Source: Gammaproteobacteria bacterium (lineage in GTDB: Bacteria > Pseudomonadota > Gammaproteobacteria > Arenicellales > UBA868). From it: a DNA stretch of 43,746 bases. Positions 1 to 43,746 of the stretch are shown in pieces. The notes under the pieces are model-generated. The model made no database searches. It was not told the DNA's origin and saw only the letters and a program-made list of their open reading frames with translations. Position 1 is the stretch's first letter; each line of letters begins with the position of its first letter. Location of the stretch: contig JAKUQR010000025.1 of NCBI GenBank assembly GCA_022450155.1, forward strand, positions 1-43,746, given 5' to 3'. The position numbers were made by a program, and so were the translations under genes.

Positions 1-72
1 AAAATTCATCTCAACAGTACGATGCGCTATACGCATTTAAGAGCAGAGGGTTTGGTGGAAAGGCTGGGTTAA
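1..72 (+). CDS. 3' end of a tyrosine recombinase (phage-type integrase), gene runs off the left edge
   Basis: The frame is open from base 1 to a TAA at 70-72 and ends MRYTHLRAEGLVERLG. The pattern MRYTH is the usual context of the nucleophilic tyrosine in box II of tyrosine recombinases, so this is the extreme C-terminus of an integrase. Upstream sequence is outside the window, so it cannot be said whether the gene is intact. The stretch from position 21, an ATGCG/CGCAT inverted repeat around CTATA, recurs nearly identically at 16227 and 16725, where it belongs to relics. A functional integrase for the mini-islands further right could be encoded here, but that is inference. Confidence 0.6.
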   Translation, partial: KIHLNSTMRYTHLRAEGLVERLG

Positions 73-134
73 GGGTGTGTGTGCGAGGTATACATCTGTA
101 TCCACCGACCACAGATTATCTGTGTAGGACGCGA

Positions 135-407
135 TTAGAAATTACTCTTGTCTACTTGAGTGGCTCTCTTGTCTAAAACAACATTTATCAACTCCACTTC
201 CAATAAAGAGGAATGGTCAAACCGACCTGTAGTTATTCTGAGGCTAGAATAATCCTCTCCCCATCTATCCACTATTTCACTACCGTGTTCCTTCCATATT
301 TCCATCACTTTTTTTTCTACACCATCTTCATCAAGTGTTTCACTACTAAGGGCAAGGACATATTCCTCTACCCTTGACCGACGATAGGTTAGTTTGTATC
401 TATTCAT
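135..407 (-). CDS. Small hypothetical protein, second gene of an AT-rich pair
   Basis: This is a charged, acidic protein of about 90 residues with no recognised domain. I place the start at the ATG at 407 because it overlaps the stop of the upstream gene by 8 bases (ATGAATAG) and a GGGGA stretch lies before it. ATGs at 413 and 425 are alternatives. The arrangement implies translational coupling with the gene at 400-687. The two proteins resemble each other loosely in size, acidity and spacing of YxxxV and E-rich segments, so they may be distant paralogues. Base composition is more AT-rich than the neighbours, which suggests acquisition. Function is unknown; accessory phage or island proteins are possible. 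Confidence 0.55.
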   Translation of the reverse strand: MNRYKLTYRRSRVEEYVLALSSETLDEDGVEKKVMEIWKEHGSEIVDRWGEDYSSLRITTGRFDHSSLLEVELINVVLDKRATQVDKSNF

Positions 408-687
408 GATCATATTCCCCTTCATCCACCTTCACTACTGAAACTACTTCATAATCATCTACCCATAGTTTCTTCCTCTCTTGTGTTCCAAGGACAAGTT
501 TTATCTCGGTTCTAAATATCGTTCCATCATCATCCAAATATTCTGTGGCATCGTTGTAGCAATACTCATCCACAACATTACTAATCCCTTCCCATTCTTC
601 CTCGACTGATTTGATACTTTTTGCCTCTACAACCACTTCATATTCTTCATATTCCAGTTGCTCAACATACACAATAAAGTTAGTCAT
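400..687 (-). CDS. Small hypothetical acidic protein, first intact gene of the AT-rich pair
   Basis: The protein has 95 residues, is strongly acidic (runs such as EYEEYEVVVEAK near the N-terminus) and has no signal peptide or membrane segment. The start is well supported: a full AGGAGG ribosome binding site lies a few bases upstream of the ATG at 687. Its 3' end overlaps the next gene by 8 bases. A truncated open frame ending at 696 sits just upstream, so these may be the last genes of a longer operon cut at about 850. I do not recognise the family. Confidence 0.6.
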   Translation of the reverse strand: MTNFIVYVEQLEYEEYEVVVEAKSIKSVEEEWEGISNVVDEYCYNDATEYLDDDGTIFRTEIKLVLGTQERKKLWVDDYEVVSVVKVDEGEYDHE

Positions 688-695
688 ATTTCCTC

Positions 696-848
696 CTAAC
701 CTTCTATCAACATATCAAGGTATTTCTTTGCCGACTTACTATTGGTTCCACCTCTCTTGTAAATGTTGTTTAGTTGTCGTTTGTAATTAGACCTTTGGTT
801 ATGGTTAGTTGAGGTGGAGCGACTGGGATAGTCATTCCCAACATCCCA
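696..848 (-). pseudogene. 5'-truncated open frame upstream of the small gene pair
   Basis: On the minus strand an open frame of about 50 codons ends in TAG at 696-698, eight bases before the ATG of the next gene. It encodes a basic, Asn/Lys/Arg-rich peptide ending KSAKKYLDMLIEG. No start codon is present, and the frame enters the repeat at 835-866, where a stop closes it. I read it as the tail of a gene whose front was replaced by the repeat. It has no recognisable domain. It could also be a chance open frame; its tight spacing to the next gene is the main support. Confidence 0.3.
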
Positions 849-866
849 CTAAAACTGTAAACCTTT
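835..866. repeat. Dispersed 28-30 bp repeat, copy 1
   Basis: The motif CCAACATCCCACTAAAACTG followed by TAAACCT recurs with one to three differences at 2231-2260 and 4923-4951. After copies 1 and 2 a second segment related to GGAACAGGCAGAGGAA appears, which also forms the signal-peptide start of the nuclease gene at 4158. Copies 2 and 3 lie 30-50 bases upstream of minus-strand gene starts. Confidence 0.7.
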
Positions 867-923
867 CTGCAGGAACAGACAGAGGAATGTGATGTAAGTT
901 CTTATACCGCTATTGTAGGGTCT

Positions 924-2201
924 TCAGTTGTCCTCATCTGGGTTCGCTAGTCGGTAGATTCCGTCGTTGCGAGACAGGATGTATATTTCCCCCTCTAAAT
1001 CTTGGCCAAAGGAGGTGATATTCAACCCCGTGTCCGCCAAGAGGAGATTGTAGGTCACCGAAGTACCGTCATAACGCATACCCCAAATCTTGCCCGAGCA
1101 GAAGTCACCAAAAACATAAGTTCCAGTCAAGGAGGGTAAGCGGTTTCCCCTATACACGTAACCGCCGGTGACTGAGCACCCGCCCTCTCTTCCGTATTCG
1201 TGCACTGGCAACTCCAGTCTAGAAGTCAGACAATTGGTATTGGGGAAATAACAGTGACTGCCTTCCATCACGTTCCACCCGTAGTTAAGGCCAATGCGAA
1301 CCAGATCTATTTCTTCCCATAGATTTTGACCAACATCGCCCACCCAAATCTCCACGGGTCCTTTCGGCTCGTATTTCTCACTATCGGAATGCCGCGTTTC
1401 ACCGTGCACCATATCAAAAGAAAAACGCCAGGGATTGCGCAGGCCGTAGGCGAAAATCTCCCCGCGGGACCCTTCTATACTGGCAAACGGGTTGCTTGCG
1501 GGTATCTTGTAGCTTTCACTGGCGCTGGCGCTGGAGATGTCAATCCGCAGAATGGCGCCTAAAAGTGTTCCCGTGTTTTGCCCATTGCCAAAAGGGTCTC
1601 CGCCCCATCCACCATCGCCTACGCCTATATATAGATAACCGTAGGGGCCAAAAGCCAGTTGACCCCCATTGTGGTTACCCGCGGGTTGCGGGATTTCTAG
1701 GATTACTAACTCACTTCCAAGATCTGCTAAATCGGGGTCAGCGATGCTAGCTGAGAACCGGGAGACGACGGAGCGGCGAGGATTGGAGGCAGAGTAATAA
1801 ACATAGAAAAAACCGTTGTCTTTAAACTTTGGGTCGAAGGCCATCCCCAGGAGCCCCTCTTCGCTGTTTTTGTTACTAACCTGGCCACTCAGGTCCAGGT
1901 AGACAGGTGCTTGGTTGGCATCTGGCCGGTTGGGGAAGACACGGATAAGACCACCCTGTTCAGTTACAAAGAACCTACCTGAACCGTCTTCTGGTTGTTC
2001 TAGGTTGGTCAAATGCCAGAAATCAAGATTTGGGAAGACACGCTCCACCGCCAAGGGATGCCCGGCCAGCCCAATAAATCCCGAGGCATACACACACTCC
2101 CCCTTGTAGTTGTTCTTGGTGCCTTCAGGACAAGCCGCCCAACTGACAGAAGTCACTGTCAGCAATAGAACGGCTAGAAATAATTTGGAGAGAAATTTCA
2201 T
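924..2201 (-). CDS. Secreted PQQ-dependent sugar dehydrogenase (glucose/sorbosone dehydrogenase family)
   Basis: This is a 425-residue periplasmic beta-propeller enzyme of the soluble aldose dehydrogenase type, which oxidises sugars with pyrroloquinoline quinone. A typical signal peptide occupies residues 1-22, with the AWA/AC junction after TSVSWA. Family motifs appear in order: EEGLLGMAFDP near 114, GNHNGGQLAFGP near 175 with the candidate catalytic histidine, LYIGVGDGG near 190, GLRNPWRFSFD near 263, GDVGQNLWEEID near 298 and NYGWN near 316. The length fits the family. Two early cysteines suggest a disulfide-bonded N-terminal extension. It stands alone and has no PQQ synthesis genes nearby. 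The exact sugar cannot be told from sequence. Confidence 0.88.
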   Translation of the reverse strand: MKFLSKLFLAVLLLTVTSVSWAACPEGTKNNYKGECVYASGFIGLAGHPLAVERVFPNLDFWHLTNLEQPEDGSGRFFVTEQGGLIRVFPNRPDANQAPVYLDLSGQVSNKNSEEGLLGMAFDPKFKDNGFFYVYYSASNPRRSVVSRFSASIADPDLADLGSELVILEIPQPAGNHNGGQLAFGPYGYLYIGVGDGGWGGDPFGNGQNTGTLLGAILRIDISSASASESYKIPASNPFASIEGSRGEIFAYGLRNPWRFSFDMVHGETRHSDSEKYEPKGPVEIWVGDVGQNLWEEIDLVRIGLNYGWNVMEGSHCYFPNTNCLTSRLELPVHEYGREGGCSVTGGYVYRGNRLPSLTGTYVFGDFCSGKIWGMRYDGTSVTYNLLLADTGLNITSFGQDLEGEIYILSRNDGIYRLANPDEDN

Positions 2202-2230
2202 ACCGCTATCTTATTCCTGTTACGAAATTC

Positions 2231-2260
2231 TCCAACATCCCACTAACACCGTAAACCTTT
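2231..2260. repeat. Dispersed 28-30 bp repeat, copy 2
   Basis: Second copy of the CCAACATCCCACTAA...CCGTAAACCT repeat. It lies 30 bp upstream of the start of the sugar dehydrogenase gene and adjoins a signal-peptide relic at 2261-2315. Confidence 0.7.
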
Positions 2261-2315
2261 TAGCACTAGCAACACCACTCTATAGGAACAGGCAGAGGAA
2301 GGTGAGGGGTTTCAT
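2261..2315 (-). pseudogene. Relic of a nuclease-like signal-peptide start
   Basis: On the minus strand an ATG at 2315 begins MKPLTFLCLFL, then a TAG stop, then SGVASA. The intact nuclease gene at 3712-4158 begins MKHIPTFLCLFLLSGVVIA, so this is a decayed copy of the same signal-peptide start, joined to the 28-30 bp repeat. A third, weaker trace is at 867-895. This suggests the start region of that gene was duplicated and scattered. Confidence 0.5.
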
Positions 2316-2562
2316 TGTTGCGGTAATAGGTGAGTTCTACCTAAAGACATGTTGATCGAAGGAATTTCCGGTCAATGCGATCGGGCCATTGCTTTTGGCG
2401 GTAAATCTGGTAGAAGGTATAGATCGTCGCTCGCTGAGGACAGTCTCCGCAACCGGCTGAACTGTGAACCAGTGCTGGTTCGGCCTATAGGAGAATTCAG
2501 TATGATACCTAAATCGCACACGACCCTTCGTAAGATGATGGTTCAAATTATGGCTCTGAAAT

Positions 2563-3351
2563 ATGGCCCAGAGTAGCGACAAGCGCGCGACGGTGCTTCT
2601 GCAACTCACTGACACTCACCTGCATGCCGAACAAAACAGCCGAATGTGCGGTGTCAGCACGCAGGAAACCTTTCTTGATGTACTGAACCATATCCGCAAG
2701 GACTCCCGGTGGCCGCCGGATGCTATCGTCGTCACAGGAGACATCGTTCAGGATAAGAGCCGAGCCGGTTATCAGCGCTTTCGGGAAACGCTCCAGGCCT
2801 TCGGCCTGCCCGTATTCTGCATCCCGGGCAATCACGACGATCCGGTTCTCATGACTGAGCTGCTGATGACGTCGCCGTTTCAACTGTGCGGCGACGTGAA
2901 GCTGGGTGAGTGGCGCGTCATGCTGCTCAGCACGTTTCAGAAGGGAGAGGACGCGGGCGCGCTCGGTCACGATGGACTCGCCGTCCTGGAAGAGTCGTTG
3001 TCAAGATACTCGGAAGAGCAAGTCTTGATCTGCATTCATCATCAGCCGCTCCCCATGGGCAGCGCATGGCTGGACGAGGTCGGCTTACGCGATGCACAGG
3101 AGTTTCTGGAAACCATTGATCGACATGATCAGGTGCGAGCCGTGCTCTGGGGGCATGTTCATCAGGCATCCGATCGAGAGCGAAACAACGTGCGTTTCTT
3201 GAGCACGCCATCCACGTGCTTCCAGTTCCTGCCCGACAGCGATTTGTTTGCACTCGACAGTCGCCCGCCAGGCATGAGATGGCTGGTACTGGAACCCGAC
3301 GGTAAGATAACGACAGAGGTTGACTGGGTCGACGCGGCGGATCGAATGTAA
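2563..3351 (+). CDS. cpdA: 3',5'-cyclic-AMP phosphodiesterase CpdA
   Basis: This is a 262-residue cytoplasmic class III cyclic-nucleotide phosphodiesterase of the calcineurin-like metallophosphoesterase fold. The metal-binding motifs are all present in order: DTH at 17-19, GD at 59-60, GNHD at 89-92, HH at 159-160 and GHVH at 197-200. Length and motif spacing match CpdA/Icc proteins, which hydrolyse cAMP to AMP. The start at 2563 gives the right N-terminus, although no clear ribosome binding site precedes it. In many gammaproteobacteria cpdA sits near nudF and parE genes, but none of these is seen here. A truncated TraB-like frame follows immediately. Confidence 0.88.
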   Translation: MAQSSDKRATVLLQLTDTHLHAEQNSRMCGVSTQETFLDVLNHIRKDSRWPPDAIVVTGDIVQDKSRAGYQRFRETLQAFGLPVFCIPGNHDDPVLMTELLMTSPFQLCGDVKLGEWRVMLLSTFQKGEDAGALGHDGLAVLEESLSRYSEEQVLICIHHQPLPMGSAWLDEVGLRDAQEFLETIDRHDQVRAVLWGHVHQASDRERNNVRFLSTPSTCFQFLPDSDLFALDSRPPGMRWLVLEPDGKITTEVDWVDAADRM

Positions 3352-3356
3352 GGCTG

Positions 3357-3653
3357 TTGATACCCGCTCTGTTGGTGCTATCGGCTGCCGAGTGGGGCAA
3401 GCCGTCGGTCTGGCGCGTGACGGGCGATCGTGCCGGTGAGCTCTGGTCGCTCGGCTCGGTCCACAACCTGCGTCAGGAAATCTATCCGCTTCCGCCAGAT
3501 GTCGATCGCCTCTATCAACGAGCTGACATCGTCGTTATAGAACTCGACCTGCAACAAGAGAACCAACAGTTGAAATCAGCCAAGGCAGAGCAGATGGGAG
3601 CTCTGCTGGCATGGGTAACGATGCTGGAGGGAATTCAGGTGGCGGCAATATAA
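3357..3653 (+). pseudogene. Truncated TraB/GumN-family protein
   Basis: The frame starts at a TTG six bases after cpdA and runs 98 codons. Residues 13-55 follow the TraB/GumN N-terminal pattern: a W-x-V-T-G-D segment, LWSLGSVHNL, YPLPPDVDRLYQRADIVVIELDL. Family members have about 280-300 residues and carry a second conserved half, which is missing here. The frame ends within unrelated sequence at 3653, so the gene is 3'-truncated. Intact members are often exported, heme- or metal-associated proteins of poorly defined role. The break may mark a recombination junction before the convergent nuclease gene. Confidence 0.6.
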
Positions 3654-3711
3654 AGAACCATTATCTACCGGAGAACCCTGCTACGACAGGATTTTCTTTT
3701 GCCAGAACAAA

Positions 3712-4158
3712 TCAGGTGTTTGGATGTAAAAGGTGATCCCAGTAAATGCCTTTGTTTTTCTGTCGTGCGCTTTGTTCGTTGGGAACATACTGAATTGAAT
3801 ATTTGCGAGAAGCTAGAGCCATCCCGGCTTCAACTATTGCTGCATTCAGATCCGTTGTTTTTAGGTAGCAAACAGCGATGAGTTTTCCATATTGATCAGT
3901 CGTATCACCTTTGCAAGTGATGATCTGATTATTGATTAGAGTGTTCAGCGTCTTCGTCGATTCTTGTCCGCATGACCATGCTTGCCCAGTCTTCCAACAC
4001 TTTTGTTTCTGTTCTGGTGCGTCGATGCCATGCAGGCGGATACGGATGTCGCCTATCTTTACCGTATCGCCGTCAGTGACGTGGGCTTTACCTGTAATGT
4101 CAGCAATTACAACACCACTAAGCAAGAACAGGCAGAGGAATGTGGGGATGTGCTTCAT
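3712..4158 (-). CDS. Exported thermonuclease-like protein (SNase domain)
   Basis: This 148-residue protein has a signal peptide (residues 1-19, ending VVIA) and a single staphylococcal-nuclease domain (21-141). Visible family residues are DGDT at 29-32, RLHGIDAPE at 41-49 with the catalytic arginine, aspartate and glutamate, and DQYGK at 88-92. In the prototype enzyme the last motif carries a second catalytic arginine; here it is lysine (K92), so activity may be altered. Four cysteines in the mature part suggest disulfides. The likely role is an extracytoplasmic nuclease. It stands alone on the minus strand, and its start region is duplicated as a relic near 2300. Confidence 0.8.
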   Translation of the reverse strand: MKHIPTFLCLFLLSGVVIADITGKAHVTDGDTVKIGDIRIRLHGIDAPEQKQKCWKTGQAWSCGQESTKTLNTLINNQIITCKGDTTDQYGKLIAVCYLKTTDLNAAIVEAGMALASRKYSIQYVPNEQSARQKNKGIYWDHLLHPNT

Positions 4159-4229
4159 AGCGCGTTTGTAGCTAATTTCTATTCACCTGGACTCACCGAA
4201 ATCAGAGTAGACCGTTTCAGTAACGGTCC

Positions 4230-4877
4230 TCAGCAATCTTCGACCTTTTTCTCTAGCGTAAAGAGAAGTAGTTCAAACCCTTTTTTCCTGATCATATGGT
4301 CGTACTGGAGGCGATAAGTCAGCACAAGACTGATATGGTCAATCTTGATATCCAAAATCTGCCAATGGCCGTCCGTTGTTCTCCGTAAAACATAATCGAC
4401 CAGCACTGGCGCCTGCCCAGAAACCGGGACGCGGTGACGCAACAGGGCAGTCCCTGCGGACTTATCGAACTCCAGGCTCTCTGGTGGTTTCAACACCAAT
4501 TCCTGATCGGTGTACTCGAACATGGCTGTCGCGTAGGTTCTTATTAGCATCTCCATAAAAGCACGGCTGAACCGATTTCGCATTTGAGGACTGACTGCCT
4601 TGAAATGCTTACCCAGAATGAGTCGGTTGATCTTGTCGATCGCAAACAGCGGTAGGACAAGACGATTTACTACGGAATACAGCTGGCACTTATCGGCTTC
4701 ATATTTTGGCCGGTTATTACTGAGTTCATCCAGCAACTGGTCTACGGTCTCACGTAGCAACGTGCCAGGCCTCTGCTCTGCTTGAGCGGGCTGTGCTGCT
4801 ACAAATACAACCAACATAACAGCTAACAACATTGTCCAAGGCACACACATCCCAAAGCGGTTGAACAGGCGTGTCAT
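4230..4877 (-). CDS. MlaC/Ttg2D-family phospholipid-binding periplasmic protein
   Basis: This is a 215-residue exported protein. A long hydrophobic N-terminal segment ending QPAQA near residue 33 is a signal peptide. The mature part follows the MlaC (toluene-tolerance Ttg2) family: a helical first half with LVLPLFAIDKINRLILGKHF and FMEMLIRTYATAMFEY, then strands VLVDYVLRRTTDGHWQILDIKIDHISL near 160-185. MlaC carries phospholipids between the outer-membrane MlaA complex and the inner-membrane MlaFEDB transporter. No other mla gene is adjacent, so this is an orphan copy. The last dozen residues (ending EKKVEDC) look unlike the family and may be a replaced tail. Confidence 0.78.
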   Translation of the reverse strand: MTRLFNRFGMCVPWTMLLAVMLVVFVAAQPAQAEQRPGTLLRETVDQLLDELSNNRPKYEADKCQLYSVVNRLVLPLFAIDKINRLILGKHFKAVSPQMRNRFSRAFMEMLIRTYATAMFEYTDQELVLKPPESLEFDKSAGTALLRHRVPVSGQAPVLVDYVLRRTTDGHWQILDIKIDHISLVLTYRLQYDHMIRKKGFELLLFTLEKKVEDC

Positions 4878-4922
4878 CTCCCCATCTTAAATCCAAATAG
4901 TTATGTAGTAGATAAGTTTAAT

Positions 4923-4951
4923 TCCCAACATCCCACTAAAACCGTAAACCT
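4923..4951. repeat. Dispersed 28-30 bp repeat, copy 3
   Basis: Third copy of the CCCAACATCCCACTAAAACC plus GTAAACCT repeat, 46 bp upstream of the MlaC-like gene start. It is nearly identical to copies 1 and 2. Confidence 0.7.
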
Positions 4952-5029
4952 CTTCACCTTAATAGAGTGATATGGCGAGACTATGGTAAGGAGATGGGAT
5001 TGGTAGTTAATTATCGTAGGCGTAGTCAC

Positions 5030-5078
5030 TTACTTCGGGAGGCAGGGGCCGGAGGTTCGAATCCAGCCGCGCCCACCA
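5030..5078 (+). other. Decayed tRNA 3' fragment (Pro-CGG-like), probable attachment core
   Basis: The sequence TTCGGGA, an anticodon loop that would read CGG, is followed by a variable region, the T-loop TTCGAAT and GCGCCCACCA with encoded CCA at 5076-5078. The anticodon and T stems carry mismatches, and no 5' half of a tRNA is present upstream. This fits a tRNA 3' end left behind as an integration-site copy rather than a working gene. The antisense strand is read through by the molybdopterin gene. The isoacceptor assignment is tentative. Confidence 0.55.
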
Positions 5079-7573
5079 TTTTCCACTGCTTTTAGGCCAG
5101 TTCCGCTGGCCCCTTCCTGCTCCGAATTTGTCGTGTGCTGAAAACGTGCTGAAACTGAGTCCATTCCTGTCCCTTCCAGTTCTTCTAGATCCTGCTGCTT
5201 GGCAAGTCGTGTGACCTGACACAGACCGGATCGGTGTGGGACAGAACCGCTGATTGGGTCAGCTTCCGTATCATCAACAAGCAGATTGAAGTTGGCACTG
5301 TGCTCGCCAAGTATCGGGTATCCTGGTTTGCCGAGTGCTTCGCACGCCTGCCACCAGCCATGCTGACCCATCACCGTGTCGGGCCGTAGCCAGGCGTTCA
5401 ATCGCGCACGCGCATGGGCGCTACCTGACGGTGTGCTAATCCGGACCCAGTCGCCATCTTGAATATCGCGTGCCTGGGCGGCGTCCGGGTGTATCTCCAT
5501 GACAGGATCCGGCAACATGCGACGCAAAGATGGCAAGTTTCTATGCTGACTGTGGCAGAACTGATGAGGCTTTGTGGAGCCCAGAACCAGCGGAAACTCA
5601 GCCAGCAGTTCGGGTCGACTTACTGGACTGAGCGCCGGCTCGACGTAATCCGGCAGGGGTGAATATCCGTGAGTCCTGAACGTCTCGGACCAGATCTCAA
5701 TTCGCCCGCTGGGCGTGGCAAAACCGACCTCCTGACTGGCATCCTGGATAGATTCAGGATCAGCATTCATCCCTTGAGGGTTGGCGCGGAGTGTCTCCAA
5801 CGACAGGCCCGTTGCTGACAGGTATTCGCGCAGCGCAGCCTCCTGGTCACCGTCCCAGAAGACATCGCTTAGCCCCAGGCGCTTAGCGAGCTGGAATGCG
5901 ATCCAGCCGTCGTCACGCGACTCACCGCGGCTCGGAATGACCGCGGGCCTTAACTGGACCCATGACTGGGCCTGAGGGCTGATCTCGAACCCCGCCCGCA
6001 GCACCTCGCGCTCCCAAGGCGAATTGACGGGCAGAAAGATGTCCGCGTATGCAGCGGTCGGGTTGAGAAACAGATCAGCATGCACCTGAAAGTCGAGCAT
6101 CTCCAGTGCTTCGGCACCTCGACGGGTTCCCGCATGTGAAACAAGCAGGTTGGCGCCAAAAGTCAGAAGGCTGCGCACAGGATAGGGGTCGGCTTCGATG
6201 ATCGCACGGTAGAGATCGTCCGATGTACACCAACCGTCCTTCGGCGGTCCCAGTGGCTTACTGGCAAGACCGAGTGTCAAAGCCCGCTGGCGCGAAGTCC
6301 TCAGCGCCAAGCCTGATAGATCAGGAACCGGCAACCTGGCAGCCTGATAATTGCCTCCGACCCGTCCGAGACTGCCCGTCAGCGTATAAAGCAGCGTAAT
6401 TGCACGGGCCGTCTGGGTTGCGTTGGTATGCTGGCCCACACCGGACCAGGCATACCATGACACGGGTCGCGACGCCCAGATTAACCTGGCAGTCTCAATC
6501 ACTTGAGCTGCGGGTACACCCGTGATGACCTCGACTTTCGGCGGCGAATAGTCTTTGCACAATACGGCGTAGTGATCAAAAACTGGTCGACAAATAACCG
6601 GTCCAGTCAGAGTGTTGACCTCGACCTCACCTTCGAGAAGCCAGTCGGGTGAAGAATCGCCTGTAGATACCGACCGGCCTAGCGGCACGGGAGCTGAACA
6701 CGCTTGATCCCAGCCCACGCAAGCGGAGATAGAACCGTTTCGAGAAAAGTCTGCTTCAACCAGCAGCCGCTTTTCCTTAGGGTGAACCAGCGCCGGGCCA
6801 TTGCTTTGACGACGCAAAAAGTCGGCGTCGTAGGTGCCTTCTGCAATCATCAGATGGGCAAGGCCGAGTGCGAGCGCGCCGTCGGTACCGGGGCGAACCT
6901 GTAACCACTGGTCGGCCTTCACTCCAGGTCCGCTTCGTTTAGGATCCACCACGATAGTACGCGCCCCGCGACGTTTGGCGTCGGCCAGGCGTTGCGCCTG
7001 CGCCAACCAGGAGCCATTCGGGTTATATCCCCACAGAAGAATACAGCCAGCATGGTCAAGGTCAGGCACACCAACACCGGTGCCAAATGTGTAAGTAGGT
7101 GCCACATCTTTATGCCAGTTACAGATCTCAGTCCCGTAGCAGTTGTTAGCGCTGCCAAAGGCGTGCATCAACCGCTCGACCCAGTGGATAGAGTCCGATA
7201 TGGCAGTACCGCTCGGGGTAGTAATGGCAAAGGCAACGCTCTCTGGGCCAAATTGGCGAGCATTTTCCAGCAGCTGCGACGCCGTAGTGTCGAGCGCCTC
7301 ATCCCAGCTGATGCGAGACCAGCCCGGATCACTGTCCCCTTTCGGTCGGGTCCGTTTCATCGGGTAAAGTATCCGATCGGCACTGTAGACCAGTTCCGGC
7401 GCCGCCTGACCCTTGGCACACAGTGATCGGCCGGTGGGGTGGTCGCGATCCGGCTCAACCGCAGTCAATCGGCCATCGCGGACAATCGAAATACACCCAC
7501 AGCGTGACCGACAAAGCGCACACCAGCCGTGTACCCTACGGTCCGCGCTAATGCTGTTTGCTACTGTGCTCAC
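5030..7573 (-). CDS. Molybdopterin (bis-MGD) oxidoreductase with an attachment-site-encoded tail
   Basis: This 847-residue protein belongs to the DMSO-reductase/formate-dehydrogenase superfamily. An N-terminal [4Fe-4S] motif is formed by C18, C21, C25 and C52 (GWCALCRSRC, then SLCAKG). NNCYGTEICNWHKD near 143-156 includes C151, a plausible molybdenum ligand. Cofactor-binding segments follow (WGYNPNGSW, IVVDPKRSG), and the C-terminal domain shows EFPLVLGSTKPHQFCHSQHRNL and DWVRISTPSG. There is no Tat signal, so it is probably cytoplasmic. The natural family ending lies near residue 792; the last 55 residues are read from the repeat module and the tRNA fragment. The substrate is unknown. No electron-transfer subunit adjoins it. 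Confidence 0.82.
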   Translation of the reverse strand: MSTVANSISADRRVHGWCALCRSRCGCISIVRDGRLTAVEPDRDHPTGRSLCAKGQAAPELVYSADRILYPMKRTRPKGDSDPGWSRISWDEALDTTASQLLENARQFGPESVAFAITTPSGTAISDSIHWVERLMHAFGSANNCYGTEICNWHKDVAPTYTFGTGVGVPDLDHAGCILLWGYNPNGSWLAQAQRLADAKRRGARTIVVDPKRSGPGVKADQWLQVRPGTDGALALGLAHLMIAEGTYDADFLRRQSNGPALVHPKEKRLLVEADFSRNGSISACVGWDQACSAPVPLGRSVSTGDSSPDWLLEGEVEVNTLTGPVICRPVFDHYAVLCKDYSPPKVEVITGVPAAQVIETARLIWASRPVSWYAWSGVGQHTNATQTARAITLLYTLTGSLGRVGGNYQAARLPVPDLSGLALRTSRQRALTLGLASKPLGPPKDGWCTSDDLYRAIIEADPYPVRSLLTFGANLLVSHAGTRRGAEALEMLDFQVHADLFLNPTAAYADIFLPVNSPWEREVLRAGFEISPQAQSWVQLRPAVIPSRGESRDDGWIAFQLAKRLGLSDVFWDGDQEAALREYLSATGLSLETLRANPQGMNADPESIQDASQEVGFATPSGRIEIWSETFRTHGYSPLPDYVEPALSPVSRPELLAEFPLVLGSTKPHQFCHSQHRNLPSLRRMLPDPVMEIHPDAAQARDIQDGDWVRISTPSGSAHARARLNAWLRPDTVMGQHGWWQACEALGKPGYPILGEHSANFNLLVDDTEADPISGSVPHRSGLCQVTRLAKQQDLEELEGTGMDSVSARFQHTTNSEQEGASGTGLKAVENGGRGWIRTSGPCLPK
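5135..5188. repeat. Arm-like repeat module 1
   Basis: GTGCTG occurs at 5135 and 5146, exactly 11 bp apart. It is followed by 10-bp units beginning GTCC, GTCC and GTTC at 5159, 5169 and 5179. The module lies 57 bp after the CCA of the tRNA fragment and overlaps the coding tail of the molybdopterin enzyme. Its architecture matches modules 2-8. Confidence 0.7.
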
Positions 7574-7757
7574 TTATAGGTCGTTTTGAGAGAATAACTC
7601 AGCGTCCTGTTCAGATTTGCGAACGCAATTTACTACTACTGGCGGATGTTAACTGACCCGCCTGGTCTCGCGCTATATTGCTGGCCCTTGCGTCAGACAC
7701 TCTATTTACATCCGGCCATGAGAATTCGGCTTTCCAACAACATTTAACACCGAGGCA

Positions 7758-8072
7758 ATGCTCATTATGACGGAGAACAGACCAACGGTGGTGCCCACGA
7801 TTCAGATTGATAACGCCAAATCCCGCGTAACCGAGTGGCGCTTCGCGCCAAACGCTGAGACCGGGTGGCACAGGCACGCATACGACTACGTCGTCATACC
7901 AATGGTCACAGGGCAGTTGTTACTCAAGACTTCCGATGACCCCGTCACAGCAGATCTGGTCACCGGCAACTCGTACTTCCGCCAAGCCGGGGTGGAACAC
8001 AATGTGATAAACAACAACGACTATGAATTTGTTTTCGTGGAAGTCGAGATAAAGCAGACCCATCACAACTGA
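7758..8072 (+). CDS. Small single-domain cupin
   Basis: This 104-residue protein contains one cupin barrel. The first metal-binding motif is WHRHAYDYVVIPMVTG at 37-52, supplying two histidines, and the second contains GVEHNVIN with H81. The size and sequence recall BauB-like cupins found with amino-acid and amine catabolism genes. It probably binds a metal and acts as a small dioxygenase-like or isomerase-like enzyme, but no substrate can be assigned. The start may be the ATG at 7758 or the one at 7767. It is divergent from the molybdopterin gene, with about 185 bp between them, and shares its mini-island. Confidence 0.75.
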   Translation: MLIMTENRPTVVPTIQIDNAKSRVTEWRFAPNAETGWHRHAYDYVVIPMVTGQLLLKTSDDPVTADLVTGNSYFRQAGVEHNVINNNDYEFVFVEVEIKQTHHN

Positions 8073-8166
8073 CTGGTTGCTCAGTGCTTAAAATTCCCAC
8101 CGCTTTGTGGGCTGGATATTCGAATTCGTTATTTTATACAAAGGGTGTGGGTACCCCTGAGTTAGT

Positions 8167-8230
8167 GTGCTGAAAATGTGCTGAAACTGGGTCCGTTCCA
8201 GTCCTCTCCAGTCCATTCAGGTCCGTTTGC
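8167..8230. repeat. Arm-like repeat module 2 (best-preserved)
   Basis: GTGCTG at 8167 and 8178 is spaced 11 bp, with an AAAAT spacer. Four consecutive 10-bp units then begin with GTCC at 8191, 8201, 8211 and 8221. The 11-bp period is not a multiple of three, which argues against coding origin. The surrounding 8073-8274 has no gene. Confidence 0.75.
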
Positions 8231-8274
8231 GTGGAGTCAGAGCCTGATAAGTTAAGGGTTTCTAGGACTTGTTC

Positions 8275-8328
8275 CGGTAGACTACTGCATTACGCGGTAA
8301 GGATCGCAAGTTCAAATTTTGCAGCACC
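8275..8328 (+). other. Decayed tRNA 3' fragment, probable attachment core
   Basis: A T-arm-like hairpin is formed by GCAAG (8306), loop TTCAAAT and TTTGC (8318). Seven bases and TCGA follow where a discriminator plus CCA would be. A degenerate anticodon-arm-like segment precedes it. No 5' half exists. Together with module 2 it occupies the 370-bp gap between the cupin and MFS genes, in which nothing else is visible. Confidence 0.4.
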
Positions 8329-8442
8329 CTCGATTTACTTGTAGTGCTTCAATAGCCTACTGTTCCACTAGGAACTCTATGCGGAAGCATAAGATACCTA
8401 GTGCGGACCACCTAACCTCCACCCTGGAGTCGCAGTCATACA

Positions 8443-9627
8443 ATGCCTTGGGCCCTTGTGATCTCTTGTTGTATAGGCATGTTCGCAGCGACCGCGAGTG
8501 GTTCGACGCGGGCCCCTTTTCTACTTGAAATGGCAACCGACTTCGCAGTTGGCTTGCCTGCAATCGCCAATCTGTTTGGACTAACTGCCGTTGTCTGGGG
8601 AATATCGTCTTTTCTTTCCGGAAAGGGTGCAGACCGATGGGGGCGTCAAATATTTCTAGTTATTAGCCCTGCTGGTCTTGCAACATCGTTGGTCGCCACC
8701 GTGATTATCGAACAATATTGGTCACTAGTGATTTGTATCGGGTTCGTTAGCATTTTCTGTGGTTCGTTTAGCACTGCTTCGATGACTGAAGTGTCTTTAC
8801 GAACAGACAACCAACAACGTGGCCGGGCGTTAGGGTGGGTAATGAGTGGCCAGTCTCTTACTCTACTGATTGGCATACCGTTGGCTGCGTGGATAGGAGG
8901 TTGGATCGGCTGGCGCGGTGTACAAATCTCCGTTGCAAGTGTGGCGATTCTTGCTGGGATCCTCCTTGCAATTAACGCAAACAATAATTCACAAAAACCA
9001 AGTGAAATAAACAAGCGGGCCAGCTCCAAACAACTAACACTTAGGCAAGCCTTAACAGCTCCTGTCGTACGCCTTTTTAGCTCATTGATCATGGAGCGAA
9101 TCGGCTTTGGACTGGCTACTTTTTACTATCCATCATTTTTGCGAACTATATATGATCTTGAAATCGAAGCAATTGCTCTACCGTTGGCAGGATTTGCCGT
9201 TGGGAACATCACCGGCACCCTTTTGGGAGGACAACTCGCAGACAGATTTCCTTTTCGCAGAGTGAGCAGTGCAGGGATGCTATTGCTGTCTGGTAGTTTT
9301 GCACTAGTGTGGTTCCTTTGGACTCCAGGTCTCGTAACCACTGCATTTCTAGGGATTGGATTTTCCCTATTTAACGCTTTATCTCGCCCACCGTTGATGG
9401 CAGCCTTGGCTGATGTACCTACAGAAGTACGGGGAGTTATTATGGGCTTGAACAGTTCTGTGGCTAGCATCGGTTGGCTCACGGCGTCTGTCCTTGGAGG
9501 GTGGCTCTATCTCGTAGTTGGTTTCAAAGGATTCGGGCCCCTAACGCTATTTGTTTGCGTAATGGGAGCCCTGATCTTACTTCCCGACTGTAGACAGAGA
9601 TCGAACCAATTAACCGTCGACGAATAA
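8443..9627 (+). CDS. Major facilitator superfamily transporter
   Basis: This is a 394-residue inner-membrane transporter. Hydrophobic segments run throughout, with an MFS motif A-like loop GKGADRWGRQIF near 60-72 between the second and third helices and a matching GGQLADRFPFRR near 263 in the second half. A charged central loop (about 186-203) separates two six-helix halves. The protein resembles small-solute or drug-type permeases, but the substrate cannot be told. No ribosome binding site precedes the ATG at 8443, and no better start lies upstream. Its stop codon sits within 10 bp of repeat module 3, so it is a single-gene cargo unit between two attachment-like sites. Confidence 0.82.
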   Translation: MPWALVISCCIGMFAATASGSTRAPFLLEMATDFAVGLPAIANLFGLTAVVWGISSFLSGKGADRWGRQIFLVISPAGLATSLVATVIIEQYWSLVICIGFVSIFCGSFSTASMTEVSLRTDNQQRGRALGWVMSGQSLTLLIGIPLAAWIGGWIGWRGVQISVASVAILAGILLAINANNNSQKPSEINKRASSKQLTLRQALTAPVVRLFSSLIMERIGFGLATFYYPSFLRTIYDLEIEAIALPLAGFAVGNITGTLLGGQLADRFPFRRVSSAGMLLLSGSFALVWFLWTPGLVTTAFLGIGFSLFNALSRPPLMAALADVPTEVRGVIMGLNSSVASIGWLTASVLGGWLYLVVGFKGFGPLTLFVCVMGALILLPDCRQRSNQLTVDE

Positions 9628-9636
9628 TGCCGCGAT

Positions 9637-9689
9637 GTGCTGAAACCGGGTCCGTTACTATCCTCTCCAGTCTATTCAGGTCCGTTTGC
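9637..9689. repeat. Arm-like repeat module 3, first half-repeat lost
   Basis: One GTGCTG (9637) remains, followed by 10-bp units starting at 9650, 9660, 9670 and 9680 (GTCC, ATCC, GTCT, GTCC). The missing first GTGCTG would have overlapped the end of the MFS gene. Confidence 0.6.
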
Positions 9690-9869
9690 GTGGTTCGGTC
9701 TCGATTATCGAACTTAAGGGGGGATCGTTCCACTAAAAACCCGGATCGACCTTCAGACCCGACTGGGGCCCCTGCTGGAATTTCAATGAAGGAATTTCTC
9801 CGCCAGACTTAAGTTGAATCTGGTGAGAAGACTCGCAATATCTGTCAATGAGGAAGGTAATAGCACTGT
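9688..9869. repeat. About 182-bp dispersed repeat, copy A
   Basis: The segment from GCGTGG to CACTGT matches 13496-13680 at roughly 80% by eye, including GGGGCCCCTGCTG-like, CTGGTGAGAAGACTC and ATATCTGTCAATGAGGAA blocks. Both copies lead straight into an arm-like module. The two copies enclose the formamidase/GFA/amidohydrolase operon. No coding potential is evident. Confidence 0.7.
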
Positions 9870-9931
9870 GACCAGAATGTGACCGAAATGTGTTTACTCC
9901 ACTCCATTTGGGTCACATTGAGTCACATCCG
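9868..9931. repeat. Arm-like repeat module 4
   Basis: GTGACC at 9868 and 9879 is 11 bp apart, with a third degenerate unit at 9890. GTCAC units follow at 9912 and 9922, 10 bp apart. The hexamer differs from modules 1-3, but the spacing is the same. Confidence 0.65.
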
Positions 9932-9980
9932 CGCGGGATCGGTGTGCGTAAGTGATTGATTAAATTTGACTGCTAGTGTG

Positions 9981-10034
9981 AAGCTTGGTATCGCAATGCG
10001 AAGGTCGGAAGTTCGATCCTCCTCGGCTCCACCA
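9981..10034 (+). other. Decayed tRNA 3' fragment (Ala-like acceptor), probable attachment core
   Basis: A T-arm with loop TTCGATC is followed by CGGCTCC, A and CCA (10032-10034), an ending typical of tRNA-Ala; a tmRNA 3' end is an alternative. The anticodon-arm region is degenerate and the 5' half is absent. Confidence 0.5.
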
Positions 10035-10104
10035 AATCTTCCCTTCTACATCAACCCTTTACTAGGGTTAGATCGTTCCTAGGACGTTGGCTTTGATTCG
10101 GAAC

Positions 10105-10168
10105 GTGACCAAAACGTAACCGACAGGAGTCCATTCCAGGCTATTTGAGTCACTTTCAGTCACATTCG
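10105..10168. repeat. Arm-like repeat module 5
   Basis: GTGACC (10105) and GTAACC (10116) are 11 bp apart. Units at 10129, 10139, 10149 and 10159 follow with a 10-bp period. Modules 4 and 5 with their downstream flanks are a roughly 230-bp tandem duplication with no gene between them. Confidence 0.65.
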
Positions 10169-10217
10169 CGTGGGATAGGCGTGCGCAGTGATTGATTAAT
10201 TGTGACTGATATTGTGA

Positions 10218-10242
10218 AGCGTGCTGTCACAACGCGAAGGTA
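10218..10242 (+). other. tRNA anticodon-arm-like remnant, probable attachment core
   Basis: GCGTG, loop CTGTCAC (anticodon GTC, Asp-like) and AACGC form an imperfect anticodon arm. It aligns with the start of the core at 9981 through shared flanks GTGATTGATTAA and GCGAAGGT. No T-arm or CCA follows. The gap 10243-10414 shows only a short GC-rich hairpin near 10253-10272. Confidence 0.35.
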
Positions 10243-10414
10243 CAGCTTTTCACTCGCCGACGCGGGCGAGGTGCAAGTCTTACTAGACAGCAGAAAATTT
10301 TCAGCAACATCATGCTGGAATTCGACGTCTGACAAAGCTACTAATCTCTATATTGTTTCGGAAAGAAAAGTGATAAAACTATAGTCTCTATACCACAGTC
10401 CTGGACGAATCGAC

Positions 10415-11359
10415 ATGTCTTTTGGTAATGCACATACGATCCACGCTCGCGAGCACCACATGGGTTGGAATCCAGCCAACACTCCCGTCCAAACAGTGGC
10501 TCCCGGAGATACCGTAGAGTTCGACTGCATCGATAGTTCCGGAGGACAAATCACTGAAAATACCGTGGCCACCGACCTGGCTTCAGTGGACTGGACACAA
10601 TTTGCACCGCTAACTGGTCCGCTAGCGGTAGATGGTGCCGAACCAGGGGACGCACTAAAGATAACTATCGAGTCCTTCCAGCCATCTGGCTGGGGATGGA
10701 GTGCCATCACCAACATCTTCGGCATCTTGAATGACCAATTCCTTGAACCTTTCCTAAAAATTTGGCACTACGACAAACTTGGTATCGAACCAGTTGCCTA
10801 CTCGGATATTGCCCGTGTTCCGCTTAAACCTTTTCCAGGGATCATCGGGTTAGCTCCCGGTGCGGAAGGTACCCATCCTGCGCTTCCTCCGTATCCTACT
10901 GGCGGAAACTTAGACCTTCGCGATCTAGCAGCTGGCACGATTCTTTATCTACCCGTCGAGACAGCTGGGGGATTGCTATCGCTGGGTGATACCCATGCAA
11001 CCCAGGGCAATGGTGAACTTGCTGGGACTGCACTTGAATCACCAATGTCTGTAGCACTACGGGTGGAATTGGAGAAGGACTATCCTCTAGGCGGGCCAAG
11101 ATTCGTTACTCCTGGTCCTGTTGTGCGTCATCTCGATAGTAGCGGTTACTACGGCACCTGTGGTGTCGGACCTGATCTCCGAGAGGCCGCACGCATGGCA
11201 ACAACTGAAATGATCGATTACCTCGCAAGAGAACACGGATTAGCGCCAGTTGATGCCTATTTGCTTTGTAGTGTGTGCGGCGATCTCGTCATCAGTGAAA
11301 TGGTCAACACACCGATTAATGTTGTGTCCCTTTATTTTCCACGGCGTGTTTTAGAATAA
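10415..11359 (+). CDS. Acetamidase/formamidase family protein
   Basis: This 314-residue cytoplasmic enzyme matches the FmdA/AmdA family, which hydrolyses short amides to a carboxylate and ammonia. Typical segments are VAPGDTVEFDCIDSSGGQI near 28-47, GPLAVDGAEPGDAL near 69-82 and LGDTHATQGNGE near 190-201. The C-terminal block is AYLLCSVCGDLVISEMVN, around 276-294. Length fits the shorter bacterial members. It is first in a tight three-gene operon with a GFA-type protein and an amidohydrolase, which points to stepwise breakdown of a nitrogenous compound releasing a small amide. The exact substrate is not deducible. Confidence 0.85.
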   Translation: MSFGNAHTIHAREHHMGWNPANTPVQTVAPGDTVEFDCIDSSGGQITENTVATDLASVDWTQFAPLTGPLAVDGAEPGDALKITIESFQPSGWGWSAITNIFGILNDQFLEPFLKIWHYDKLGIEPVAYSDIARVPLKPFPGIIGLAPGAEGTHPALPPYPTGGNLDLRDLAAGTILYLPVETAGGLLSLGDTHATQGNGELAGTALESPMSVALRVELEKDYPLGGPRFVTPGPVVRHLDSSGYYGTCGVGPDLREAARMATTEMIDYLAREHGLAPVDAYLLCSVCGDLVISEMVNTPINVVSLYFPRRVLE

Positions 11360-11378
11360 ATATACACTGGAGACTGTA

Positions 11379-11792
11379 ATGACATTAAATATCAGCGGTC
11401 GTTGTTTGTGTGGGTCCGTCAGTTTTGAATGCAGCGCGGAACCTGTGTTCCAAGGCTGTTGTCACTGTGATGATTGTCGTCGTTCGGGTGGCAGTCTCTA
11501 TGCTTCATTTGTATTCGTGCCAACTGAAACCCTGCTAGTCACCGGTGAGACGCACTCCTATCAACACCAGAGTGACCGAGGCTCCACTATGACTAAAGAG
11601 TTTTGCCCAACTTGTGGATCACAGATGTTTTCGTCGGGTAGTTATTCTCCGGACCGTCGTGGAATTAGAGTGGGTGTTATTGATGATGCCAGCTGGTTCA
11701 GACCGGACGCTTACGTATATGCCAGCAAGAAATTACCGCACACGCCTGTCGACCCCGAGACAACTGCTTACGAAAAAATGAGAACAACTTAA
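11379..11792 (+). CDS. GFA (glutathione-dependent formaldehyde-activating/CENP-V) family protein
   Basis: This 137-residue zinc protein carries CLCGSVSF at 9-16, CCHCDDCRRSGGSLYASF starting at 27 and FCPTCGSQMFSS at 75-86. These supply the three cysteine clusters of the GFA fold. The prototype is linked to glutathione and formaldehyde, but most members have no proven reaction. It begins 19 bp after the formamidase gene and ends 7 bp before the amidohydrolase gene, so all three are surely co-transcribed. A role in handling a one-carbon or aldehyde product of the pathway is plausible but inferred. Confidence 0.83.
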   Translation: MTLNISGRCLCGSVSFECSAEPVFQGCCHCDDCRRSGGSLYASFVFVPTETLLVTGETHSYQHQSDRGSTMTKEFCPTCGSQMFSSGSYSPDRRGIRVGVIDDASWFRPDAYVYASKKLPHTPVDPETTAYEKMRTT

Positions 11793-11799
11793 CACCTCA

Positions 11800-13236
11800 A
11801 TGCTATTAATCCGTGACGCAGACTCGATCTTAACGCTGGACGGCAATCGCCGAATCCTGCCTCATCATTCCTTGCTAATCGAAGATGGTCTGATAACCAA
11901 GATTGCTGAGACTGCCAAGCTGGATCACAATCACCTGGCGCGCGCCCATCAAGAAGGTAGGGTAATTGAAGCCGCCGGTTGCATCATCGGGCCGGCCTAC
12001 GTGAACACACATGTCCATACTGTAGAACACCTGAGCCGTGGACTGATACCGGACACTCTCTCAACCTTTGACTGGGCCAACCAGTACGCTAATCCGTTCT
12101 GCGCAACTCTCACCGAGGAGGAGGCATATGTCAGCGCTCGGTTAGCCTGCCTTGAAATGATAGCTAACGGCACCGGCACCTTTGTCGACGTTAATATCCT
12201 TGGTTCTCTGGGACACGTGGATGCTGTCGCACAGGCAGTTGAGGAAAGTGGTATGCGCGCAGTGTTGGGTCGCGGTATAACGGATATCTTGCCTGAGTCT
12301 CAGACATTGACTGATGAGATGCGCACAGCATTGTGGCACCCCAGTACCGAGGCGGCGCTGGCGGAGGTGGCTGGTCTACTGAGCCGAGGACCGGAAAGGG
12401 CCAATGGCCGCATACGACTCTGGGCCTCAATCTATGGCCTGATGTTTTTCACCTCCGACAATTTGTTTCGCGGAATCCGCAAGCTCGCCGACAGCTACGG
12501 ATCTCCCATTGCTTATCACATAGCCTCATCACGAGAAGAGGCGAGACTCAGCAAATCCCGGACCGGGAGCTGGCCTATAACCCATCTTGATCGCCTTGAT
12601 GTTTTGAACGAAAGCACACTGTTGACCCATTGCACGTTTGTAACCAATGAGGAAGTCGCTTTACTCGCCGATCACGGGACAAAGGTAGCGTTCTGCCCAG
12701 GCGCCGCCATGAGGCTTGCAAAAGGCACTACGCAGGTGGGGAAAATTCCCGAGATGATCGATTCCGGCGTCACAGTTTCACTCGGGGCTGATGGGGCATC
12801 GTCTGGTGGAACTTTCGATCCTGTGCGTCTAGCATTTCTAACTGCGGGGCTCTTCAAAGATGCTCGCATGGACCCGACGCTTGTGCCTGCTGAGACCGCA
12901 CTAGAGATGATTACCATTGAAGGAGCTAAAGCTACGCTCGCCGACGACACAATAGGTTCCATCGAAGAAGGCAAGCGTGCCGATCTGACTCTTTACGATA
13001 CGTCAGGTCCTGAATGGGCACCAGGACATGACGTGGTCCGCACACTGATTTATTCCACTGATGGCAGAAGCGTACGCACAGTTCTCGTCGACGGCCAGAT
13101 CATCTACGACGACTATCAATCGACACGCCTGAATGCACGTGAGGTGATCGACAGTTCGCGTGAAGTTGGTGCCCGAATCGCAAAACGTCTAGGACTCGAT
13201 ACCCAACCGCGCTGGCCACTACGACGGGACAATTAG
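11800..13236 (+). CDS. Amidohydrolase, deaminase/chlorohydrolase-like (cyclic amidine or aminohydrolase)
   Basis: This 478-residue enzyme belongs to the amidohydrolase superfamily branch that includes cytosine/guanine deaminases, SsnA and triazine hydrolases. Metal and catalytic residues are recognisable: H71 and H73 in NTHVHTVEHLSRG, H240 in AYHIASSREE (with E246 or E247), H277 in LLTHCTFV and D331 in LGADGASSGG. The C-terminal GSIEEGKRADLTLYD is typical of the composite beta-sandwich. It is the last gene of the three-gene operon. Hydrolytic deamination or ring opening of an N-heterocycle feeding the amidase is a reasonable model but unproven. Confidence 0.84.
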   Translation: MLLIRDADSILTLDGNRRILPHHSLLIEDGLITKIAETAKLDHNHLARAHQEGRVIEAAGCIIGPAYVNTHVHTVEHLSRGLIPDTLSTFDWANQYANPFCATLTEEEAYVSARLACLEMIANGTGTFVDVNILGSLGHVDAVAQAVEESGMRAVLGRGITDILPESQTLTDEMRTALWHPSTEAALAEVAGLLSRGPERANGRIRLWASIYGLMFFTSDNLFRGIRKLADSYGSPIAYHIASSREEARLSKSRTGSWPITHLDRLDVLNESTLLTHCTFVTNEEVALLADHGTKVAFCPGAAMRLAKGTTQVGKIPEMIDSGVTVSLGADGASSGGTFDPVRLAFLTAGLFKDARMDPTLVPAETALEMITIEGAKATLADDTIGSIEEGKRADLTLYDTSGPEWAPGHDVVRTLIYSTDGRSVRTVLVDGQIIYDDYQSTRLNAREVIDSSREVGARIAKRLGLDTQPRWPLRRDN

Positions 13237-13495
13237 AAACTGGATATAACCCCTAAGTGTGGGTCCCGATAGCAGGACTGGGGCCAGTGGATCGTTCCAC
13301 TGAAAACTGGGATTGGTCTCAAGGGATTAGGGCCGAATCTCCATCGAATCACTCTAAACGGCCCCTTCATACCTTCTGACCCACTCCCCTACTTCGAGCA
13401 GGTTCAGCGACGAATTATTTGTTGAAAAAATTGATAGAAAATTTCCCAAAACAATATTTGGGGAAATTAATAAGCTGGGCCTCAAGCCTGCATGT
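13237..13495. other. Noncoding spacer with a fragment of the 182-bp repeat
   Basis: No gene is visible. A segment GGATCGTTCCACTGAAAACT near 13290 matches part of the dispersed repeat copies A and B, so a third, mostly deleted copy may be present. The rest shows no structure I can name. Confidence 0.4.
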
Positions 13496-13680
13496 GCGTG
13501 GATCGATCTCGATTATTGGCCTTAAGGGGGTATGGATCGTTCCATTAAAAAGCCGGATCAATCTTCAAATCCGACTGGGGCCCCTGCTGAAATTTCAGAG
13601 AAGGATTATCTTGGCGAGCTTTAGTTGCATCTGGTGAGAAGACTCAGAATATCTGTCAATGAGGAACGTATTGTCACTGT
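13496..13680. repeat. About 185-bp dispersed repeat, copy B
   Basis: This is a direct repeat of 9688-9869, in the same orientation and about 80% identical by eye. It again ends in CACTGT, where an arm-like module begins. The pair brackets the three-gene amide-degradation operon and the duplicated cores before it. Confidence 0.7.
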
Positions 13681-13732
13681 ACCTAAAATGTACCTAACTG
13701 GAGTCCTTTTCTGTCCCTTCCAGTCCATTCAG
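13678..13732. repeat. Arm-like repeat module 6
   Basis: TGTACC at 13678 and 13689 is 11 bp apart with a TAAAA spacer. GTCC units then follow at 13703, 13713 and 13723. The module lies about 70 bp before the tRNA-Asn fragment. Confidence 0.72.
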
Positions 13733-13801
13733 GGCAAACAAGCGCAGGGTTGAGGTGCTTGAATGTGTTGAATTTACTGAACTATCGTGTAACAGAAAAA
13801 A

Positions 13802-13876
13802 TTGGAACGGTGGACTGTTAATCCATATGTCGCAAGTTCGAGTCTTGCCCGGGGAGCCAGTTTTCTCGATGTTTTT
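13802..13876 (+). repeat. 75-bp direct repeat carrying a tRNA-Asn 3' fragment, copy 1 (att-like)
   Basis: Bases 13802-13859 are the 3' part of tRNA-Asn. The anticodon loop CTGTTAA (anticodon GTT), an intact T-arm GCAAG-TTCGAGT-CTTGC, and CCGGGGAG with CCA are visible. The matching 5' acceptor strand TCCCCGG is absent upstream, so it is not a complete gene. The 75 bases recur without a mismatch at 15812-15886, exactly 2010 bp away, bracketing the agmatinase and OsmC genes. Confidence 0.88.
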
Positions 13877-13900
13877 CAGCAGTCCTTCCACGTTCAATTC

Positions 13901-13985
13901 TCAAACGTCGCTAACTTTTGGCAAGTGTGCCACTGTTTCATGCAGTCTATCATCCGCACCACGGATACCCATGAGACAATAATAG
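13901..13985 (-). pseudogene. Relic of a tyrosine recombinase C-terminus
   Basis: On the minus strand the frame reads GADDRLHETVAHLPKVSDV before a TGA at 13901. It aligns with VADDRLHQTVANLPKLGTL of the relic at 15901-16035. The active-site box upstream has decayed. It lies just inside the left tRNA-Asn repeat, the position expected for an integrase gene whose 3' end faces the attachment core. Confidence 0.6.
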
Positions 13986-14019
13986 TTGCTAAATACCCCA
14001 ATCACTATAGGAAGTAGAA

Positions 14020-15003
14020 ATGAGCAATATGGTGGCAACTAACAGATCAGATTCAACACTTACTGTACCTCCCCGCCAAGTCCGGCAGACATTTATGGAC
14101 TTTGATCTCGAACTTGACCTTGGGAATCTACAAGCAGACATCGTTATCCTTGGCCTACCATACGGTGACCCGTATAACATCGACGAAGTAACTAATGACC
14201 AGACAAATGCGCCAACCGCGATTCGACAGGCCTCGCGTAAAGCGAGCGGTGGATTAGAGCGATGGGATTTTGATATTGGAGGAACACTTTTCAATGGTAA
14301 ATCCATTCGTGTAGTCGATTGTGGCGATGTGATTGGTAACCCCCGAAACTTACAGGAACACTACGACCACGCCGAGCAAGCAGTCAGGTTAATCTTACGC
14401 TCAGGCGCGATGCCAATAATTTTAGGTGGAGATCACGGTGTACCGATCCCTGTATTGCGAGCTTTTGAAAATACCGGGCCAATCACTTTAGTTCAGGTCG
14501 ATGCCCATTTAGACTGGGTAGACCAAAAGTTCGACGGTGTCCGCGAAGGTTACTCAAGTCCAATGCGCCGAGCATCAGAAATGGACCATATAGATGAGAT
14601 TTTCCAAATTGGACTTCGAGGCCAAGGTAGTGGTCGGCAGCAAGAGATAGAAGCGGCTAATGAATATGGCGCCCATCTGATTACTGATCTAGAACTCCAG
14701 GACCATGGTATGGATCACGTGCTCAGCAAAATACCACCAGGTGGATTGTATTACCTCACAATAGATGCAGATGGATTAGATCCTTCGGTGATGCCTGCTG
14801 TCGCTGGTCCTGCACCCGGCGGACTGACATATCCGCAAGCCCGAAAGCTAATTCATGGATTGGTTTCCAAAGGTCGCGTAGTAGGAATGGATATTGTTGA
14901 AATAACACCCGCTCGTGACATCAATCAAATTAGCGCAATCACCGCTACAAATTTAATCCTAAACATGATCGGTAAGTGTGTGAGAGCTGGATATTTTGAC
15001 TAA
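14020..15003 (+). CDS. Agmatinase/arginase-family ureohydrolase
   Basis: This 327-residue binuclear manganese ureohydrolase should split urea from a guanidino compound. The metal-site motifs are complete: GGDHG with H139, DAHLDW at 161-166, TIDADGLDPS around 247-256 and the EITP segment with E294. The usual HGTPF substrate loop is replaced by YSSPMRRASEM near 168-180, so agmatine need not be the substrate; another guanidino acid is possible. A GGAAG ribosome binding site precedes the ATG at 14020. It is followed 54 bp later by an OsmC gene, and both form one unit between tRNA-Asn repeats. Confidence 0.83.
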   Translation: MSNMVATNRSDSTLTVPPRQVRQTFMDFDLELDLGNLQADIVILGLPYGDPYNIDEVTNDQTNAPTAIRQASRKASGGLERWDFDIGGTLFNGKSIRVVDCGDVIGNPRNLQEHYDHAEQAVRLILRSGAMPIILGGDHGVPIPVLRAFENTGPITLVQVDAHLDWVDQKFDGVREGYSSPMRRASEMDHIDEIFQIGLRGQGSGRQQEIEAANEYGAHLITDLELQDHGMDHVLSKIPPGGLYYLTIDADGLDPSVMPAVAGPAPGGLTYPQARKLIHGLVSKGRVVGMDIVEITPARDINQISAITATNLILNMIGKCVRAGYFD

Positions 15004-15057
15004 ACGGATTGTCGTTATGTCCTTACAGTAAGAGGTAAACATGAAAGGAGGCAAGAG

Positions 15058-15612
15058 ATGGCGAAGACAACGATAACAGCGGGGGAACTACGGGAACTGC
15101 AAACGCCAATTAAGGAACGTTATCGGACCGATCCGGACTCTGCCACTATCACCCTATCCGCGTCAGGGAAACTGCATTCTAGTGAGATTGCGTGTAGCGT
15201 CGATACGGGACGCGCTTTGGTCAAAGCTGGGTTGCATCCAGCCACTGGTGGTGACGGAACTTTTGCCTGTTCCGGGGATATGCTTCTCGAGGCTCTAGTG
15301 GCATGTGCCGGTGTAACGCTCCGTGCCGTTGCGACCGCCATGGGTATCACGATACATCACGGCGTAGTCTATGCCGATGGCAATCTCGACTTTCGTGGCA
15401 CATTGGGTGTGGATAAGGCAGCACCCGTTGGATTTCGCAATATAAGCTTGAGATTCGAGGTTAACAGCGATGCTGATGAAGAAGGACAAGCCACCTTACT
15501 CAAATTGACGGAACGTTACTGCGTCGTCTACCAGACACTGACCCAGACGCCGCAGATCACGGCATCCTTTAATCCAGTTAAAGGCGGAGACTTCAAAGAA
15601 GATACAGACTGA
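15058..15612 (+). CDS. OsmC/Ohr-family thiol peroxidase-like protein
   Basis: This is a 184-residue cytoplasmic protein. The two reactive-cysteine regions of OsmC proteins are visible: DMLLEALVACAGVTLRAVA near 79-97 with the first cysteine, and TERYCVVYQTL near 155-165 with the second. Such proteins reduce organic hydroperoxides. A perfect AGGAGG site lies 6 bases before the ATG at 15058. The reason for pairing with the ureohydrolase is not evident; protection against peroxide generated by amine oxidation is possible but speculative. Confidence 0.83.
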   Translation: MAKTTITAGELRELQTPIKERYRTDPDSATITLSASGKLHSSEIACSVDTGRALVKAGLHPATGGDGTFACSGDMLLEALVACAGVTLRAVATAMGITIHHGVVYADGNLDFRGTLGVDKAAPVGFRNISLRFEVNSDADEEGQATLLKLTERYCVVYQTLTQTPQITASFNPVKGGDFKEDTD

Positions 15613-15619
15613 TATTTCG

Positions 15620-15637
15620 GGCGCAAACGTTTGCGCC
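15620..15637. promoter_or_regulatory. Perfect 18-bp palindrome after the OsmC gene
   Basis: GGCGCAAACGTTTGCGCC is perfectly self-complementary and starts 7 bp after the OsmC stop. There is no T-run on either side, so it is not a typical intrinsic terminator. It may be a protein-binding site or a weak terminator stem. Confidence 0.5.
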
Positions 15638-15687
15638 ATGCCCGGCGCAGTTGGCGTAGGTAATGTCGGAGTTAAGAATTTAACTAC

Positions 15688-15730
15688 TGTCACTAAAATG
15701 ACACTAACTCAACGTCGTTTCTGTCGCGAA
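15688..15730. repeat. Arm-like repeat module 7
   Basis: TGTCACT at 15688 and TGACACT at 15699 are 11 bp apart with an AAAA spacer. GTCG elements follow at 15714 and 15723. It lies just before the second tRNA-Asn repeat, the same relative position as module 6. Confidence 0.62.
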
Positions 15731-15811
15731 ACGACCATAAACAACCTACAAGCACAGGATCAGAGTTTAGGTTTATGCTTATTTGTAGGCGTTTATTTGA
15801 ATTAGCCGTGG

Positions 15812-15886
15812 TTGGAACGGTGGACTGTTAATCCATATGTCGCAAGTTCGAGTCTTGCCCGGGGAGCCAGTTTTCTCGATGTTTTT
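15812..15886 (+). repeat. 75-bp direct repeat carrying a tRNA-Asn 3' fragment, copy 2 (att-like)
   Basis: This is identical over 75 bases to 13802-13876, including the 17 bases after CCA (GTTTTCTCGATGTTTTT). No tRNA-Asn 5' half precedes it. It forms the right end of the 2010-bp agmatinase-OsmC unit and the left end of the next one. Confidence 0.88.
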
Positions 15887-15900
15887 TGACATTCCCACCG

Positions 15901-16035
15901 CTACCAATCTTCAAGTGTGCCTAACTTTGGTAGGTTTGCTACCGTTTGATGCAGTCTATCATCCGCTACATGGATGTATTCCAGCGTTGTCTTCAGGTCT
16001 TTATGACCAGCCACTCTGGAAGTATCCAGGACGTT
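15901..16035 (-). pseudogene. Tyrosine recombinase C-terminal fragment with active-site box II
   Basis: The minus-strand frame contains RVAGHKDLKTTLEYIHVADD followed by RLHQTVANLPKLGTLEDW and a stop. The histidine in AGH and the tyrosine in LEYIH are box II residues of a tyrosine recombinase. Only about 45 family residues remain; upstream (16036-16137) the frame is open but unlike an integrase. It lies next to the tRNA-Asn repeat and parallels the relic at 13901. Confidence 0.75.
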
Positions 16036-16212
16036 TGCATTCGGAAGGCGAAAACTACGGAAGATTGAGAAGTTGGAGGTAACCCCTAATTCAAGAGTTA
16101 CAAGGGGGTGGATATGGAACGTTTCTTGGATGGTCAAACACCCTGAGAAAGGTGTAGCTAGTAATGGAGCGAGGATGACGGCTTAGAGGCAGCCTCAGCT
16201 GAAAGCATGGGA

Positions 16213-16278
16213 GTCACCCAGATATTGATGCGCTATACGCATTTGAGGGTGGAGGATTTGGTGGAGAGGCTGGGGTAG
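16213..16278 (+). pseudogene. Second type of tyrosine recombinase C-terminal relic
   Basis: The frame reads GVTQILMRYTHLRVEDLVER and stops at TAG 16276-16278. It is closely related to the end of the recombinase at 1-72. The catalytic tyrosine context MRYTHL is intact, but no upstream recombinase sequence survives. With the copy at 16725 it flanks the small gene at 16373. Confidence 0.7.
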
Positions 16279-16372
16279 TTGCTCTTTCGTTATAAAATTA
16301 ACATTGTCGGAGTACAATTTAAAAGCTAATTCAGAAGGGAATATTCCCATCGCCAATTAAAGGAGAGAGAAC

Positions 16373-16705
16373 ATGGCTTTGCTTTCTATGTGTCTGCCTA
16401 TACTGCCTGGCAAAAAAGACAAGTGGCAACAGATGATGAATAGTATGAATGAAGCCTCATCAAAGCCAGAAACGGATAAGGTCCGAGAGGAGGCCGGCGT
16501 ACATGAACGCACCTTTTTGCAGGAAACACCTAATGGTGACTTCATCATCTTGACCTTCGAGGGCGAAAACCCTGCTGAGAGCTTCGGGAAGATGATGGCC
16601 GCTATGCAGGGCGAATTTGCTGAATTCGTTCTGGACGTACACGGTCTCGACATGAACGGTCCGCCACCGCCACTACCGCAGCTTGTCTATGACAGCCGCG
16701 CATAA
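16373..16705 (+). CDS. Small ABM-like/ferredoxin-fold protein of unknown function
   Basis: This 110-residue protein has a strong ribosome binding site (AAAGGAGAG) before its ATG. The pattern resembles dimeric alpha-beta-barrel (antibiotic-monooxygenase-like) proteins such as those grouped as DUF6176: LPILPGKKDKWQQMM early, FLQETPNGDFIILTFEGENP in the middle, then an amphipathic helix. The C-terminus is proline-rich (PPPPLPQLV). No catalytic role is known. It is the only gene in a roughly 500-bp unit flanked by direct copies of an integrase 3' end. Confidence 0.6.
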   Translation: MALLSMCLPILPGKKDKWQQMMNSMNEASSKPETDKVREEAGVHERTFLQETPNGDFIILTFEGENPAESFGKMMAAMQGEFAEFVLDVHGLDMNGPPPPLPQLVYDSRA

Positions 16706-16724
16706 GCTTCTGGTACACCAGGCT

Positions 16725-16761
16725 GATGCGCTATACGCATTTAAGAGCAGAGGCTTTAGTC
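16725..16761 (+). pseudogene. Third copy of the MRYTHL integrase 3' end
   Basis: The sequence GATGCGCTATACGCATTTAA encodes MRYTHL and is followed by RAEALVE before similarity fades. It is almost identical in DNA to positions 21-59, and the core 18 bases equal those at 16227. No recombinase precedes it. Confidence 0.65.
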
Positions 16762-16782
16762 GAAAGTTCGGGGCGAATTTTT

Positions 16783-16962
16783 TTAACACCCCGAATTATC
16801 TTCTGTCCCATTAGGCATTCTGGTCATACAGAAAATTACGTTTTCCAGTTTTGCCCCGTTCAGAAATGTCTTTAAAAGGTCCGCCCGCGTTAGATTTATC
16901 CCAGTCAGGTTTGCGTTAATCAAAGACCCTTCGAATAAATCCACCGAGGTTAGTTTTCCATC
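16783..16962 (-). pseudogene. C-terminal relic of a pentapeptide-repeat protein
   Basis: The minus-strand frame reads LTSVDLFEGSLINANLTGIN, then LTRADLLKTFLNGAKLENVI, and ends MPNGTEDNSGC before a TAA at 16783-16785. Repeats of the A(D/N)LxX type and a closing TRMPDGT-like turn are characteristic of pentapeptide-repeat proteins. The 5' part has been replaced by the end of the M24 gene, which overlaps it in another frame. A matching N-terminal relic is at 38758. Confidence 0.68.
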
Positions 16963-18266
16963 ACAATAAGATCGACTGGGATTGTTGATAATCGTTCTGC
17001 ACCGTCAGATGTATAAATTAGGGTATCCCGGCTAAACGCAATCTGCGCGAATTCAAACTGTAAATCTTCGTTTCGAAACGAATTCTCGTAGTTGGTAACC
17101 ATATTCTCTTCAAAACTATCGAAGCAATTGTCATCATCCACAGACCACTCAAACTCACCGACCCAGTCAGGTGGGAAAGCTATACCAAGTTCGTAACCTC
17201 CACAGTAGTGATGGTATTTCCAGATTCCTGACTCTATATAATGTGTCCTTAAAGCTCGGCTAACTGTCCCGACTGAAGTCCCTGCTTTCGCTGTGCACGC
17301 CAGTACTTCCAATGCTTCCTTTGCTGCCCGATTCATGTCACAGAGAACGTTACTTGGCTCACCCCATATAAAAGTTCGATCTAAATTTGCGTGATATCTC
17401 TTAAACACACCTGCTACGTCGACTGCAAAGGGTTCTCCTGCACTGATTTGTCTTCTTGACGGTAACAAATGGGTACTTTGCGGCCAGCCAGGCTGAACTG
17501 CCTGAGGAATTCCTGGTATTTCACCACCCGCGTTCAACATCGCATACATAGCTTCTGCAAAAACTTCACCATGGCTCATACCAGGCTGAAAACTGTTCGC
17601 CACAGCTCTCAAACCAATGTCTGCGATTTTTGCCGCATGCCTAATTGCATCGAGTTCCACAGGAGATTTGAGCTTACGTACATTTTTCATTACCCGACTG
17701 CCATCGAGTACGCTCGCACCTACTGACAATATTCTCTCTGTCAGCTGAGTGCTTACTGCAGGTGGCGGAATATAACTCCATAATTCAAGACCAACTCTCG
17801 TTTTATTACTCAACCAACCTATATCTGAGAGTTGTTTGACAATTTCTCGTGTTGCGGTTTCAACCGAAAGTCTCGTCCCGAAATTCGCCGCCGAGCTATT
17901 ATCAATTGATAGTCTTCTATTAGCTGCTGAAGGAACTGCATCCTCACCGTCGAATAGTATTAGCTCGTTGTGATCCACATGTATCACCGTTGTCGTGGTA
18001 GGACACCAATGAGTCGTAGAAGCCGCCTTATACCAAGTCACTTCGTAGCCATGGAGATAACACATACCTTCAGGGCAAGTCACAAGTAGCAGATCTATGC
18101 CCTGTGTTTCCATCTCTCTGCGGGATCGTTCCAATCTCTCTTCATACTCTTTTGGGGAAAAAGGTAATGGATATGATTTAGTTGGAACTCTATATTGATC
18201 GGGACCAATATCTCTGACTAAGCTAAAGGCATCTAGCGTAGAGTCATTTCCAAGTGATGTTTTCAT
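16950..18266 (-). CDS. M24-family creatinase / ectoine-hydrolase-like protein
   Basis: This 438-residue protein has the two-domain pita-bread fold. The N-terminal domain contains GIDLLLVTCPEGMCYLHGYE near 54-73. The C-terminal domain shows AVDVAGVFKRYHANLDRTF near 277-295, GYELGIAFPPDW near 355-366 and an ENMVTNYENSF segment. Metallopeptidases of this family use a histidine where this protein has YELGI, so it is probably not a standard aminopeptidase. The GYxxGxxxPPDW block recalls ectoine hydrolase (DoeA/EutD) and creatinase. C-N bond hydrolysis of a small nitrogen compound is the likely reaction. Confidence 0.72.
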   Translation of the reverse strand: MKTSLGNDSTLDAFSLVRDIGPDQYRVPTKSYPLPFSPKEYEERLERSRREMETQGIDLLLVTCPEGMCYLHGYEVTWYKAASTTHWCPTTTTVIHVDHNELILFDGEDAVPSAANRRLSIDNSSAANFGTRLSVETATREIVKQLSDIGWLSNKTRVGLELWSYIPPPAVSTQLTERILSVGASVLDGSRVMKNVRKLKSPVELDAIRHAAKIADIGLRAVANSFQPGMSHGEVFAEAMYAMLNAGGEIPGIPQAVQPGWPQSTHLLPSRRQISAGEPFAVDVAGVFKRYHANLDRTFIWGEPSNVLCDMNRAAKEALEVLACTAKAGTSVGTVSRALRTHYIESGIWKYHHYCGGYELGIAFPPDWVGEFEWSVDDDNCFDSFEENMVTNYENSFRNEDLQFEFAQIAFSRDTLIYTSDGAERLSTIPVDLIVMEN

Positions 18267-18373
18267 TCTGGATTTTGAGCACTTAAATCAGGATGCTCAG
18301 AATACCCCTCGGTATGCGGAAATAATATATTTAATTCGAAGAATCTCTAATGGAGGGTGGGTGCCCCCAAGCG

Positions 18374-18439
18374 GTGGAGCCAAAGTGGAGCCGGCTCCTG
18401 TCTATTCGTGTCCTCTACAGTCCATTCCAGTCACCTACG
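18374..18439. repeat. Arm-like repeat module 8
   Basis: GTGGAGCC at 18374 and 18385 is 11 bp apart with an AAA spacer. Units GTCT, GTCC, GTCC and GTCA begin at 18400, 18410, 18420 and 18430 with a 10-bp period. The following CGCGCGGGATCGG matches the sequence after module 4. The 400-bp gap 18267-18666 holds only this and the repeat at 18472. Confidence 0.72.
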
Positions 18440-18471
18440 CGCGGGATCGGGTGTGCAATTCTGACCGCAAT

Positions 18472-18632
18472 CGACCAAGACCAGCTCTTCTGATGAACTT
18501 ACGTCCACTCCTATCCAACCAAAGCCAGCGCTTTAGACGGTAACTTTGACGGTAACTTTTTGGGTGGCCTGAGACTACTTCTAGCAATTCAATCAGTTAT
18601 CAATCAATGTGAGGTCTTCCGGGCCCACCATT
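18472..18632. repeat. 161-bp direct repeat flanking the ABC exporter, left copy
   Basis: The segment matches 20715-20875 with about seven differences (96% by eye), six of them in the first 30 bases. It contains GACGGTAAC twice, 12 bp apart (18536 and 18548), and ends in TTCCGGGCCCACCA, which resembles a tRNA acceptor strand plus CCA. It looks like an attachment-site duplication bounding a 2.2-kb insertion. Confidence 0.85.
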
Positions 18633-18666
18633 AAACTATTGATTTACGATATTAGTTAACTACGCT

Positions 18667-20523
18667 TCAAGCAGCTTCAACTCTCCCTTCATATTCATCC
18701 GGCGCAAGAAATCCACCGGACTGACGAGACCAAAGATCAGCGTAGATTGCTGATTTTTGAACGAGTTCAGCGTGAGTTCCAAATTCGGTAATTTTGCCCT
18801 GGTCCAGCACAATCAAGCGATCCAACTGAGCAATGGTGGAAAGCCGATGTGCAATAGCAATAACGGTCTTGCCTTCCATGAGCTGGAACAGATTTTCCTG
18901 AATAGCAGCTTCCACCCCCGAATCAAGTGCAGAAGTGGCCTCATCCAATACCAAAATCGGCGCATTCTTGAGGAACACCCGCGCAATTGCAATCCTCTGC
19001 CGTTGCCCTCCGGAAAGCTTGACTCCCCGCTCACCAACGTGAGCACCCAGCCCCTTTCTACCATTCGAATCCTCAAGCTCCTGAATGAACTCCCAGGCAT
19101 TTGCATTCTTTGCGGCTTCGATTACTTCTGCATCCGATGCCTCGGGTGCGGAATAAGCGATGTTTTCCCGAATTGATCGGTGGAGCAAGGAGGTGTCCTG
19201 AGTCACGACACCAATTGTTGAACGAAGACTATCCTGAGTAACTTCGGAGATATCCTGACCGTCGATGAAGATTCTCCCAGACTTCAGGTCATAGAAACGC
19301 AGCAACAGATTCATTAGCGTGGTCTTCCCGGCTCCGGACCTACCAACTACCCCGATTTTCTCACCAGGTCGGATAGTTAGAGAAAGCTTCTCAATCACGC
19401 TTCTACTTTTACCGTAGTGGAAGCCGATATCTTCGAATACGATGCGGCCCTGTTGAATAACCAATTGTTCGGAATCCGGTATATCGTTGACGTCATGTGG
19501 TTTGGTCATCATGGACATTCCATCGTGCACCACACCGATATTCTCGAACAGTCCAGACACCTCCCACATGACCCACTGTGACATTCCATTGATTCTCAAA
19601 CACAGAGCAATAGCAATGGCAATGGAACCTATGGACACAACGGTGTTCAACCATAGCCAAATTGCCATTCCAGAGACTGCAAACACCACGAAGGCATTAA
19701 TAAAGTAGACACTGAACTGGAATCTTGTGACAAGTCGCATCTGGTGATGCACGGTTATCAAAAAAGAATCCATACTTTCTCGAGCGTAGGTGGCTTCGCG
19801 TCCAGCGTGGGAGAAAAGTTTGACAGTGGTAATGTTCGTGTAGCTGTCAACTACGCGACCTGTCATGTCAGAGCGCGCATCCGCCTGCTCTCTAGAAACC
19901 TTCTTCAGTCGCGGGACAAAGAAACGGATCAGTGAAACGTACACAGACACCCAGAGAAGCAGAGGTAGCGTCAGACGCCAATCTGCTGCTGCCATAAGAA
20001 TCGTCATAGCGATGAAAAAGACGCCAACGTACATAAACACATCAAGCAATTTCATCACGCTTTCTCGGACTGCCAGAGATGTCTGCATCACTTTGGTGAC
20101 AACACGCCCCGCAAATTCGTTGGAAAAAAACTCCATGCTCTGTTTTAACAGGTACCGATGCATCTTCCAGCGGGCGATCATCGGGTAATTGCCTAGTAAT
20201 GTTTGATGGATCAGCATCGAGTGCAACAGCGTGATTCCGGGCAACACCACCAACAGCACAATTCCCATCCAAAGCAAACGACTCCCTTCGCGATCTAGAA
20301 ACCCTTCCCTGTCACTGGTTGCTAACCAATCCACCACATTCCCAAAAAACCCGAACAGGTAGACTTCCCCAGCCGCAATCATCGCCGTGACACAAGACAT
20401 GAAGGCCAACCAACGCCATGCCGGTTTGGTGTAATGCCAGCAGAATGCAATGAATCCTGACGGTGGTGCTCCTGGTTCTTCCGCAGGGTAGGGATTTAAT
20501 CTGGATTCAAACCAACGAAACAT
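18667..20523 (-). CDS. ABC exporter, fused permease and ATPase (MsbA/multidrug type)
   Basis: This is a 618-residue half-transporter. An N-terminal membrane domain with six predicted helices (about residues 35-320) is followed by an ATPase. The ATPase has Walker A GRSGAGKTT near 398-406, signature LSGGQRQRIAIAR near 507, Walker B ILVLDEATSALD near 527 and the switch histidine in AIAHRLST near 562. It should work as a homodimer exporting a lipid, peptide or drug-like compound. It is the sole gene in a unit bounded by 161-bp direct repeats. No partner gene is visible, so the substrate remains open. Confidence 0.88.
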   Translation of the reverse strand: MFRWFESRLNPYPAEEPGAPPSGFIAFCWHYTKPAWRWLAFMSCVTAMIAAGEVYLFGFFGNVVDWLATSDREGFLDREGSRLLWMGIVLLVVLPGITLLHSMLIHQTLLGNYPMIARWKMHRYLLKQSMEFFSNEFAGRVVTKVMQTSLAVRESVMKLLDVFMYVGVFFIAMTILMAAADWRLTLPLLLWVSVYVSLIRFFVPRLKKVSREQADARSDMTGRVVDSYTNITTVKLFSHAGREATYARESMDSFLITVHHQMRLVTRFQFSVYFINAFVVFAVSGMAIWLWLNTVVSIGSIAIAIALCLRINGMSQWVMWEVSGLFENIGVVHDGMSMMTKPHDVNDIPDSEQLVIQQGRIVFEDIGFHYGKSRSVIEKLSLTIRPGEKIGVVGRSGAGKTTLMNLLLRFYDLKSGRIFIDGQDISEVTQDSLRSTIGVVTQDTSLLHRSIRENIAYSAPEASDAEVIEAAKNANAWEFIQELEDSNGRKGLGAHVGERGVKLSGGQRQRIAIARVFLKNAPILVLDEATSALDSGVEAAIQENLFQLMEGKTVIAIAHRLSTIAQLDRLIVLDQGKITEFGTHAELVQKSAIYADLWSRQSGGFLAPDEYEGRVEAA

Positions 20524-20714
20524 ATTCGGTCTCCATGGAATATCTACAAAAAGCAGTCATAAGCATACAGAAAGTAAAAAACTCTCCTCTGTCAGGCCAC
20601 ATTTTACTCAGCCAATAGTCTTGAAACGGCGCGACTCTAACTTTTTGGGAACCCTGTCGGGGGCTTTAGCAGATGGTGACTTTTCGTACAGCCCGATGCA
20701 ACTCTAGCTGCTAC

Positions 20715-20875
20715 CGACCAGGATGATCTCTTCTAATGTACTTACGTCCACTCCTATCCAACCAAAGCCAGCGCTTTAGACGGTAACTTTGACGGTAACT
20801 TTTTGGGTGGCCTGAGACTACTTCTAGCAATTCAATCAGTTATCAATCAATGTGAGGTCTTCCGGGCTCACCATT
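20715..20875. repeat. 161-bp direct repeat flanking the ABC exporter, right copy
   Basis: This is the right copy of 18472-18632, in the same orientation, with the paired GACGGTAAC at 20779 and 20791. The 20524-20714 stretch before it shows no gene. It marks the boundary between the exporter unit and the methylated-amine region. Confidence 0.85.
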
Positions 20876-20898
20876 TATTTAGTTGATTAATAAGTGTT

Positions 20899-21162
20899 TT
20901 ATTCAATTCTTAAGGAATTGGGTTTCCAAATTTCTGGTTTGGTAGGCAACTTAGAGAGACTATCTAGGGTCCACTCGGGATGGAGTCGATCCAGAAACTC
21001 CGGCCATTCGTCTTCGTTAACGTCATGGATTAATACGATATAAGCGAATAGTCGCTCATGAATCCACGCCTCGCCGTACTGGTTGTAATATCGTTCAAGG
21101 TCTGGATAGACAGCCGATTCGATGGAAGCAAAGCCAACACACTCCGACGGATGGCAACTCAA
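20899..21162 (-). CDS. Hypothetical protein, possibly 5'-truncated
   Basis: An 87-codon frame uses a TTG start at 21162. It is open further upstream to the stop of the 2-oxoglutarate oxygenase gene at 21226, but no ATG is present. The product is acidic and aromatic-rich (LERYYNQYGEAWIHERLFAY), with no signal peptide or known motif. It follows the oxygenase gene at once on the same strand, so it could be translated as a downstream operon member or be the tail of a lost gene. I do not recognise the family. Confidence 0.4.
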   Translation of the reverse strand: MSCHPSECVGFASIESAVYPDLERYYNQYGEAWIHERLFAYIVLIHDVNEDEWPEFLDRLHPEWTLDSLSKLPTKPEIWKPNSLRIE

Positions 21163-21225
21163 CTCGCTTTCTATAAAGTTCCAGTTACTGATTACAAGAC
21201 CGCCCGAATAGGCGTCTTCCGGATG

Positions 21226-22206
21226 TCAGGCAGCATCGGTCTTTCGATAACCGAATGCATTGTCATATCGTTCGTTGACATAGTCAGCGCAGCGGATCGT
21301 CTCGTAGTGGACAGTCTCGCCTTCTCTGGCGACGGGTTGGATCATCATGTCCCAGTTGGGATCGACAAACATTGCCAGTGAGATTCTTTCATTTCCAGAG
21401 CTATTTATCACTCGGTGTGGTGTTGATTTAAAGCGGTCGTTCGTCCAACGCGCCAGTAGATCACCGACATTAACCACAAAAGTATCGGCAATCGGGTGTG
21501 CAGTTACCCACTCGCCCGAGCTGGATTTAACCTGCAGCCCACCGACATCGTCCTGCTTTACCAGGGTCAGTGTTCCATAGTCGGTGTGCGGTGACACTCC
21601 AAACTGTCGGTCTCCAAGATCCGGCGCCTGCGGTGGATACCAGACCGCTGCGGCCCGGGAAACCGGCCGATCAATCTGGCGAACGAAATAATCCGACTGG
21701 ATACCCAGACTCACCGCAAATGCACGCAAAAGCTGTTCACCGCAGTGCTGCATTTCAACAAAAAACTGGTTAAACACTTTACACATACCCGTCGGTGCAT
21801 CCGGCCAGCGGTTTGCGGCCAAGAGCCGATCTTTTGCAATCACATCCCCGTCGTCAGACGGCACGTCCAAGCCCCAGATGAAGCTTTCTTTGAGATCAAA
21901 ATGCTTACTACCTTCCATCCGGGCCTCACCGATTCGCAGCCAGCCTCTATGACCGCCGGTCACCGCAACCGAATCCTTGATATCGTCAGCTGATAGAAAG
22001 AAAGACTGCGCAAGGTTATAAGTCTGGTCCAGCAGATTGCTGGACACCCCGTGGCCTTTGACATAAAAAAATCCCAAACCTTCGGCAGCCCGAATCAATT
22101 CGTCGGCAATCCCGCCCAACTGTCGATCATCGGCATATTTCAGACTCGCAATATCGATCACGGGAATATCATCGGCCTCAATACGCTCTACTCTGGCATA
22201 GCTCAT
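21226..22206 (-). CDS. 2-oxoglutarate/Fe(II)-dependent oxygenase (isopenicillin N synthase-like)
   Basis: This 326-residue protein has the DIOX N-terminal domain ([17 protein letters not shown] near 45-54) and a jelly-roll core. Iron ligands are HTD at 207-209 ([11 protein letters not shown]) and H264 in STPHRVIN. R274 and S276 of RIS would bind 2-oxoglutarate. Such enzymes hydroxylate, desaturate or demethylate small molecules. It is divergent from an ABC ATPase gene with about 260 bp of shared upstream region. Given the neighbours, oxidation of an N-methylated or amino-acid-like substrate is plausible but inferred. Confidence 0.83.
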
Positions 22207-22466
22207 CAGCGATTCCTCACAGAATTTTCAAGACACGATTTTGTCTTAACTGGACACGAAATCGATTATCCGATATTAATCGAATTTCAGTTCCGGTGCT
22301 TGCCACCCAGCAGCCCACTTTCGCCTTGGAGGGAGGAAAGAAATTTCTTTTGGGTCTTTTTGCCATCTTCAATTACTCTGGCTCGCCGACAAAATTAATT
22401 AAGCGACAGAAGACTACCCTTATAATCTCCATTCTGGTGTCCGACCTCCGGGGTCCACCGCTTACC

Positions 22467-23210
22467 ATGTCCGCACAACCAATAATCGAATTAAACAACG
22501 TCGACAAGTTCTTTGGCGATTTTCAGGCATTGAGAGATGTCAGCCTGACGGTCAGACTTGGTGAACGTGTTGTGGTCTGCGGACCATCCGGATCCGGTAA
22601 GTCAACCATGATTCGTTGCATTAATCACTTGGAAGCACACGATTCTGGCACCATCGTCGTCGACGGCATCGAACTCACAGAAGATATGAGCAATGTACTC
22701 ACGATCCGCCGTGAGGTCGGCATGGTATTTCAACAGTTCAATCTTTTTCCACACCTGACCGTCCTTGAGAACCTAACCCTGGCGCCAATGAAATCCCGAA
22801 AAATGTCAAAAAGGGATGCAACGCATATTGCAAAGCAGTACCTGGAACGTGTGCGCATTCCCGAGCAAGCTGACAAGTATCCAGGCCAGCTGTCAGGTGG
22901 CCAGCAGCAGCGAGTTGCGATTGCGCGCAGCCTGTGTATGAAACCCAAAATCATGCTGTTCGACGAGCCGACATCGGCTCTTGATCCAGAAATGATCAAG
23001 GAAGTTCTGGACGTCATGACCGAACTGGCCCAGGAAGGCATGACTATGGTCGTCGTGACCCATGAGATGGGTTTTGCGAAAACTGTAGCCGATACCATGG
23101 TTTTTATGGACTACGGTAAAATCGTTGAAGTTGCACCGCCGGATCAGTTCTTCACTTCACCGAAAAACGATCGCACCACGTTATTTCTCAGCCAGATCCT
23201 GTCGCACTGA
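22467..23210 (+). CDS. Polar amino-acid-type ABC transporter ATPase (GlnQ/ArtP family)
   Basis: From the ATG at 22467 this is a 247-residue ATPase. Walker A GPSGSGKS is at 39-46, the Q-loop lies in [20 protein letters not shown], the signature [13 protein letters not shown] begins at 142 and Walker [14 protein letters not shown] begins near 162. The frame is open to 22296, but that extension does not match the family, so the internal ATG is preferred. It likely energises the polar amino-acid permeases at 32.8-35.6 kb or at 39.4 kb, since no permease adjoins it. Confidence 0.85.
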
Positions 23211-23225
23211 AACCACTCGCTGTAG

Positions 23226-24305
23226 GTGCCCCGCACAGTCAATATGCCTGACGGTAAAGAGAGTCTTCGGGTCTACTGCTGGGAGGGCTATGACAGCCCA
23301 GTCATTCTGAATCCGTTTCAACGTAGACACAACATTGAAGTTCATGCTGATACCCTAATCTCTGATGTACAAGCAGCATATGAGATAGATAACCAGTTAC
23401 CGAATGATCGAGTAGATATTCTCAATATAAATAATGCATGGGTGCAGAGATTTCTGTATCCCCGCGGCGCAGTTCAGACACTACAAGACAACGACCTTAG
23501 TACAACCCGGGTAACGTCGTCTCGGTTTGCTGATCTTAAACGCTGGGGCTGGTCCGACGATGGTGATCACAAGATTGGAATCTGCCAACGATTTGGAACA
23601 TTTAATTTGGTTATCAATGACAAAATAATTTCTGAGCACTTGGCTAAAGACGAAGGTTTCAAACTCGCCGCTGAACCAGATTTTGTTCAACGCTATGGAA
23701 TTCTCTTGTACGAGGATTTTAATATTTTTCACATCTGCATTGCGGCCGACATTGATCCTTTCATGCCACTTAATTCTCTTCAAGAACGTGTTTTCAAGAA
23801 TACTGCTCAAGACTGGTTTCGCAATGCAGCTTTGGTCACCAATAATCATCATAGCCTGAATAAAGCGCTTATCGATGGCCAAATCGACTTTTATCTCAGC
23901 GGCGGAATCTATACAGCGTCACCAGCGAGGATGGAAGGTCATGGGCAGGTTAGGGCAGTCACCCCATCGCACGGCCCGATTAGTGGTTTGGGCGGTATCG
24001 TATTCATCGAAGTAACATGCGCATTGATGCGACCGGAGTTGTCACCTTGGGCACACCCGTTTCTGGATTACCTCGTCGAACCGGATACTGCGATTCGAGT
24101 TGCTTTTCTGGATGGCACGTGCAACCCAGTTTTGCAAATGGAAAATCCAAAAGTGTTCTCTGCATTCTCAAGTGCCCAGCTTGATGCTATCCAGTGGGAT
24201 ACGCTTGAAGAGGATATCAGTCGTTGCGCACACTATGATGTTGTTCCAGACTTAACAAAACTGTTGGCTCATCTTCGTAGAACCATAGCGAAATTCCAAA
24301 TTTAG
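23226..24305 (+). CDS. PotD/PotF-like solute-binding protein lacking a signal peptide
   Basis: The 359-residue product resembles polyamine-type periplasmic binding proteins. LRVYCWEGYDSPVILNPF near 14-31 corresponds to the first strand and ligand loop, and VDILNINNAWVQRF near 78-91 and the C-terminal lobe also fit. The GTG at 23226 or the ATG at 23244 is the start; neither gives a hydrophobic signal sequence. This is odd for a binding protein. The protein may be cytosolic, or the true 5' end may have been lost when it was joined to the ATPase gene 15 bp upstream. Polyamine or guanidino ligands are possible. Confidence 0.68.
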   Translation: MPRTVNMPDGKESLRVYCWEGYDSPVILNPFQRRHNIEVHADTLISDVQAAYEIDNQLPNDRVDILNINNAWVQRFLYPRGAVQTLQDNDLSTTRVTSSRFADLKRWGWSDDGDHKIGICQRFGTFNLVINDKIISEHLAKDEGFKLAAEPDFVQRYGILLYEDFNIFHICIAADIDPFMPLNSLQERVFKNTAQDWFRNAALVTNNHHSLNKALIDGQIDFYLSGGIYTASPARMEGHGQVRAVTPSHGPISGLGGIVFIEVTCALMRPELSPWAHPFLDYLVEPDTAIRVAFLDGTCNPVLQMENPKVFSAFSSAQLDAIQWDTLEEDISRCAHYDVVPDLTKLLAHLRRTIAKFQI

Positions 24306-24394
24306 CCGGCTGTACTGCTGTATCCAGCTGAATAACAATAACCTATTGCTGCAAGAATTTATGAGAAATTCAAATTTACTTTTAGAAAGCTACC

Positions 24395-24565
24395 ATGAAA
24401 TTCGGCCACATCGAACGATACAGCAGGCAGATCAAGCCCGCACAAGTGGGGGAAACCCGGCAGCAGAAGTTTCTGCCAGAGCGCAGAGCTTATGTTATCG
24501 TTGATCTCGGCTGTTCTGAATACTTCGGCCGACGTCTTTACCCGAGGCAGATCTTTCACCACTGA
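24395..24565 (+). pseudogene. Decayed N-terminus of a ThiF/MoeB-type E1-like enzyme
   Basis: A 56-codon frame begins MKFGHIERYSRQIKPAQVGE and continues TRQQKFLPERRAYVIVDLG. It follows the ERYSRQ...G..GQ.KL...V.IVG start of ThiF/HesA/MoeB adenylating enzymes. The expected GxGGLG nucleotide loop is corrupted (DLGCSEYFG) and the frame then stops. Nothing else of the 240-residue enzyme is seen. The rest of the gap 24306-24630 shows no gene. Confidence 0.5.
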
Positions 24566-24630
24566 GATTACTGCACTCAGTGTAGGCCCCTGGGCTGCGG
24601 CCTAGGGCACAAAGTACCACACCACATCTA

Positions 24631-25479
24631 TTATGCACTGGCGTGTACCAACCAACAGGTTCCGTTCATGTAAACCCCTGATTCCTGCCGGTAAGCTTCA
24701 AGTCCCTGAATCATATGGCGTTTAACCTTATTCAGCAACTCGGTGTCCGCATGATCCAGTAAATTCCGAATCGTACCCATTGCCATAAACATGTCTGCAG
24801 CCGATTTCACTGTCTGGCCCACACATAGTTTCTCTGTCACTGCACGCAACCGGATGTTTCGAAATCCTGCTGATTCAAGAATGTGTTTGACTTTCGATGA
24901 ATCTGCCAGTGTGAACGCCCCCGGTACGTCCGGATCATGTTCGGGTTTTTGATCAGAATAAGCAGCGGCACAGCGCACTGGAAACTGATACCACTCATTT
25001 TGTTCTGGTGCTCGCCAGACAACAAATAATAGCCGGCCCGTGGTTGTCAGGCTTGCTCGCAGATTTGAAAAAGCAGCCACCAGATCACCAAAGAACATCA
25101 CCCCGCAGCGTGAAATTATTAGGTCTTGGGGACAGGGAAAACGGTACTCTGCGGCATCGGCCTCGACAAAAATCACATTTTCTATAGCGCGTTCCCGTGC
25201 CGATTCAACAGCGGAATCAATCAGTTTCCTGGAGAGATCGATTCCGATAATCCTACCCCCGGTACCCACTGGAGCTGCAAATTTCAATGTCGTGGCACCG
25301 GTGCCACAGCCAATATCCGCGATTTGTTCTCCGCCGGAAAGTTCAGCCGAATCCAGCAGGAGGCGAGCCCAGGGCTCTAACAACTGATCCAGTGCTTGTT
25401 TCTGGGTGACCCAGTAGTCTGCAGAATCTGAGTTCCAGTATTTATGTTCTTCAGTATTGATCAGTGCCGCATTGTCCAT
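24631..25479 (-). CDS. SAM-dependent methyltransferase (class I)
   Basis: This 282-residue cytoplasmic protein carries motif I IADIGCGTGATTL at 53-65, an acidic residue after strand 2 in IIGIDLSRKLI, VIFVEADAAEY near 107 and motif post-II LIISRCGVMFFGD. The family includes small-molecule N- and O-methyltransferases. It is the last gene of the long minus-strand block, 24 bp after soxG. A methyltransferase downstream of a demethylation pathway could move methyl groups, but this is conjecture. Confidence 0.8.
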   Translation of the reverse strand: MDNAALINTEEHKYWNSDSADYWVTQKQALDQLLEPWARLLLDSAELSGGEQIADIGCGTGATTLKFAAPVGTGGRIIGIDLSRKLIDSAVESARERAIENVIFVEADAAEYRFPCPQDLIISRCGVMFFGDLVAAFSNLRASLTTTGRLLFVVWRAPEQNEWYQFPVRCAAAYSDQKPEHDPDVPGAFTLADSSKVKHILESAGFRNIRLRAVTEKLCVGQTVKSAADMFMAMGTIRNLLDHADTELLNKVKRHMIQGLEAYRQESGVYMNGTCWLVHASA

Positions 25480-25502
25480 GTTCGCACCAGCTGGGTGAGA
25501 TG

Positions 25503-26009
25503 TCAGGCTCCCATTGCCCTGAAGAGCCAGTGCTCCGCATACCGTGCATAGCTCGATTCCACGATCAGTTCATAAGTATCTTGGCTGTCCAGCGGTCGCA
25601 CGATCGCCGTTGTTCGGGCAAAAGCACAGCGGCAACACTGGCCAACCGAAAATTCCTGGGGATGTATATCTATGCCACAGGCTTGCTGTAACACCTCGGC
25701 TGTTTCAGATCCTCGTATTGTAATGACACTGTAATGATCAGAAACAATGATGGCTACCCCCCAACCACCGGCGGCATCGTGAGAAAGCTCACTGGCAATA
25801 CGATACTCATCGGTTTCTGGCAGGATCAACAGCCATTCCTCAGGGCCCAACCACAGTACGGAATATATGTCATGGACCGTCACGGTATTCGGTATCTGAG
25901 GAATGTCTATCCCCAAGACTTCAGCAAAGCGACCCTGTGCAGTACGACCACCTTTCAGCAGTAACATGCCGCAAGGTGTTTGTTTTTCAACGGTCACATC
26001 GTAGGGCAT
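25503..26009 (-). CDS. soxG: Sarcosine oxidase gamma subunit
   Basis: This 168-residue protein matches the gamma subunit of heterotetrameric sarcosine oxidase. VLWLGPEEWLLILPE near 51-65, a VSDHYSVITIRG segment near 89 and GQCCRCAFARTTAIV near 123 fit the GcvT-like fold. It lies directly after soxA with one base between the genes, the standard order B-D-A-G. Together the four subunits oxidise sarcosine to glycine, producing hydrogen peroxide and 5,10-methylene-tetrahydrofolate or formaldehyde. Confidence 0.88.
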   Translation of the reverse strand: MPYDVTVEKQTPCGMLLLKGGRTAQGRFAEVLGIDIPQIPNTVTVHDIYSVLWLGPEEWLLILPETDEYRIASELSHDAAGGWGVAIIVSDHYSVITIRGSETAEVLQQACGIDIHPQEFSVGQCCRCAFARTTAIVRPLDSQDTYELIVESSYARYAEHWLFRAMGA

Positions 26010-26010
26010 T

Positions 26011-28968
26011 TCAGCTTCTCATGCGCTCGCCTTTGGCGTCGATGAATACCGGTGGTGCCACTAGCGCTTCAATGGTTCGATCCAGACCCGATACAGTGAC
26101 CGTATCCCCGTGCCGGTCACGCCCATTCTTGAGGAGCGCCAAGGATATGGAGCGATCGAGATTTGGGCTAAAACATGACGCAGTGACATGGCCCAGAAAG
26201 CTGGGTGCCTCACCAACGGCCGCGGGCTCGATAATGGCACTACCTTCGACCATCACGAACTGTTCGTCCTGTGGCAGGAGTCCGACCACCTGCTGTCGGA
26301 CACCACCGACAGACCGGTCTCTAACCAGACTCCGTTTACCGACAAAATCTGGTTTGTTCATGTTGACCACCCAGCCCATTCCGGCATCAAAAGGGTTGGT
26401 GATGCCATCACCTTCTGCGCCGGCTGAGATATAACCCTTTTCAATCCTTAAGACACCGCTGGTCTCCGAACCCACCGGCGTAATACCGAAAGTGGCCCCG
26501 GCATTCATCAGGGCCTCCCACACTGCAAGCCCATCACGCCGACGAACATTGACCTCAAAGCTGAGTTCACCGGTGTAACTCACGCGGGCAACTCGCGCGA
26601 ATTTTCCTGCCACCTGACCTTCGCGCATCGACATAAATGGAAACGAATCGGAGTCCAGGTTGATATCAATCTCCGTTGAAACCAAGACTTCCCTGGCTTT
26701 AGGTCCGCAGACGCAAATATTGGCCCACTGACTGGTTACTGTTGTGACATACACTCTTAAGTTCGGCCATACGACCTGCAGCAACCTCACGATATGGGTA
26801 TACACCGCATCAGCGGTTCCTGATCCAGCAGAAAGCAGGTAATGGTTCTCACCCAACCTGAACGTCACACCATCATCGAGCAGACGGCCGTCCTCATGCA
26901 ACATCAGCCCAAATCGTCCCTGCCCAATTTGCAGGTCGTCCCAGCTATTGGTGTAGACGCGATTCAGAAATGTTGTCACATCTGGACCATGAAGCTCAAA
27001 CTTGCCCAGCGGCGTACCGTCATAAATACCTACCTTTTCCCGTACGGCCAACGCCTCCCGGCTGACCGCTGAACTCATGTCCTCCTCGGGTCCAGGATAA
27101 TAAAATGGTCGACGAAAATTGGAGCCCGCTTCATTCATCGATGCGCCGGCATCGATATGCCACTGGGTAATGGGTGTCGTTCTCAGCGGAAGTATCAGCG
27201 GACCGTCATGTGATCCGGCGATAACTCCAAAACTGATCGGACTGTAAGGGGGCCTGTAGGTCGTCGTGCCCACTGAATCCGGCTCAACCGAAAGTTGATT
27301 CGCGATCAGGCCTATTATATTGGTATTACTGATTTTGCCCTGGTCCGTTCCCATCCCAGCCGTCGTGTAGCGCTTGACGTGCTCTATAGATACATAGTTC
27401 TCACGCACTGCCAATTTCAGGTCACTGCTCGTCACGTCGTTCTGAAAGTCGACAAATGCTTTGGCTCTGGATGTAGTCGGAATCTCCCAAATGGCTTCTA
27501 TCTGAAGTGCTGGTGTATAGGATACATCGAGCTGCGGCAGCGTCATTGGCCGCAGACCCAATGCTTCGACACTGTACCTTCCAGCCTCCAGACCTTCGTG
27601 CAAACAACCTTTGAGATCAAACACGCCATGAACAGCGCCTGCGCACAACGAGGGCTGAACGGATTCGCCCGGCACAAAACACGCAAGGCCCTGGTCGTAG
27701 ACCGGCTTTGCGCCGGAATGTGAATGAAGATGTACCAGTGGGTTCCAGCCGCCAGAGTAGCAGACCACATCACACGCAAGCTTACTTACCTGTGACGAAT
27801 CAGCCAGAGACACCACCTCTACACCATGCACGTTTGAACGCCCGTGAACCGCGCTGATACCCGAGGCGCTCAACACTTCTATGCCCTGGTCTGTCGATCT
27901 TTTCAACAGTTCATAATCAATCGTCTGACGAGTATCCACGATTGCGTGAATATTTTGTCCTGCCTCAACAAGATTGAAAGCAGCCTGGTAGGCGCTATTG
28001 TTATTTGTCGTGATAACGATCTGTCGACCAAGATTAATAGCGAAACGCTGTACATACGTACTTGCTGCCGAGACGAGCATCATGCCAGGACGATCATTGT
28101 TCGGAAAAACAAGCGGCCGCTCTACTGCCCCTGTGGCAATGATCACCTGCTTTGTACGCACGCGCCAAAATCGCTCACGCAGCCAGGATTGTTCAGGATT
28201 CCGTTCGACGATCGTCAGCATATTGTGATCGTAGTATCCTGCAACCGTACTGTTGGCAAGTCTACGAATATTGGGCAGACGGTCCACTTCTGCGGTGACA
28301 TGCTGAACCCAGTTCACTGCGGACTGCCCGTCAATCTGCGCCGGCTCACTGAGCAGCCGTCCTCCCGGCTGACTCTGATCATCCACGATCAGAACCCGGG
28401 CACCGCTTTCACCGGCAACCAGAGCGGCGGCTAGGCCACTCGGTCCTGCACCAACGATCAGGATGTCGTAATGATGGTATCGTTTTTCGTAATGTTCAGA
28501 TTCCGTTGTCTTGGGGATCTGACCCAGACCCGCAGCTTTACGGATAATGCGTGCATAGCTGCTCCATGGCCGCCACATGAAGGTTTTATAGTAAAACCCG
28601 GCGGGAATAAGCCGGGATATCCGATCGCTGACACCCCCCAGGTCAAACCGAGGCCCCGGCCAACAGTTCTGACTTTTCGCATGTAGATGATCAGTCAGGG
28701 GCAAACACGTTGCCAGCACATTCGGCTCTTCAGATGTCCCCTGAAGTTGCACCAGTGCATTTGGCTCCTCGAATCCCGCCCCCACAACACCCCGAGGTCG
28801 GTGATACTTTAAACTTCGTGCCACCACTCGAACCCCGTTTGCCAACAACGCCGACGCCAGCGTATCACCGTGGTATCCCTTGTAGTGCCTACCGTTAAAG
28901 TGAAATGGAATAACGCGATCCCGATCTATCAGCCCCCCTTTGGTCCTTCGACTGGGGTAGGCATTCAT
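26011..28968 (-). CDS. soxA: Sarcosine oxidase alpha subunit
   Basis: This 985-residue protein has the full length of SoxA. An N-terminal ferredoxin-like domain (RVIPFHFNGRHYKGYHGDTL at 19-38) is followed by a pyridine-nucleotide/FAD domain with DILIVGAGPSGLAAALVAG near 169-187. The C-terminal third is a GcvT/aminomethyltransferase domain (KVGIYDGTPLGKFELHGPDV; GAEGDGITNPFDAGMGWVV) that transfers the methyl-derived carbon to tetrahydrofolate. It follows soxD by 37 bp. No break or missing domain is seen. Confidence 0.93.
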   Translation of the reverse strand: MNAYPSRRTKGGLIDRDRVIPFHFNGRHYKGYHGDTLASALLANGVRVVARSLKYHRPRGVVGAGFEEPNALVQLQGTSEEPNVLATCLPLTDHLHAKSQNCWPGPRFDLGGVSDRISRLIPAGFYYKTFMWRPWSSYARIIRKAAGLGQIPKTTESEHYEKRYHHYDILIVGAGPSGLAAALVAGESGARVLIVDDQSQPGGRLLSEPAQIDGQSAVNWVQHVTAEVDRLPNIRRLANSTVAGYYDHNMLTIVERNPEQSWLRERFWRVRTKQVIIATGAVERPLVFPNNDRPGMMLVSAASTYVQRFAINLGRQIVITTNNNSAYQAAFNLVEAGQNIHAIVDTRQTIDYELLKRSTDQGIEVLSASGISAVHGRSNVHGVEVVSLADSSQVSKLACDVVCYSGGWNPLVHLHSHSGAKPVYDQGLACFVPGESVQPSLCAGAVHGVFDLKGCLHEGLEAGRYSVEALGLRPMTLPQLDVSYTPALQIEAIWEIPTTSRAKAFVDFQNDVTSSDLKLAVRENYVSIEHVKRYTTAGMGTDQGKISNTNIIGLIANQLSVEPDSVGTTTYRPPYSPISFGVIAGSHDGPLILPLRTTPITQWHIDAGASMNEAGSNFRRPFYYPGPEEDMSSAVSREALAVREKVGIYDGTPLGKFELHGPDVTTFLNRVYTNSWDDLQIGQGRFGLMLHEDGRLLDDGVTFRLGENHYLLSAGSGTADAVYTHIVRLLQVVWPNLRVYVTTVTSQWANICVCGPKAREVLVSTEIDINLDSDSFPFMSMREGQVAGKFARVARVSYTGELSFEVNVRRRDGLAVWEALMNAGATFGITPVGSETSGVLRIEKGYISAGAEGDGITNPFDAGMGWVVNMNKPDFVGKRSLVRDRSVGGVRQQVVGLLPQDEQFVMVEGSAIIEPAAVGEAPSFLGHVTASCFSPNLDRSISLALLKNGRDRHGDTVTVSGLDRTIEALVAPPVFIDAKGERMRS

Positions 28969-29005
28969 CGCAAGACGATCCGCTCAATCAGTATCAGAAA
29001 ATTAT

Positions 29006-29272
29006 TCAGGAGGTCTCTCCATCCGTTCCGGTGGAGGCTATCTCGTGTGTTACATTGTTTCTGCAGATCTCAAACCACTGTTCGCAGCCCTTAGCATGCC
29101 ACCACCGTTCGACAACCCAACCTTTTTCGTTGTCGTTGTTATACATATAGTCGGTCCACTGCCCATCAGTCAGCTCCGAAGGGTCATCAGGGCGCACCCG
29201 GGATGCTTCACCACCCCAGGTAAATTCATCCTCATTGCGTGGCCCACACCACGGACAGGAAACCAGCATCAT
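29006..29272 (-). CDS. soxD: Sarcosine oxidase delta subunit
   Basis: This 88-residue zinc-binding subunit has CPWCGPRNEDEFTWGGEA at 6-23 and HAKGCEQWFEICRN near 59-72. Both match SoxD, which supplies a structural zinc site from cysteines and histidine. It lies between soxB (22 bp upstream) and soxA. The spacing and order are typical. Confidence 0.92.
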   Translation of the reverse strand: MMLVSCPWCGPRNEDEFTWGGEASRVRPDDPSELTDGQWTDYMYNNDNEKGWVVERWWHAKGCEQWFEICRNNVTHEIASTGTDGETS

Positions 29273-29294
29273 TGTTCTATGCTCTTCGACTCAA

Positions 29295-30542
29295 TCAGTG
29301 GTTTGCCGACACACCGCCCTCGACAACAAGGTGTCCCGTACCAAACCGGTTTAGACCCAAATCCCGTGTTAGCTTATGGGGCTGGTCCGTCGCAATCAAA
29401 TGTGCATGCGTCTTCGCGGCAATCGGCGTTGTCTTGAATCCGCCAGAGCCCGCAACGTCGATGTAAAACCCTGGAATATCGGTTTTAGAGATGATCGGAC
29501 TGCCATCGTAAGTCATATCCAGCATACCTGCCCAATGTCTAAGGAGTTTCAACCGTTTAAACCGAGGAAAGATTTCCAGCATTGCAGAGGTTGCATTCTC
29601 AATAATCGGAAACGTGCCGCGTTGCGCGTAAGACGAATAGGGATCACATCCTTGCCCGATCACAATTTCGCCTTTATCCGACTGCATGAGATAGGTACCG
29701 AAGTAATTGCGGATGACTACTATTTCATCTAATACGGGTTTGATGGGTTCAGAGACCCATGCCTGAAGGGGCTGGGTCACTATGGGTAGCCGCAGCCCCG
29801 CCATTGCTGCGACCACACTGCCGTGACCTGCGACGGCCATGCCCACTTTCTTAGCCTTAATCGTGCCTCGGGTGGTCTCGACACCCGTAACGCCTGAACC
29901 ATTGCGAAGAATTCCAGTCACTTCGCAATTCTGGATAATGTCCACACCGCGGCTGTCCGCTGAACGGGCAAAACCCCAAGCGACGGCGTCGTGCCGTACC
30001 ATGGTCGCATCAGGCTGGTAAACCCCACCCACAATCGGCATTCTTGTGTCTGCCGAGGGTTCAAAGATAGGCAGTCGGCGCTTGATCTCTTCCAAGGACA
30101 TCATTTCATAGCGGGCACCATAGATATGCATGGTATTGGCCATCTGAGTAGCCTGTCGGGACGCACCTGAACTTTGCAATAATGAGATCATGCCGCGCTT
30201 GCCCACCATAAGGTTGTAGTTCAATTCTTTGCTCAAACCATGGTAAAGCGCCAACGATTCTTCATGGAAAGGCACACTTGCTTCGCGAAGAAAATTCGAA
30301 CGGACGGTCATCGTATTTCGACCTGTATTGCCACCACCCAACCAGCCTTTTTCCAACACAGCGACATTGGTGATGCCATGGTCTTTTGCAAGGTAGTGCG
30401 CAGCACCTAAACCGTGCCCGCCACCGCCGATGATGACCACATCATATTGACGTTTTGGCTCTGGACTTTGCCAGGCCTGCTTCCATTGCTCATGGTAGCT
30501 CAGAGAATTTCGGAGCAAGCTTAAGGCTGAGTAACGCTGCAT
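29295..30542 (-). CDS. soxB: Sarcosine oxidase beta subunit
   Basis: This 415-residue flavoprotein of the DadA/GlyOX family has the dinucleotide fold YDVVIIGGGGHGLGAAHYLA near 33-52. A VRHDAVAWGFARSA block near 181-194 contains the histidine that in known SoxB proteins carries covalent FMN. The C-terminus GLNRFGTGHLVVEGG is typical. SoxB holds the active site that oxidises sarcosine. It is preceded at 35 bp by a Rieske oxygenase gene on the same strand, linking demethylation to sarcosine oxidation. Confidence 0.93.
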   Translation of the reverse strand: MQRYSALSLLRNSLSYHEQWKQAWQSPEPKRQYDVVIIGGGGHGLGAAHYLAKDHGITNVAVLEKGWLGGGNTGRNTMTVRSNFLREASVPFHEESLALYHGLSKELNYNLMVGKRGMISLLQSSGASRQATQMANTMHIYGARYEMMSLEEIKRRLPIFEPSADTRMPIVGGVYQPDATMVRHDAVAWGFARSADSRGVDIIQNCEVTGILRNGSGVTGVETTRGTIKAKKVGMAVAGHGSVVAAMAGLRLPIVTQPLQAWVSEPIKPVLDEIVVIRNYFGTYLMQSDKGEIVIGQGCDPYSSYAQRGTFPIIENATSAMLEIFPRFKRLKLLRHWAGMLDMTYDGSPIISKTDIPGFYIDVAGSGGFKTTPIAAKTHAHLIATDQPHKLTRDLGLNRFGTGHLVVEGGVSANH

Positions 30543-30577
30543 TATCAGATTCTATCCATCACCTGCAGAGGCTGAAT

Positions 30578-31936
30578 CTAGAGATCACCTCCAGCAAGAA
30601 CCGACTTTACTCTGAGTTCTATCTCGTGACTGCGTTCATTCGCCGAAAGAAATTTGGTCTCAGATACAATCTGGCCGACCAAATTGGCGAACTTTTTCTG
30701 CCAATCCAGGTGGTCGGCTTCGCTGCCCGGGCAATGAACAATCACATCGCCTGCCATCGTTGGAATGTGTCCATCTGCATTGACATCCGGCCGCGTCGGT
30801 TCTATTCCCTCCTGGAGGTTACGAATCGCCTGCCTGAGCATACGACGATAACGAGCGACGCCACCGTCGGTATTCCCCCGATGCTCGCCCTCATGTTTCG
30901 TTATTGTCCCTTGCGAGACCTGAGCTTCATAATCACCCGGCATTCTCTGACCTTCTTCATAACTTCGTTCATCCCCTGTTTGGCCAACAAAATCGACTTT
31001 ATTCAAACCGACATTAGCCCGACTCCCCTTTCCATCTAAATCAAGATCATCGCCAAAGTGCCGCCAGGCAATGATCTTGCAGTGCGTATCGTCTACCGGC
31101 AACGTCCACTTGGTAATACCGACTCTCGGAAAAAACTTCTCCCGATCTGGATTCTGGTAAATATCAGGTGGCTGTGCCGTGGCCGGCAAAAATATCTCGG
31201 CGGTACGCACCCACATGTAGTCTTTCCATCGTCTTGCATTGGTCAAAAATAGACCGATGTCATCGTTCATGGGATGCCATTCAACAATCGGCAAGGTACC
31301 CCAGGCAGTATTAAAGTGTGCCCGCGTTACTCGGGTATGCAAAAACACGCTATGAAACGGATCCATCGGATTTTCGGCAACCTGTAGCCAGTTACACGGG
31401 TAATCAATCGCGTAAGGCACCATGTCGTGGTCAGCAATGCTCATGGTGTCGAGATGCAGGAAAGGCGGCTTCTGCTCCGGGGGACCCATATAGGCAAACA
31501 CCAGTCCGTTGTGCTCTATTACGGGATAGGCGCCATGACAGACACGTTGGGGAATTGTGCTGTTTTTGGGTTCACCCGGCACCTCGAGAATTCGCCCGTC
31601 AATGTCAAACAGCCAGCCGTGGTAGCAGCAGCGTAGGCCACGCTCCGCTGGAATTCCATATTCGAGTGATGCGCGACGATGGCTGCAGTGTTTATGCAAT
31701 AAACCAAGGCGACCCGACAGATCTCTAAACAAAACCAACTCTTCACCAAGCACCTTGATTAATAGGGGCAGATCTGTGACCTGCTCAACCATCGAGACAG
31801 GCCACCAGAAACGCCGCATGTACTCCCCGCATGGTGTACCAGGCCCAACGCGGGTCAACTCTTGATCGTCGGCTGGTGTTCCAGTTTGGTAATACCCACC
31901 GTAGGACATTGGTGGAGGTGTCATCGAAACTGTCAT
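30578..31936 (-). CDS. Rieske non-heme iron oxygenase, alpha subunit (phthalate-dioxygenase-like)
   Basis: This 452-residue protein has a Rieske [2Fe-2S] centre, C84-x-H86 (HKHCSHRRASLEYG) and C103-x2-H106 (CCYHGW). The mononuclear iron site lies in NWLQVAENPMDPFHSVFLH, with H195 and H200 as ligands. It belongs to the large-alpha-subunit group that hydroxylates aromatics or N- and O-demethylates small molecules. It is a clear paralogue of the gene at 42243. A reductase is needed but none is near. The position between the racemase and soxB suggests N-demethylation yielding sarcosine or a precursor. Confidence 0.86.
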   Translation of the reverse strand: MTVSMTPPPMSYGGYYQTGTPADDQELTRVGPGTPCGEYMRRFWWPVSMVEQVTDLPLLIKVLGEELVLFRDLSGRLGLLHKHCSHRRASLEYGIPAERGLRCCYHGWLFDIDGRILEVPGEPKNSTIPQRVCHGAYPVIEHNGLVFAYMGPPEQKPPFLHLDTMSIADHDMVPYAIDYPCNWLQVAENPMDPFHSVFLHTRVTRAHFNTAWGTLPIVEWHPMNDDIGLFLTNARRWKDYMWVRTAEIFLPATAQPPDIYQNPDREKFFPRVGITKWTLPVDDTHCKIIAWRHFGDDLDLDGKGSRANVGLNKVDFVGQTGDERSYEEGQRMPGDYEAQVSQGTITKHEGEHRGNTDGGVARYRRMLRQAIRNLQEGIEPTRPDVNADGHIPTMAGDVIVHCPGSEADHLDWQKKFANLVGQIVSETKFLSANERSHEIELRVKSVLAGGDL

Positions 31937-31952
31937 GCGGGTGTCCCGTACT

Positions 31953-32714
31953 CTAAAGAATTCCCGTATAACGTCTTTGCACGACAGAACAGTAAATCAT
32001 GTCAATAAAACCGATGTAATCGAATACCGGGAGATTTACGACATCCTGAATATCAGCTGCAAACGTGGGCAACTGCGAACATTCCAGCAACAAGGCCCCG
32101 ATGTCTGGAAATCGTATAACTGCATTCCGCACAATTTCCACAAGCTCTCTTCTCTGGAGGTCGACATCCAGGGTTATTTGTGTACCACCCATATGAGTCG
32201 CAAAAAATTCAGTAGAGGCTTCCATACCGACAATGTGAACAGGCATATCTAACTCAATGCCTACTGCAGTCAAATAGTCGGACACGAGCAAACGCTCAGA
32301 TGCCGTAATGATGCAGACACTACGGTCACTTCGGATCATCCTAACAATCTGAGGCACCATCATTAGCGGCGATGTAAACACCGGAATATTCACGGCATCA
32401 GCCAGTATCTCCTGCACCACAGAAAAGAAACCACAGGCCGTCACCACTGCTCGAACGCCGTCATCCTCTAAAGACTTAACAGCATCAATAATTTTCTGGA
32501 TATCGGCAGGAACAGCACGGTTTTTATCCCATGGTGTCGGCGTATCAAACAACCCTTCGATCACCTTTAGCCGTACGGGATAGTCATAGGTACTGGCATT
32601 CGCCACGTCACCAGGAAGGATAGGGTAACGACGACCGTCAAACAGGGCGATACCAATTGCCTCACCGTAATACTGTTTCCCCCCTTTAATAACCATTGTC
32701 CTTTTACCTCTCAC
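31953..32714 (-). CDS. Asp/Glu/hydantoin racemase-superfamily protein
   Basis: This 253-residue enzyme has the two catalytic-cysteine contexts of the superfamily: VRAVVTACGFFSVVQEIL near 88-105 and ALLLECSQLPTFAADI near 204-219. Such enzymes racemise amino acids, hydantoins or maleate, or decarboxylate malonates. It sits 16 bp upstream of a Rieske oxygenase and 38 bp downstream of a permease. A racemase here suggests a chiral imported compound, as in proline-betaine or carnitine pathways, where the D or L form must be converted. That is inference from context. Confidence 0.75.
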   Translation of the reverse strand: MRGKRTMVIKGGKQYYGEAIGIALFDGRRYPILPGDVANASTYDYPVRLKVIEGLFDTPTPWDKNRAVPADIQKIIDAVKSLEDDGVRAVVTACGFFSVVQEILADAVNIPVFTSPLMMVPQIVRMIRSDRSVCIITASERLLVSDYLTAVGIELDMPVHIVGMEASTEFFATHMGGTQITLDVDLQRRELVEIVRNAVIRFPDIGALLLECSQLPTFAADIQDVVNLPVFDYIGFIDMIYCSVVQRRYTGIL

Positions 32715-32752
32715 CGCAATTTATGCGCACATTTAAGCGGTAGTCAAATAGA

Positions 32753-33652
32753 TCACGCGCGATAAACAGACAGGCGTTTCTCTAGGCGGCCGAATAACCA
32801 AGCCAACAAGTAACAAATGCAAAAGTACATAACGGCAACGAAAATCCATATTTCAAACACGTATTGTGTCGAATACGCGACCTCCTGAGCGAGGAAAGTA
32901 AGCTCCTGAATAGAAATCAACGAGACGAGTGAAGAATCCTTGATCAGAGTGATGAACTGGCCTGCCAACGGCGGAACCATACGCTGTACCGCTTGCGGAA
33001 GAACGATCCATCGAAGAACCTGGAATTGCGAAAGACCGATTGACTGGCCCGCCTCGATCTGACCACGGTCGATTGATTGTATGCCAGCGCGAACGATCTC
33101 CGTGATATAAGCGGCCTCAAAGATGGCCAGACAAATTATCCCCGAGATAACATTTGAGAACAGTTCGGGCGGACCTAAGGCCATTTCCAGAAAAACCAGC
33201 GTTGTCGGGGATGCCCGGACGGAGATCTCGTCGATTCCCAATATCGGAATCAATTGCGAACTGATAAAGAAATAGAAAATAAAAAGAAATACCACAGGCG
33301 GCATATTTCGAACAAATTCGACGTACAACCTGCTGACCATCCTCGGGAAGAGGCGCTTGCTCGTGCGCATCACGCCCATGATGACCCCGATTAAACTGGC
33401 CAGTAGTAGTGACCAAACTGCGAGCCTGAAAGTCGTAAAAAGCCCCTTTAGCAGAAGATTGGGTGCATATCGGCCAAGCTCTTCGTCCCACCGTAGGATG
33501 TAATCGGGGATGAACCCCCAGTACCAGTTATAAACCAAGACTGTGTCGACCCGGTACACGACGTACACAATAAAGCCGATGACAGCCGAAATTACCGCGA
33601 TATCGATCAAGTGGGTACTTCGAATACGGATCGAGTATTTACTGGTTCTCAT
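32753..33652 (-). CDS. Polar amino-acid ABC transporter permease
   Basis: This 299-residue inner-membrane protein of the HisM/GlnP family has LYVEFVRNMPPVVFLFIFYF and the cytoplasmic coupling loop EAGQSIGLSQFQVLRWIVLP, then QAVQRMVPPLAGQFI. An N-terminal extension contains one extra hydrophobic segment. It lies downstream of the binding-protein gene, from which it is separated by a strong hairpin at 33720-33744. It should pair with the permease at 34711 as a heterodimer. Confidence 0.87.
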   Translation of the reverse strand: MRTSKYSIRIRSTHLIDIAVISAVIGFIVYVVYRVDTVLVYNWYWGFIPDYILRWDEELGRYAPNLLLKGLFTTFRLAVWSLLLASLIGVIMGVMRTSKRLFPRMVSRLYVEFVRNMPPVVFLFIFYFFISSQLIPILGIDEISVRASPTTLVFLEMALGPPELFSNVISGIICLAIFEAAYITEIVRAGIQSIDRGQIEAGQSIGLSQFQVLRWIVLPQAVQRMVPPLAGQFITLIKDSSLVSLISIQELTFLAQEVAYSTQYVFEIWIFVAVMYFCICYLLAWLFGRLEKRLSVYRA

Positions 33653-33719
33653 GATGAGATACGCCTATCGCTGAATAGATGGGGCGATTTAACTGTTGAA
33701 ACGCTTAGACAAAAAGGTC

Positions 33720-33744
33720 GGGGTCCGGCTATGAGCCGGACCCC
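33720..33744 (-). terminator. Strong intergenic hairpin between binding-protein and permease genes
   Basis: GGGGTCCGGCT and AGCCGGACCCC form an 11-bp GC-rich stem around a 3-base loop. On the minus strand it is followed by GACCTTTTT. It lies within an operon, so it probably acts as a partial terminator or an RNA stabiliser that raises the level of the upstream binding protein. Confidence 0.78.
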
Positions 33745-33752
33745 TTATACAA

Positions 33753-34595
33753 TCACTTCTTGAGATCTACCTGATCCGACCAGTCCATGGTCGTGAACCA
33801 GTACTTCCAAGTCTTATCGAGCCAACCATTGCTCGTATTAACCATGATCCAGTTTGAAAAGACATTCAACGCATCAGGATCACCTTTCCGTATCCCGAAT
33901 GACTCATCGCCCTCGGTCAGCTTTTCGAGCGTCGGATTAAATAGGACGTCGGGATTTTGACCCTGCCAGAGAGTGGGTTTTGGAAAACTTGTCAAGACAG
34001 CGTGAGCGTTACCGTTGACGACTTCCTGGAGAACCAGTGAACTGTCATCAAACTGGCGCAGCTTCGCTTTCGGGAACAATTCCTGGGTATCAGTACAGGA
34101 AGTCGCGCCACGGCGACAGGTAAACGTCACCTTTGAGCTGTTGTATCCCTCTGGCCATGTAAGATCACCTGCCAATTTTGTGTTGGCTACGATTCCCATT
34201 CCAGAGTGGGCATAGGGTCTACTAAAGTTAATGGTTAGATTTCTCTTTGGCGTGACACTCATACCACCAATAATGACGTCAAAGTTACCAGCAATTAACG
34301 CTGGAATGATGCCTGACCATGCTGTGGGCACGAATTCAATCTCGACACCTAAGTCCGCAGCCAGCTTGGTCGCGACATCGATCTCAAAGCCGATGAGATC
34401 GCCTGCCTTATTCCGCATGGCCCAAGGGACAAATGTCGCCATACCCACTCTCACTTTGCCACGCTTCATAATCGTTTCGATTACGCTCTCGGTGGTCAGT
34501 TGCAGTTGAAGTTCACCAGCCATCACAGGCGAAGCAATCAACAAAAGTCCAAGCATAAAGGTAATGCCCGCTATCAGTTGTTTAACAGGACGCAT
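33753..34595 (-). CDS. Periplasmic polar amino-acid-type binding protein
   Basis: This 280-residue protein has a signal peptide of about 26 residues (ending SPVMA) and a family 3 solute-binding fold. VRVGMATFVPWAMRNKAGDL and IGFEIDVATKLAADLGV lie near 48-85, and SVTPKRNLTINFSRPY near 117-132 is typical. A good AAGGAGA site precedes the ATG at 34595. It lies between two permease genes. The ligand is probably an amino-acid-like zwitterion, perhaps a betaine. Two cysteines (CRRGATSC) suggest a disulfide. Confidence 0.86.
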   Translation of the reverse strand: MRPVKQLIAGITFMLGLLLIASPVMAGELQLQLTTESVIETIMKRGKVRVGMATFVPWAMRNKAGDLIGFEIDVATKLAADLGVEIEFVPTAWSGIIPALIAGNFDVIIGGMSVTPKRNLTINFSRPYAHSGMGIVANTKLAGDLTWPEGYNSSKVTFTCRRGATSCTDTQELFPKAKLRQFDDSSLVLQEVVNGNAHAVLTSFPKPTLWQGQNPDVLFNPTLEKLTEGDESFGIRKGDPDALNVFSNWIMVNTSNGWLDKTWKYWFTTMDWSDQVDLKK

Positions 34596-34710
34596 AATAG
34601 TTTTCTCCTTGTTTAAAGTAACACGTCACAACCCCACACAATGTGTGGCCCTTTTTCCAGCGCGCCTCATGATGCGGTCGGCGAATTTGATGGGCAAACC
34701 AAGACCCCCA

Positions 34711-35610
34711 CTAAACCGACTGTTTCATGTGACGTTCCAGAAAACCAATGAGTATCGACAACGTAACTGTTATCGACAAATAAATCACCGCTACCAATAA
34801 CCATATCTCAAAAGCCATGAATGTTTCCGAAATAATATCCAACCCCGCTGTTGTGAGATCAAACACAGCGATGACACTGACAATTGCGGAGTGCTTGATT
34901 AGGTTAACAATAATGCCCGCCAAAGGAGGAAGCATAATCGGTATTGCCTGGGGCAAAATCACATAAAGATAACCCTGCCCACGGCTCAGCCCTACGCTGT
35001 CGCTTGCCTCCCATTGCCCTTTGGGCACCGATAAGATACCCGCCCGCATGATCTCCGAAGCAAATGAGCCCTCAAAAAAAGAAATGCACAGCACTGCGAT
35101 CCAGAAACGATCCAGTTGCAGTATCGGCCCGAGGATAAAATAGAATACGAAGAGCTGGATTAGCAACGGTGTGTTGCGGACGATTTCCAAGTAGACGGTC
35201 GCCAGCAATCTACCGGAAAAAGATCCCGACAAGCGCAGAAAAGCAGTGATCAGCCCAATGAACAGCCCCAGCACGATGCTGTATCCTCCAATCTCAAGAG
35301 TCACAAACAACCCATCGACGAGCGGACCCCAGATCAGTTCTCCGTCGATCACTTTGTAGAGGTACTGAGGCACTCGGTGCCACTGCCAGGCATAGTGCAT
35401 GTTGGCGGCACCCTGCAGGGTTATCCATACCAGACCACAGGTGAAAACAATGAACTGGATCACATCAAACGCTCGACTCTTCCACCATTTTGGGGAACTC
35501 GAGCGACCAATTTGTTGAGTTTCAGGTCGAGTCAATGTGGTTTGCCAGCCAGTTTTGGAAATAACGAACATTCTGTTCCCAGGTCGTTGAAAACTTGACA
35601 TCATTGGCAA
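34711..35610 (-). CDS. Polar amino-acid ABC transporter permease
   Basis: This HisM/GlnP-type permease of up to 299 residues has VYLEIVRNTPLLIQLFVFYF and the coupling loop EASDSVGLSRGQGYLYVILP. Its start is uncertain. The longest frame overlaps the upstream Rieske gene by 89 bases. An ATG at residue 14 (35571) has GGGA before it, and a TTG at about 35535 would leave only a 14-base overlap. Either way, translational coupling with the Rieske gene is likely. It should form the membrane channel together with the permease at 32753. Confidence 0.86.
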   Translation of the reverse strand: MPMMSSFQRPGNRMFVISKTGWQTTLTRPETQQIGRSSSPKWWKSRAFDVIQFIVFTCGLVWITLQGAANMHYAWQWHRVPQYLYKVIDGELIWGPLVDGLFVTLEIGGYSIVLGLFIGLITAFLRLSGSFSGRLLATVYLEIVRNTPLLIQLFVFYFILGPILQLDRFWIAVLCISFFEGSFASEIMRAGILSVPKGQWEASDSVGLSRGQGYLYVILPQAIPIMLPPLAGIIVNLIKHSAIVSVIAVFDLTTAGLDIISETFMAFEIWLLVAVIYLSITVTLSILIGFLERHMKQSV

Positions 35611-36742
35611 TCGGGGACGAACGGGCTTCCTGCTGTAACTCCATACAGCGGTGATCTTGCGGGCGAATTCCCCGGCGATCCGTTAACTCACGCGCAGGAC
35701 CTAACCAGCGATCTAGAACTTTATTCACCGCGCCTTCGAAACAAATTTCACCCATCACTCCTGGCGCAAAAAACCAAGCCATCCTCGCTTGGGTCACCCC
35801 TGGAGCTATGGGAACGTAAACGGCTGGAGCGTAAGCCATAGATCCGATAGTCACTGTGGTGTTAGGCAATACTGCATTTGCAGCACTCGTGTGTCCGTCA
35901 GGTTCCCACTTTTGGGGCAGTGAGGGCAGATAACCACTTGAACCTTCAACCGGTTGTGGTATTGGCGGTCGTCTATCATTTGTCCGCAACATCATAGTAT
36001 TCCCTTCCGCAATCATATCGGTATACGGCTCTCCACTATCCAAATCGACTTCATCCGACATTTTGTCAAACACACCGTCGTGAACCCAGACGTGGTGATA
36101 GACCTCCCAGTTTTCCATGACCAGCTTCCAGTTGGCTCGGAAGTCCCATGTCTGGCGATGACCGATCTCGAGAGAGTCAATGTCTAAGTGGGCAAGTTCT
36201 CTATCCATTGGTTCGAGATAGTCGGGCAGACTGGCTGCTTTACCGTCTATGTTAATGAATACAACATGGTTCCAAACGTGACTCCGCACAGGAACCAAAC
36301 TATTCTTCAAGGGATCTACCGGATTATCCCTTGATCCAGCTGTACCATCCCAGAATGGCGTTGCAATCAGACTTCCCATTAGGTCGTAGGTCCAACCGTG
36401 ATAGGGACACTTGAAATTGGTCAGTCCCTCGCAAGGCTTGTCAAGAACAATTGTTGCTCTGTGGCGACAGACATTCTGCAGGACTCTAATATTGTCATCG
36501 TCGTCCCGAACAAGAATCAAGGGCAATCCGTGAACTGTCAGGGGTACAGCGTCACCGCGCTTTGGTACGTCAGTATCAAATGCAATCCCCACCCAAGTTT
36601 TAGGGAACAACCGCTCTTGTTCGAGTTCAAAAAATGTTTGGCTGGTATAAACGAAAGCGGGTAACCCCCGAGCTTTATCTAGGACTGGCTCTCGAAGCGC
36701 TCGCAATATTTCCGGCTGAAATATTTTTCCCCCGTTACTCAT
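35522..36742 (-). CDS. Rieske oxygenase, quaternary-amine (carnitine/betaine/stachydrine) demethylase-like
   Basis: From the ATG at 36742 this is a 406-residue protein; the frame is open 12 codons further, to a GTG at 36778. The Rieske motif is CRHRATIVLDKPCEG...CPYHGW, with C-x-H 18 residues before C-x2-H. The iron-site segment is NWKLVMENWEVYHHVWVHDG, with two histidines and an acidic residue. The ENWxVYHHxWVH pattern resembles CntA-, GbcA- and Stc2-type enzymes that demethylate quaternary amines. It heads the 11-gene block and is coupled to transport genes. No reductase is adjacent. Confidence 0.84.
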   Translation of the reverse strand: MSNGGKIFQPEILRALREPVLDKARGLPAFVYTSQTFFELEQERLFPKTWVGIAFDTDVPKRGDAVPLTVHGLPLILVRDDDDNIRVLQNVCRHRATIVLDKPCEGLTNFKCPYHGWTYDLMGSLIATPFWDGTAGSRDNPVDPLKNSLVPVRSHVWNHVVFINIDGKAASLPDYLEPMDRELAHLDIDSLEIGHRQTWDFRANWKLVMENWEVYHHVWVHDGVFDKMSDEVDLDSGEPYTDMIAEGNTMMLRTNDRRPPIPQPVEGSSGYLPSLPQKWEPDGHTSAANAVLPNTTVTIGSMAYAPAVYVPIAPGVTQARMAWFFAPGVMGEICFEGAVNKVLDRWLGPARELTDRRGIRPQDHRCMELQQEARSSPIANDVKFSTTWEQNVRYFQNWLANHIDST

Positions 36743-36760
36743 CCTGAATTTTCTCAGTCG

Positions 36761-36781
36761 CAGGTGCAAGTTTTGCACCTG
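36761..36781. promoter_or_regulatory. Perfect inverted repeat before the first Rieske gene
   Basis: CAGGTGCAA and TTGCACCTG flank a 3-base centre, giving a 21-bp near-palindrome whose nearest edge is 19 bp upstream of the ATG at 36742. It lacks a T-run. The position at the head of the 11-gene block suits an operator for a dimeric repressor, or an RNA hairpin affecting translation. No regulator gene is in the window. Confidence 0.6.
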
Positions 36782-36820
36782 GCCCGCCCCCGTTAACTGG
36801 TTCAGTTTAGATGTTAGTGC

Positions 36821-37467
36821 ATGACCTGCCTTTGGTCCATCGGGACGATGGTTTCCGGGGCTGGCATCGAGGAGCCCTCGTTATTTGTAGAGCCGGGAAT
36901 CTTTGTGGTCCGTCCAAATCAGACGCTCTACTTCGCCATAGTCCAGACCATGCCGTTTGCGAGACCGAGTTTCGGTAACATCTTGAAGGCTATCGACTCT
37001 GTGATTGCAAAAGATTATCCGGCCAGAGGAGAAGTCATGTTCAATCGCATAGAGCACTACTTCGGTGACCAGTTGGGTAACTGCAAGATCGTTGTCTGGG
37101 GTTTGGCGTTCAAAGCCCTCACCAACGATGTACGCGAGAGTCCGGCAATTACGCTCGCCCAGCGACTTATTGGGGCCGGGGCGTCTCTGGAGGTCCACGA
37201 TCCCCAAGCCATGGAAACCGCCAAAGCCGTCCTGGGCGATAAGCAGATCGAATACTGCCAACACATGTACGACCCGCTCAAGGACGCAGACGCACTGCTA
37301 GTCTGCACTGAGTGGCAGGAGTTCCGAACACCGGACTTCGCCAGGATGCCGAGCTGATGGCAGGGGACGTAATCTTCGACGGAAGGAATCTTTACGACCT
37401 GGAATGGATTACCAACAGGCCGTTTCGCTATTACAGCATCGGGCAGCCAGCGGTCAATCCGAAATAG
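36821..37467 (+). pseudogene. ugd: C-terminal remnant of UDP-glucose/GDP-mannose dehydrogenase, frameshifted
   Basis: From about 36970 the frame encodes the C-terminal third of a UGD-type enzyme: IVVWGLAFKALTNDVRESPA, EVHDPQAMETAK and DALLVCTEWQEFRTPDF. The first frame stops at 37357. A shift in the neighbouring frame then gives DVIFDGRNLYDLEW and stops at 37467, so the tail is preserved but out of frame. The N-terminal two thirds, including the NAD-binding and catalytic regions, are missing. It lies between the divergent Rieske gene and a convergent hypothetical gene and marks a rearrangement junction. Confidence 0.75.
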
Positions 37468-37532
37468 AAGGCAAAGGCCTGCAGTATGAAGATCCTGCCA
37501 ACGGAGTAGCGTCGCGCGTAAGAGCTATAGAT

Positions 37533-38375
37533 TTACGCCACCGAAAAGAGGTCGCGCGCCATAGCCTTGGTGTGCTCGTTGTAGAAAAGTACCGTGTCGG
37601 CTTCGGCCGACGTTGTCGCCACGGTGATCGCATGCTCGCCGACTATTGTTCCATCGCCGTGAATGGTATTGGCGGGTGTATGCAGCGCATACCCGTAAGG
37701 GATAGTGAACGCGGTGAAGTTGAACTCGTCGGGTGAGACTCTTTTGCCGATTGTTATGTAGCCACCGCAATCGGGGGACAGAGGTGCATGAACATGCGGG
37801 AAATTATGAGTCTCGACAAAATAACCGCCGCCTCCTGCTAACTCGGTTAAAAAGTCTTCCTGATAGTTTTTACCGTAACGGTATTTCGCCAGTACCATGT
37901 CGAACTCGTCTGACAGAAGTTCGAACGCCTGGTCGTTCTCAACCAGCGTAAGGCCGTAGTACATGACGTTTTCCTTGCTCGCTGTCACGACCGGGATGCG
38001 AAAGCCGTCTGGCACTAAAATCGCCCCCAGTTCATAGAACACGTTGGCATTGCCGCCCGCCTGTACGTTGACGTAGGCTTTACGGGCATCTTCAGGTCTA
38101 TACCATGCGGCCTTGACCGCCACCATATCTGGTTTGTCACAACTGCTGCTCTCTGCGGGAGACTGGCCAGTGGTGTGAACGAGTATCTCGGTTTCAGCGA
38201 GCACCAGTTTCCAGTTTGTCGTTCCTTGCTCAACGAACGCCAGGCCACCATCGGTCCTCAAGACTTCGTCATCGTCATCCCGTACCGAAAAGCGGGAAAT
38301 GATAATGCTCTCAAATATTTCACGGGATTCTTCCGTCAAATCGAAGTAAATGGGGCGCCCTTGAACCTCGGTCAT
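37533..38375 (-). CDS. Hypothetical protein with a cupin-like C-terminal half
   Basis: This 280-residue soluble protein has no signal peptide. The N-terminal half is acidic and unassigned. The C-terminal half contains YFVETHNFPHVHAPL near 182-196 and YALHTPANTIHGDG near 224-237, histidine patterns compatible with a cupin-type metal site. KENVMYYGLTLVENDQAFEL lies between the halves. It might be an isomerase or dioxygenase-like enzyme. It is isolated between the ugd remnant and a tRNA-like fragment. I do not recognise the family with confidence. Confidence 0.55.
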   Translation of the reverse strand: MTEVQGRPIYFDLTEESREIFESIIISRFSVRDDDDEVLRTDGGLAFVEQGTTNWKLVLAETEILVHTTGQSPAESSSCDKPDMVAVKAAWYRPEDARKAYVNVQAGGNANVFYELGAILVPDGFRIPVVTASKENVMYYGLTLVENDQAFELLSDEFDMVLAKYRYGKNYQEDFLTELAGGGGYFVETHNFPHVHAPLSPDCGGYITIGKRVSPDEFNFTAFTIPYGYALHTPANTIHGDGTIVGEHAITVATTSAEADTVLFYNEHTKAMARDLFSVA

Positions 38376-38605
38376 ACTGTTTTCCGCTGCATGAACAGAA
38401 CCCGATTATAGCCTTCCCGCCCGGTACGAATGTCCGAACGACCACCCCGTATCTTCATTCCCAAGATCAGCAGTTACATCAGCCAGTTGCAGCCCTTCGG
38501 TCAATCAATCGGTAACAATTTATTAAGTTTTTGCTTTAGTCGAACAGTCGGAACCAGAGAAACTTGGTCAATGGCGAATGAAAGTCGCAGGAACAGTGGA
38601 AAAAA

Positions 38606-38650
38606 TGGTGGGCACGACTGGGATTGAACTTTCTCTAAGGGTCTTGGGGT
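38606..38650 (-). other. Decayed tRNA 3' fragment on the minus strand, att-like
   Basis: Read on the minus strand, AGTTCAATCCCAGTCGTGCC is followed by CACCA, a T-loop plus acceptor-CCA-like ending; the T stem is mismatched. The bases after CCA (TTTTTTCCACTG) resemble those after the fragment at 5078 (TTTTCCACTG). No 5' half is seen. It may be the right boundary of the methylated-amine island. Confidence 0.4.
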
Positions 38651-38757
38651 TACTTTTAGCTTGGAAACATAAAGCGTGTACACACACTCACGCATTATTT
38701 AACGTCTGGGAAGTAAAAGACTATGATTGCGTTATGACGCGATTTGGAGTCAATCAG

Positions 38758-38928
38758 ATGAAATTATTATTGTTTGTAGCTGCTCTACTATTTGCGTTTC
38801 CAATTAATGCCTATGATGAAAACGATCTAAAAAGGTTTAAAGCGCTCAACAAATGTCCGGGTTGTGAGTTGAGCGGGGCGGATTTCACTCGTAGAGATTT
38901 CAGCTATGCTCAGAGAAGATCTCACTGA
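38758..38928 (+). pseudogene. N-terminal relic of an exported pentapeptide-repeat protein
   Basis: An ATG at 38758 starts a signal peptide (MKLLLFVAALLFAFPINA). It is followed by YDENDLKRFKALNKCPGCEL and SGADFTRRDFSYAQ, the usual beginning of small exported pentapeptide proteins. A TGA ends it at 38928 after 56 codons. The same frame continues open to 39141 but encodes unrelated sequence. The frame upstream of 38758 is antisense to the tRNA-like fragment and is not used. It complements the C-terminal relic at 16783. Confidence 0.6.
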
Positions 38929-38937
38929 CGCAATAGT

Positions 38938-39374
38938 CGGGGTAACAGCTACTGGCCCGGCGGCCTGCTATCCTTCAAAACGTTTAACGCGTATCACTTG
39001 GCGTCAGCCCCGAATTTTAATCCGGCATACGTACTCCAGCCCGGAGAGCTGTATTTATCATTCAAAGACATGGTGATGATTGATCTTAACGACGGTGAGG
39101 ATCCGGAGATTAGTCAATCCTGGATAATTGCCCGGCATTGACAATTGTTTTCGTTGGCGTCTGAACAATCGATACAGGTTTCGGCCCTCGAGATAGCGTT
39201 CTGTGCGATCATAGCGATTGTGTGCAGATCGGAGAAGTCGGCTTGCAATCGGGTGACCTAATCTTTTGCCAGACAATCTAGAAGATCGGCCTGATTCGCA
39301 ACAGCTCACATATAGCCAGGTCGGTTGAGGCTGTCTGGAATGTTGGTAGTGTCATTGTTGTTTAGGGGAAACGA
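38938..39374. other. Spacer of about 440 bp without a recognisable gene
   Basis: The plus frame 38938-39141 is open (it includes NSYWPGGLLSFKTFNAYHLA) but has no start and no family match, so it may be a gene fragment joined to the pentapeptide relic. The rest to 39374 shows only an AGGGGAAA ribosome binding site for the permease gene. Confidence 0.3.
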
Positions 39375-40142
39375 ATGAGTCGCGGGAAATTAATCATCGC
39401 TAATCTAGTGCGCTGGCTAACGTTGACAACCGGGGTTATTTGTTTGACCGGCTGTTCAGGCAATTTTGGTTGGTATGTCATCTCACCGACGACAGATCAA
39501 GGAATCATCAACATCAAGTTTCTGCTCGGCGGCCTTAAATTTACCATTCTGCTGTCGGTGACCGCGATCGTAATAGCAATTGTTCTTGGGTTGTTGATTG
39601 CGCTACCTGGGATCTCGAAGAATCGACTCGCCAAAGGCATCAATTGGACTTATGTGGAACTGATTAGGGCCATACCTCTCCTAGTCATGATTCTTTGGGT
39701 CTACTACGGCTTGCCGCAGGTGGCCGGTATCTCAATAAGTGCTTTCGCGGCAGGCGTTTTGGCGCTCTCGATATCAGATTCCGCATTTCAAGCCGAGATT
39801 TTTCGTGCAGGCATCCAATCTATTGAACGGGGGCAAATCGAAGCCGCGAAAGCGCTGGGGCTGAACTATTTCCAGAGTATGCGATTCATCGTGTTGCCGC
39901 AGGCTATCCGGCGCATACTCCCACCACTAGGTAACCAGCTAATTTATATGCTAAAAATGTCCTCGCTTATTTCTGTAATCGGGATGCAGGAACTCACCCG
40001 TCGGGCAAACGAACTGGTGGTTACGGAGTACCGGCCACTGGAAATCTATACTTTTTTGCTTCTGGAATACCTTGTGTTGATTCTGATCGTGTCGTCGGGT
40101 GTGCGCTGGCTGGAGCGGCATCTGGCGATTGATGGATACTAG
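39375..40142 (+). CDS. Amino-acid ABC transporter permease (GlnP/HisM-like)
   Basis: This 255-residue membrane protein has a first hydrophobic segment containing LTGCSG, resembling a lipobox, and then the standard permease core. WTYVELIRAIPLLVMILWVY and the coupling loop EAAKALGLNYFQSMRFIVLP with QAIRRILPPLGNQL are clear. It is the only permease of its unit, so it may act as a homodimer with the binding protein at 41414 and the ATPase at 22467. It converges on the creatininase gene with 7 bp between the stops. Confidence 0.84.
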   Translation: MSRGKLIIANLVRWLTLTTGVICLTGCSGNFGWYVISPTTDQGIINIKFLLGGLKFTILLSVTAIVIAIVLGLLIALPGISKNRLAKGINWTYVELIRAIPLLVMILWVYYGLPQVAGISISAFAAGVLALSISDSAFQAEIFRAGIQSIERGQIEAAKALGLNYFQSMRFIVLPQAIRRILPPLGNQLIYMLKMSSLISVIGMQELTRRANELVVTEYRPLEIYTFLLLEYLVLILIVSSGVRWLERHLAIDGY

Positions 40143-40149
40143 GCGTTCT

Positions 40150-40905
40150 TCAATTAGATTCAGCCATCCATGATTTGAACTCGCCAATTAAGGCGCTTGC
40201 CGCTGCTGCAATCAGGGCCTCACCGTGCTCAATACTGGCGAGTTCCGAATGTGAACCCACCCGGCCGTCAGGAAAATCACGCGCGTGTTCACTCGCGGGG
40301 CCGTGAAAATCTCCTGTGTGATCCCGGATAAATTCTTCACTCAATGGTGCGGGTGGCAGATGGCTTGGTGACTCAACCACTCGTACGCTGGCTTGGGTGA
40401 TTGCAACCTCAGAGGGTGTGCCATGCATGCCCTCCCAGTGGCCGTAAAGTTCCTTCCGTATAGTGTCTACTGTGGGATATTCCCACCAGCTTCGCAGCTT
40501 GACCTTTGGTGCTCGGTCATCGAGATCAAGATATAGATCGTGCACTGCACTGCGCATGGGAGCCAGATTGGCACCATGGCCGTTCAATACATAGATGAAC
40601 TGAAACTTCTGTCGATGTAGTGATCGAAGAATGTCCTCAAACAGTTGAGCAAATGCTCGCGCCGTCACCGAAACCGTACCGGCAAAGTTCATATTGAATT
40701 GAGCTGGTGTGTAACAAAGAGTCGGCGCAACCAGCATTGTGGATTCTGTGGCTGCCCGTTCAGAAATAGTGGTAACGCAAAGCGCGTCTGTGCCGATCAG
40801 GCCAATGGGCCCGTGTTGCTCTAGGGAGCCGGTTGGCAGAACGATGCCCGAACACTCTTCGAGATAATCGGCAACTTCGCGACTGGTTGCGGTTTCAAGT
40901 TTCAA
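40150..40905 (-). CDS. Creatininase-family amidohydrolase
   Basis: This 251-residue enzyme has the binuclear metal site of creatinine amidohydrolases: LPTGSLEQHG with E29 and H31, D40 in GTD, NGHGAN with H110, and HGTPSEVAIT with E166. Family reactions open creatinine to creatine or hydrolyse related formamides. The only possible start is a TTG at 40905, which overlaps the stop of the GST relic; no ATG exists upstream. With the M24 protein and sarcosine oxidase in the same window, a creatinine-creatine-sarcosine route is conceivable. Confidence 0.82.
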   Translation of the reverse strand: MKLETATSREVADYLEECSGIVLPTGSLEQHGPIGLIGTDALCVTTISERAATESTMLVAPTLCYTPAQFNMNFAGTVSVTARAFAQLFEDILRSLHRQKFQFIYVLNGHGANLAPMRSAVHDLYLDLDDRAPKVKLRSWWEYPTVDTIRKELYGHWEGMHGTPSEVAITQASVRVVESPSHLPPAPLSEEFIRDHTGDFHGPASEHARDFPDGRVGSHSELASIEHGEALIAAAASALIGEFKSWMAESN

Positions 40906-41282
40906 GTTATCTTGCTCTCTTGTTTAGAGTCAATCCAGGCCGCTACCGTAGCCCGGTTGTTATCAACCACCTGTTGAATGACTTGGTCTTAATACAGAGC
41001 AGACTACCATGCCTGAAGTTTTGCTGGAAGTTCGATTGCTTTTCCCAGTGCTGCGGACAAGTCCTGGGCCATGAACAGTGTTGTCGGATGGGCGCAATCG
41101 GTAAGACACAACTGCTCTGCCCACAGATTGGGTGCTGGATCCACCAAGTTGGCCAGCCGTGAGAGGCAGTTTGTTAGAACTGACACCGCAGGGTCGACTC
41201 GATTGGCGTCCGTCTCACCGATAAATCCAAACAGAACTCTTAGCGCGGGCTCAAGACGAGTATCGTGATACCGAACTTTCAC
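40902..41282 (-). pseudogene. C-terminal domain relic of a glutathione S-transferase
   Basis: The frame includes LEPALRVLFGFIG, then APNLWAEQLCLTDCAHPTTL and FMAQDLSAALG, which follow the C-terminal helical domain of GSTs (the usual LxLADCxxxPTLF). It is interrupted by stops at 41004 and 40992, then resumes as QVIQQVVDNNRATVAAWIDS. The thioredoxin-like N-terminal domain is missing. The gene is dead, and its last stop overlaps the start of the creatininase gene. Confidence 0.6.
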
Positions 41283-41363
41283 ACAATAAGTGCTTAAGGG
41301 ATGCGTGTAAAAAACATCAAAGACATGTTAAATTTGCCGTCGGTGGCCGGCCAGAAATAAAAA

Positions 41364-41385
41364 AGCCCGCATGGCGGGCTCTTTT
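41364..41385 (-). terminator. Rho-independent terminator of the Rieske/binding-protein unit
   Basis: AGCCCGC and GCGGGCT form a 7-bp stem with a 3-base loop. On the minus strand a run of T follows, and the plus strand also has CTTTT, so it could work in both directions. It lies 30 bp after the stop of the binding-protein gene. Confidence 0.85.
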
Positions 41386-41413
41386 ACATATTTTCAAACG
41401 AAGCGGCGAAGTC

Positions 41414-42196
41414 CTATAGTCCCCACTTGGCGCTCAGTTTGTCAAAAAGCCCACGAGCTTTTTGAAGGCTTATCCAGTGGTTGACATAGTTGATCCAGAC
41501 CTGATCTGCCTGTGGCAAAAGGATCGCGAGCGGTGTACGAGCTCTTGCGTGACCTACTGGCACGATCATCATCTGGGGATATTTGCCAATAAGTTTATAG
41601 GCTGCAATGTTTGATGTGATGTGTACGTCAGCCCGGCCTGATAATACTTCTGAGAAGTCAGTTGCGGGTGCTTCGACGATTGCATGCTTAGCTTTGGGAA
41701 AGAACGACTTTACATATTGCTCTTGGGTGGTGCCGAGGATTGCGGCCACAGTGACACCTTCCTGGTTGATATCTTCCCAGCCGTTAAACCGGTCAGCGTT
41801 CTTTTTAAGTATCAGCGGTAACTGACCAACATCAACATAAGACATCGAGTAACCCGCAACTTTTGCGCGCTTGGGGTTAACGGAAGCTGACCCGGTCATG
41901 TGGTACTTGCCGGATGTGACGCCAGCAACCAGTGTTTTCCATTCGGTCGGAACGTACTCAATTTTGACGCCAAGATCTGCTGCCAATGCGGTGCTGACAT
42001 CGATATCAAAACCCTTATACGAATTGTCAGCAGGGTCGCGCATCGTCATGGGGTCCCAATCCCCCGTGGTGCCAACTTTCAGGACGCCTTCTTTGAGTAT
42101 AGTGTTGAGTAGTGAGTCTTGAGCTTGTGCCGTTTGCATTGCGGCCAAACCGATGAGGCAGGCCAGGAACAAAACGTATCGTTTAAACAATTTCAT
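41414..42196 (-). CDS. Periplasmic family 3 solute-binding protein (cyclohexadienyl-dehydratase-like)
   Basis: This 260-residue protein has a 25-residue signal peptide (ending MQTAQA) and an AAGGAGA ribosome binding site. LKVGTTGDWDPMTMRDPADN near 39-58, GFDIDVSTALAADLGV and SASVNPKRAKVAGYSMSY are typical of the group that includes PheC-type proteins. Given the permease nearby, a transport role is more likely than dehydratase activity. It follows a Rieske oxygenase gene by 46 bp and ends at a terminator, so the two form an operon. Confidence 0.83.
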   Translation of the reverse strand: MKLFKRYVLFLACLIGLAAMQTAQAQDSLLNTILKEGVLKVGTTGDWDPMTMRDPADNSYKGFDIDVSTALAADLGVKIEYVPTEWKTLVAGVTSGKYHMTGSASVNPKRAKVAGYSMSYVDVGQLPLILKKNADRFNGWEDINQEGVTVAAILGTTQEQYVKSFFPKAKHAIVEAPATDFSEVLSGRADVHITSNIAAYKLIGKYPQMMIVPVGHARARTPLAILLPQADQVWINYVNHWISLQKARGLFDKLSAKWGL

Positions 42197-42242
42197 TGTT
42201 GTCTCCTTGGGTGAATCTATATAGGTACGTCTAGTTCGTAAT

Positions 42243-43580
42243 TTACCATGAGGTGGAGGGCAGAAATTGTTTACATCGTTGTTCTACGGCTCGTGCTCTG
42301 TCCTGGTGGCTCAGGTGACCACTGTCAAGAATTGTAGCTGCAATTTTGCGACCAAATACCCGGCGCTGTGACGCGTCCAATGTGATAGGATAGACGGTGT
42401 CCTGGGTGTAGGTTGACACCCACCCTTTATAACCCCGAGGGGGCTGAGGCGGATCATTGCCCTGCGCCACGTTACGGACATGCTCCCTTAAGAGTTGTCT
42501 TAAACGAGCGACGCCGCCGTCGGAGCTTGCCAGGTTCTCATCGGCGTGGATCGCGATCGGACGTTGCGAAACCTGCGCTTCAAAATCACCCGGCTGTTGC
42601 TGGCGTTCATGGTAAGGGCGCTCATCTTCGGTTTGACCGATAAAGTCGATGCTTTCTTTACCGACCAGAGATCGGTCACCCTGATTCCGCGGATCGGTCT
42701 CGGAGCTGAAATACCGCCAGCCAATGGTACGGGTTGCAAAGTTGTCGATCGGCACCATCCAGCGCAGAATGGCGATACGCTGAAAGTATTTTTCGGTTTC
42801 AGCCTCTTCCCAGATCGCGCCGGTCTGATTAGCGTTAGGCAGGATAGACTCGACCGTTCGTGCCCAGGTGTATTCGCCGACCTGTCGAGTCTGAATGTTG
42901 ATCATCCCAGCGGAACTCGTCTCATATTCAATGATCTGGTCTACACCCGAGGCCACACCAAACTGCACACCGCTCGAATGGGTATGCAGATGGAGTACAT
43001 GAATCGGGTCTTGGGTGTTTTCATAGACCTGCAGCCAGTTGCACGGTGTGGTCAGAGAAAACGGGATCTTTTCCACACCAGGAAGATGTTGTGTATCGTA
43101 CTCGGGGAAATCAGGTCGTTTGTCCGGTGGGCCCATGTAGGTAAACAAGATGCCGTCTTTTTCCGTCACCGGATAGGCACCTTGGACCACTTGTCTGCAG
43201 ATTGGGCTGTCGAGTCGCTCGGAACCTGCTCGGATCAGCGTGCCGTCAATGTCGTAGTGCCAGCCGTGATAGCAGCAAATGATCCCGCGCTCCGCGACAA
43301 TGCCGTACTCCAATGACGCACCTCGATGGGCGCAATGTTTGTGCAGCAGTCCAACGCTGTTAGATTTGTCTCGAAACAGGACCAGTTCTTCACCCAGTAT
43401 CTTGACCACCAGTGGCAGGTCACCCAGTTCGCTGGACATCGCAACCGGTTGCCAGAATCGTCGCAGGTACTCCCCGCCGGCTGTACCGTGATCGACATGG
43501 GTCAGTTCCTCGTCCTCACTTGCTTGTGATTGATGGACATAGCCCTGGAAGCCAGCAGGTCGTTCAGTTGGTTGGTTCAT
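42243..43580 (-). CDS. Rieske non-heme iron oxygenase, alpha subunit, paralogue of the one at 30578
   Basis: This 445-residue protein has C83-x-H85 in HKHCAHRGASLEYG and C102-x2-H105 in CCYHGWHYDIDG. The iron site lies in NWLQVYENTQDPIHVLHLH, with H194 and H199. It aligns along its length with the protein at 30578-31936, including the start (EYLRRFWQPV against EYMRRFWWPV) and the GEELVLFRD segment. The two probably act on related substrates. It is the first gene of a two-gene operon with a binding protein, so uptake and oxygenation are again coupled. Confidence 0.86.
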   Translation of the reverse strand: MNQPTERPAGFQGYVHQSQASEDEELTHVDHGTAGGEYLRRFWQPVAMSSELGDLPLVVKILGEELVLFRDKSNSVGLLHKHCAHRGASLEYGIVAERGIICCYHGWHYDIDGTLIRAGSERLDSPICRQVVQGAYPVTEKDGILFTYMGPPDKRPDFPEYDTQHLPGVEKIPFSLTTPCNWLQVYENTQDPIHVLHLHTHSSGVQFGVASGVDQIIEYETSSAGMINIQTRQVGEYTWARTVESILPNANQTGAIWEEAETEKYFQRIAILRWMVPIDNFATRTIGWRYFSSETDPRNQGDRSLVGKESIDFIGQTEDERPYHERQQQPGDFEAQVSQRPIAIHADENLASSDGGVARLRQLLREHVRNVAQGNDPPQPPRGYKGWVSTYTQDTVYPITLDASQRRVFGRKIAATILDSGHLSHQDRARAVEQRCKQFLPSTSW

Positions 43581-43678
43581 GGCAGATGTAGCATCGCATC
43601 ATCTCGATAGAATGTTTAACCCACAGCCATCAGTTGGAGCCTGAGTTGACGGTAGATTAAAAGGTCGCCTCGATCCGG

Positions 43679-43746
43679 TCAAGAACCGGGTGTATTGCGA
43701 TGGACCCAGCGTTCACCGTTCTGATCTTCGAGTGTTTCTTTCTTCC
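43679..43746 (-). CDS. Possible 3' end of a gene entering from the right edge
   Basis: On the minus strand a frame open from the window edge encodes LEDQNGERWVHRNTPGS and stops at TGA 43679-43681. It is too short to identify. The 100 bp between it and the Rieske start show no clear signal. Confidence 0.25.
   Translation of the reverse strand, partial: KKETLEDQNGERWVHRNTPGS

Follow-up and report, generated by a model that had tools for sequence, protein, structure and literature searches.

A 2010-bp agmatinase/OsmC unit between tRNA-Asn ends, a probable non-autonomous cassette of a gammaproteobacterial tRNA-gene array

This work describes a 2010-bp unit in a gammaproteobacterial genome (G000; Arenicellales, UBA868) that is probably a non-autonomous tRNA-Asn cassette, added by serial accretion of the CIME or additive-island type, with an integrase supplied in trans or in cis carrying out the insertion. 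The unit lies in the window (the whole 43,746-nucleotide stretch that was analyzed, on contig C25). Its borders are copies of the 3' end of the host tRNA-Asn gene, it has ends in common with some other units at that gene, and it carries no integrase gene. Among relatives, a site empty of a sister unit is found, two units have crossed between genera, and alleles are swapped between the working tRNA and its displaced copies.

Borders, cargo, and ends of the window unit

The unit is bounded by two identical 75-bp direct repeats on the plus strand, at 13802..13876 and 15812..15886 (period, 2010 bp, by sequence comparison within the window), and the statement of the preliminary description that they lack any mismatch is borne out. 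Each repeat had also been equated with the end of tRNA-Asn plus 17 bp. This holds for 72 bases out of the 75, which match C19:63215-63286 without a mismatch, a stretch made up of the 3' part of the tRNA-Asn(GTT) gene (C19:63194-63269) and the 17 bp downstream of it. The first three bases (TTG) are not tRNA, and each copy (core) runs from about tRNA position 22, slightly 5' of the anticodon arm, to CCA and the 17 bp beyond. Because the exact 75-mer is also a tRNA gene end, the repeats are confirmed as real rather than due to chance. No tRNA-Asn was called in the window by ARAGORN, and the G000 gene and the window lie on separate contigs (C19 and C25). (A tRNA-Gln call by the same program at 28374-28461, minus strand, falls inside a 985-aa ORF at 26011-28968, also minus, and is probably spurious.) A repeat search of the whole G000 genome gave seven places; beyond the window pair and C19, C5 and C7 (two) carry diverged copies and C8 a short match.

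Between the repeats lie the two genes named in the preliminary description, both on the plus strand and both full length by Pfam: an agmatinase/arginase family gene (14020..15003; 327 aa; PF00491, E 8e-61) and an OsmC-like gene (15058..15612; 184 aa; PF02566, E 6e-17). The nearest named relatives found for the agmatinase are in a betaproteobacterial MAG (69%) and in Azospirillum (64-66%); a second agmatinase-like stretch, 69% identical, lies on C36 of G000. In the search for a donor of the cargo pair, 0 of the 15 nearest agmatinase loci had an OsmC match at E<=1e-5 in the surrounding DNA, and among the matches listed, no DNA match in relatives spanned both cargo genes. Nor was a whole homologue of the 2010-bp unit found in the 145 and in the 100 genomes searched, so that the unit is known from one genome. 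Since no relative searched has the exact unit, its own empty site cannot be shown pairwise, and its mobility would be argued by analogy only, from sister units.

The preliminary description had placed an integrase C-terminal relic after each repeat. After the right copy, the relic is recognizable as protein: the left end of the next unit (15887..16068, minus strand) holds, by homology, an integrase C-terminal stub with 51 homologous aa, and 15916-16068 (minus) is 61% identical over these 51 aa to the integrase frame of a relative. After the left copy, the remnant of a tyrosine-integrase 3' end that forms the left end of the window unit (13877..13966, minus) gave no tblastn hit and is marked by DNA homology alone, to 15887-15975 (74% identity between 13866-13966 and 15876-15975, the sequences 3' of the two copies). 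Each insertion displaces the 3' end of the host tRNA, and the cores are therefore copies of one tRNA gene; this is why they are identical, whereas the adjoining remnants, derived from different elements, differ. The right end of the unit (15656..15811, plus) has long matches of 81-91% on C7 and C5 of G000, in G001 (two), and in G021. It contains a doubled arm-like motif of putative function (TGTCACTAAAATGACACTAACT; 15688..15709, plus) and a short inverted repeat (GTCGTTTC...GAAACGAC; 15714..15735, plus). An arm-like motif (TGTACCTAAAATGTACCTAACT; 13678..13699, plus) also lies in the right end of the adjacent upstream unit.

Further repeats and tRNA-like fragments occur in the window and the genome. 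G000 has other tRNA 3' fragments scattered among its genes, the clearest being on C2; those at window positions 5036-5085 and at C2 positions 125372, 128963, and 146802 look by eye like chimeras of tRNA-Pro(CGG), tRNA-Val(CAC), and tRNA-Arg(CCG), as would be expected if tRNA genes with a common anticodon-stem core were visited in turn by related integrases. Direct repeats of 190 bp, 91% identical (18454-18644 and 20697-20888), flank an ABC transporter gene and are tRNA-like near their end (...GGGCCCACCA / GGGCTCACCA); the stretch between them is likely another unit. Three relics (12-71, 16226-16275, and 16724-16773) resemble the C-terminus of a second integrase, and two of these three, 498 bp apart, flank a 110-aa ORF without a Pfam match. 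A tRNA-like 3' fragment and a partial repeat of it lie at 9946-10041 and 10187-10241, the best tRNA match being short and to a tRNA-Ala on C40. A 200-bp block (9687-9890 and 13495-13700) is common to this element and the unit just left of 13802.

The tRNA-Asn site and its units across relatives

The gene order uvrB, GspH-like gene, tRNA-Asn (the first two named by Pfam on the G000 copies) is found in G000 and, among 20 loci retrieved from relatives, in 17. The sequence 3' of tRNA-Asn varies among relatives, with empty, single-unit, and tandem states in a comparison made between species rather than strains. In G029, tRNA-Asn runs straight into an MFS gene, with no unit. The same MFS gene follows tRNA-Asn, a DinB unit, and a tRNA-end copy in G021, and it follows tRNA-Asn, a unit with aminotransferase and APH genes, and a tRNA-end copy in G025. 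G029 and G025 are 91.7% identical over 193 bp ending with the tRNA core and 92.9% identical over 1542 bp starting at the far core of G025, and the 2.7-kb unit of G025 is absent from G029. G001, from the window's own genus, has a tandem of tRNA-Asn, GST unit, copy, PhyH/SDR unit, copy, and DinB unit, the last with a right end and no further tRNA copy detected. The preliminary description supposed that the window unit could excise; that it is of a class gained or lost whole is upheld by these relatives with an empty site (G029) or another single unit (G021 and G025) at the same tRNA-Asn. The empty site that the description proposed to check for in relatives exists at this gene, with respect to the unit of G025 and not to the exact window unit.

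In G000 itself, the end of C7 has copies at 145217 and 143928, followed by the aminotransferase/APH pair of G025 and then by genes common to other relatives; it seems to be the distal part of such an array. C19 ends at 63349, 80 bp 3' of the tRNA, in sequence resembling that after the window copies. We infer the unassembled contig order tRNA-Asn (C19 end), window (C25), C7 end. Contigs end at most about 100 bp from tRNA-Asn in 5 of the 25 genomes (G000, G007, G012, G015, and G026). Compared with 1.0 expected (P=0.002, from rounded contig counts and hand-set flags, without a control gene), this count is weak evidence; the contig ends may reflect mixed populations at the site, and the repeats could also cause them.

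Nine complete repeat-bounded units were found, with periods of 1080, 1289, 1478, 1929, 2010, 2093, 2722, 3200, and 5524 bp. In six of the nine, the period is 1080-2093 bp and there are one or two cargo genes, and the window unit resembles the other 1-5 kb units 3' of tRNA-Asn within the same bacterial family. The trimmed interiors of the nine have no mutual similarity at E<=1e-3. PF00589 is absent from the main ORFs of all nine by Pfam scan and from the G000 units also by six-frame search, and no transfer genes were found among the cargo proteins scanned. Some units have a common left end, in which at least ∼100 bp from the 3' end of a tyrosine integrase, lying on the opposite strand, follow the core, and some have a common right end, consisting of the ∼150 bp before the next core with a doubled motif (e.g., TGTCACTAAAATGACACTAAC), a short inverted repeat, and a conserved stretch. 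Judged from their sequence, the doubled motifs are putative arm sites. In a BLAST search of 25 sequences, the left-end reference was matched at 9 places and the right-end reference, which was taken from the window unit itself, at 8. Both references were matched in three of the nine complete units (the window unit, G001 unit 1, and G021) and the right end only in G001 unit 2. The units of G000 C7, G025, G022, G018, and G016 matched neither, although an integrase stub and an arm-like motif are still present in the C7 unit. By tblastn, integrase sequence was found in 9 of the 19 left ends tested but not in the window unit's own; eight of these matches are 19-68 aa long and the ninth is a 182-aa PF00589 frame in G003, and some stubs carry stops. 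Arm motifs that match strictly between the left and right ends of one unit were sought by eye and not found, and such pairing was rejected. In G022, where the second copy is a nearly full tRNA, the unit may be another kind of duplication; the G016 unit, the largest, carries an rve transposase pair and a methionine-synthase-like gene.

Two alleles of the tRNA-Asn 3' half occur, A (T-stem CAAG/CTTG) and B (CTGG/CCAG). G001 combines a working tRNA of allele B with displaced copies that are both of allele A (4/55 differ); from such swapped alleles, the tRNA evidently receives its 3' half from the incoming unit, in place of the old one. In G000, the working tRNA and both window copies have allele A, with 0/55 differences, and the C7 and C5 copies are B-like, with 5-9/55 differences. 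The preliminary description had read perfect repeats beside decayed relics as a sign of a boundary that is recent or still open to exchange. The comparison suggests that the window insertions are recent relative to the other copies in G000; the part concerning ongoing exchange is not sustained. Among the 25 genomes in which the tRNA was located, 10 have allele A and 14 allele B, whereas G009 combines a B-like T-stem and a different acceptor stem; in G015 and G026, tRNA-Asn is cut by contig ends. On a uvrB tree of 21 genomes (G006, G009, G015, and G020 are omitted, their uvrB being too short), well-supported branches force a minimum of 4 allele changes. The allele is also clustered on that tree (10-13 of 500 shuffles were as low), which makes the pattern partly one of inheritance. 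G029, with its empty site, has allele A, as do its near relatives, which fits either an earlier insertion followed by loss or inheritance. The tRNA alleles record which insertion replaced which.

Two units were transferred between genera, as follows from homology that starts at the core and from 4-fold sites far less diverged than those of uvrB. From the tRNA core onward, G021's DinB unit is 81.5% identical over 986 bp to the third unit of G001, and the two have the remnant-cargo junction in common. Their DinB 4-fold sites are 71.1% identical (76 sites), versus 26.9% for uvrB in the same genome pair (227 sites), a uvrB divergence that is at saturation; conservation of the common DinB unit is lower outside its gene. 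The aminotransferase/APH unit of G025 is 77.3% identical to G000 C7 over 2425 bp, also from the core, and the 4-fold sites of the two genes are 50.0% (186 sites) and 59.6% (109 sites) identical, versus 27.2% for uvrB (239 sites). The DinB unit, the sole unit at the tRNA-Asn site in G021, was most likely already without an integrase when transferred. DinB cargo (∼700 bp) is also present downstream of moaB (named by PF00994 in G025) in G000 (C4:813-2297), G002 (C46), and G025 (C224). On C224, DinB is followed by a 312-aa frame, perhaps cut short, that matches PF00589 positions 28-144 of 172, together with a second moaB 3' end; on C4, it is followed by integrase relics and a moaB 3' copy; and C46 ends soon after the DinB cargo. 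Thus, one cargo occurs in two kinds of element, and similar ends occur with different cargo.

Insertion model and alternative explanations

In the preferred reading, an integrase would act in trans or from a neighboring element in cis. A unit would enter when its tRNA-Asn 3'-end copy recombines with the host gene; this copy would replace the 3' half of the working tRNA, the old 3' half would be pushed downstream as the next border, and several units would be stacked by serial insertion. Each unit would keep what a tyrosine integrase needs in cis (core, remnant-bearing left end, and arm-like right end), having lost the integrase gene and carrying one small metabolic operon instead. The way in which cargo comes to lie between the unit ends, like any present-day mobility, we infer as well. 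An intact cognate integrase is not assembled in G000, and C25 gave no PF00589 match at E<=0.01. In the order, matches at E<=1e-25 were found in 3 of 109 genomes, all of them partial frames rather than an intact gene (G003, 182-187 aa, the best; G016, 146 aa; and G001, 68 aa). Other integrases do exist in the cell, as G000 has two PF00589 frames, one at tRNA-Val (C40; 373 aa) and one at tRNA-Pro (C7; 395 aa), whose identity to the G003 frame is only 34-36%. With none assembled in G000, a cognate integrase is a doubtful agent of excision; RecA may be able to excise the unit across the 75 bp, and any present-day excision is hypothetical. With regard to carriage by phage or a phage satellite, the 48-nt core was found in 0 viral contigs, and no relatives of the G003 integrase were confirmed in viral contigs.

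Classical CIME accretion alone, in which integrase-bearing elements decay in place and move when an intact neighbor excises the tandem, is a possibility that we take seriously while thinking it rather improbable. The scheme is described for ICEs/IMEs (in the portion of PMC5704250 available to us), and it would suit both the stubs of differing length beside the cores (19-68 aa), which look like independent decay, and the 182-aa PF00589 frame still at the tRNA in G003. However, the integrase-less DinB unit has one remnant-cargo junction in two genera and stands alone at the site in G021; moreover, the units are very small, and their cargo proteins, as scanned, include no transfer gene. Recombination by RecA between tRNA cores or ends, for instance after DNA uptake and with no integrase today, would draw on the 75 bp of perfect identity and the conserved ends, and the cognate integrase is indeed not assembled in G000. 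We nonetheless consider it unlikely, given that the homology of common units begins at the core and not within the flanks, that these units lie in different neighborhoods, and that the borders carry integrase remnants, which indicate a site-specific origin.

That the window holds the rubble of an old, dead tRNA-Asn island, with repeats kept by chance and no unit-wise mobility, is a reading to which we give little credence. Decayed cores elsewhere in G000 (5-9/55 differences) and stubs with stops are consistent with it, but the empty site in a sister species, the transfer between genera, and the allele swaps speak against it, as do the 0/55 mismatches of both window cores to the tRNA. Duplication during assembly, which the preliminary description named as part of what would refute its reading, is exceedingly improbable and was rejected: perfect identity alone would favor it, and against it the flanks differ and the right end is found independently in other contigs and genomes.

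Relation to known systems and significance

The window feature is placed among tRNA-gene accretion arrays, of which it represents a variant composed of very small cassettes that lack an integrase. The portions of the open-licence literature available to us hold no account of integrase-less tRNA-Asn cassettes and do describe integrase-less units at other RNA genes; the comparisons below rest on such portions of the cited papers. An intact tRNA with displaced 3' fragments in the same orientation, the layout of a tRNA-targeted element, is seen for the window unit, with the tRNA on another contig, and is found on one contig in G001, G021, and G025. As in a CIME, the window unit has lost integration and transfer genes and kept attL/attR-like borders. 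CIMEs and tandem accretion at tRNA/tmRNA genes (PMC5704250, PMC3146451) likewise involve repeat-bounded tandems at one RNA gene, some integrase-less, with adaptive cargo; among the ssrA islands of Dehalococcoides, 15 of 31 lack an integration module (PMC3146451). Here, by contrast, the units are very small, two genera have in common an integrase-less unit whose junction is fixed, and the remnants are of tyrosine rather than serine integrases. As in additive flexible genomic islands, cassette presence, absence, and number vary at one conserved tRNA. Those of Alteromonas (PMC4119200) and Methylophilaceae (PMC10872708) also have a conserved tRNA target, tRNA-end repeats, and a size that varies between strains (from 330 bp upward in Methylophilaceae), whereas here single insertions are resolved by means of the unit ends, the integrase remnants, an empty site, and the tRNA alleles.

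Islander-type tRNA islands (PMC4383910) resemble the present units in that a regenerated tRNA and a displaced 3' fragment mark the ends. They are defined by a tyrosine integrase ORF, of which the window unit has a remnant only. Islander rejects candidates that lack an integrase ORF or are <2 kb and reports 125 tandems of at least two and 4 of at least three in 2168 genomes (PMC4383910); with its integrase and 2-kb filters, units such as those described here would be missed. Tycheposons, according to a second-hand description (PMC10872708), are tRNA-anchored and cargo-bearing like the window unit but measure 4-200 kb and have a tyrosine recombinase, whereas the window unit measures 2010 bp and has no recombinase. 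Integron cassettes and CALIN (PMC11389934) are also small gene cassettes in arrays without their own recombinase. Here, however, the landing site is a tRNA gene and the borders are tRNA ends rather than attC; judged by border identity, namely tRNA-Asn 3' ends, integron/CALIN membership was rejected for the window unit.

Beyond the preferred reading of the single unit as a serially accreted cassette, we advance tentatively the idea of a family-wide system of tRNA-tailed cassettes. In such a system, small recombinase-less metabolic cassettes with remnant and arm ends would be inserted in trans at tRNA genes, stack in an integron-like manner, pass between genera, and exchange cargo with other types of element, and the 3'-half alleles would form a readable record of past insertions, perhaps at empty sites as well. 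Because island finders that demand an integrase miss such units, counts of small-gene traffic at tRNA genes may be too low. The DinB case provides good evidence for passage between genera of a unit that was already integrase-less, and the tRNA allele swap offers a means of ordering insertions. If the units are mobilized in trans, they would constitute a cassette system with the host tRNA as its landing site.
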